The notes under the pieces were generated by a model. That model saw only the letters and a list, made by a program, of their open reading frames with translations. It made no database searches and had not been told where the DNA came from. Positions 1-43,456 of a stretch of DNA of 43,456 bases are shown here, one piece after another (positions within the stretch are counted from its first letter, which is position 1; the number at the start of each line of letters is the position of its first letter). Both the position numbers and the translations under genes were made by a program. The stretch comes from Lachnospiraceae bacterium (GTDB lineage: Bacteria; Bacillota; Clostridia; Lachnospirales; Lachnospiraceae): the NCBI GenBank assembly GCA_016282595.1, contig JAEEKV010000011.1:1-43456 (forward strand). Reading direction: 5' to 3'.

Positions 1-1323
1 AAACAGGATGCTGGTCTTTGCCCCGGAGAGCTTAAAGACCATGGAACCGTCATTTAAGATGTTATCGGAATTTGCCACCACCTCGGGATTGCAGGTATGC
101 AGCACCTTCATGGTAAGGCCGCAGATCGAAAGCTCCTGTCCCTGAGACAGATAGGTGACGTTGTCTCTTTTTTCCAGATTTCCCAAAAGGTAATGAACGG
201 CATCGGTGCGAAGTCCCTGTTTATCAACCGCATCGAAATCCCATTCTCCCAGATAGATCTGTCCGATCTCAATTTCGCTCTTATCCCATTCCGCTTCCAA
301 AACAGATGCCAAAACTCCTGCATGGTCATCATGGGGATGGGTGATGATCCAGGCATCCACCCGTCCTCCCAGCTTTTTAATGGTATCCACCAGTTCCACA
401 GACTGCCAGGCTCGTCCCCCATCTACTACGATCAGGGATCCGTCATCCCCTGCCAGAGTATAGCTCATGCAGTTGTAATCCTCCGGATCCGGATAGTGTC
501 TTAAGGTAAAAAGGTTAGCGGGGACATACTTATATACCTTATAGTTTCCGCTTTGGCCAATCTCTTCAAAGTGATAGCGTCTGGTATTTCCCACTAGCTC
601 CTGCCAGTCTCCAAGCACCAGATAGGTAAAGCCGAACTTCTTCATTTTCCGGGCCAGCTTTTTCACGGAGATCCTGTCGTTTGACTGGGATACCAGCTCA
701 GCAATCCTCCTGTAGCGGGAGCCCACTGCAGATCCAAACCCGTTTCTCACATACCAAAGATCCACGTCTGCATTGTACATGCGGACATCCTCGCATAGCG
801 GCTCCGTAATGACGGCACGGGGGCGTTTTTCATCCTCCAGGCCTCTGTTGGGTATCACCTCTTCAGTTTCTCCCAGCCCCTCAAAGTCCCGCATGATAAT
901 ATCGGAAACCGCTATTGCGTCCGATTGGATCTTGTAAATGTTTTCCGCGGGCTTATACTCGATCCCGGTAAATACGATCTTGCCGCAAAAAAGGATCAGC
1001 AGGATCTGCAGGATCAGGATAAAGGGCTTTTTCTCCGACACAATGGCCGCTGCCGCTGCAATGAGTACGGGTGTCATCAGCAGCCAGAAAAACCGCTCCA
1101 GCACATCCAGATGTCCCAGCTTCTCCAGCACCTTAATGGTGACGGGATTAAGCGCCACCAGCACCATCAAAAGGACATAGCGAAGATAGCGGCCCCTGCT
1201 GCTTTCGGATCTGTCTTTGTACAGACCGAAAAATACAAGTGCAGCCACATACAACAGCACATTGGCTCCGGTGCCCAGATATTCGGTTAGTTTTGCGTAA
1301 ACCGCCTCATAACCGCTTAGCAT
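1..1323 (-). CDS. Membrane protein with C-terminal metallo-beta-lactamase-fold domain (3' end truncated by window edge)
   Basis: Manual reverse-strand reading, open to position 1: MLSGYEAVYAKLTEYLGTGANVLLYVAALVFFGLYK..., hydrophobic segments, then ...MSYTLAGDDGSLIVVDGG...DAWIITHPHDDHAGVLASV... (HxHxDH motif). Missing from the ORF track because it has no stop inside the window. Confidence 0.8.
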   Translation of the reverse strand, partial: MLSGYEAVYAKLTEYLGTGANVLLYVAALVFFGLYKDRSESSRGRYLRYVLLMVLVALNPVTIKVLEKLGHLDVLERFFWLLMTPVLIAAAAAIVSEKKPFILILQILLILFCGKIVFTGIEYKPAENIYKIQSDAIAVSDIIMRDFEGLGETEEVIPNRGLEDEKRPRAVITEPLCEDVRMYNADVDLWYVRNGFGSAVGSRYRRIAELVSQSNDRISVKKLARKMKKFGFTYLVLGDWQELVGNTRRYHFEEIGQSGNYKVYKYVPANLFTLRHYPDPEDYNCMSYTLAGDDGSLIVVDGGRAWQSVELVDTIKKLGGRVDAWIITHPHDDHAGVLASVLEAEWDKSEIEIGQIYLGEWDFDAVDKQGLRTDAVHYLLGNLEKRDNVTYLSQGQELSICGLTMKVLHTCNPEVVANSDNILNDGSMVFKLSGAKTSILF

Positions 1324-1327
1324 ATTC

Positions 1328-2371
1328 CTACCCTCTTAAAAAGATCAGTGCAAGGAGCGCTGCTTCCGGAACGCAGCATAGGATAGCCGGAAACAGCTGC
1401 CAGAACTTCTTTTTCATCAAACAATATGCCATGGTCATACAGCCCAGCATCACAGGGGCCAGATACAATCCCGTCTCCCCCATAAAGGTACAGGCCAGCA
1501 TGCCGCTGGCAACCAAAAACCAACCCACTAACTTCCCCTGTTCCAGGGCGCGCTGGGTGATGAGCCAGAGAAAGGGAATTCCGATGGATACAAACAGGGA
1601 TTTTCCCTGCCACATACGGGTCATAACAAAGTTTTCCGGACTGAATACATAGTAGTTTCCGAACAGGTGCAAAAGGCCCAGAAACAGAAGGAATCCGGCC
1701 CCCTGTTTTTTGCCGGTAAAGAATCCCTTTCCCACCTGATAAAACAGGGAGAAGGACAAAGGCATATAAAACAGCGGAAACAGATTGTGCTGTATGATGA
1801 GATAATGAAGGCCCCCCGTCAGATAGGTCAATCCTCCCTGGTAAACCGGGAGGGCAGAAACCACGTAGCGCTTACTGATCTGCCGACTCATAAGACCGTG
1901 ATAGGCGTCGGTTTTCAGCATTTCATCCCGGGCTACCGCAATGGCGGAAAGACCGGAATAAAAGGCATCGTCCAGATCCGGCGTAGCCCAAAGCAGAATT
2001 GCCAACACGGCCACTGTCATCAAAAGGATACCGGCCCAGAAGCAGGGCTCCTTCTTCATTTCCGAAAACCCGGTGGTGGGCAGATTCCCCTTTTGCTTCC
2101 ACAGCATAAAGGCTCCTGCTGCGGCAAACAAAATGGTGCACAAGGCAAAGCCCTGCATGGAGCGTTTCATGCCCCAGCCAAAGCCTACACCTCCCAGGAT
2201 CAGCACCTGAGCGATGCAATAGTGGATCACCAGCCCCGTGGTAAAGCAAAGGGTCCGCACCCCCTCCTTCTGCTTCAGAAAAAAGGGCAGGAAAAGGCAG
2301 CCTGCCAAAAAAGGCAGGAGCACCATCCATATGAAACTAAGTAAACATCCCATCACCATATCGATTACCAC
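1328..2371 (-). CDS. Polytopic membrane protein, DUF6077-like
   Basis: 347-aa ORF with many TM segments; resembles the N-terminal half of DUF6077-type integral membrane proteins (family name from memory, not searched). Confidence 0.65.
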   Translation of the reverse strand: MVIDMVMGCLLSFIWMVLLPFLAGCLFLPFFLKQKEGVRTLCFTTGLVIHYCIAQVLILGGVGFGWGMKRSMQGFALCTILFAAAGAFMLWKQKGNLPTTGFSEMKKEPCFWAGILLMTVAVLAILLWATPDLDDAFYSGLSAIAVARDEMLKTDAYHGLMSRQISKRYVVSALPVYQGGLTYLTGGLHYLIIQHNLFPLFYMPLSFSLFYQVGKGFFTGKKQGAGFLLFLGLLHLFGNYYVFSPENFVMTRMWQGKSLFVSIGIPFLWLITQRALEQGKLVGWFLVASGMLACTFMGETGLYLAPVMLGCMTMAYCLMKKKFWQLFPAILCCVPEAALLALIFLRG

Positions 2372-2393
2372 TGCTCTATCTTTTTTTCTACTG

Positions 2394-3218
2394 TTAGTTT
2401 CCGGCGCAGAAAAACACCACCAGGTCTCCCGCCTTTGTTACCTTCTCATATCCCAGAGGCCCCAGGATCTCTTCAGCCGTAAAGGACAGTCCCAAACTTT
2501 CCGGATCCGTTACCGCCAGATAATGACATCCCGTTTCCGGATACAGCAAAAGAAGATTCCCCAAAGCTCCGATCTGGTCATCCTTATTCTCCAGGGGACT
2601 GTTGGGATCCTCATAGCTGTCATATCCCTGCTTTAAAGACAGGGCCTGCTCCGAATACTTTTCCGGAGAGGATGTTATATCCTTTCCATATACCGGGATC
2701 ATCTCTCCGCTTAAAACACGTGACATTGCCATCCATTCAGAAGACCCCCAGATCACGGGACTTTGGCCCCGGCTATTAGCGTCCTCAAGGATGGCCTTAT
2801 AGCTTTCTTCATAGGCTCCATAGAACAGAGAACTTCCCAGCTGCTTTGCCTCGGGGATCAGGAAAAAATCCCCTGCCAGGAAAAATACTGCTGCCAGCAT
2901 AAGGGCTGCAAAAACCTTTTGCTTTTTCTCTTTTGCAAAGGAGAGAACCAGCGCCGATGCCAGGGGAAGGATCAGGGAAAAGAGCCAGATATGACTTACC
3001 AGCTCATAACGGCTTTCCGGCACGAAAAACCTTCCCATCAACTTGTAGGTCAGCGGACAGAGGAACAATAAATAGGACAAGAAGCCATAGAGTCCAAGCG
3101 CTGCATACAAACGCCTTTCCTCTTTTTTGTAAGCCAATGCTAACAAAAAGAAAGCAGCGATCAAAAGAAGGCCCCAGTATTTATCTTCCAGTTTTAAGAA
3201 ATATACCGTGATATCCAT
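2394..3218 (-). CDS. Membrane protein with C-terminal extracytoplasmic domain (second half of a split pair)
   Basis: Likely start MDITVYFLKLEDKYWG at 3218 rather than the ORF-track start at 3395; overlaps the 3' end of the upstream gene by 25 bp; TM segments then soluble C-terminus. Confidence 0.65.
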   Translation of the reverse strand: MDITVYFLKLEDKYWGLLLIAAFFLLALAYKKEERRLYAALGLYGFLSYLLFLCPLTYKLMGRFFVPESRYELVSHIWLFSLILPLASALVLSFAKEKKQKVFAALMLAAVFFLAGDFFLIPEAKQLGSSLFYGAYEESYKAILEDANSRGQSPVIWGSSEWMAMSRVLSGEMIPVYGKDITSSPEKYSEQALSLKQGYDSYEDPNSPLENKDDQIGALGNLLLLYPETGCHYLAVTDPESLGLSFTAEEILGPLGYEKVTKAGDLVVFFCAGN

Positions 3219-4174
3219 AGTGAAACACTCCAAAGGATCATTCCGAGGGCTGCGATCAAAACGCCTTCTGCCAAGCCTCCGAAGAAGGCTGCGACGAAAA
3301 GAACCAAAAGCAAAACGCCTATCCTGCCCGGCCACTTTTTTTGCTCCAATAAAAGAAGCAGCCCAAGGGGCAACAGCCAGATGGCTAAAAAGCATCGTCC
3401 TTCAAAGGGCAGATGCAATAGATCATAAAAGGGATTGCGATAGGCACTTCCGGCACAAAGCAGGGCCAAAAGGAAGCCGAAGCAAAGAGCTTCATAGCCT
3501 GCCCCCATCTTTTTTGTCTTCTCCGACAAACGAAGTAGAAACAGAAATACCAAAATCAATAGATATCCCGGGATCAGCACCTGCAAAAAAGGAAGGAGGG
3601 GTACATGAAACAGGGATGCCGTTGCCCCATAAAAGGCAGGCAGCCCCATGAGCCGCTCCTTTAGGGTAATCCCTGCGGACAGCTGTCCCGTCAGGGCATC
3701 GATGCCGAAAAATCCGCCGCTTTCCATGATCATCCGCGCCCGCTCCGCCGTATCATACATATCGCTTTCAAAAGGGGTTTTGGAAAGCAGGGTGGCGATC
3801 AGACTGATACAAAAACAAACCACTACTATCGCCAAGGCTTTCTTTTGTTCCCGGAATCCCCGAATACAAGCTGCTGCCTGCTCTTTTTCCAGGGACCGGA
3901 TCTTCTTACCGAAAACAAGGATGAAAACAGAAAGTGCCAGAAAAATGCCAAACAAAAGAAGAAGCGCCAGCCTGTAAACTGCCAGCCCTCTTCCTATGAG
4001 AACGGTCACCAAAAACAGTCCCTCTGCAGCTGCGAAAAACAAAAGGGATGCAGTCAGATAGGAGCATGTGATCTCTTTTTTCAGTTTATGAAAAAGGGCT
4101 GTGATGCTGCACTTTATCAGATAGGGAAAAAGCAGCAGATACACACCTGCCAAGATGCAGGATACAACACTCAT
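3194..4174 (-). CDS. Polytopic membrane protein (first half of a split pair, similar to 1328-2371)
   Basis: 326-aa hydrophobic ORF; shares layout and motifs (DMYD.../DDAFY..., RCFLAIWLLPLG/QGKSLFVSIGIPF) with the 1328-2371 product. Confidence 0.65.
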   Translation of the reverse strand: MSVVSCILAGVYLLLFPYLIKCSITALFHKLKKEITCSYLTASLLFFAAAEGLFLVTVLIGRGLAVYRLALLLLFGIFLALSVFILVFGKKIRSLEKEQAAACIRGFREQKKALAIVVVCFCISLIATLLSKTPFESDMYDTAERARMIMESGGFFGIDALTGQLSAGITLKERLMGLPAFYGATASLFHVPLLPFLQVLIPGYLLILVFLFLLRLSEKTKKMGAGYEALCFGFLLALLCAGSAYRNPFYDLLHLPFEGRCFLAIWLLPLGLLLLLEQKKWPGRIGVLLLVLFVAAFFGGLAEGVLIAALGMILWSVSLWISRYIS

Positions 4175-4246
4175 CCTCTCTTATCCTTTCATAGAATCCA
4201 TCCGTTTTATTCTAACACAGGATGGCCCTTGTCACAAATCCCCGAC

Positions 4247-6004
4247 TCAGGGTTTCCGTCTGTAGATCGATACCGACCCCTTCTCCGTGGGATTTGCAAG
4301 GTCAAAATGTTCTCTTGCAAAGGTGGCAAAGGGTTCTCTTTCCAAATACTCGGAATAGTCATGTACATAAGTATGCTCCACCACCAAAACCGTGGGAATC
4401 CTCTCCGGATACTGCTCATAGTAAGCAAGGAGCTGATCGGAAAAATCCGGTGTGGAAATGGTATTGCCCGTTCCCACCTGCTCGTGAGATAGCAGCGGAT
4501 AAATGAAAAAGTCCGCCCCCACATAGAGCCATACATCTTCTCCGTGACAATCCTCCACATAGCAGTGCAGCATCTCATCATGGTGCTTCCAATCCTCCGC
4601 CCCAAGCCTTACGCCTGCCAGAGGACCGTGGTTGACCTTATAGTAATCCTCCAGGATATTTCGTCTCTGGTTACCGGAAAAGCGTACCAGTCCGATGCGG
4701 ACTGCAAAAAGCTGTACCGTAAGGATCATAAGGAATAAAACCGCCAGTGCCATCCTGGACTTTTTGACGTTTCCAAACAGCTCTTTGCTTACTACCGGCA
4801 TCAGATACAGCACCCCGGGAAGCAGAAAGCCGACGGAATAAGCCGCAGGAAGATTCGACAGCCCTAAAATGCAAAGGGTGGAAAGACCGGGAATGCCAAG
4901 CCACAGAAGCATTTCCGTCTGATCCTTAGATGACTCCTCCGATGCTTGTTTTTTAGCAACATCAGCCACATAGAACAGCCCTGCCGCATACAGCTGCAGG
5001 ATGACGGGCAGGTAATCATAATAAGCCTTTTGGGAAAGGGAATGAAACTGGGCCAGCATCCAGATGCCCTGCAAGACCAGGAATACGCCCCAGAAGATCG
5101 TGGTTTTTTCCTTCTTTTTATCCAGTACAGGACGGGCACAGAACACCAGTACCATAAGGGCGATGGTAACCCAAAGCATGGATACGGTTCCGGTAAGATG
5201 CTCCTTCCAAAGCAAAAGCATGGACTGCCTATGGGAGGAATCGGAAAGGACATTGGGCAGATTGGAAAGGGCCTGTAAAAAGCTGCCCTTTAAGATCATT
5301 CTGATGACAAACCAAAGCCCCGTAACCACGCAGGTTCCTCCGAAGAAAAGGGCTCCGGAGCGGGATTTTTTCTTCAGCATCAAACACAGGATCAGCAGGA
5401 AAATGATCACACAGGCCGGATAGCAAAGTACCATGACGCACATAAACAGACCTGCGAAAACTGCCAGGATCCTTTTTCTGATCTCCCCCTGTTCCTCCAG
5501 GCATGCGGAAAGCAGCAAAAGGACCGCCGTCATCCCCCAGTAAAACAGGGAAGTAAATTCCGGTGACTGGATATGCTTCGGGGTGAAATTTACATAGAAA
5601 AATGCTGCCAGAAGGGCTGTCTTTTTCGCACCGTTTTTAGAAAGCCGACGATATAAAAACAGGCCTATCACAGACTGGATCAAAACGCCTACGATCCGCA
5701 TAAAGATCAGCAATCCTTCCGCAGTATCTCCCACCACAAACAGGTAGAGACAGATGAGGGGAGAATATAAAACGGCGGAAAGCTGATGGGGCTCCCACAT
5801 TTCCAAAAACAGACGATCTCCCTTGGCAAGCCGAACTCCCATAGTCAGGGCGTAGGATTCATCGATATCTGCGCTGATAAATACAGTCTTTAAGATCCCT
5901 GCAAGGGTCAACAACAAAAGCCCTGCAAAGAGGACGATCCATAACCCATCGATCTTTTTTCCGGCCCTTGTTTGATTGTTGTCTGCAGGTTGTGTTTGCA
6001 TCAT
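4247..6004 (-). CDS. GT-C fold (GT39/ArnT-like) membrane glycosyltransferase
   Basis: 585 aa, ~12 hydrophobic segments, acidic first-loop motif FISADIDESYALTMGVRLAKGDRLFLEMWEPHQ typical of dolichyl-phosphate-mannose mannosyltransferase-like proteins. Confidence 0.65.
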   Translation of the reverse strand: MMQTQPADNNQTRAGKKIDGLWIVLFAGLLLLTLAGILKTVFISADIDESYALTMGVRLAKGDRLFLEMWEPHQLSAVLYSPLICLYLFVVGDTAEGLLIFMRIVGVLIQSVIGLFLYRRLSKNGAKKTALLAAFFYVNFTPKHIQSPEFTSLFYWGMTAVLLLLSACLEEQGEIRKRILAVFAGLFMCVMVLCYPACVIIFLLILCLMLKKKSRSGALFFGGTCVVTGLWFVIRMILKGSFLQALSNLPNVLSDSSHRQSMLLLWKEHLTGTVSMLWVTIALMVLVFCARPVLDKKKEKTTIFWGVFLVLQGIWMLAQFHSLSQKAYYDYLPVILQLYAAGLFYVADVAKKQASEESSKDQTEMLLWLGIPGLSTLCILGLSNLPAAYSVGFLLPGVLYLMPVVSKELFGNVKKSRMALAVLFLMILTVQLFAVRIGLVRFSGNQRRNILEDYYKVNHGPLAGVRLGAEDWKHHDEMLHCYVEDCHGEDVWLYVGADFFIYPLLSHEQVGTGNTISTPDFSDQLLAYYEQYPERIPTVLVVEHTYVHDYSEYLEREPFATFAREHFDLANPTEKGSVSIYRRKP

Positions 6005-6058
6005 AGGATCACTACAGTTCCTTTTGTTTCTCTTAGTATTTTTGTTAGCCGCTGCTTA

Positions 6059-7585
6059 CTATGGCAGCTCCACCCCCACGGTTCCATCCACATTGGCGGC
6101 CTCTCCGGCGTTCACGGTGGTTTCCGTATTTTCTCCCCCTACGGTAATGGTATCCCCATTCTCGGGATTCAGGGTCTGGGTATTCTCACCGCTTTCATTT
6201 TCTCCGTTTGGATTCTCTCCGTCGGCGTTTTCACCATCCGGGTTTTCCTCCTCTTCTCCGGGGGCAGGTCCGATGCGCATCCGGTTGTTTTCGAAATCCA
6301 CATAGGAAAGATCATAGTCCACCAGAGTGCCGATTCCATCCACCTTTCCGGCAGAGGTATATTGCCACATATCATACTCCCCTTCGTAGGTAGCCTGGGA
6401 GGAATACTGAGCCAGCCAAATGCTGTAGCCTGTCAGCTTTTCCATATCCAGATTGTTCTCAAACCAGGATTTGCTGGCATAAATCCCTGCCGTGTAGCCT
6501 GCGTTTTCAATGGTCTCGCAAAAGGCCTTGATGGCTTCGGTTCGTTCGATCTTTCCAATCTTATCTCCGCGGCCGCCTCCCGATCCTTCGGTATCGATGA
6601 ACATGGGGTAAGCCATCTTATATCCTTCACAAAGGGAAAGCACCATACTGGCTTCTTCCACCCCTTCTGCTGCAGTAACAGCCTGGGTAAAGAAGTAGAT
6701 TCCCACCTTCACTCCGGCTTCCGTAGCGCCCTTGATATTCTTCTCAAAAAAAGGATCCTCAATCAGATATCCGCTGGAGGAACCTCGGTATCCGCAACGG
6801 ATGATGGCAAAATCCACCCCGGAATCCTTCACCTTTTTCCAGTCGATGTCCTTGTTCCACTTGGAAACGTCGATACCGAAAATGCTGACGCCGTCCTGGA
6901 GTCGCATATTGGTCTCGGTACCGTCCGCATCCTCCTGGGCCTGGTTCACCGCCGTATCTTCCTTGGTGGCATCCACCTGGTCCTCTGTATGGATCAGGAA
7001 GGAAATGTCTTTGATCACCGTATAGGAAACCTGCTGGGCGATGTTCACCGTCAAAGGCTCCGGATCCACCTGGTATCCGCTAAGGGGCGTAAGGGTCAGC
7101 TCATAATCCCCCGGGGCAAAGCCGTCAGCATAGAGGATCCCGTCTCCGTCATCATCCGTCAGGATCCGGATATCTTTGTTTGCACTGTCTGTAGATCTGA
7201 TGGACACCTCCGGCTTCATGCCCGTAACCACCTTGCTGTTTCCATCCACGATGAAGATCCGAAGGTCCTTAAGCACGCTGGAGGCCAGCAAAGACAGGGT
7301 TTTCGTGGGATCTTCCGTCTCATTTTCCTCCTGCAAAAAGAAGTCCTCATCCTGTAAAAAAGCATATGGATCACGCGCCGGATCGAGATGGTAGTTCTCG
7401 ACCAGGTCATGATCCACTTCTTCTTCCTGGGCTTTCGCCTGCTCCTGCAGCCTCTTTTCCGCGGCGAGCTGTCGTTTACGCTTGGCACCTTCAGTTGCCA
7501 GGTTCATCCAAACCACCATGCCCACCACGAAAGAAACCATAAGGACCGCAAAGGCGATCACAATACGCTTTGTCTTAGAGTCCAT
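6059..7585 (-). CDS. Membrane-anchored GH25 family lysozyme/muramidase with acidic repetitive C-terminus
   Basis: N-terminal TM anchor; [69 protein letters not shown] are GH25 signatures. ATG at 7585 overlaps the rmlA stop; an in-frame TTG at 7591 is the ORF-track start. Confidence 0.9.
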
Positions 7586-8453
7586 TTGCAACCTCTGTCA
7601 GATATTTTCCGTAATTGGTCTTCATCAACGGCTCAGCCAGCTTCAACAGCTGATCCTTGTCAATAAAGCCTCTCTTATAGGCAATCTCCTCGATGCAGGA
7701 AATATACAGTCCCTGGCGCTTCTGGAAGGCTGCCACAAAATCAGAGGCATCCAGCAGGGAGTCATGATTTCCGGTATCAAGCCATGCAAAGCCGCGGCCC
7801 AGGGTTTCCACCTGCAGCGTGCCGCGTCTTAAGTATTCGTTGTTGATGCTGGTGATCTCGATCTCACCTCTTGCAGAGGGTTTTACATCCTTTGCAATGG
7901 CGACTACATTGTTGTCGTAGAAATACAGTCCCGGTACCGCATAGTTGCTCTTGGGGTTCTCCGGTTTTTCCTCAATGGAAAGTGCCTTGCCGTTTTCATC
8001 GAACTCCACCACCCCGTATTCTCTGGGATCACGGACATAGTAACCGAAAATGGTAGCTCCGCCTTCCTTCTCGATACGCTCTTTGGTCTGGCGAAGGATC
8101 TTGGAAAAGCTCTGACCGTAAAAGATGTTATCTCCCAAAACAAGGGCAGCACTGTCATCACCGATGAAGTCGGCACCGATCAAAAAGGCATCTGCCAGGC
8201 CTCTGGGCTGCTCCTGTACTGCATAGGCAAATTTCATGCCAAGCTGCTCACCGTCTCCCAAAAGCTCCTGAAATACCGGAAGATCTCTGGGAGTGGATAT
8301 GATCATTACCTCCCGAATCCCTGCTAACATCAGGGTGGAAAGGGGATAGTAGATCATGGGCTTATCATATACCGGCATGATCTGCTTGGAGATCGCCTTT
8401 GTCAGAGGATACAATCTGGTTCCCGAACCGCCTGCTAAAATAATACCTTTCAT
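7575..8453 (-). CDS. rfbA: Glucose-1-phosphate thymidylyltransferase
   Basis: [57 protein letters not shown] is the RmlA/RfbA signature. Confidence 0.97.
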
Positions 8454-8470
8454 GTTTGTTCTCCTTTACT

Positions 8471-11272
8471 CTACTTACTTGTTATGCTGATGCTCTTTCC
8501 TAAGATCTTTTTCTTTCCGATGCGGATATAAGGACGGATCCTGTAATGGTATGTCTTTCCTGTCTTTATTCTTCCATCGATGTACTTTGTTGTCTTTAGG
8601 GTTTTGATCCTTTTAAAGCCTCCGTTTTTCTTTTGGCTTCGAAGGATCACGTAGCCGTCGGCAAGGTTAGCTGCACTCCACGTCAGCCTGCAGCTCTTAT
8701 TTCCTTCACGTTTAGCTGTGACCTTTTTCACACATCCCGTCACCACACAGAGCTCGCTCTTTTTCGAAAGCAGCCGTTCACCGTCCCGGGTTTCCACAAA
8801 GGCTGCCACCTTGTAATAAAATGGTTGATTGTCCGAAATGGCCGGAACCTTTACCCTGGTGCTGTCCTTGGAAAGCACGCGATATACGCTAAAGCTGTCT
8901 TTCCCTTTTCTCTTTCGATAAAGCACATATCCGTCGGCTCCTTCGGAGGTTGCAAACGAAATGGTGAGCCCGGTATTCTTCAGGGTCTTTCCGGTGCGCT
9001 TTAAGGATGTGATCTGCGGCGTTTTTGGTGCTATGGCAATCTCACACTGTGCGGAAAGTTTGCCCGCGCTAACTGTGATCATTGTCCTGCCCGGTTTTTT
9101 GGCTGTCACAAAGCCGTATCCTGTTACCGAAGCCACCCCGGGATCGGCGCTTGTCCAGGTTACTTCCAAATCCCCGGGACTGTCCTTAAATACGGGCTTT
9201 GCCGTCAGCTGCAGGGTTTCCTTTTCCTTCATTACGGCCTTGGTCTGATTCAAAGTAAGAGATATGAGTTCAGGCTCTTTGGCTCCTTCCTTCGGCCCAT
9301 CCTGCAGATCTTCTCCGGATCCGCCCTGGGTTGGATCCTTTTCATTTCCAGATCCTCCCTGACCACCTTGGCCGGAGTCATTATCACTGATACTGCTATT
9401 TTCGCTGATGGAGTTTTCGCTCACCGCATCCTTGGTATAGCCGCGGATTCGGAGGCTATAGCCGTCTCTGGTGACGTTATCATAGCTATCCACCTTGGAT
9501 TTTACAAAGATCTGATTTTTATACTGCGTCTGTTTACCGTTTTGGGTTACGGTATAGTTACCCATGGCAAACTCGGACAGATCCACCCAGTTAGCCCCCT
9601 CTGCCGTTTTGCAGAAGGTTTCTCCCGGATTGGACTTCGCATGGAAATTCCAGTATTTTCCGGTGGATGCGGTCATCTTTTCACTGTGGGCTGCATGAAG
9701 CACAATCTTGTCCTGGCTGCCGGTTTTGTGCAGGCCGGTAAACACGATGGAATACCGCTCCCCCTTGGAAACCTTAATCTCCTTTTCCAAAGGAATGGTA
9801 TGATAGCCGGAATAGGAAAGGGAGCCTTCCTGGGAAAGGGCCAAAGTTCCGCTTTCCGGCTTTCCTTCCTCTACCCCTGTATAGATCTTCAGCGTATAAC
9901 TGATGCCTTCTGTTTTCACGCCCAGTCCTACAGCCGACAAAAGCTGCTGCTCTGTGCCCTTTACCTCATAAATGGCAGCGCCGCCGGACACCTCGTAGGG
10001 GCAGTTTCTGAAGTTGGCACTTCCGTCATACAGATACAAATGATCGTAGTTGTCCGCTGCCTCACAGTCCAGAATAAAACCGTATTTGTAGCTGTTGCTT
10101 CCTGAAACCTGCCTCAGTCCACAGTCTTCATAGGACAGCCAAAAGCACCCGTACTGGGCACGTGTACTGCTCTCTCCTCCGTAGCTGTTTCTTACCAGCC
10201 ATGCACCATTGTTTTTCGGCCTGTGCTTTTCATTAAATTTCTCCTTGGGAAACTCATCGTCCCAGCCTATGATGGTGATGTTATGATTGGTGCTCCAGTT
10301 CGTTCCGTCGTAAAAGTAGCAATCACAATCCGGATCCGGATTATCATAGGTAGCGGAAGCAACAGCACGATATCCCGTCCCTATCGCTCCATAGGTTTGG
10401 ATCAGCGCCTTCATTTTGTTCCGCAGGGCTTCATCATTCCAGCTGTTACCGATGTTGATGACGTAGGCATTTTGCAGATGGGTTACATCCTTTTCATAGG
10501 CCATGGATAGGGAGTTTTCCTGTCCGCAGAGCCCCGAAAGATCTGCCCTCGTATTATTCGCCAGCGCTTCAAAGGGCGCCTCGCTTTCCTCCACAGCACC
10601 CACCCAGCCTGTCAGATGCCAGATGGTAAGATAATTGTTGCCGCCGATATCCGTGTAGATATTGTTGCCGTAGGAATCCGTTGCCGTATTGTAATCTCCC
10701 TCAGTGTTGCCCAGAGGGTCATTCAAATTTCCTTTGTTAAAAAAGTAGTAGGCCAGATGTCTCTCGGAAAGATCGATGGTATCCGACATGGCAAGACCCT
10801 TACGGATCAGGTTCATCTCCATGGTGGAAAGACATCCGAAGGTCCAGCAAAGGGAGGTGGGATTCTGATTTCGAAACTCCGGCATTCCCAATCCCTGAAT
10901 CGTTCTGGGATCATACTTGAGGGGAAGGTCTTCCTCCATTTGGCTTGATAAAGCTTCCTCACCTGCTGCGCTTTGCAGGCTTTTGGTCATAAGCATCCTG
11001 GATCTTAATGTCACCTTCGGGGTTTCCTGTCCCCTTTCAGGTGCATTCTCCACACCTTCCCATTCCAGCTCGGAAGCACCCATTACATCTTCAATGGAAA
11101 GTGGGGCCTCTTCTGTCAGTTCAAAGGTATCTGTCTCAGCGGCCAAAACTTCCACAGACAGGCTGCGTGGCATAGCGGCAGGCAAACATACAGACAGCAT
11201 GAGCATAAATGTCATGCCCACACTCATCCATCTGCGTGCGCTATGCAGTTTTTCGAACCGCAAGTTTTTCAT
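8471..11272 (-). CDS. Secreted papain-like (C1) cysteine peptidase with lectin-like, Big_2-type Ig and fibronectin III-like domains
   Basis: Signal peptide; RNQNPTSLCWTFGCLSTME (Cys), NHNITIIGWDDE (His), GAWLVRNSYG (Asn); Big_2-like block LTLNQTKAVMKEKETLQLTAKP...SADPGVASVTGYGFVTAKKPGRTMITVSAG; Fn3-like C-terminus. Confidence 0.87.
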   Translation of the reverse strand: MKNLRFEKLHSARRWMSVGMTFMLMLSVCLPAAMPRSLSVEVLAAETDTFELTEEAPLSIEDVMGASELEWEGVENAPERGQETPKVTLRSRMLMTKSLQSAAGEEALSSQMEEDLPLKYDPRTIQGLGMPEFRNQNPTSLCWTFGCLSTMEMNLIRKGLAMSDTIDLSERHLAYYFFNKGNLNDPLGNTEGDYNTATDSYGNNIYTDIGGNNYLTIWHLTGWVGAVEESEAPFEALANNTRADLSGLCGQENSLSMAYEKDVTHLQNAYVINIGNSWNDEALRNKMKALIQTYGAIGTGYRAVASATYDNPDPDCDCYFYDGTNWSTNHNITIIGWDDEFPKEKFNEKHRPKNNGAWLVRNSYGGESSTRAQYGCFWLSYEDCGLRQVSGSNSYKYGFILDCEAADNYDHLYLYDGSANFRNCPYEVSGGAAIYEVKGTEQQLLSAVGLGVKTEGISYTLKIYTGVEEGKPESGTLALSQEGSLSYSGYHTIPLEKEIKVSKGERYSIVFTGLHKTGSQDKIVLHAAHSEKMTASTGKYWNFHAKSNPGETFCKTAEGANWVDLSEFAMGNYTVTQNGKQTQYKNQIFVKSKVDSYDNVTRDGYSLRIRGYTKDAVSENSISENSSISDNDSGQGGQGGSGNEKDPTQGGSGEDLQDGPKEGAKEPELISLTLNQTKAVMKEKETLQLTAKPVFKDSPGDLEVTWTSADPGVASVTGYGFVTAKKPGRTMITVSAGKLSAQCEIAIAPKTPQITSLKRTGKTLKNTGLTISFATSEGADGYVLYRKRKGKDSFSVYRVLSKDSTRVKVPAISDNQPFYYKVAAFVETRDGERLLSKKSELCVVTGCVKKVTAKREGNKSCRLTWSAANLADGYVILRSQKKNGGFKRIKTLKTTKYIDGRIKTGKTYHYRIRPYIRIGKKKILGKSISITSK

Positions 11273-12174
11273 CCGTTATCCCCTGTATTGTCGTTTGTGT
11301 TTTCCGCCAAAGCACTCTCCTGTGCATTCCCGGTCTGCTCATTCCCGGCCTGCTCATTGGCCTCGTCTTCCTCTGCCACAAGTCGCAGGATCTCTTCTTC
11401 CTTCTGTGCCTTCTTGGTCTTCTTCAGCTGGCCTGCATCCAGCTTCATCATATAGTCTTCATAAGCCTCCAGCACTTCCTCCGGCTTTCCGTCCATTTTG
11501 ATCAGGCCTTCATTGAGCCAGATCACACGATCACAAAGGGTGCGGATGGTTTCGTTGCTGTGAGAGACGATCATAACCGTCCTCTCCTTATTCCCGATGA
11601 GCTCCTTCATCTTCCGGAAGCTCTTTTTCTTAAACTGCATATCTCCGACACTGAGTACCTCGTCGATGAGAATGATATCCGTCTCCATAACTGCGGTAAT
11701 GGAAAAGGCCAGCTTGGAATACATACCGGAGGAGTAGGTACGAACCGGCATATTAATAAAGGAGCCCAGCCCGGAAAACTCCACGATCTCGTTGTATTTT
11801 TCCTGGATCCGTTCCTTGGTAAAGCCCAGAAGCAAACCGGAGAGATAGATATTTTCCTTTCCCGTCAAAGCCTTGTTAAAACCAACTCCAATGGATAGAA
11901 GGGAAATGGAATGATCCCCGATGTCGATCTTTCCCTCATCCGCGGAAAAGATTCCTGCAATGGAACGAAGCAGCGTGGATTTACCGCTGCCGTTCTTTCC
12001 AACCAGCCCTACGATCTCACCTTTTCCGATCTCAAAGGAAACTCCCTTGACGGCCTCGATCTCTTCCAGCTTGGTCTTTTTCAGGGAAAAGAAGCTCTTC
12101 TTGATTCCCTGCGCCTTAATGACTTTATATCGGATATGGACATCCGAAACCTTGATTACATTTTCCTGACTCAT
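11269..12174 (-). CDS. ABC transporter ATP-binding protein, polysaccharide/teichoic acid export type (Wzt/TagH-like)
   Basis: Walker A GLVGKNGSGKSTLL, signature YSSGMYSKLAFSI, Walker B DIILIDEVLSVGD; acidic low-complexity C-terminal tail. Confidence 0.93.
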   Translation of the reverse strand: MSQENVIKVSDVHIRYKVIKAQGIKKSFFSLKKTKLEEIEAVKGVSFEIGKGEIVGLVGKNGSGKSTLLRSIAGIFSADEGKIDIGDHSISLLSIGVGFNKALTGKENIYLSGLLLGFTKERIQEKYNEIVEFSGLGSFINMPVRTYSSGMYSKLAFSITAVMETDIILIDEVLSVGDMQFKKKSFRKMKELIGNKERTVMIVSHSNETIRTLCDRVIWLNEGLIKMDGKPEEVLEAYEDYMMKLDAGQLKKTKKAQKEEEILRLVAEEDEANEQAGNEQTGNAQESALAENTNDNTGDNG

Positions 12175-12198
12175 AACTTCTATTCTTTCCTGTTTTTC

Positions 12199-12978
12199 TC
12201 AGATCAGCTTCACATACGAATTTTCATGCTTTACGATCACCTTGGTTGCAATCACCGACAGGATCAGGCTAACTACAAACCAGAAGGCCAGCATCCTCAG
12301 ATTCGGGCTCTGCTCATACAGCACGCACTTTCGCATGGAGGTGATCAAAAAGGTCATGGGATTGCAGTTGAGCATCCACCTGTTGTAGGGCTCCGGCACG
12401 CGCTTTTCCACGCTGTAAAAGATACCCGACATATAGAACACCAAACGAAGTAACACGCTGACGATGTTGGCCATATCATCCATGAAGACGCCGAAGTTCA
12501 GCACAAAGCAGCTGATGGCGTAGGTCAGAAGGAGCAGTACCGCAAATACCGGGATCACGTAGATCACGCGCCAGGTCAGGGGCACCCGGTAAATGGGGAT
12601 CATGATGATCACCAGCACGAAGGCCACGCACATCTTAAAGCCCTCCTCCAGCATGGTGGTAAGAACCAGCACATACTTGGGCAGATAGACCTTGGATATG
12701 GTGCTCTTATTTTGCTTTACGATCCTAACGCTCTTATTAACACAGACACTGAAAAAGTTCCAAAGGTTCAGTGCCAGGAATACAAACAACGGGAAGTACT
12801 TCTCTCCCTTACCGAACACGATGAGGGATACAAAGGTGTAAACCAACATGAATAAAAAGGGATTCAGTACCCACCAGAGCCAGTTTAAGTAACTGGTGGC
12901 CACATCCGCCTTGAGGGCGGACTTGGCGGAATAGAGCATGTAACTTTTATATTTTTTGATATTCGTAAAAAACTTCAT
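12199..12978 (-). CDS. ABC-2 type permease for polysaccharide/teichoic acid export (Wzm/TagG-like)
   Basis: Six-TM ABC-2 protein adjacent to the ATPase; likely start MKFFTNIKKYKSYMLYSAKSALKADVATSYLNWLWWVLNPFLFMLVYTFVS at 12978 with AGGAAGGA RBS. Confidence 0.9.
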   Translation of the reverse strand: MKFFTNIKKYKSYMLYSAKSALKADVATSYLNWLWWVLNPFLFMLVYTFVSLIVFGKGEKYFPLFVFLALNLWNFFSVCVNKSVRIVKQNKSTISKVYLPKYVLVLTTMLEEGFKMCVAFVLVIIMIPIYRVPLTWRVIYVIPVFAVLLLLTYAISCFVLNFGVFMDDMANIVSVLLRLVFYMSGIFYSVEKRVPEPYNRWMLNCNPMTFLITSMRKCVLYEQSPNLRMLAFWFVVSLILSVIATKVIVKHENSYVKLI

Positions 12979-13014
12979 AGATCCTTCCTTTGCCTGCGCA
13001 CAAAAATGCACTAT

Positions 13015-13043
13015 ATTATAGCATTTTCAGCCTGTTTTAGCAA
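13015..13043 (-). promoter_or_regulatory. Putative sigma-A promoter upstream of the ABC permease gene
   Basis: Minus strand TTGCTA (13043-13038) - 17 bp - TGC-TATAAT (13020-13015); followed by AAGGAAGGATCTATG at the permease start. Confidence 0.6.
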
Positions 13044-14719
13044 GTTTTGGGAAACTGCAGCCCTCTCCATCGATCCACCCGGGTCCTTTGCAGGGCAAGC
13101 GCATCCAGATACTCCTTCGGCAATTCTCCTTTGATGAGCCAGTCGATGACCCGGTCACAGACTCCTGTATCCAAATGATCAAAGTGACGCCTTACATATT
13201 CCTCCAGCTTTTCCGCCTCAAAGGATCCGCTTTCAATGGCCGAAAGAAGCTCTTTAAACTCCGCTACCACTTTTCCGGGGGCATTCTCCCGGTAGGGCCT
13301 GTGAAAGCCTCTGTCCTTCCCGTATTCCTCTTCATCAAAGGCGTAAAACAGCATGGGTCTTTGCAGCACGGAAAATTCAAAGAGGTTGGAGGAATAATCC
13401 GTGATCAGCAGATCAGTGATCAAAAATAGATCGTTGATGGAAGCTTGGGGATCCGTCTCTAAGATCACATCCCGGCACTCCTTGGGTACATAGTCCCTTT
13501 CCTTCACCCAGGGATGCATCTTACAAAGTACTACATATCCGCATCTGTTTGCCACATCCCTCAGGGCCGGAAAATCGATCTTATCAAAGGGATAGTGGGC
13601 ATCCTTTTTGGATCGTCCACGGTAAGTCGGCGCTAACAAAATCACCTTTTTGTCCTTACAGATCGGATAGTTATTGAGCAATTTCTCTCTTTTTGCAGTA
13701 GTGATCTCCGGATCCAGAAAAGCGTCCATTCTGGGTATCCCGCAGGGGATCACCTTCTCATCCGCAATTCCCCAAAGCTCGGAGAAGATCCTTCTGATCT
13801 GCAGGGAGGATACCGTTGCCAGAGAGATCTGTCTGTGGCAGGACATGGGCCCCACTGCGCCGCTATGGCCCCATCTTGAATATCCGGTTGCCTTAAAACC
13901 CACCCCGGCATGCCAAAGCTGGATCAGTTTGGTATCCTCTCCCAGCATCAGCCAGTCCAGAATGGGAACATGGTCATCAATGAGGATCACGCCGCTTTGG
14001 GCCATAAGGGATAACAGCCTAAGGGTACTTTGTTTCCCATAGGATTTGGTGCGAACGCTTCTGCAGCTGGTAAGCAGCTTGTATCCCTCTCCTCGTGCTT
14101 TCAGTTTCTCATAAACTGCCTGCAGATTATCTCCCAGGGTCTCTGACTGCTCCGTTAAGAACAGGACGGTTTTCTCCCTTTTCGCCGCATTTAAAGAATA
14201 TTTCCTTTTCTGCGTCTGATAGTAAGCGGCAAGCAACTTTTTCTTACAGCGGGCAGCCACGGACCTTGCAGTTTTGCAGCCTTCCTTCTGCGTGATCTTT
14301 GCTACAAGCTCACCTTCCGAAGAAAGATGAAATCCCACCTGGTAGGATCTTGTTTTCTGATAGCGGAACTCCCTATGCAGACCATCCAAAAGCCCTTTGG
14401 TTTCGGCATCCTCTGCCAGGGCATTTGCCTTCAGATACCCCATAAACCGGTCATTCTCTGTCACTGCAAAACGATACTCTCCCGGATCCAGACAACGTTC
14501 ATCTCCCCTGTTGGTTACATTCCACAAAACCGAAAGACTTCCGTCCTCCGAAGCCTCTGTTTCCACCTCTCCACAGCACCTTCCGGTCTTTGTATCTGCT
14601 AAAAAAACGGCGAGCGTACCCTCCTGCCGCTTTGCATGATCCTTCTCAAAAGGTTCCATTACAAGCCGCAGATAGATACGCTCCCAGCTGACACTTTTCA
14701 GTTGTAACTCTTTGTTCAC
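13037..14719 (-). CDS. CDP-glycerol glycerophosphotransferase family protein (TagB/TagF-like)
   Basis: KLIQLWHAGVGFKATGYSRWGHSG, ILLAPTYRGRSKKDAHYPFDKIDF, LLITDYSSNLFEFSVLQRPMLFYAFDEEEYGKDRGF are Glyphos_transf signatures. Confidence 0.92.
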   Translation of the reverse strand: MNKELQLKSVSWERIYLRLVMEPFEKDHAKRQEGTLAVFLADTKTGRCCGEVETEASEDGSLSVLWNVTNRGDERCLDPGEYRFAVTENDRFMGYLKANALAEDAETKGLLDGLHREFRYQKTRSYQVGFHLSSEGELVAKITQKEGCKTARSVAARCKKKLLAAYYQTQKRKYSLNAAKREKTVLFLTEQSETLGDNLQAVYEKLKARGEGYKLLTSCRSVRTKSYGKQSTLRLLSLMAQSGVILIDDHVPILDWLMLGEDTKLIQLWHAGVGFKATGYSRWGHSGAVGPMSCHRQISLATVSSLQIRRIFSELWGIADEKVIPCGIPRMDAFLDPEITTAKREKLLNNYPICKDKKVILLAPTYRGRSKKDAHYPFDKIDFPALRDVANRCGYVVLCKMHPWVKERDYVPKECRDVILETDPQASINDLFLITDLLITDYSSNLFEFSVLQRPMLFYAFDEEEYGKDRGFHRPYRENAPGKVVAEFKELLSAIESGSFEAEKLEEYVRRHFDHLDTGVCDRVIDWLIKGELPKEYLDALALQRTRVDRWRGLQFPKTC

Positions 14720-15292
14720 TCAGATCCCCCGCTCTTTGCGGTATTCTGCGATACCGCTCCAGAGTTTGTCTTTTTCCGACAGGATCAGATCCTCTCTTGT
14801 CATTCCATCCGGCATGGGCCAGTCGATACCAATCTCAGGATCGGACCACAAAAGACCGCCCTCATCATTGGGATGGTAAAAGTCCGTACACTTATAGGTA
14901 AACTCTGCAAAATCCGACAGCACGATAAAACCGTGTGCAAAATTCTTGGGAATGAAGAACTGCTTTTTATTCTCTGCGCTGAGTCTCACGCCGAAGGCCT
15001 GCCCGAAGGTAGCGCTTCCGGGACGAAGATCTACAGCCACATCAAATACCTCTCCGCTGACTACTCTTACCAGCTTATCCTGCGGAAACTCCTTCTGAAA
15101 ATGCAGGCCACGCAGCACGCCCTTTTTAGACGCTGACTGATTATCCTGTACAAAGGTCAGATCAATGCCCGCTTCCTTAAAGTCGTTGGCATTGTAGGTC
15201 TCCATAAAATAGCCTCTCTCATCACCGAATACCGTCGGTGTGATTACCTTCAGTCCTTCGATATGACAGGTTTCCACCGTGATCTTTCCCAT
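14720..15292 (-). CDS. rfbC: dTDP-4-dehydrorhamnose 3,5-epimerase
   Basis: MGKITVETCHIEGLKVITPTVFGDERGYFMETYNANDFKEAGIDLTFVQDNQSASKKGVLRGLHFQ; RmlC signature. Alternative start at 15328. Confidence 0.96.
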   Translation of the reverse strand: MGKITVETCHIEGLKVITPTVFGDERGYFMETYNANDFKEAGIDLTFVQDNQSASKKGVLRGLHFQKEFPQDKLVRVVSGEVFDVAVDLRPGSATFGQAFGVRLSAENKKQFFIPKNFAHGFIVLSDFAEFTYKCTDFYHPNDEGGLLWSDPEIGIDWPMPDGMTREDLILSEKDKLWSGIAEYRKERGI

Positions 15293-15327
15293 GGATCCAT
15301 CCTCCGTTTTTGTTTTATTATAAGTCA

Positions 15328-18300
15328 TTAATTCTGATAGGTCAAAAGTTCATTGATCATACCCAGGATCGAACCGCCGTAGTTGGTATCTGTCGCCCAT
15401 CCTTTTCCATACGGGTTATCGGGAATTCCAAGCCATTCCACATAGGGCGCCGTGTTCCGATTGACATAGATAAATCTGTCATCCACACAGGTATTTGCCA
15501 AAGGATCCAGGCTTGCATAAGCCTTCAGGTGCTGGATCTGGGCACGGATTCCGATCTGTACGGAAGGGTAGGAGTTTCCGGGAACTCCGCCGCCGGTAGC
15601 TCCGATCCCCGCAAAGTTAAACTGGGAAATGGAAACATCTCCGCCATATTTCAGGAAGTTGGTTTCCTTCATAGCCTGACAGAACGCCACCTCAGCCTTG
15701 ATGCCTTCTGCCGCACACTCGTCGATATAGAGCTTGCAGAACTTACGCAGGGAAGAAGCGTCCGAATCCTTGTAAAAAGCAGGATAGGTCGCATGGGCGC
15801 TGTAGTAAGCCACCAGCTGGTTCAGCGTTGCCTCGGAGGTTCCTGCGATGGCATACAGCACAGGATCCTTACCCAGTTCAAAGGTGTTTCTCGTAAGGGT
15901 CTTTTTCACGCCGTTTTTCAGCGTAACCGTAGCTTCACACTGGTAGGAACCGTCCAGATTCTGATGGTACTTTTTATTGATCGTAGCTGTCCAGCGGTTG
16001 TTTTCAAGCTTCGCTTTATAGGTATGGGCAGCCGCTCTCTTGATCTTGGGCCACACCTTGACGCTGATCTCCTTTACGGGACATACACTCTGCACGCCAC
16101 CATAGGTCAGTACATTTCCGTTCTCACCGTTGGCCGCATAGGTAAAGGAAGCACTCTGTACATCATCCACCTTGATCTTCTTCACAGCGCCGACCTTGGT
16201 ATATTTTCCGTTCTGCTTTACGTAGCAGATGATCTTATAGGTTCCCGCTGCGGAAAAATCGGAGATGTTCACGTTCTTCTGATAGGTGCCGCTGCTCTTT
16301 GCCCTGGTCACCGTATAGCTCTTGGTCTTTCTCCGGGACTTGGCAGTTACCTTGAATTTCACGCCTTCCACCTTTCCCATCAGGTCCATATCGACGGCTT
16401 TCAGGATCAGCTTCATCTGTTTCTTATTCAGGGAAACCGTCATTTTGGGCTCCGGAAAATCCGGTGTTACGGCCTTTGTAAGCACCGCTTTTTCGATGTC
16501 CGTATTATCGGTAACGATCACCTTGACCTGATAAAGTCCTGTCATACCTCCGTGATTGGCAAGGGCCACGTCCGCATAATAGACGTTTCCTTTCCTGGTG
16601 GCATCCAGAGTCTCCGTCTTTTTCTCGCCGTTCTGGTTGGTGACCTCAAAGGCTACCTTCTTCACGCCGCTGGGTGCGTTCACACCGCTGGCCTGCACCC
16701 GGAAGGTGGATTTTGCCTTATCCACGGAGGGACTGGTCACATCCGCCGCGGAGGGTCCGGTAATGGTAAAGGAGCCTGTGGCCACCTTCTTTTGATTTCC
16801 GGCGGAATCCACCGTATAGGCAAACACCTTGTAATCTCCTGCCGTTGCATGGTCGATCACATCTACGGTTGCCGTCCATTCCTTATTGGATTCCTTCTCT
16901 CCTTCATAAGCGGCGATATCATCCATATCATCTTCTTCACTGTAAACGTGGAAGATCACGCTCTTATCCGATTTACTTGTTCCGGTCAAGGTCAGATAAA
17001 CCTCGGTCTCCTTTTTGTTCACCTCGCAGTCGATCTCGAAGCCGGATTTGTTCACCGTCTTTCCGTCCTCTTCCACAGGCGGTCCTTCCTTGAGCTGGAA
17101 AGCGGAAGCGATACCCTGTGCATCTGCAATACCCAGCTTTTTCAGATTCTCTTCGGAGGAGCAGAAAGCAGCATCCGAATAGTTATTTACAAAAGCATGC
17201 TCAATGATGATCCCCGGAAAACCGTGCAGTTTACTTCTTCTGATAACACCGTAGTAGTCTGCAAGACTGCCGTCGGGATAGGTATCCCCGGTCTGAGAGC
17301 CGTAGGTCTTGACACCGTTGTTCTGAAGTCCCAGGTTTACCAGGTTTGCCAGAATATGAGTTGCCAGCTTCCTTCCCGCTTCTGATACGGAAGCATTGTA
17401 ATTTCCATTGGGATAAAATACCATGGCTCCCTTGGAAGTAGTTGCCGAGGTTCCCGTAGAGTTAAAGTGAATGGATACATAGGCATTGGCGCCCACGGAA
17501 GCTGCCGCTTCCACTCTGAGAGCATTATCATCGGTGGAACTGTATCCGGGATGGGGGCAGGCATTGGAGGTTCTGGTCATATAGACCGTCACATTGGAAT
17601 AGTTCTCTTCCAGATACTGCTTACAGTAGCTGGCTACCGTAAAGTTGAGCCTCTCTTCCAAAAGACCGTTGGCCCTGGCTCCGCAGTGGGTATCGTCATG
17701 ACCGGGATCAAGAACGATCACTACCTTCTGCACCTTGGCCTGCTCGGCACTCAGACTTTCCTCTTCTTCCGATTCGGCGCTCAGCGCTTCCTCCCCATTG
17801 ACAGAAAGATCCTCCTGCATATTTGCAAGGGCTGCTTCCAGCTGCGCCGCAACGCCCCCGGCGGTTACATTCTGCACGCCGAGATTGATCACCGAATCCT
17901 GAAGCTCCTCCTGCTGGTCTTCGGACAAGCCGCTTCCCTCTGCACAAAGGCCTTCATCCTCACACAGATCTCCGATCTTCTCGGTATCAAAGGAAACCTC
18001 ACTGTCCACACCGAAGGCTGCTTCCTCCATTCCGGGAACGGCTGCGATATCCAGGCTTTCCCAGCTGCCGCCAAAGGGCTGCATCTTTAAGCTTCCGAAT
18101 CCGTAAACGCCCCGGGAAAGCTTTGTTCCCGTCTCGAACACCAGACTGCCGTCCTCGCTTTTTGAAAGGGGCAACAGGATCTGCTCGCCGGTGCTTTTCC
18201 GGATCAGGGTAAGGTTAGCATCCGCAAACTTTTCTCCCTCTTTTGTCTCTACGGCCACCAGAATATGCCCGTTTTGGCCGGCCGAAAGAGATGTTTCCTC

Positions 18301-18519
18301 CAGATACAGGTATTCCAGTGCCCGCTCACTCACAGCTTCGGCAGCATTCTCCGATACCGCCGCTGCTTTGGATTCTGCAGGATTACTTGCATTTTTCTGA
18401 TCCGCCATGACCGGCATCACACTTTGTGTCAACAGAAAAAAGGCGGTCATAAAAGCCAGTCCGCGTTTCAGGGCTTTCTTTGCTCCGCCTTTTTGTATTG
18501 CATTTTTTACTATCATAAA
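15328..18519 (-). CDS. Secreted N-acetylmuramoyl-L-alanine amidase (amidase_3) with GBS Bsp-like repeats and C-terminal glucosaminidase-like domain
   Basis: KVVIVLDPGHDDTHCGARANGLLEERLNF...NAYVSIHFNSTG...GIIIEHAFVNN (amidase_3); three YxVxVxV-type Bsp repeats; C-terminal EVAFCQAMKETNFLKYGGDVSISQFNFAGIGATGG...YASLDPLANTCVDDRF (glucosaminidase). ORF-track start is 18555. Confidence 0.9.
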   Translation of the reverse strand, partial: FMIVKNAIQKGGAKKALKRGLAFMTAFFLLTQSVMPVMADQKNASNPAESKAAAVSENAAEAVSERALEYLYLEETSLSAGQNGHILVAVETKEGEKFADANLTLIRKSTGEQILLPLSKSEDGSLVFETGTKLSRGVYGFGSLKMQPFGGSWESLDIAAVPGMEEAAFGVDSEVSFDTEKIGDLCEDEGLCAEGSGLSEDQQEELQDSVINLGVQNVTAGGVAAQLEAALANMQEDLSVNGEEALSAESEEEESLSAEQAKVQKVVIVLDPGHDDTHCGARANGLLEERLNFTVASYCKQYLEENYSNVTVYMTRTSNACPHPGYSSTDDNALRVEAAASVGANAYVSIHFNSTGTSATTSKGAMVFYPNGNYNASVSEAGRKLATHILANLVNLGLQNNGVKTYGSQTGDTYPDGSLADYYGVIRRSKLHGFPGIIIEHAFVNNYSDAAFCSSEENLKKLGIADAQGIASAFQLKEGPPVEEDGKTVNKSGFEIDCEVNKKETEVYLTLTGTSKSDKSVIFHVYSEEDDMDDIAAYEGEKESNKEWTATVDVIDHATAGDYKVFAYTVDSAGNQKKVATGSFTITGPSAADVTSPSVDKAKSTFRVQASGVNAPSGVKKVAFEVTNQNGEKKTETLDATRKGNVYYADVALANHGGMTGLYQVKVIVTDNTDIEKAVLTKAVTPDFPEPKMTVSLNKKQMKLILKAVDMDLMGKVEGVKFKVTAKSRRKTKSYTVTRAKSSGTYQKNVNISDFSAAGTYKIICYVKQNGKYTKVGAVKKIKVDDVQSASFTYAANGENGNVLTYGGVQSVCPVKEISVKVWPKIKRAAAHTYKAKLENNRWTATINKKYHQNLDGSYQCEATVTLKNGVKKTLTRNTFELGKDPVLYAIAGTSEATLNQLVAYYSAHATYPAFYKDSDASSLRKFCKLYIDECAAEGIKAEVAFCQAMKETNFLKYGGDVSISQFNFAGIGATGGGVPGNSYPSVQIGIRAQIQHLKAYASLDPLANTCVDDRFIYVNRNTAPYVEWLGIPDNPYGKGWATDTNYGGSILGMINELLTYQN

Positions 18520-18576
18520 TCGACCTCTCCTTGACTTATTTCCCCTGTTTTTCATTGTTTTATGTCAACTATTCTC

Positions 18577-18604
18577 ATTCTACACAAAAAAGATGAAAAA
18601 TCAA
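18577..18604 (-). promoter_or_regulatory. Putative sigma-A promoter with extended -10 upstream of amidase gene
   Basis: Minus strand TTGATT (18604-18599) - 16 bp - TGTG-TAGAAT (18582-18577). Confidence 0.45.
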
Positions 18605-18676
18605 TGAATTTTCGGTGAAAAGTAAAGTTTTTGCAGGAAATATGTCAAAAACGGCCGATTTTATCTGTGTCTGCTT

Positions 18677-19798
18677 CTAAATTCCCTCTTTTTCCGCTGC
18701 CAAAAGCGCCTCTGCGATCACCGCATCCATGTCATAGTATTTATACTGTCCCAGCCTGCCGCCGAAGATCACTTTTTTCTCCTCATCGGCAAGGGCTTTA
18801 TATTCCGCATACAGAGCGGAGTTTTTCTCATCGTTGACAGGATAGTAGGGCTCATCCCCCTGCTTCCACTCCGCCGGATACTCCCGGCTGATGATGGTAT
18901 GGGAGGTCTCTTCTCCCTCCGGGGTCTTTCCGAAGGTGAACCACTTGTGCTCGATGATCCGGGTATAGGGGGTCTCGGCATCGGTATAATTGACAACCGC
19001 GTTGCCCTGGTAATTGGCCACTTCCAAACGTTCTGTCTCAAAGCGAAGGGTCCGATACTCCAAAGCTCCCAGGCGCTGTCCGAAGTAAGCATCAATACAA
19101 CCGGTATAAACCACCTTTTCTGCCATGGCATCCAGTTCCTGCTTGGTGGCAGGATCCAGATAATCCGTATCCAGCCGAACCTCGATACCCTCCAGGAGAT
19201 TTTCAATTAGCTTGGTGTAGCCCTCTGTGGGGATTCCCTGATACAAGGCATTGAAATAGTTATTATCAAAGGTCAGGCGCACGGGAAGGCGCTTGATGAT
19301 AAAGGCCGGCAGATCCTTGCACGCTCTGCCCCACTGCTTTTGGGTATAGCCCTTGATAAGCTTTTCGTAGATATCCGTTCCCACCAGAGAGATGGCCTGT
19401 TCCTCCAAGTTTTTCGGCTCCGTGATGCCGGCCGCCTCCCTTTGCTCTTTGATCTTTTCCGCCGCTTCCTTAGGCGTTACCACGCCCCACATTTTATGGA
19501 AGGTATACATGTTAAAGGGCAGGGAAAAGAGCTCGCCGTGGAAGTTGGCCACAGGAGAATTGGTATATCGGTTAAACTCCGCAAACCGGGTGATATAGTC
19601 CCAGACCTTTCTGTCATTGGTATGAAAGATGTGTGCGCCGTACTGATGCACCGCGATCCCGTCCTCATCCTTTGTAAAGATATTGCCGCCGATGTGGTCT
19701 CTTTTTTCCACCACCAAAACATTCTTTCCTGCCGCCTTGGCTCTTTGTGCAAACACGGCTCCGAAGAGGCCGCTGCCTACGATCAGATAGTCGTACAT
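18677..19798 (-). CDS. glf: UDP-galactopyranose mutase
   Basis: MYDYLIVGSGLFGAVFAQRAKAAGKNVLVVEKRDHIGGNIF...HIFHTNDRKVWDYI...YTQKQWGR; Glf signature. Confidence 0.96.
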   Translation of the reverse strand: MYDYLIVGSGLFGAVFAQRAKAAGKNVLVVEKRDHIGGNIFTKDEDGIAVHQYGAHIFHTNDRKVWDYITRFAEFNRYTNSPVANFHGELFSLPFNMYTFHKMWGVVTPKEAAEKIKEQREAAGITEPKNLEEQAISLVGTDIYEKLIKGYTQKQWGRACKDLPAFIIKRLPVRLTFDNNYFNALYQGIPTEGYTKLIENLLEGIEVRLDTDYLDPATKQELDAMAEKVVYTGCIDAYFGQRLGALEYRTLRFETERLEVANYQGNAVVNYTDAETPYTRIIEHKWFTFGKTPEGEETSHTIISREYPAEWKQGDEPYYPVNDEKNSALYAEYKALADEEKKVIFGGRLGQYKYYDMDAVIAEALLAAEKEGI

Positions 19799-19799
19799 A

Positions 19800-20714
19800 T
19801 CAGTCCTCCAATACTTCAAGATATCTTCTTACCGCATCCTTCCAATCAGGCAATGGCTCAAAGCCGCTTTCCGTAAGCTTACTCTTGTCCAGCCTGCTGT
19901 TAAAGGGTCTGGCCGCTTTGGAGATCCCGTACTCCGCTGTGGTGACCGGCGTCACCTTCGTGGTATAGCCCGCCTGTCTGTAGATCTCCTTTGTAAAATC
20001 ATACCAGGAAATGAAGCCGCCTTCGTTGGTTGCGTGATAGTAGCCGTACTTCTCGGTTACGATCATATCCACCAAAAGTCTTGCAAGATCCAGGGTATAG
20101 GTAGGCGTTCCGATCTGGTCATTTACCACCCTGACTTCATCATGACTCTTGCCAACCCGCAACATGGTCTTGATAAAGTTATTGCCGTTCTGTCCGAAGA
20201 CCCAGGCGATACGGACGATGAAAAATTTGTCCAGTGTTCCGGATACCGCCTTTTCTCCCTCCAGCTTACTTTCGCCGTAAACATTCAAAGGCGCGTAGTC
20301 CTTACAGTCCGGCGCCCAGGGCTCTGTGCCCTGCCCGTTGAAGACGTAGTCCGTACTGATGTACATCATCTTCGCATCCACCGCGGCCGCTGCTTTGGCA
20401 ATGGACTGTGTGCCCGTGACATTGATGGCCATGACCTTGGGTTTGTTTTCCTCATCCTCCGCCGCATCCACGGCTGTCCAGGCAGCACAGTGAATAACGG
20501 CATCGGGCCGCTGCTCTGTGAGCACTTTTTCTACCATGGCCTCATCCGTGATGTCCATCTGCACGTAGGGCATTGTAGTTACCGGCGATCCGTCCTGAAT
20601 ACCGGAAAACTCCGGAGCGATATCGCTGCCTACTCCTTCGATCCCTCTTTTTGCCAGTTCATTCATCACGTCCCGGCCAAGCTGTCCGCCGACGCCTGTT
20701 ACAAACACCTTCAT
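19800..20714 (-). CDS. rfbD: dTDP-4-dehydrorhamnose reductase
   Basis: MKVFVTGVGGQLGRDVMNELAKRG...VIHCAAWTAVDAAEDE...YISTDYVFNGQG; RmlD signature. Confidence 0.95.
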   Translation of the reverse strand: MKVFVTGVGGQLGRDVMNELAKRGIEGVGSDIAPEFSGIQDGSPVTTMPYVQMDITDEAMVEKVLTEQRPDAVIHCAAWTAVDAAEDEENKPKVMAINVTGTQSIAKAAAAVDAKMMYISTDYVFNGQGTEPWAPDCKDYAPLNVYGESKLEGEKAVSGTLDKFFIVRIAWVFGQNGNNFIKTMLRVGKSHDEVRVVNDQIGTPTYTLDLARLLVDMIVTEKYGYYHATNEGGFISWYDFTKEIYRQAGYTTKVTPVTTAEYGISKAARPFNSRLDKSKLTESGFEPLPDWKDAVRRYLEVLED

Positions 20715-20757
20715 GTTTCCGTCCTCCTGTTTTTTCCTTCATTTATTTATCATATAT

Positions 20758-23700
20758 TTACTTCACGATCTTCTGGGTCTTTTTCTTCATCCCGGCCTTC
20801 TTAAAGGTCTTCCGATACAACGTCACCTTCTTTGCAGGCACTTTGGCTTTGGCCTTCTTATGAATGTTCTTAAAGGCGTTCTTACCAACGCTCTTTTTCT
20901 TCAGTTTCTTTGTCTTAACAATGATGGTTTTCAGTTTCCTGCAGCCCATGAAGGCTTCCTGTTCGATCTTCGTTACATTCTTGCCGATGGTGACCTTGGT
21001 CAGCTTTTCATTGCTTTTGAAAGCTCCCGGATCGATCTGAACCACCTTGTACTTATTCCCATTCAGGGTTATCGTGGCCGGAACAGTGACTTTCTTTTTA
21101 TCTGCCGTCTTCGGACGCACAAAGGCTGCCGTCTTCTTTTCATCGGAAAGGATACGGTAGTATACCCGGGTCTTGGTATCTTCGATCCAGGAGGGATCTG
21201 CCTCCGTAGAAGGATCCGATACCCCCGGATCCGATCCCCCCGGATCCTGGGTGCCGGGCCCCTGCGCCGGCGCGTCGGTCCACTTGGCATACAGGGTGAT
21301 ATCCGCCGTTACAGGCGCATCAAAATCGTAAGCAATGCTATAGGCTTTGTCCGTAAACCAGCCGCCGAAAACAAAGCCCTCTGCTTCAGGGTCTGTTGGC
21401 TTTTGTACCTTATCCCCCTTCTTTATGCTCAACGCTACAGGGGCAGTGCCATGACCGCAGACATCAAAAGCTACACTAAAGTAAGTATGGATCGGATCTA
21501 TGACTACCAGAGAAGCCGGCTGACCGGCCCCGTCCGTGATCGTCTTTAAAGCGGCGGAAAAGAGGCCGTTTTCAGGCGTTGTAACCTGAGCTCGTTCCAA
21601 AACCATCCCGCCTTCTTCATTTCCGATCGATATGGCCGTTTTTCCTCCTTTTGCCTTCACATAACCTTCCCTGACGATCAGACTACCGTGAGAATAGATC
21701 GCCGGATCCGCTTTGCTTTCGGTCTCTGCCGTAAGACTGCCTTCTTCAACGATGACCGTGCCATACCCTATGGCTTCTTCTTTCATTGATGCTGCATACA
21801 GTTTTCCGTTGATCCGGATCCCGCCACTGGATTTTAAAGCACATTTTTGGGACAGGACCGAAATATCCCCCTCTACGGTGAGCGTCGTTCCACCGTTATT
21901 CATCATCTGCATGATCCCCATTTCCCCGCTTTCCAGATAAGCCGTTCCTGCCAGGGTCAGCCGGGCCGAAGAAAGGATCAGGCTCTTGCCGGCGGCGCTT
22001 TGATGATACCCTTCGATTCCCGTCACATTTCCAAAGAAGGTAAGGGTCTGTTTCTCGGGATCGTATTTGGCACTCCCGCCTTTTATTCCCGGGATATCAT
22101 CCTTGTTCTTCCCCGTTACCTGATTTGTGCCGATCCAAAGCGGATAGCACTCCGTTCCCGTAAGCCGCACGCTTTTTGCCGGGACGCCCGAAGATAGAAT
22201 ACTCTTATGATCTGTAGCAATTACACCATCTGCCGGATCCGCGATCTTCGAATCCCCCGATAATACGATGACGGCGCTTGAAGAATCCATGTAAAATGCT
22301 CCGGACTGACCGTCCGCCTGCAGACTGCCGCCTGAAAAATTGAGACCATTCCCGGTAAAGGATATTCCCGTATCCTTCCCGCTTACCTGAAGCTTTCCTG
22401 CCTCCATCCGGATCTCGTCTGCCGCAAGTCCGATACTGCCGGCAGCCGTAACCTGAATATTCCCTCCGCTGATATCCGTGTTTCCTCCGTTGACTGCCAT
22501 TCCATCCGTCGAACTTTTTACGGTAAGACTTCCGCCTTCTACTTCCAGACCGCTTGTTACAACAGCATAGGAAAAATCTGTATTATCCGTTACCTCTGCC
22601 AGAGCCGTGCCGCCTTCCATCAATATCCAGCCGCTGGTACCCGTTGTTGCATAGATCGCTGTGGACTTCTGCCCGGACGCTTTTGCCTCCACCGTTCCAT
22701 CCGTGACAATAAATCCGCTTTTGGCCAGTATGGTCCTACATTCCGTTCCGGACGCTGTGGCATTAACCTGTCCATCATAAATATCCATCCGATCCGTTTC
22801 GATGGCTTTGGCACCTTTTCCCTGTGCAAAGGCGGTCAGCTTTCCTCCATCTACAACCAGATTGTTCAGCATCATAGCCGATGCATCATCATAATCCGCC
22901 TTAATGGATGCCGTAAGATCTCCTCCCCGGCAAATCCTGATATTGCCTGCTTCGACAGCCGATGTTGTTTTGCCATTGGCTTTTACGCACCCCGTGATCG
23001 TCGTTCTGACGTCTCCGACATGTTTGACCCAAAAACCGCCCATGGATCCACCGAGGGTCAGATCACCGGCCAGGATCAGCTCTCCCATCTCGTCCTGTCC
23101 ACGGTAGGCGATGCTTTCTGTGGCATCCGAAGACGTAAGATCCGCCTTCCCCGCAATGGTAAGGCTCGGCAGCTCGGAATAGATCTTTGCATAGGCGGAA
23201 AGATCAAATTGGGTCTTACCCGTGATCTGTGTTACATCGCCCGTAAATGTCAGGACCCCGGTTTGAGGGTCAAAGGCAGCACTTCCTCCTATGATACCCG
23301 GAATATGATCCTTGTTTTTACTGCTTACCCGGACATCCCCTACCCAAAGATCGTAGAGATCCGGCCCTTCCGTTATGACCTTTTTCGCAGGATTATCGTC
23401 GGCATCCCAGATTCCGTTTTTCGCATCATTTATTTTTCCACCGACCGGCTCATTGATGGACATTTCCTCTCCAAGAAAGAATGTGTTTGTACCTCCGCTT
23501 GAAAGCGCCTTGGTCCCGCCTTCAGCATGAATCCTTCCCCCGTCCAAAAAGATCTCATCAGAAGCAATGACTGCTTTTTCTTTTGCAATGATCTCGGCTT
23601 TTCCTCCGGTGATCTTAAAATCCCTTACCGTAAGGGCATTGTCTCCGCCGGTGGAAACCGAGAAGCTTCCATCCGAAACCGTTACATCTCCTGCACTTAT

Positions 23701-24681
23701 GGCGTCAGCCCTGCATCCTTCATCCGTCTGCACCGTCAGGCTTCCCTTTCTCAGTGTCAGTGGTCCGCAGCTGATAAGCGGATATACTGTCCATGTATTG
23801 TCGGAGGCAGATACGTTAAAGTCTCCGTCCCGGATCAAAATTGCCGAAGACGTACTTACCATAGTCAGTGCCCTGGATTGAGGTCCGCTTACTGTAAGCG
23901 CAACGTTTCCTCCGTTTTCAACCAGTATATTCGCTACATCGGAAACTGCGCAGGAAAGGCCGCCATTTACTTTCGAAGAAAACGTGCCACCGTCAACCAC
24001 AATATGTCCGGAGGAATTGATCTTAACTCCCGAACCGTCTCCATCATCGAAGGCCGCCTTAAGACTTCCTCCTTTAATATTTACCGAGCTTGCTTCAACA
24101 CCTGTAGGGCCCACATTTTTCTCTGCCGTCGCATCCAGGCTCCCTGAAATGTTGAGGATGTCAGCCTTGACACCTGTCTGATCGCTTCGCGCCGTAACCT
24201 TTCCTTTGACATTCATAGCACCTTTTGTATGATAAATCCCTGCCATTTTGCCAAAGGCAGTGATCTCTCCGGATAAGGTAAGATTGTTTCCGACACTTAC
24301 TTCCTTAACATAGATCCCATAGTCAGCTCCGGTGCTTTCCAGCTTTACATTTCCTGTGATGATGGGATTGGAAAGATTCTGTCCGAAATAGATCTGCGCC
24401 TTTCCGTCACCCGTATCGTAAAGGCCGTCAACACCTGTAACATTTCCTTCAAAATGCAGGATATGATCCATCGGATCATAGTAGGCAGTACCGCCAATAA
24501 CGGAAATATGATCCTTATTATCGGAGGTCACCTGGGTGCTTCCCACCCACAGGTCGTAGTAGGTTACGGCCAGCACCGTCCTCGGAAAAGCGAAGAGAGC
24601 CGCTGCTGTAAAGACCAGCATGGCTGCCAGCATCAATATCCTGCTTTGTGATCTTGTTTTGCGCATATGCATACCTCCCAT
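20758..24681 (-). CDS. Large secreted surface protein: three ~400-aa beta-helix-like modules, InlB-type B-repeat, C-terminal BspA-like LRR_5
   Basis: Signal peptide; three copies of D/PLWxGxxxVxxxNKDxIxxIxGGxAxxDPxxxxLxFxGxVTxI; FDVCGHGTAPVALSIKKGDKVQKPTDPEAEGFVFGGWFTD (InlB B-repeat type); KVVQIDPGAFKSNEKLTKVTIGKNVTKIEQEAFMGCRKLKTIIVKTKKLKKKSVGKNAFKNI (LRR_5). Confidence 0.8.
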   Translation of the reverse strand: MGGMHMRKTRSQSRILMLAAMLVFTAAALFAFPRTVLAVTYYDLWVGSTQVTSDNKDHISVIGGTAYYDPMDHILHFEGNVTGVDGLYDTGDGKAQIYFGQNLSNPIITGNVKLESTGADYGIYVKEVSVGNNLTLSGEITAFGKMAGIYHTKGAMNVKGKVTARSDQTGVKADILNISGSLDATAEKNVGPTGVEASSVNIKGGSLKAAFDDGDGSGVKINSSGHIVVDGGTFSSKVNGGLSCAVSDVANILVENGGNVALTVSGPQSRALTMVSTSSAILIRDGDFNVSASDNTWTVYPLISCGPLTLRKGSLTVQTDEGCRADAISAGDVTVSDGSFSVSTGGDNALTVRDFKITGGKAEIIAKEKAVIASDEIFLDGGRIHAEGGTKALSSGGTNTFFLGEEMSINEPVGGKINDAKNGIWDADDNPAKKVITEGPDLYDLWVGDVRVSSKNKDHIPGIIGGSAAFDPQTGVLTFTGDVTQITGKTQFDLSAYAKIYSELPSLTIAGKADLTSSDATESIAYRGQDEMGELILAGDLTLGGSMGGFWVKHVGDVRTTITGCVKANGKTTSAVEAGNIRICRGGDLTASIKADYDDASAMMLNNLVVDGGKLTAFAQGKGAKAIETDRMDIYDGQVNATASGTECRTILAKSGFIVTDGTVEAKASGQKSTAIYATTGTSGWILMEGGTALAEVTDNTDFSYAVVTSGLEVEGGSLTVKSSTDGMAVNGGNTDISGGNIQVTAAGSIGLAADEIRMEAGKLQVSGKDTGISFTGNGLNFSGGSLQADGQSGAFYMDSSSAVIVLSGDSKIADPADGVIATDHKSILSSGVPAKSVRLTGTECYPLWIGTNQVTGKNKDDIPGIKGGSAKYDPEKQTLTFFGNVTGIEGYHQSAAGKSLILSSARLTLAGTAYLESGEMGIMQMMNNGGTTLTVEGDISVLSQKCALKSSGGIRINGKLYAASMKEEAIGYGTVIVEEGSLTAETESKADPAIYSHGSLIVREGYVKAKGGKTAISIGNEEGGMVLERAQVTTPENGLFSAALKTITDGAGQPASLVVIDPIHTYFSVAFDVCGHGTAPVALSIKKGDKVQKPTDPEAEGFVFGGWFTDKAYSIAYDFDAPVTADITLYAKWTDAPAQGPGTQDPGGSDPGVSDPSTEADPSWIEDTKTRVYYRILSDEKKTAAFVRPKTADKKKVTVPATITLNGNKYKVVQIDPGAFKSNEKLTKVTIGKNVTKIEQEAFMGCRKLKTIIVKTKKLKKKSVGKNAFKNIHKKAKAKVPAKKVTLYRKTFKKAGMKKKTQKIVK

Positions 24682-24682
24682 C

Positions 24683-24743
24683 CTACTTCACGATCTTCTG
24701 AGTCTTTTTCTTCAGCTTCTTTGTCTTAACGATGATGGTTTTC
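24683..24743 (-). pseudogene. Relic of a BspA-like gene 3' end (internally deleted copy of the 20758-24681 gene tail)
   Basis: Minus strand reads ATG AAA ACC ATC ATC GTT AAG ACA AAG AAG CTG AAG AAA AAG ACT CAG AAG ATC GTG AAG TAG = MKTIIVKTKKLKKKTQKIVK*, i.e. KLKTIIVKTKKLKKK joined to KKKTQKIVK* of the neighbouring protein. Near-identical at DNA level to 20761-20790 and 20892-20932. Confidence 0.8.
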
Positions 24744-25763
24744 ATCATGTTTTGATTTGTCACTCTGGTGCTTCTCATCCATGATCCTGTCCACATAGGG
24801 CTTGATGGCAGAGCTTTTTGCCTTATCCGATACCAGGATACCGTCCTTTGATACCGCTACCACAATGTCCTTAAGGCCCATACAGAGTACAGGCAGATCC
24901 GTCTCATTGAGAACGTGGACATTCTCACAGGACTCATCCATCATGCTCTTCCCGATGGCATCCGGCTTCAGCACCGTGGTCAGCATATCAAAGGAGCCCA
25001 GGTCCTGCCAGGATCCGCCAAAGCGCATGATCTCGATCAGCGGCTCCTTCTCTGCCACCGCATAGTCAAAGCTGATCTTTTGACAGTCTGCATACCCGTC
25101 AAACATAGCCTGATAACTTGTCACCTTCAAAAGCTCTTTCGCCTTTTCCATCACATATCCGATACGGTAGGCAAATACCCCTCCGTTCCAGAGAGCTCCC
25201 TTTTCGATATACTCTGCTGCGGTTTTAGCATCCGGTTTTTCCTTAAAGGCAGCCACTTTGGAAAGGGGATCTCCTGTTTCCGGGATCACATAGCCGTAGA
25301 GCTCACTTGGGTAGGTTGGCTCCATACCCATAAGTACCAGGTTGGCATCGGAAACCTTTGCCCGATCCGCAAGGCTCTTTAGCATCTCGTAGTAATCGCT
25401 TTCCACGTAGGGATCCACAGGACAGACCACCACGCTGTCATCCTCCCCTACCCCCTGCTTGTCCCTAAGGTACGCGGTTGCAAGGGCAATGGCCGGAAAG
25501 GTGTCCCGCCTGCAGGGCTCAATGGAAATGCCTACGTTCTCACCCAGCTGCTCCTTCAAAAGGGGCACCTGAAACTCTGCCGTAGCCACCGTGATCTTAG
25601 CATCCGCATCCACCTCTTTGATCTTGCGGTACATGCGCTGGACCATGGATTCATAGGCGCCGTCTTCTCTTTGAAAAACCGGCAAAAACTGTTTGGATCT
25701 GACATCATTGGAAAGCGGCCAGAGCCTGCGGCCCGAACCGCCGGATAATAAAATTACGTTCAT
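24726..25763 (-). CDS. manC: Mannose-1-phosphate guanylyltransferase
   Basis: MNVILLSGGSGRRLWPLSNDVRSKQFLPVF..., VVVCPVDPYVE, GALWNGGVFAYRIG, SFDYAVAEKEP, FGGSWQDLGSFDML. The last codons lie in the relic at 24683-24743. Confidence 0.92.
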   Translation of the reverse strand: MNVILLSGGSGRRLWPLSNDVRSKQFLPVFQREDGAYESMVQRMYRKIKEVDADAKITVATAEFQVPLLKEQLGENVGISIEPCRRDTFPAIALATAYLRDKQGVGEDDSVVVCPVDPYVESDYYEMLKSLADRAKVSDANLVLMGMEPTYPSELYGYVIPETGDPLSKVAAFKEKPDAKTAAEYIEKGALWNGGVFAYRIGYVMEKAKELLKVTSYQAMFDGYADCQKISFDYAVAEKEPLIEIMRFGGSWQDLGSFDMLTTVLKPDAIGKSMMDESCENVHVLNETDLPVLCMGLKDIVVAVSKDGILVSDKAKSSAIKPYVDRIMDEKHQSDKSKHDENHHR

Positions 25764-25839
25764 TACATTCTTCCTATTTCTGATTCAATAATTGTTATTC
25801 TATGTGCGACCGTTATGATTCTGATTTCAAGTACTCTTC

Positions 25840-26781
25840 CTACCTCTCCGCCCGCATGGGGTTGTTCAAAAAGTCAGCATAGGCTAACTTGATACCGTCC
25901 TCCAGCTCCGTCTTATAGGTCCATCCCAGAGCAGCGGCCTTGGAAACATCCAAAAGCTTCCTGGGCGTTCCGTTGGGCTTGGAGGGATCCCAGAGGATCT
26001 CTCCCTCATATCCTACGACCTTTGCCACCAGTTCCGTCAACTCCTTAATGGTCAGTTCCTTTCCGGTACCGGCATTGACGGTTTCATTGCCGCTGTAGTT
26101 GTTCATCAAAAAGACGCACAGATCCGCCAGATCATCCACATAGAGAAACTCCCGAAGCGGAGAGCCGTCTCCCCAACAGGTCACTGACTCGGCGCCGCTT
26201 TCCTTCGCCTCATGGAACCTGCGGATCAGCGCCGGCAACACATGGGAATGGGTGGGATGATAGTTATCATTGGGTCCATACAGATTGGTAGGCATTACTG
26301 AAATGTAATCCGTGCCGTACTGCCTGTTCAAAAACTCGCAGTATTTCAGTCCAGAAATCTTGGCCAACGCATAGGCTTCATTGGTCTTTTCCAGTTCACT
26401 TGTCAAAAGACAGCTTTCCGGCATGGGCTGTGGTGCCATTCGGGGATAGATACAGGAAGATCCCAGAAACTCCAGCTTCTTACAGCCGTTCTGCCAGGCC
26501 GAATGGATCACATTCATCTCCAGGATCATATTTTCATACATAAAATCCGCCAGCGCGCTTTGGTTGGCTTCAATGCCTCCCACCTTGGCCGCTGCCAGAA
26601 AAACATACTCCGGTTTCTCCGTTTCAAAAAAGCTTCTTACCGCTGACTGATCACAGAGATCCAGTTCCTTGTGGGTCCTGGTAATGATATTGGTATAGCC
26701 CTGTTTCTCCAACGCTCTTACGATGGCGGAACCCACCATACCTCTGTGTCCTGCGACGTAGATTTTTGCATCCTTTTCCAT
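25840..26781 (-). CDS. fcl: GDP-L-fucose synthase
   Basis: DAKIYVAGHRGMVGSAIVRALEKQGYTNIITRTHKELDLCDQ...FLAAAKVGGIEAN...FLGSSCIYPRMAPQPMPESCLLT...MPTNLYGPNDNYHPTHSHVLPALIRRFHEAK. Confidence 0.96.
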   Translation of the reverse strand: MEKDAKIYVAGHRGMVGSAIVRALEKQGYTNIITRTHKELDLCDQSAVRSFFETEKPEYVFLAAAKVGGIEANQSALADFMYENMILEMNVIHSAWQNGCKKLEFLGSSCIYPRMAPQPMPESCLLTSELEKTNEAYALAKISGLKYCEFLNRQYGTDYISVMPTNLYGPNDNYHPTHSHVLPALIRRFHEAKESGAESVTCWGDGSPLREFLYVDDLADLCVFLMNNYSGNETVNAGTGKELTIKELTELVAKVVGYEGEILWDPSKPNGTPRKLLDVSKAAALGWTYKTELEDGIKLAYADFLNNPMRAER

Positions 26782-26852
26782 GCTGATGTTCTCTCCTTGT
26801 TATTCTGTATTGCTATATTCTCCCAGATGTCTATCCACCTGTTTTACTAATT

Positions 26853-29327
26853 TCAGATGTGACTGAGGATCACTCTGCATTTTCCCGTGATATCCAGGAT
26901 TCCCGCTCCGGCAGGAACAAAGAAACTGTCTCCGGGCTTAAAGGTCAATGTATCCCCGGGATCTGCATCCTCTGCATCTGTCTTTTGCACCCGAATCTTC
27001 CCTTCTCCCTCTATGACCACAACGGAGTAAAAGGTGGATTCGTCCATCACAAGCTCCGCCTCATCGAAGACTTCTAACTGTGAGACAGAGAAATACTTGC
27101 ACATCTCCAAAAGGATCTTCCGAAAGCCCTTTTGATCCTCCCAGCAGCCTTCCGGCGTTCCGTCCGTCTGGCAAACATCATAGTCCATATTGGCAAGAGC
27201 CTGCTCCAGGTGAAGTGCTCTCAGTTCTCCGTTTTTATCCCGTCGGTTATAGTCGTAAAGCCTGTAGGTGACGTTAGAGCTTTGCTGCACCTCCAGGACC
27301 ATCACGCCCTTTCCGATGGCGTGGATGGTTCCTGCCGGAACCATAATGGAATCGCCTTTTTTCACGGAAACCTTATGCAAGATCTGCTCCAGCGTTCCTT
27401 CCGCGATCCGGCTTCGAACTTCCCTTGGTGTTACCTTTTGCTCAAAGCCAAGGTAAAGGTAGGCACCTTCCTCTGCCTCCAGAACATACCACATTTCATT
27501 CTTTCCGTAATCATTCTCATTGGCAAGGGCATAGGTATCTGCCGGATGGACCTGCACAGACAAAGGCTGGGCAGCGTCTATGAATTTTACCAGAATAGGA
27601 AAGCGGTCATAGGGCTGGGATTTCCATCCCAAAGCTTCTCTGCCGATGCCTTTCAGATAACGATCAAAGGGCATCGTCTTCCCGGTTTCATCAACCACCA
27701 GACTGCGTCCGTCCCGATGAGCCGAAAGCACCCAGCTCTCCGCCACAGTCTCGTAATCCTTCGCCATACCGAATACCTGCTGCAGACGGTTACCGCCCCA
27801 AAGGTAATCCTTATAGGCAGGCAAAAGACGAACGATCCTTCTTGTAAATAGTTTGCTTTGCTCACCGGCGCCTGTCTGCATGGCGGCTGTCTCGGTCCCT
27901 GCCGGCTCTGTCTGCGTGCTGCTTCGGATCATATCTGCGCCTCGCAGGTTCACGCTTTCACCTACGCTGACCTCGATCAAAACCAGATCTCTTGCATAGT
28001 CATTACGGATCTCATGATAGCAGCCGATGGGAACAAAGATGCTCTCGTTTTTCTGATACTCCCGCTCCTTGCCATCCATCACGATGGTGGCTACGCCGGA
28101 TACGATGGACCAGTGCTCGCTGCGTCTTTCGTGCTTGTGCATGGAAATGCAGTGTCCCGGTAGAATCGTCAGTTTTTTGACACTGTAATCCCGGCTCCTT
28201 GTCAGGGTTTCCTTACAACCCCAAGCCGTATAGAAAACATCCCCTTCATCAAAGAAGGGCTGTAATGCTTCACTTTTCGTCTCCGATAAAATAGCCTTGA
28301 TCCTGCTACTCTTGTCGGCGGGGGTGATATATACACAATCCTTATCATTCACCACCAAAAGATTGGGAAGCTCATTCACTACCACCAGCTGATCGCCGCT
28401 TTGGTTGATGACTTTGGTTCCTTCCGAATCATAGCAGATGGCATTCCCATCGCTTTCCCAGATCCTGGAAACCTGATCCAAAGACAAAAGACGCATCCAG
28501 GTAAAATCACCCTTTACAACCTTCACCTTTCCCTCTTCGCTCCAGGGTTTGTAAATGACGTCTCCGATGCTGACGGAAGGAAGCTGCTCCATCTGCTCAG
28601 CAAGATAAAGGATTCTTTTCTCACTTTTTTCCTTCGCTGACAGATCCTCTGCAAGCCTCAGGCACCCTTCATAAAGGGCAGTATTATTTTTCTTAACAGC
28701 CTTCTTATAATCTGCTACGCGGATCAGAAAGATGCCGCTGTCTGCCAGTCGCTCCATTCCACCGTCCGGAAGGCTGCCTCCCAGCCCGGCGTCGCAATGC
28801 CCCGAAAGCTGCGATCCTGCCGGAATATACTCCACCTTTCCGTCATCGTAACAATCGAAAAAGTTATGTCCTTCCTTATCCTGCCCGGGATCAAAGCTGC
28901 AGCCTACTGCCACAATGAGGGAGCGGTCCTGCTCAGCCGCCTCCTGCAACAGCCGCTGGGCCTGCACAATGCAGCCGTTATAATCCCCCCCTGTGATCAT
29001 ATGGTCACAGGACACCACCAGAAGCTCTTCCTCCTCGGAAAGTTCCAGGGCCGTAAGCATCACAACAGGAGCCGTCTGTCTGCCTTTTTGCTCCAGAAAC
29101 ATCCGATACCGAAGGCCCTGAAACATGGACAACTGGCTCTGTACAATATTCTCATATTTATCATTTGTCAGGATCAAAAACTCATCACAAAAAGGAAGAT
29201 TGCGGGCAATGGCCTCCTGAAAGGGAGACCTGCCGGAACGCAGATGAATAAACTGCTTCGGATAATTCCTTCTGGATAAGGGCCAGAGGGCATCTCCCGA
29301 GCCTCCGGCCAAAACGACACATTTCAT
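26853..29327 (-). CDS. Fusion protein: GMP-type nucleotidyltransferase-like domain + cupin + class I mannose-6-phosphate isomerase
   Basis: N-term MKCVVLAGGSGDALWPLSRRNYPKQFIHL; central cupin VKKLTILPGHCISMHKHERRSEHWSIVSGVATIVMDGKE; C-term YLWGGNRLQQVFG...FPILVKFIDAAQPLSVQVHPADTYA...GTIHAIGKGVMVLEVQQSSNVTYRLYDYNRRD (ManA). Confidence 0.9.
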   Translation of the reverse strand: MKCVVLAGGSGDALWPLSRRNYPKQFIHLRSGRSPFQEAIARNLPFCDEFLILTNDKYENIVQSQLSMFQGLRYRMFLEQKGRQTAPVVMLTALELSEEEELLVVSCDHMITGGDYNGCIVQAQRLLQEAAEQDRSLIVAVGCSFDPGQDKEGHNFFDCYDDGKVEYIPAGSQLSGHCDAGLGGSLPDGGMERLADSGIFLIRVADYKKAVKKNNTALYEGCLRLAEDLSAKEKSEKRILYLAEQMEQLPSVSIGDVIYKPWSEEGKVKVVKGDFTWMRLLSLDQVSRIWESDGNAICYDSEGTKVINQSGDQLVVVNELPNLLVVNDKDCVYITPADKSSRIKAILSETKSEALQPFFDEGDVFYTAWGCKETLTRSRDYSVKKLTILPGHCISMHKHERRSEHWSIVSGVATIVMDGKEREYQKNESIFVPIGCYHEIRNDYARDLVLIEVSVGESVNLRGADMIRSSTQTEPAGTETAAMQTGAGEQSKLFTRRIVRLLPAYKDYLWGGNRLQQVFGMAKDYETVAESWVLSAHRDGRSLVVDETGKTMPFDRYLKGIGREALGWKSQPYDRFPILVKFIDAAQPLSVQVHPADTYALANENDYGKNEMWYVLEAEEGAYLYLGFEQKVTPREVRSRIAEGTLEQILHKVSVKKGDSIMVPAGTIHAIGKGVMVLEVQQSSNVTYRLYDYNRRDKNGELRALHLEQALANMDYDVCQTDGTPEGCWEDQKGFRKILLEMCKYFSVSQLEVFDEAELVMDESTFYSVVVIEGEGKIRVQKTDAEDADPGDTLTFKPGDSFFVPAGAGILDITGKCRVILSHI

Positions 29328-29379
29328 ATGGAATTCCTATCTCTTTCTTCGTTACTGCCAATACCGTCAACAGGTTGCT

Positions 29380-30570
29380 TTAAACCACTCTGACGCTTTT
29401 GATCTTGGACCATTTGGTATAGACTTTCTTTCCGCTCACTTTCTTATAGGCGCGAACCCGTACGAAATACTTCTTGTTTTTCTTCAGCCGTTTGACCACA
29501 AGTGAGTAGTTATCTTTTTTTACGTTCTTTTTCTTTGCACCCTTAAAGGTTTTCTTCAAACCCCAGTTGACCTCATATCCGTCAGCCACCTCACTCTTCT
29601 TCCAGGTTACCCGGATAGAATTCTTGGTAAACTTCCTTACGGATGTGAGCACGGCTCTGTCATACACGATGGTAAAAGTTAGCGTCTGCTCATTATAACC
29701 GGGTGCTACTGCAGCAAACTTCAGCGTAGCTTTCCCCGGACGCACATTGTTAGTAGCCGTAACCGTATAGGCGGATGCGGGAACAGCAATTCCATCCTGC
29801 TTTAAGGTAACGGACTTGACTTCCGGCACAATGGCCTTTCCCGTAAAGGCAAATTTAGTCTTTTCCAGCGTAATATCACAGTCCTGCAGATTGACCTTTT
29901 TCATGGTCAGGACTTTCCAGCATTCCTTCACATTAAAGCTGTACTGCTTATATTCCTGATCCAGGATCAGCTCATTGAATCTGCAACCAGGCATTTCAAA
30001 GGTTACGGTAGCAGGATTTAAAAGCTCTACCTGCAGGGATTTTGCCACAAAGGTTTCCCCGCCGTTGGAGGGCTTTTTCACCTGCAAATCCCCTCCCAGA
30101 TCGATCTTGCCTCGAAACAGATAAGCGGGCTTGCTGGTATTAAAGTACATGCCCTTCGCAACGCTCAGATAGGATCCTTCCTGATCCATCCAAAGCTTGC
30201 CGGAGCCTTCGCTTTCTTTATTCTCTCCGGTCACATACAGATTTCCCTTTACAATGACGGAGCCGTTTTTGATCCGCAGATTTCCGTCTGTCAAATACAG
30301 ATCTCCGTTTACCACCAGCTTACCGGCAACGCCGTTTGTTCCGTCCTCCAGATACAGGTCTCCGCCGGACACTATGGCATTTCCGGAAACCGTAACGGTT
30401 GCTCCCTGAATGGACATCTCGGTATCCTTTGTTGTAATAAGAGATCCTATGCTGCTGTCAGCGTTTATGGTCTCTTTTGCCAGCAAAGGAGATGTGCCTA
30501 ACATCCCGCAAAAAACGAATACTGCTACCAGACCGAAAAGCCTGCTTAAAAGTCGTTTATGATCCTTCAT
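29380..30570 (-). CDS. Secreted protein with beta-helix-like N-terminal region and C-terminal fibronectin III-like domain
   Basis: Start MKDHKRLLSRLFGLVAVFVFCGMLGTSPLLA (signal peptide) at 30570; VVNGDLYLTDGNLRIKNGSVIVKGNLYVTG repeats; C-term RVTWKKSEVADGYEVNWGLKK...KYFVRVRAYKKVSGKKVYTKWSKIKSV. Confidence 0.7.
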   Translation of the reverse strand: MKDHKRLLSRLFGLVAVFVFCGMLGTSPLLAKETINADSSIGSLITTKDTEMSIQGATVTVSGNAIVSGGDLYLEDGTNGVAGKLVVNGDLYLTDGNLRIKNGSVIVKGNLYVTGENKESEGSGKLWMDQEGSYLSVAKGMYFNTSKPAYLFRGKIDLGGDLQVKKPSNGGETFVAKSLQVELLNPATVTFEMPGCRFNELILDQEYKQYSFNVKECWKVLTMKKVNLQDCDITLEKTKFAFTGKAIVPEVKSVTLKQDGIAVPASAYTVTATNNVRPGKATLKFAAVAPGYNEQTLTFTIVYDRAVLTSVRKFTKNSIRVTWKKSEVADGYEVNWGLKKTFKGAKKKNVKKDNYSLVVKRLKKNKKYFVRVRAYKKVSGKKVYTKWSKIKSVRVV

Positions 30571-30688
30571 TTCTTTCCCTCCAAAATCATGAACATACAC
30601 TCTTATCATCATATCACAACACATTCTCTATGGCAATTTCCTACGATCCGTGATAGAGTAAAAATCAGAAAAAACAGGATCATTTGAG

Positions 30689-31813
30689 GTGTTCATGGAA
30701 AACAGAAAAGCCCCTGCGGCAGATCAGACAACGAAAAAACTATCGCCCTATAAGCTGCTATCCGCTCACCGGACAGAGCTCATGGGTTTTGCTACCCTCT
30801 GGGTGATGTATAACCACGCCATGCTTTTGGGGCTGGTTGCGGAAAAGGAGCCCTTCCGCTTCCTGCAGCTGGCTGCTCACATCAGTGTGGATATCTTCTT
30901 TTTGCTGAGTGGCTTCGGGATCTATCATTCCCTGGAAAAAAACTCCATTCGGGATTACTTTATCAAAAGACTTCTAAAGCTCCTTCCTGTCTGGGGCAGT
31001 TTTCTGCTGCTTCATATCATCGTTGACAGGCTGGTTTTCGGACTCAATTTCTCCCCCAAGGAGATCATTGGTTTTCTGACCTTCCAGGGCTTTCGCGCAC
31101 AGCTGGGCAACCAGGGGAACTGGTATGTCTATACCATCTTTGCCTACTATCTGATCGCACCTATCCCTTATTCCTTTTTGAAGGAAAGTAAGCACAAGCT
31201 AACCACCTGTGCTGTCATGACCGCCATCTGCTGGATTGCATCCTACAGCTATTTCGGAAACCGTGACCTTCTCATCACCTTTATCCGGATCCCGGCCTTT
31301 TTGATCGGTATGTATGTTGCCTCCGTGAAATTTGCAGGCGAAAAAAAATCCCCTTCTGTGGATCGGATTTCCGCCGGGCTTCTTCGCCCCTTTCAGGGAA
31401 TGCCTTTTGTAATTTCCACTGCCATCTGCCTGGTTTTCGGCGTACTTCATTTTGTCATTTTAAAAAGATGCAGCTTTGATGTGCTATGGGATTATGGCCT
31501 TTGGTGGCATGCCCTGATCCCCATGGCACTTCCCCTGTCCCTTCTTTTCTGCAAGGGATTTGCCTTCATTGGGACCCATGCATCCGTTATCTTGTATCCC
31601 TTTACCATCATCGGAAAAGCCAGCCTTGAGATCTTCCTGATGCACCTTTACATCTTCAAATACTGGGGAGAGATCACCGGGATTTTGACGGCAAAATCCG
31701 TTCCTTTCCGTATCGAGATCTTCTTTCTGTCCATCCTGCTGGGCCTGTTGTGGCACCTGTGCATCAACCTGGTTACCTCTCTTTTGAAAAGGCCTGCAAC
31801 TGCAAAATCCTGA
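30689..31813 (+). CDS. Acyltransferase family 3 membrane protein (OafA/YrhL-like)
   Basis: TELMGFATLWVMYNHAMLLG...SVDIFFLLSGFGIYHSLEKNSIRDYFIKRLLKLLPVW; acyltransferase_3 topology and motifs. Confidence 0.82.
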   Translation: MFMENRKAPAADQTTKKLSPYKLLSAHRTELMGFATLWVMYNHAMLLGLVAEKEPFRFLQLAAHISVDIFFLLSGFGIYHSLEKNSIRDYFIKRLLKLLPVWGSFLLLHIIVDRLVFGLNFSPKEIIGFLTFQGFRAQLGNQGNWYVYTIFAYYLIAPIPYSFLKESKHKLTTCAVMTAICWIASYSYFGNRDLLITFIRIPAFLIGMYVASVKFAGEKKSPSVDRISAGLLRPFQGMPFVISTAICLVFGVLHFVILKRCSFDVLWDYGLWWHALIPMALPLSLLFCKGFAFIGTHASVILYPFTIIGKASLEIFLMHLYIFKYWGEITGILTAKSVPFRIEIFFLSILLGLLWHLCINLVTSLLKRPATAKS

Positions 31814-31833
31814 GCCCTTCAGCGCATGAAAAA

Positions 31834-31856
31834 AGGGAAGGCCTTACGCCTTCCCT
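31834..31856 (-). terminator. Intrinsic terminator overlapping the stop codon of 31844-33409
   Basis: Minus strand AGGGAAGGC-GTAAG-GCCTTCCCT followed by TTTTT; hairpin loop contains the TAA stop. Confidence 0.8.
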
Positions 31857-33409
31857 TCATGATATTCCTGTTCCGTATTCACATTCCAAAGATTCTCTTT
31901 GGTGGTTACCCCTGAAATGATATTCTTTACAGCCTCAAAGGATGTACACATGGAATGATCCAGATTGTTGTACCGGTGCTGACCGTTACGTCCCACACAG
32001 TACAGATTGGGAATGGTATCCAGATACGCCCTCAGATCATCGATCCGATCATAGGTATCAAAGTACGCCGGATAGGCCTTTTTGATCCGCTCCACATGAT
32101 AGTCTGTCACATCTTCCGCTGATTCGATGAGTCCGATCTTCACCATTTCCCGGATCGCAGCCTTTGCAAACTTCTCATCCGGCATGGTCCACATGCGATC
32201 TCCTTCGTTGCAGAAATATTCAAGTCCCATCCAAACGGTATGCTCGGGATCTGCCACCATGTAAGGAGACCAGTTGTTAAAGATCTGGAACCTTCCCATA
32301 TGCACGGATCTGTCATGGACATACACCCAGTTATCCGGCACGATACCGCCCAGGGTGGGGATCTTCGTTTTGTTTTGCAGCTTTAACTTCTTAACCAGAA
32401 CACCAACGGTGATATAATCCCGGTAGGGAAGTCCCTTTGCGATCTCCTGCATATCCTTTGGTACATCATCCATTCCTGCCACAAGGTCCTTTATGGGCAT
32501 GGAGGAGATCACCAGATCCGCATCCAGCCTGCGGGTTCCGCCCTCTGCCTCATATCCGACGCCCTTTATGGTTCCGTCTGCATTCCGATAGATCGCCACG
32601 GCTTTGCTGTTTTTAAAGATGACGCCACCAAGATTCTCTACTTCTGAGGCTGTGATCTCCCACAGCTGTCCGGGTCCCAGTTTGGGATAGAAAAACTGCT
32701 CTATGAGAGAGGTTTCCACCTTGCGACCCTTTACGTGAAAGAGCTTGCCCAGCATATCCTTCAGGATCGCCGTAATGGAAAGACCCTTGGCTCTCTGCGC
32801 GCCCCATTCGGGAGAGATCTGTGACGGATGCCTTCCCCAGAGATTCTGGGTATAGTTTTCAAAAAACATGGAGTACAGTTTTTTTCCGAAGCGGTTGATA
32901 TAAAAATCCTCCAGGGATTTTTCTTCCCGCTTGAAAAACTTGGTTTTTACATAGCTGAGACCTACCAGGAAGGTGGTTCCAAGCCCCATGTTTTTAATGG
33001 TTTCCCACTTCAGGGAAATGGGATAATCAAAGAATCTGGATTTGAAATAGATCCTGCTTAAGCGGTTACGGATCAGCATCACCCGATCCTGCTTTTCCGG
33101 ATCCGGACCCCCCTCTGAAAGCGGCGCCTGTCTGGAAAGCTTCTTGTAATCCATAGCCGGAGCCCCCTGGGTAGGCATCATATTCTCCCACCAGGCATTG
33201 ACTTCCGGAACCTTGGAGAAAAATCGATGTCCTCCCATATCCATCCGGTTGCCGTGATACTGCACCGTTTTGGAAATTCCGCCGAAGGCGTCGGATTCCT
33301 CTAAAACCGTAACCTCATATTCCGATGACCTTTTCAGCAGTTCGTAGGCTGCCGTCAGTCCTGCCGGACCGGCACCGATGATCACTGCTTTTTTCTTTTC
33401 ACTTGCCAA
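31844..33409 (-). CDS. NAD(P)/FAD-dependent oxidoreductase, UDP-galactopyranose mutase-like
   Basis: Rossmann [70 protein letters not shown] resembles the Glf YTQKQWGR motif. Confidence 0.8.
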
Positions 33410-33445
33410 AATTGTTACCCCTTGCTAACTGTTACTATATGCTAA

Positions 33446-34534
33446 CTAACCCTGTTGCAGATCCTTCAAAATCTGAAGGTTTCTCGTCATTCCTTCTGAA
33501 ATATCATAAAAGGGCTTCCAGCCAAGACCCCGCAGCTTGCTGCCATCCAATCTGGCCTTGGTTGCCTTGCTGTAGCCTGCGCTTTCCACATCATCCGGAA
33601 GCTCAAATACCACCTTTTTGCCCGCAAAGGAAGCGATCAGCTCTGCCAGGTCCTTTAGCGTCAGATCCGACGCGGTATCGGCAATGTTGTAGGCCTCTCC
33701 TTTTTCTCCTATCAGCAAAATCGTCAACAGTCCGCTGACAGCATCTGCTACATAAGTGTAACTATATAACTGATTGCCGGCCGATTTTAAAACGATATCC
33801 TCTCCGGCAATGCCCTTTCGGATAAACTGGCTAATGGCCTTGGTATCCGACATCAGCATGGTAGGGCCGTAAGATCTGGTTAATCTCGGGATTACGATAT
33901 CCATATCCATGGCCCGTATATAGGCCTGACACAGCGCTTCCCCACAACGCTTGCTTTCCGGATATCCGGCCCGCAGGGTGTTGCTGTCGATATAACCGCA
34001 ATAGTCCTCTGAAAAGAGTTCCACATCTCCCCGATTCTCTCCATAGATCTCATTGGAGGAAGCAAAGGCCACTCGCTTTGCACCGGCCTCCTTTGCGAAG
34101 GAAAGCATATTCTGCAGCCCGATGATGTTGGTGGTAATGGTGCCCACCGGATCCGTAGCGTATTGTACGGGATGGGTATTCGAAGCCAGATGCAATACAT
34201 AGTCGATCTTTGCATCCTGATCCATTGCCAGCGGTTCATTGATATCGTAAGGAACGAAAACCAGATTTTCGCTTTTTTCCCAATGAGAAAACCTGGAGGC
34301 CAATCTTTCCTGATTACGCCCCAGGGCATACACCTTGCAGCCAAGTCCCTCTTCATTTTTCACCATCAGAACATCGGTCAGAAAGCTTCCGATCATACCG
34401 CTTGCACCGGAGATCAGAACTCCGGCATTCTGAAGCTTTTCCCAGGGAAGGGGAAGGGTTGCGACCTTTTGCAGATCCTCTTGATACATTGTATTTTCGT
34501 ATAGATTCATATTGTTTTCTTTTTTCATATTCAT
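33446..34534 (-). CDS. NAD-dependent epimerase/dehydratase (extended SDR)
   Basis: GVLISGASGMIGSFLTDVLM (GxxGxxG), FASSNEIYGENRG, AGYPESKRCGEAL (YxxxK), SYTYVADAVSGLL. Confidence 0.85.
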   Translation of the reverse strand: MNMKKENNMNLYENTMYQEDLQKVATLPLPWEKLQNAGVLISGASGMIGSFLTDVLMVKNEEGLGCKVYALGRNQERLASRFSHWEKSENLVFVPYDINEPLAMDQDAKIDYVLHLASNTHPVQYATDPVGTITTNIIGLQNMLSFAKEAGAKRVAFASSNEIYGENRGDVELFSEDYCGYIDSNTLRAGYPESKRCGEALCQAYIRAMDMDIVIPRLTRSYGPTMLMSDTKAISQFIRKGIAGEDIVLKSAGNQLYSYTYVADAVSGLLTILLIGEKGEAYNIADTASDLTLKDLAELIASFAGKKVVFELPDDVESAGYSKATKARLDGSKLRGLGWKPFYDISEGMTRNLQILKDLQQG

Positions 34535-34540
34535 GCGATA

Positions 34541-34721
34541 GATTCACAGATACTTCCCCGACCTCTTCGAAAACCCGGTGCAAGCACCTCAATCGCTGCT
34601 ATCGCAGCTGTTTTCTCAGGGTTCGGTGAAATACCTGCTTCGCAGGTACGCTCTGCATCATCATGCGCGGTATTTCGTGCAAGCACGATACCCCGCTGAT
34701 GATACAGCGTATCTGTGAATC
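34541..34721 (-). repeat. Structured intergenic element bounded by 13-bp perfect inverted repeats with internal hairpins (MITE-like or structured RNA)
   Basis: GATTCACAGATAC (34541-34553) vs GTATCTGTGAATC (34709-34721); TACCTGC-TTC-GCAGGTA (34632-34648); GCTGC-TATC-GCAGC (34595-34608); GGTGC-AA-GCACC (34577-34588) enclosed by GAAAAC...GTTTTC (34569-34615); long imperfect hairpin 34653-34706. Confidence 0.75.
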
Positions 34722-34729
34722 GTAACATT

Positions 34730-35446
34730 TTACTTCAACCAGTTATCCTTATCCGATTTCAAGTAAGCTTTGAACATCTCCAGATCGTCCTTGGTGGTGA
34801 GCTTAATGTTCTTATCGGATCCGGCAGCAAAATACAGCCTTTCTCCCAATTCCACCATCATGGTATTGGTATAGGCTGAGCCGTAGATACCGATCTCTTT
34901 TTCGTATGCCTCATGATAAGCGCTATCCACCTTGCCAAACCTGTAGGCCTGGGGGGTAGATACCCTGCGCAAAGTTTCACGGGGAATGTATTTGACGGTG
35001 CTGATCTCATCATCCACCAAAAAGATCTGCTCATTGTAGGGAAGGGAAGTGACCGCATTCCCATACTGGGCGCATTTTACGATGACATCGGAAAGCACGG
35101 TTTCATCCACCAAAGGTCTGATTCCATCGTGAATGATGATGATATCATCCTCCGATGCTTTTCCCTCCAGATTGTAGATGCCGTTGCGGATGGACTCCTG
35201 GGCGGTATTCCCACCGGAGACGATCCATTTTAACTTATCGATATTAAACTGCTTGGCATAGGCCCAGACAATGTCGTGCCAGCCTTCCAGCGTTACAACC
35301 TCTATGGCGTCGATCTGGGGATGCTTCTGAAAGCCCTCCAGGGTGTAGATCAAAACAGGCTTGTCATACACATTGATGAACTGCTTGGGAATATCCTGTC
35401 CCATCCGCTGCCCGCTTCCGCTGGCAATGATCACTGCTATATTCAT
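34730..35446 (-). CDS. IspD/TarI family cytidylyltransferase
   Basis: [51 protein letters not shown]...[17 protein letters not shown]...[20 protein letters not shown]. Confidence 0.9.
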
Positions 35447-36531
35447 TTGACTACTCCCTTTTCCAGATACTCTTCCAGGTTCATTCCGATATGCTCTTCG
35501 GCACGCTCTACTGCCACCTTCTTCATGTCCGAATCCACCATCAGGCGTACAAGTTCGTCAAAGCTTGTCTTCGTGGGATTCCAGCCAAGCTCCTTTTTAG
35601 CCTTGGATGGATCTCCCCAAAGATTCACCACATCCGTCGGTCTGTAAAAGTCTTCGGAAACCTCCACAAGTACCTTTCCGGTAGCCTTGTCGATTCCTTT
35701 TTCTTCAAGGCCCTCTCCCTGAAATTCCAATTCAATTCCGGCATAGTGGAACGCCAGCTGACAGAATTCTCTGACAGAATGCTGCACTCCCGTTGCGATG
35801 ACAAAATCCTCCGGCTTATCATGCTGCAGGATCAGCCACATGCACTCCACATAATCCTTGGCATAGCCCCAATCGCGTAAGGAGGAAAGATTTCCGAGAT
35901 AAAGCTTATCCTGCTTTCCCTGTGCGATCCTGGCAGCTGCCAAAGTGATCTTACGGGTTACAAAAGTCTCGCCTCTTCTCTCTGATTCATGATTGAACAA
36001 AATGCCGGAGCAGCAGAACATTCCATAAGCTTCCCTGTATTCCTTGGTGATCCAGAAGCCGTACTGCTTTGCCACGGCATAGGGAGAATAGGGATGGAAA
36101 GGTGTGGTCTCCGACTGGGGAACCTCCTCTACTTTTCCGTAAAGCTCCGAAGTGGAAGCCTGATACACACGGCAGCTCTTTTCCAATCCGCAAACGCGAA
36201 CTGCCTCCAGCACACGCAAAACGCCTGTCGCATCTACATCTGCCGTAAACTCCGGCACGTCAAAACTGACCTGCACATGGGACTGGGCCGCCAGGTTGTA
36301 GATCTCATCAGGCTTTACCTCACTGACCACTTTTACAAGGCTCATGGAATCTGACAGATCCGCATAGTGCAGATGGAAACGCTCCCTGCCCTCTAAATGA
36401 GCGATCCGCTCTCTGAAATCCACGGAAGAACGTCTGATGGTCCCGTGAACATCATAGCCCTTCTCCAACAAAAACTCCGACAGGTAAGATCCGTCCTGTC
36501 CTGTTACGCCTGTGATCAATGCTTTTTTCAT
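35443..36531 (-). CDS. gmd: GDP-mannose 4,6-dehydratase
   Basis: [46 protein letters not shown]...[35 protein letters not shown]. Stop overlaps the next gene's start. Confidence 0.97.
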
Positions 36532-36560
36532 AGTGTCTCCTAAATCTTTTAGTTTTATCG

Positions 36561-38222
36561 TTACTGCTTCTTCAGCAGCTTCAGATTCATAAATTCTTCC
36601 AGCGGTACCGCGCCGGATGCCACATATCCTTGATAAGCCGTTACTCCAAAGGAGCGGATCAGCTCCAGGGTGGCTTCATCCTCCACGCCCTCGGCGCAGA
36701 CCATGATATTACACTCCTTTGCAAAGAGACAAAGTGCCCTAAGCAGGGAGCAGTCTCTCTTGCTCTTTTTCAACTGACTGGTAAAATCCCTGCCGATCTT
36801 AATGATATCCACCGGAAGCTCCCTGACCATGTGAAGGTCTAACAGACAGGAACCATCCAGGGCCACCAAAACGCCTAAGGATTTGAAAAATACGATTTCA
36901 TGCCGCAGCAGATCCGGATTTAAGAAGCGACATTTATCCGTTAATTCCAAACAGAGATTTTGTCCCGGAAACTCCTTCTTTTTCAGCATGTTCAAAAGGT
37001 ACTGATGAAACTCCGGCTGCCCCAGCTGCCTATGAGACAGATTCACCGTCAAAAGCAGATTGGGATTGCGAGCCAAAATGTCTCGGCCCTCTGCCAGCGC
37101 CCTTCGAAGGATCCAGTCACACAGCGTCATAAAGGAGGAATCATTTTCCAGCCAGGGTAAAAACTGAGCCGGGGAAATCTGACCGTCCTCCCGATGCCAA
37201 CGAAGATAGGCCTCGCAGCCCACCACGCGGTTCTCATCCGCATACAAAATGGGCTGATAAAACAGCTCCAGATTCTGGCAGTTCGCCGCCACATCCTTTC
37301 GAAGGGATGCCACCATCTCAAGAGTTCTGGCGTTGTGAGCCATGTAATCATTTTTCAGGATCACAGGCTGGCCATCCTGAGTGGTCTCTGACCTATTTTG
37401 TGCATATTTTAGGGTTGCCAGAATGGCATGTACATCAATGGTAGGATCATCCGCCACTACAATGCCCGCACTAAGTTTTACAGGCACCTTATTGCCATCC
37501 ACCATCAGCATCCGCAGGGCAAAATTGCTGTAGTCCTGATACAGCTTCGTCATCTGCTCTACCGTCATGGTCTCCGAGCAGAAAAACAGCATGATGCCGT
37601 CTCCGCGGAAGCACTCCCCTTCTCCCTTTGTCATCTCACGAAGCTGGGTGGAAAGTGCGGCAATCACCTTATTCCCGTAGGAATAGCCGTAGGTGCTGTT
37701 TACGCTTTCAAAGTTCATGGTACCGATGAGCATTACCACCGCTCTGCGCCTGGTGGTAAAGATCCCGCGCAAATGCTCCAAGAACCGGATCTGTCCCGGC
37801 AGATTGGTGGTGGGATCCGTATGGGCATCGATCAAAAGGGAAGTGATAGCCACTCCGATATAGGAGGGCAGTCCCGTATAATCCTTGATGGTAAAATACT
37901 TCACCGAGCAGGTGATATACTTATCATCCGCTGTCCGGATATGCCACTGGGTTTCTTTCCGATCCAAGCTCCCCTGACGGGCTCTTTTTACATCCTCATC
38001 AAAGGTCTTGGCTTCCTCCGGCATCAAATGCTCCGCAACCACCTGGGAATTCCTATCCGTGTATTCCCCCGGCAGCCCGAAATCGCTTACCGCCGAAGGC
38101 GACCAGCGGGCAATATTGCGGTGAATATCCAGCACGAAAAAGTAACGACCTTTTTCGTTGGCTGAGGCCGCAAAGTTCTCATATAATTTGTCAATTCGAA
38201 AAGTGTGAACGTTCGCTTCCAT
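36561..38222 (-). CDS. PAS-like/GGDEF-EAL protein with degenerate catalytic motifs
   Basis: GGDEF site reads [14 protein letters not shown] region [77 protein letters not shown]. Start MEANVHTF at 38222 preceded by GAGGGGAAC. Confidence 0.88.
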
Positions 38223-38245
38223 GTTCCCCTCCCACACACCCTATC

Positions 38246-38274
38246 ATTATATAGGGATTTTGCTGCTAAGACAA
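38246..38274 (-). promoter_or_regulatory. Putative sigma-A promoter with -10 inside a palindrome
   Basis: Minus strand TTGTCT (38274-38269) - 17 bp - TATAAT (38251-38246); palindrome CCCTAT-CATTAT-ATAGGG at 38239-38256. Confidence 0.65.
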
Positions 38275-38424
38275 GGTTTTCACATGATTTATGAAAAACC
38301 GTTTTTTCTCTCTTCGTACTATATTTCGACAAAATCATCCGGAACCGATAGGGCTCCCCGCTCTTTTTGCCGCTAAATTTATAATTGAAAAAGAGCATCG
38401 CCATCCGCTGGCTGCATTATACAT

Positions 38425-38455
38425 AAAAAAGAGGCCTCCCAAAAGGGAAGCCCCG
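38425..38455 (-). terminator. Intrinsic terminator downstream of flagellin-like gene
   Basis: Minus strand GGGGCTTCCC-TTTT-GGGAGGCCTC followed by TTTTTT. Confidence 0.8.
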
Positions 38456-38483
38456 GTTCTTACTGCTTTATGACCCGGACCTC

Positions 38484-39254
38484 TTACATAAAGAGGGCCA
38501 TGGTATTTTTGTGCTTGTTTTCCATTTCCTTTTTCTGCATCATCAGCCTGTAGGTGTCCAGAGTCTGCTGCTTTTGCAGTTTGCTCACATACTCACCGTA
38601 CTCCGTATCGCCCATCCTGCTGACGCCGCTGGTAAGATTGTAGGCTGTGTTGCGACTGGAATTGTACGCATACTCCAGTGCATTGGTCTGGGCGCCAATG
38701 TTGGAACGGGAAGAATTCAAGGTCTCAAGAGCTTTGTCGATGGCCTTCAGATCCACGCTGCCGCCGGTCACATCAAAATCCTCGATGCCAAGGGCCGAAA
38801 GGGTGGCATTGCCGAAATCAATGCTCTTGGACGTACCGTTGCTGTCGGTAGCGATCTGTACGCCCCGAGCGCTGCCGTCAATCAGGTTCTTTTCATTGTA
38901 GCTGGTGATACCGGCCACATCCGTGATCCCCTGCTTCAGCTGATCGATCTCTGCCTGAATGGATTGCCTGTCGTTGTAGGAAAGCAGCCCGTTGGAAGCC
39001 TTCACTCCAAGTTCCCGCATCCTCTGCAGATAATCCGTTACCTCACCAAGTGCTCCGTCAGCGATATTCAGCGCATTCTTTCCTTCGGAAATATTGCTTG
39101 CGCCTGCATCTAAGCCTTTGATCTGTGCATTCTCTTTTTGCAAAATCGCCATTTCGGAAGCGCCATCAGCCGCCCTGTTGATCCTGCTGCCGCTGGATAA
39201 GGACTGCGCGTAGTGATTATAGGCACCATACCCGCCGATTGCTGAAATTCCCAT
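38484..39254 (-). CDS. Short flagellin-like protein with atypical termini
   Basis: SLSSGSRINRAADGASEMAILQKENAQIKGLDAGASNISEGKNALNIADGALGEVTDYLQRMRELGVKASNG...IQAEIDQLKQGITDVAGITSYN; starts at MGISAIGGYGAYNHYAQ, downstream of AGAGGTG. Confidence 0.85.
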   Translation of the reverse strand: MGISAIGGYGAYNHYAQSLSSGSRINRAADGASEMAILQKENAQIKGLDAGASNISEGKNALNIADGALGEVTDYLQRMRELGVKASNGLLSYNDRQSIQAEIDQLKQGITDVAGITSYNEKNLIDGSARGVQIATDSNGTSKSIDFGNATLSALGIEDFDVTGGSVDLKAIDKALETLNSSRSNIGAQTNALEYAYNSSRNTAYNLTSGVSRMGDTEYGEYVSKLQKQQTLDTYRLMMQKKEMENKHKNTMALFM

Positions 39255-39344
39255 ACACATCACCTCTCTTCGTATGTGCAAGGTCAACTGTTGATAGATA
39301 AAATCATTGTATCATATTGGAATCCAAATTGGAAGCAATGTTTT

Positions 39345-40610
39345 TCATCCGGCTGCTCCCTCCGACGTTTTGTGATGGGGCAGCTTCGTCATGGCTACCC
39401 AGCCGATCACTACGCCGACGCCGCAGACCAGACTTCCGGTCACCAGCATAAAACGGATTCCCAGATGATCCAGGATCACACCGCTGATTAGGTTGGAAAA
39501 AACGCCACCCACCGTTATTGCACTGGTAACAAAGGCCTGTCCCTTTACCTGATCCAGCTGTTCCATGGTCTGGCTTACATAGTAGGCCGCTGCCGGTATA
39601 AACACCGCATAGGCAAAGAGCTGGAAGGACTGACTGACAAACATTCCCACCATGCTTTTTGCAAATACCAGGATCAGGATCTTGATAAAAAAGGCAACGC
39701 CGGATATGACAAGCAGCTTCTGCGCCGAGATCTTCCGGAACACAAGGGTGATCAGCGCCATCACCGGGAGCTCTAAGATCGCCTGCAAAAAGTTAGCATA
39801 CCCCAACTCTGTTTCTCCGCCTCCGAGATTTCTAATGATCTGGATCATGAAATCGTTGATCATGTTATGGGCAAAGTAAAAGCAGATCGTTGCCACCAAA
39901 AACAGGGTAAAAGCCGGATAGGTCCTTGCAAAATCCGAAAGACGGTTGTGGGGCTGAGCGGCGCCTTTATCCCCTTCCTCTTTTTTGCCGGATGCAGGAT
40001 CAGAAGCATTCTCCGTCTCCCCCCCGGGCATCCTGAAAAAGAAGATCACCACGGCAGATAGAGCCATCATCAGCATTGTGACATACAAAAGGATCGTTAC
40101 GCCGTTTTTCTCCACAGCGGATCCGATGAAAGCGGAGGTCACGGCGAAGCTGGCAGATCCCAAGCCCCTGGCAAGGCCGTAGAAGATATCACAGCCTGCC
40201 TTCTGATACTCAAAACAAAGCGCCGTCATAACCGGCTGGTAAGCAAACTGGATCATATAGATCAGCCCAAAGACGATAAAGATCAAGACCTTCACATTGT
40301 GCGCAAACAAAAGCACACCGCTTCCTGTCAGGATCACCAGCACCGACAGCAGGATAAACCTGCGATTCGTAAGCGCCCCCGGCTTATCGATCACCCCTGC
40401 AATATAGGGCTGACAAAGGGCGGATACGATGTTAGCTGCCGCTAACAGGATCCCTACCTCCGTATTGGAAAACCCGTTTGCCAACAAATATACCGCCGCA
40501 TAAGCATGCACCGTGCAAAAGGCCGCAAAATAAGTCGCATTCAGCAGTGTATATCTGAGGGTCCAAAAACCCTTTTTAGTTCCGTTTGTTTTCTTCGTTT
40601 CTTCTTTCAA
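39345..40610 (-). CDS. MFS transporter
   Basis: 12-TM protein; LRYTLLNATYFAAFCTVHAYAAVYLLANGFSNTEVGILLAAANIVSALCQPYIAGVIDK resembles MFS_1-like/LacY-type transporters. Confidence 0.85.
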   Translation of the reverse strand: MKEETKKTNGTKKGFWTLRYTLLNATYFAAFCTVHAYAAVYLLANGFSNTEVGILLAAANIVSALCQPYIAGVIDKPGALTNRRFILLSVLVILTGSGVLLFAHNVKVLIFIVFGLIYMIQFAYQPVMTALCFEYQKAGCDIFYGLARGLGSASFAVTSAFIGSAVEKNGVTILLYVTMLMMALSAVVIFFFRMPGGETENASDPASGKKEEGDKGAAQPHNRLSDFARTYPAFTLFLVATICFYFAHNMINDFMIQIIRNLGGGETELGYANFLQAILELPVMALITLVFRKISAQKLLVISGVAFFIKILILVFAKSMVGMFVSQSFQLFAYAVFIPAAAYYVSQTMEQLDQVKGQAFVTSAITVGGVFSNLISGVILDHLGIRFMLVTGSLVCGVGVVIGWVAMTKLPHHKTSEGAAG

Positions 40611-40642
40611 ATGATTACCCCCCTGTTCTGTGGATTATACTT

Positions 40643-40661
40643 TACCACAGATTCCGTGGTA
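40643..40661. promoter_or_regulatory. Candidate operator dyad between divergent genes
   Basis: TACCAC-AGATTCC-GTGGTA, close to a minus-strand TATAAT (40639-40634) upstream of the MFS gene. Confidence 0.4.
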
Positions 40662-40714
40662 TCGCAATTTCTACCACTAAGTAAGTTATGTTCCCGTTTT
40701 TCGTCAAAATCTGC

Positions 40715-40720
40715 TATAAT
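40715..40720 (+). promoter_or_regulatory. Putative extended -10 element upstream of 40822-41982
   Basis: TGCTATAAT on plus strand; -35 weak. Confidence 0.4.
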
Positions 40721-40821
40721 GGATCTAACTCGTATAGCAAAACAAATCCTATGCTATGCAACCAAACAGGGCAAAGCAGCCTATTACAAAAAAAAGCAAA
40801 AACTGACAGGAGGATCCATCT

Positions 40822-41982
40822 ATGAAGGAAGAAGAGATCAAAGAAGACGAGAAAAAAGAAGAACAGTCATTTAAGGATAGCCTTTTTGATCTTCTTAACG
40901 GATTCCAATATAAAGAAGAGGCAGAGAAAAAAGACATCGTCAAAGATTATTTCCGTCTGATCCAAAAGGATGCTTACAAAGACGATCCCGAAGGCTATAA
41001 AGAGGCTGCGCCGGAGCTTGAAACGTATTTTCAGTCCGAAGACTACAAGGTCGTAGAGGGTAATTTTATCACAATGCCGGACTACGCCCTTGAGATGGAC
41101 GCTTTCGTAGCCTCGGTCAAAACACGTGTGCAGCAATTCGGGCCTACCAAAAAAGCCACCGAAGCTGTATCGACCTATCAAAACACCATGGAGCTTTTCA
41201 ACACCAGCCGTGCCTCGGTCTTCAAGGACGAAAGCCCGGAGCACGTAGCCCTTCGAAGAGCCGGTGAAACACTGTGGACCCTGCGTGAGCATACACTCCG
41301 GGATCATAACAGCGATCCCAAAGGACACCTGCAAGCTGCTGCCCCCAAGGAGAAACTTGAATTTGCCAAACAGTGGCTGGCTGCCGCTCACGAGCTTCAT
41401 GACACATCCCGGAAATACCTGAAGGAAAAAGGCTCCATTACCATAACCCCCACCGGCAGAGACCGGAAGCGGGCCGCCGAGCAGCTAAAGCAGATCGGAA
41501 AACTGGAAATGAAGCAGTGTCGCGATTCCATTGAAAAGCAGGCCGGTGAAGGCTTTGATCTGGCAACGGTATATAAGGAGATCGCCAAGGATAAGATCGC
41601 CGAAGCCAAAAAAAATATGGAGGAGCTGAAAAACGAACCGAAAAAAGATACGGCAGCCATGTACAATATCCTCCAGGATTTTATCGCTGCCGGTGCTTCC
41701 ATCAAGGAACTGGAGGCCGGAAAAGATCCCAAAAGAGCCAATATGTTCAAGATCGAAAGGGGCGCACGCCGGGATGTATACGTGAACCTGGCTGTAAACG
41801 GATATATCAAGGATCACAGCGCCGAGCAAATCCTGGCAGATATGGAAAAGGGTCCTGCCCATATGATCAAAAACCTGAAGGAATACCAGAGCAGGATGAC
41901 CAATGATCGCCTGATGGCAAGGGAACCGAGACAGAAACAAAACGTTACTAAGCCCCAGGCGCCAAAACCCCTTGGATTCTAA
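40822..41982 (+). CDS. Hypothetical charged, alpha-helical cytoplasmic protein
   Basis: 386 aa, Lys/Glu rich, no signal peptide or recognised family; AGGAGG RBS just upstream (acaggaggatccatctATG) and strong terminator downstream. Confidence 0.85.
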   Translation: MKEEEIKEDEKKEEQSFKDSLFDLLNGFQYKEEAEKKDIVKDYFRLIQKDAYKDDPEGYKEAAPELETYFQSEDYKVVEGNFITMPDYALEMDAFVASVKTRVQQFGPTKKATEAVSTYQNTMELFNTSRASVFKDESPEHVALRRAGETLWTLREHTLRDHNSDPKGHLQAAAPKEKLEFAKQWLAAAHELHDTSRKYLKEKGSITITPTGRDRKRAAEQLKQIGKLEMKQCRDSIEKQAGEGFDLATVYKEIAKDKIAEAKKNMEELKNEPKKDTAAMYNILQDFIAAGASIKELEAGKDPKRANMFKIERGARRDVYVNLAVNGYIKDHSAEQILADMEKGPAHMIKNLKEYQSRMTNDRLMAREPRQKQNVTKPQAPKPLGF

Positions 41983-41993
41983 AAGATGAAAGC

Positions 41994-42025
41994 AAAGCCC
42001 GGACGGCAATGCCGTCCGGGCTTTT
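41994..42025. terminator. Bidirectional intrinsic terminator between convergent genes
   Basis: AAAGCCCGGACGGC-AAT-GCCGTCCGGGCTTTT: 14-bp perfect stem with T-rich flank. Confidence 0.92.
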
Positions 42026-42028
42026 GTT

Positions 42029-43456
42029 TTACTTGATCTTGGCCGTTGCAGGCTTGTTCGCTTTCTTCAAAAGCGCCTTGTATGCGGTCCGTTTCTTGTT
42101 TGAAAGATCCTCCGGAAGCGTAAACACCGCTTTCTTATGGATGTTCTTAAAGGCCGCTTTGCCGGTCTTTTTCTTGGTCAACTTCTGGGATTTGATCAGG
42201 ATCGTCTTCAGCTTCTTGCAGCCGTTGAAGGCGTTCTTCCCAATAGTGGTCACCTTCTCGCCGATCACGATCTTCTTCAGCTTCTTGCAGTTCATAAAGG
42301 CACCCGGTGCGATGACCGTCAGGCTGTCTCCTTCAATGTCCACTGCTGTCAGGCCGGTGCAGCCTTTAAAGGCGTTCTCGCCGATGCTCTCCACATTCTT
42401 GCCGATGATGACACGAGTCACCGTTGTGTTACCTGCAAAGGCTTCCTTTGCGATCTGAGTTACCTTTGCTTTTCTGCCGCCTTCCAGGGTCGTAACCGCA
42501 GGCACTCTGATCTCAGCTCCCGCGGAGGCTGCAGGCTTATCAAAGATCACGGAAACGATGGTGTTACCCAGCTCATCCTCTTCGATCTTGCTGACTGTAT
42601 AAACTCCGGTACCATCGGCAGGGGTTATGCTCTGTCCCGTTGCAGGAAGAGGTTTATCCTGACCGCTGTCAGGTGTGCCGCTGCCGGAGCCGCCTGATCC
42701 GCCTGATCCGCCCGATCCGCCTTCACCGCCGCTTTGCGTTACGTCTTTCCAAAGCGCTTTCAGGGTGATGTCAGCATCTACGGTGACAGTCTTTCCGATC
42801 TCCTCCAGATCCCATCTGTCGAACACCTTGCCTGCCGGAGCTGTAAACGTGCAATCCGGAATCTTATAGGATGCACCCTTCTTTACGATCACAGCTTCCA
42901 TCCTGCCGCTGCCGCCGTTGGCGTCAAAGCATACCAGGAATGTTTCCTCATCTCTGAAGGACGGGTTCAAAACGATATCTTCCGTAACATCTACCTGCTC
43001 CCCTTCTCTTCCGGAAAGTTGAACGCCGCCCATCTTCCACTGCCATCTGTCAAAGATCTTGCCTTCGGGTACCGAGAAAAAGTTGTCCGGCAGAGTGTAT
43101 TTCTGTCCCTTTACCACGGAATCCGTCATCATATCCGGGATCACTTCACTTTCCTCATCCTTTCGGAAGCGGATCTTCCAGGTATCATCCTTCCAAACAG
43201 CTTTGATGGTCATCGTATCCTCAAAGACGCCGAAACCATTTCCTGCCTTTCTGATATCACCTTCGCCTACCAGCCATCCGTCAAAAACCTTGCCTTTGGG
43301 CGCTGTAAATCCAAACTCTGCATCAGCAGGATCGGGAAGCGCATCCACCCAGATGCCTTTCTGGTAGGTCTTGGTCACTTTCTTTCCGGATCCGTTATCG
43401 GAATCAAAGGTTACCGTGCTGCCTTTTGTTTCCTCGAATTCGATATCGATCAAGAG
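42029..43456 (-). CDS. Surface protein with InlB/Listeria-Bacteroides-type repeats, Gly-Ser linker and BspA-like LRR_5 (5' end truncated by window edge)
   Basis: Frame stays open to 43456 (ORF-track M is a TTG codon). Repeats such as FTAPAGKVFDRWDLEEIGKTVTVDADITLKALWKD; GGEGGSGGSGGSGGSGSG linker; IAKEAFAGNTTVTRVIIGKNVESIGENAFKGCTGLTAVDIEG. Confidence 0.82.
   Translation of the reverse strand, partial: LLIDIEFEETKGSTVTFDSDNGSGKKVTKTYQKGIWVDALPDPADAEFGFTAPKGKVFDGWLVGEGDIRKAGNGFGVFEDTMTIKAVWKDDTWKIRFRKDEESEVIPDMMTDSVVKGQKYTLPDNFFSVPEGKIFDRWQWKMGGVQLSGREGEQVDVTEDIVLNPSFRDEETFLVCFDANGGSGRMEAVIVKKGASYKIPDCTFTAPAGKVFDRWDLEEIGKTVTVDADITLKALWKDVTQSGGEGGSGGSGGSGGSGSGTPDSGQDKPLPATGQSITPADGTGVYTVSKIEEDELGNTIVSVIFDKPAASAGAEIRVPAVTTLEGGRKAKVTQIAKEAFAGNTTVTRVIIGKNVESIGENAFKGCTGLTAVDIEGDSLTVIAPGAFMNCKKLKKIVIGEKVTTIGKNAFNGCKKLKTILIKSQKLTKKKTGKAAFKNIHKKAVFTLPEDLSNKKRTAYKALLKKANKPATAKIK

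What the first reader, a model, noticed from the sequence alone, without database searches (positions are those of the whole stretch)
34541..34721. Multi-hairpin element bounded by 13-bp perfect inverted repeats inside an operon
The only large non-coding spacer in the gmd-tarI-SDR run is a palindromic element: GATTCACAGATAC...GTATCTGTGAATC at the ends, and inside it a 7-bp TTC-loop hairpin, a GAAAAC/GTTTTC pair enclosing two hairpins, and a long imperfect hairpin (CTGCATCATCATGCGCGGTATTTCGTGC / GCACGATACCCCGCTGATGATACAG). It ends immediately before the SDR start codon (34534) and begins right after the cytidylyltransferase stop codon end (34730). It could be a MITE/ERIC-like dispersed element or a structured cis-RNA tuning SDR translation. 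Only one copy was noticed in this window.
Basis: seen in the sequence. Interest (0 to 1): 0.72.

Follow-up and report, generated by a model that had tools for sequence, protein, structure and literature searches.

The report
Mobile element carrying a conserved RNA fold
The palindromic spacer is one of dozens of copies of a small jumping DNA element in this bacterium; it carries the same folded-RNA design as a catalogued but unexplained RNA family (Clostridiales-1), which indicates that this RNA family spreads by transposition.

Summary
It is not unique. A model of its core finds 22 sites in the window's own genome, sites in all 7 genus genomes and in 28 of 200 Lachnospiraceae genera. In 79 copies, 94% of cells pair and all 26 pairs show two-sided compensatory changes. 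The window copy matches Rfam RF01699 (Clostridiales-1, no known function) end to end, but below its cut-off, so it is a sister type. It shares the closing helix, the CUUG-capped helix and the GAG/CGA helix, and lacks the last hairpin. It is absent from the orthologous cytidylyltransferase-SDR junctions examined and present only in the window's genome and its nearest relative, so it is an insertion, not a conserved SDR leader. Recent copies in other genera have inverted ends GTTACTATTCACAG/GTAACTATTCAGCC and exact 8-bp target duplications; canonical RF01699 copies have different ends and 5-bp duplications. Best reading: a non-autonomous transposon (MITE) with a conserved structured core, probably moved by an IS66/ISBst12-like transposase, left as a structured spacer in an operon. 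The effect on neighbouring genes and the transposase itself are not shown.

The parts
34541..34721 (-). whole folded element (type B, sister of RF01699); structured strand = gene strand
34709..34721 (-). P1 closing helix, 5' arm (GATTCACAGATAC on the minus strand)
34541..34553 (-). P1 closing helix, 3' arm (GTATCTGTGAATC on the minus strand)
34722..34726 (-). GTTAC, conserved outermost part of the 5' terminal inverted repeat (TTAC kept in about 29 of 32 alignable left ends); its counterpart at the other end of the window copy has decayed
34653..34707 (-). P2, long imperfect hairpin capped by G(CTTG)C, shared with RF01699
34632..34648 (-). P2b hairpin TACCTGC-GAA-GCAGGTA, characteristic of type B
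34554..34631 (-). P3 arm: outer helix, GAG/CGA internal loop, inner helix (GAAAAC/GTTTTC) enclosing two hairpins
34615..34618 (-). TGAG strand of the tandem G-A internal loop
34566..34569 (-). CGAA strand of the tandem G-A internal loop
34595..34608 (-). inner hairpin GCTGC-GATA-GCAGC
34577..34588 (-). inner hairpin GGTG-CTTG-CACC
34730..35446 (-). upstream gene, IspD/TarI-type cytidylyltransferase (PF01128)
33446..34534 (-). downstream gene, NAD-dependent epimerase/SDR (PF01370); the ancestral start is probably Met9 at 34510

Best explanation
The spacer is a non-autonomous, MITE-type transposable element with a conserved multi-helix core, of a type closely related to Rfam RF01699 (Clostridiales-1). 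SHOWN: it is one of many dispersed copies that share architecture and ends; recent relatives in other genera carry exact 8-bp target duplications; the window site is empty in the other species examined; base pairing is kept by compensatory change. INFERRED: a transposase acting in trans, with IS66/ISBst12-like end specificity, moved it into the 10-20 bp junction between the cytidylyltransferase and SDR genes in the common ancestor of the window's species and its closest relative. It is now transcribed with the operon and folds in the mRNA. The closing helix P1 brings the upstream stop codon and the downstream start region close together. The most likely effect is that of a REP/BIME-like structured spacer: it tolerates transcription (no terminator was found on the gene strand), may stabilise the upstream message and may dampen or uncouple SDR translation. 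The conserved core is presumably kept because it makes insertions tolerable, or because a host or transposon factor binds it.
For: Copies: 22 core matches in the own genome, 5-22 in every genus genome, 28 of 200 other genera, none elsewhere in the window. Covariation: 79 copies, 94.3% of cells paired (shuffled 63.9%), 26/26 pairs with two-sided change, 603 double-change cells against 164 in shuffles and 46-86 when slid. Family link: RF01699 matches the window copy end to end (1-166) at 31.1 bits, E 4.6e-5 on 461 bp; at least four other own-genome loci are hit by both RF01699 and the window-type model. Mobility: 6 of 9 recent type-B copies with both ends recognisable have 8/8 target duplications, a seventh 7/8; none of 72 mismatched left-right pairs reaches 7. 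RF01699-type copies in G068 show 5-6 bp duplications in 16 of 17, and in 5 of 6 further genera. Window-site insertion: the gene junction is tight in the orthologous loci, the element only in G000 and G001. Ends: GTAACTATTCAGCC and 8-bp duplications resemble ISDge4 of the IS66/ISBst12 group (TIRs GTAACTGCTCAGCA/GTGACTACTCAGCA, 8-bp repeat; PMC12898284). No promoter, and no terminator on the gene strand, within the element.
Against: The window copy itself has no recognisable target duplication, and its right-hand GTAAC is gone. Two apparently empty sites keep GTTAC at the junction, so it is not certain in every case that GTTAC belongs to the element. The effect on the mRNA is inference only.
Confidence: 0.8

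Rival explanations
1. A cis-regulatory RNA (riboswitch-like leader) that controls SDR translation.
For: Very stable fold directly upstream of the SDR gene and co-directional with it; structure retained in G001 (98% identical).
Against: Absent upstream of SDR orthologues, where the two genes abut; the same architecture lies next to many unrelated genes.
Confidence: 0.05
2. A family of host-beneficial RNAs (independent small RNAs or processed intercistronic RNAs) that was dispersed by transposition in the past and is now domesticated in this genus.
For: Rfam lists RF01699 as an sRNA gene; strong covariation among old copies; several sites are occupied in different species of the genus (gmk upstream region in G000, G001 and G006); old copies sit in co-directional operon junctions more often than opposed ones (20 '++' against 9 '--'), whereas recent copies elsewhere show no bias.
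Against: The orientation bias is weak (p 0.03 on one side only); some copies are lost or partly deleted between close species; no promoter is seen at the window copy.
Confidence: 0.25
3. The fold acts as single-stranded DNA or a cruciform (REP/HUH or hairpin-recognition transposition), not as RNA.
For: G-T pairs are rare: 55 of 2000 cells, against 30 A-C. The GNA-type hairpin loops such as GCGAAGC are very stable in DNA (general knowledge). TTAC 5' of the insertion recalls IS608 targets (general knowledge).
Against: 8-bp and 5-bp target duplications argue against HUH-type transposition, which leaves none. IS200-type TnpA is absent from three genus genomes that hold many copies. Conserved G-A internal-loop and CUUG loop motifs, and the G-T excess over A-C, point to the gene strand. 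Close orthologous pairs differ mostly by one-sided G-U changes.
Confidence: 0.15
4. A plain chance palindrome or an ordinary transcription terminator.
For: None beyond hairpins in a spacer.
Against: z -9.3, many homologous copies, no U-run terminator on the gene strand.
Confidence: 0.01

Closest known systems
Clostridiales-1 RNA (Rfam RF01699; Weinberg et al. 2010, PMC2864571)
   Same: Same closing helix, long CUUG-capped second helix and helix with the GAG/CGA internal loop; same host group; same strand; full-length model match.
   Different: Scores 31.1 bits against a gathering score of 48; lacks the 3' hairpin (GGAUUGCGGGAG...), has an extra GAA-loop hairpin and two hairpins inside P3; different transposon ends and target-duplication length (8 bp against 5 bp).
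MITEs of bacteria (e.g. QMITE2 of Coxiella; review PMC10969869)
   Same: Short, no ORF, terminal inverted repeats, target duplications on recent copies, intergenic, stable transcript fold.
   Different: In a MITE the inside is usually a decayed remnant; here an elaborate inner fold is conserved by compensatory change across genera and occurs with at least two unrelated sets of ends.
IS66 family, ISBst12 group (ISDge4, PMC12898284)
   Same: GTAACT..TCAGC-like terminal repeats and 8-bp target duplication.
   Different: ISDge4 carries a 449-aa transposase; no such gene was found with these elements.
REP/BIME elements and REPINs
   Same: Dispersed palindromic repeats at gene ends and between operon genes.
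   Different: Much larger (about 180 bp), with TIRs and target duplications, not tied to a RAYT transposase.
IStrons (group I intron plus IS, PMC4227781)
   Same: A structured RNA joined to transposon ends.
   Different: No known ribozyme or splicing; non-autonomous and only about 180 nt.

Membership tests
Rfam RF01699 Clostridiales-1 | score at or above the curated gathering threshold (48 bits) | tested here: not met
   31.1 bits, E 4.6e-5 on 461 bp and 0.0044 on the window; other type-B copies 23-38 bits
Rfam RF01699 Clostridiales-1 | P1 closing helix, P2 with CUUG loop, P3 with GAG/CGA loop | tested here: met
   folds and alignments
Rfam RF01699 Clostridiales-1 | terminal P4 hairpin GGAUUGCGGGAG...CGGAGCAAUCC | tested here: not met
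   absent from the window and type-B folds
MITE | dispersed multi-copy, short, non-coding | tested here: met
MITE | terminal inverted repeats shared between copies | tested here: met
   GTTAC[GT]ATTCACAG ends
MITE | target-site duplication | tested here: met
   8 bp in recent type-B relatives; not seen at the window copy itself
MITE | autonomous parent element with the same ends | tested here: inconclusive
   no partner in the loci inspected; no whole-genome IS66 search was possible
IS66/ISBst12-derived | 8-bp target duplication and GTAA-type ends | tested here: met
   searches compared with PMC12898284; many copies begin GTTA rather than GTAA
IS66/ISBst12-derived | transposase homology or mobilisation by an IS66 transposase | not tested
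IS21-derived (G068 type A) | IstB in the same genome | tested here: not met
   no PF01695 match in G068
IS200/IS605 or REP/RAYT (HUH) | no target duplication; TnpA/RAYT present | tested here: not met
   target duplications present; TnpA absent from G001, G002 and G005
SDR cis-regulatory RNA | conserved upstream of orthologous SDR genes | tested here: not met

The most novel reading that the evidence does not exclude
One structured RNA module (the Clostridiales-1/type-B core) is a conserved functional part of a superfamily of mobile elements and has been combined with at least two unrelated sets of transposon ends (TGAT...GGGTCAAAAG with 5-bp duplications; GTTAC/GTAAC...TTCA with 8-bp duplications). 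The RNA would then be a selected cargo, for example an RNA that makes insertions into operons harmless or recruits a host factor, as a group I intron does in IStrons.
Probability: 0.35. Interest if true: 0.75.

Novelty: new variant of a known kind. Interest (0 to 1): 0.57.

Why it matters
Clostridiales-1 has stood in Rfam since 2010 as an sRNA candidate without function, and the library search here found no later paper that analyses it. The target duplications show that members of the family move by DNA transposition. The strong compensatory evolution shows that the fold is nevertheless maintained. That turns 'what does this RNA do' into a testable question about mobile elements (does the fold help insertion, tolerance or mRNA stability?), and it warns that such orphan RNA families near genes should not be read as gene-specific regulators. 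The sister type in this window is below Rfam's cut-off, so databases would miss it.

Tried and rejected
IS21 as the partner of the 5-bp-duplication type: no IstB in G068. IS200/IS605 (HUH) insertion 3' of TTAC: first suggested by the conserved left TTAC, rejected because recent copies have 8-bp duplications and TnpA is missing from several genomes. Autonomous copies beside the TIRs: 13 regions of G068, 20 regions of G006/G003/G000 and 396 kb of G111 held no transposase between matching ends. Pattern scans of viral contigs for the TIRs gave a capped list of 14-mer matches that were not examined, and three matches to the TGAT end without a usable partner. No copy of a G186 element in plasmids. 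Template-switch perfection of palindromes as the source of the compensation: considered because G-T pairs are rare, judged less likely because close orthologous pairs show one-sided G-U changes. A tRNA control for the G-T frequency failed for lack of tRNAs in the loci. Exact empty sites in the genus: several aligned junctions were too diverged or were deletion remnants; the cleanest, L278 against G003, breaks exactly at the GTTAC end.

Full report
OBSERVATION. The spacer at 34541-34721 is as described: 13-bp perfect inverted repeats enclose a long imperfect hairpin, a GAA-loop hairpin and a third arm with two inner hairpins. In gene orientation the RNA folds to -95.9 kcal/mol, z -9.3 against dinucleotide shuffles. 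Flanking genes are an IspD-type cytidylyltransferase and an NAD-dependent epimerase.

IT IS ONE OF MANY. A DNA search of the own genome found a second, 74% identical copy. Rfam RF01699, Clostridiales-1, matches the window copy over its full 166 positions at 31.1 bits (gathering 48), on the gene strand. RF01699 itself is dispersed: 22 matches (E up to 1) in the own genome, and matches in 37 of 98 related genomes, reaching at least 25 in some. I aligned seven window-like cores (13 of 26 pairs with double changes) and built model R1. R1 finds 22 sites in the own genome, 5-22 in each of the seven genus genomes and matches in 28 of 200 genomes, each of a different genus. Some sites are hit by both models (own-genome contigs C29, C80, C165, C266), linking the two types.

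ANATOMY. Both types have P1 (closing helix, sequence differing between copies), P2 (long, capped by G(CUUG)C) and P3 with a GAG/CGA internal loop that can form two adjacent G-A pairs. Type A (canonical RF01699) then has P4; type B (the window) has a GAA-loop hairpin after P2 and two hairpins inside P3. Across 79 type-B cores 94.3% of cells pair, every pair shows two-sided change, and 603 double-change cells compare with 164 in shuffles and at most 86 when partners are slid. The alignment was fitted to the model, which favours the structure, but the slid controls use the same alignment. G-T pairs are rare (55 of 2000) though more frequent than A-C (30).

IT IS AN INSERTION. In the orthologous loci compared, the cytidylyltransferase and SDR genes abut or have short unrelated spacers; the element is present only in G000 and G001, where it is 98% identical. 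The N-terminal MNMKKENN of the window SDR is therefore probably not ancestral.

IT BELONGS TO A TRANSPOSING FAMILY. In G068, 185-bp RF01699 units are near-identical and flanked by 5-6 bp direct repeats in 16 of 17 cases; 14 are exact 5-bp repeats against 7 of 272 mismatched pairs. Five of six further genera agree. The ends are TGATRYCAGGGTCAAAAG. Type-B copies of the window's genus are old; their left ends keep GTTAC[GT]ATTCACAG (TTAC in about 29 of 32), their right ends less so. In genera with recent type-B copies the same kind of ends are flanked by exact 8-bp repeats in 6 of 9 copies, and a seventh has 7 of 8; none of 72 mismatched pairs reaches 7; by eye one further copy (L346, CCTATTGT) is also exact. 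In G111, 63-bp and 157-bp elements share these ends. The 8-bp length and GTAACTATTCAGCC ends match the ISBst12 group of IS66 as described for ISDge4 (PMC12898284). This is a resemblance of ends; no transposase was found.

POSITION. Where the gene on the 5' side runs in the same direction, the element starts within about 10 nt of its stop codon in most cases. Old genus copies are more often co-directional with both neighbours (20) than opposed to both (9); recent copies in G068 and other genera show no bias. This fits random insertion followed by some selection, or tolerance, in the sense orientation.

MECHANISM. Shown: dispersal, shared ends, target duplications in relatives, structural conservation, lineage-specific presence at the window site. 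Inferred: trans-mobilisation by an IS66-like transposase, co-transcription with the operon, and a REP-like effect on mRNA stability or coupling. The gene-strand scan shows no promoter or terminator, so transcription probably passes through.

COMPARISON AND NOVELTY. It is filed as a MITE by anatomy and as a sister type of RF01699, not as a member, because the Rfam threshold and the P4 hairpin are not met. The known part is that bacterial MITEs exist and can fold (PMC10969869) and that RF01699 is a structured RNA candidate (PMC2864571). New here, as far as the library shows, are the target duplications of RF01699-type elements, the sister type B, and the use of two different sets of ends with one RNA core.

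Noticed in passing
G000:C132:4649-4966 (L252); G003:C187 (L285); G000:C80 (L259): Tandem repeats of the P3 plus P1-3'-arm module (period about 112-122 bp), so that one 5' arm faces several alternative 3' arms. Similar P4 plus P1' duplications follow many type-A copies (L019, L095, L099, L023).
   Followed up: partly
L504:1970-2033 (G111:C2): A 63-bp element with the GTAACTATTCAGCC ends but no room for the RNA core: minimal derivatives of the same ends exist.
   Followed up: no
window 33446-34534: The SDR start annotated at 34534 adds eight residues that orthologues lack; Met9 at 34510 is the likely ancestral start, with only a weak ribosome-binding site left.
   Followed up: partly
L270 (G006:C383): A type-B copy sits just downstream of what looks like a T-box leader (GGGTGGCACCGC followed by a terminator-like hairpin).
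   Followed up: no
L293, L296 (G004:C67, G004:C76): Two 260-aa Y1-transposase-like proteins of RAYT type in a genus member, without adjacent repeats of this family.
   Followed up: no
L251, L264, L279 (upstream of gmk): The same intergenic site upstream of guanylate kinase holds a type-B element in three genus genomes, one with P2 deleted.
   Followed up: partly
window 1075-1187: A weak isrA-like match (24.2 bits, gathering 51, E 0.27), most likely chance.
   Followed up: no
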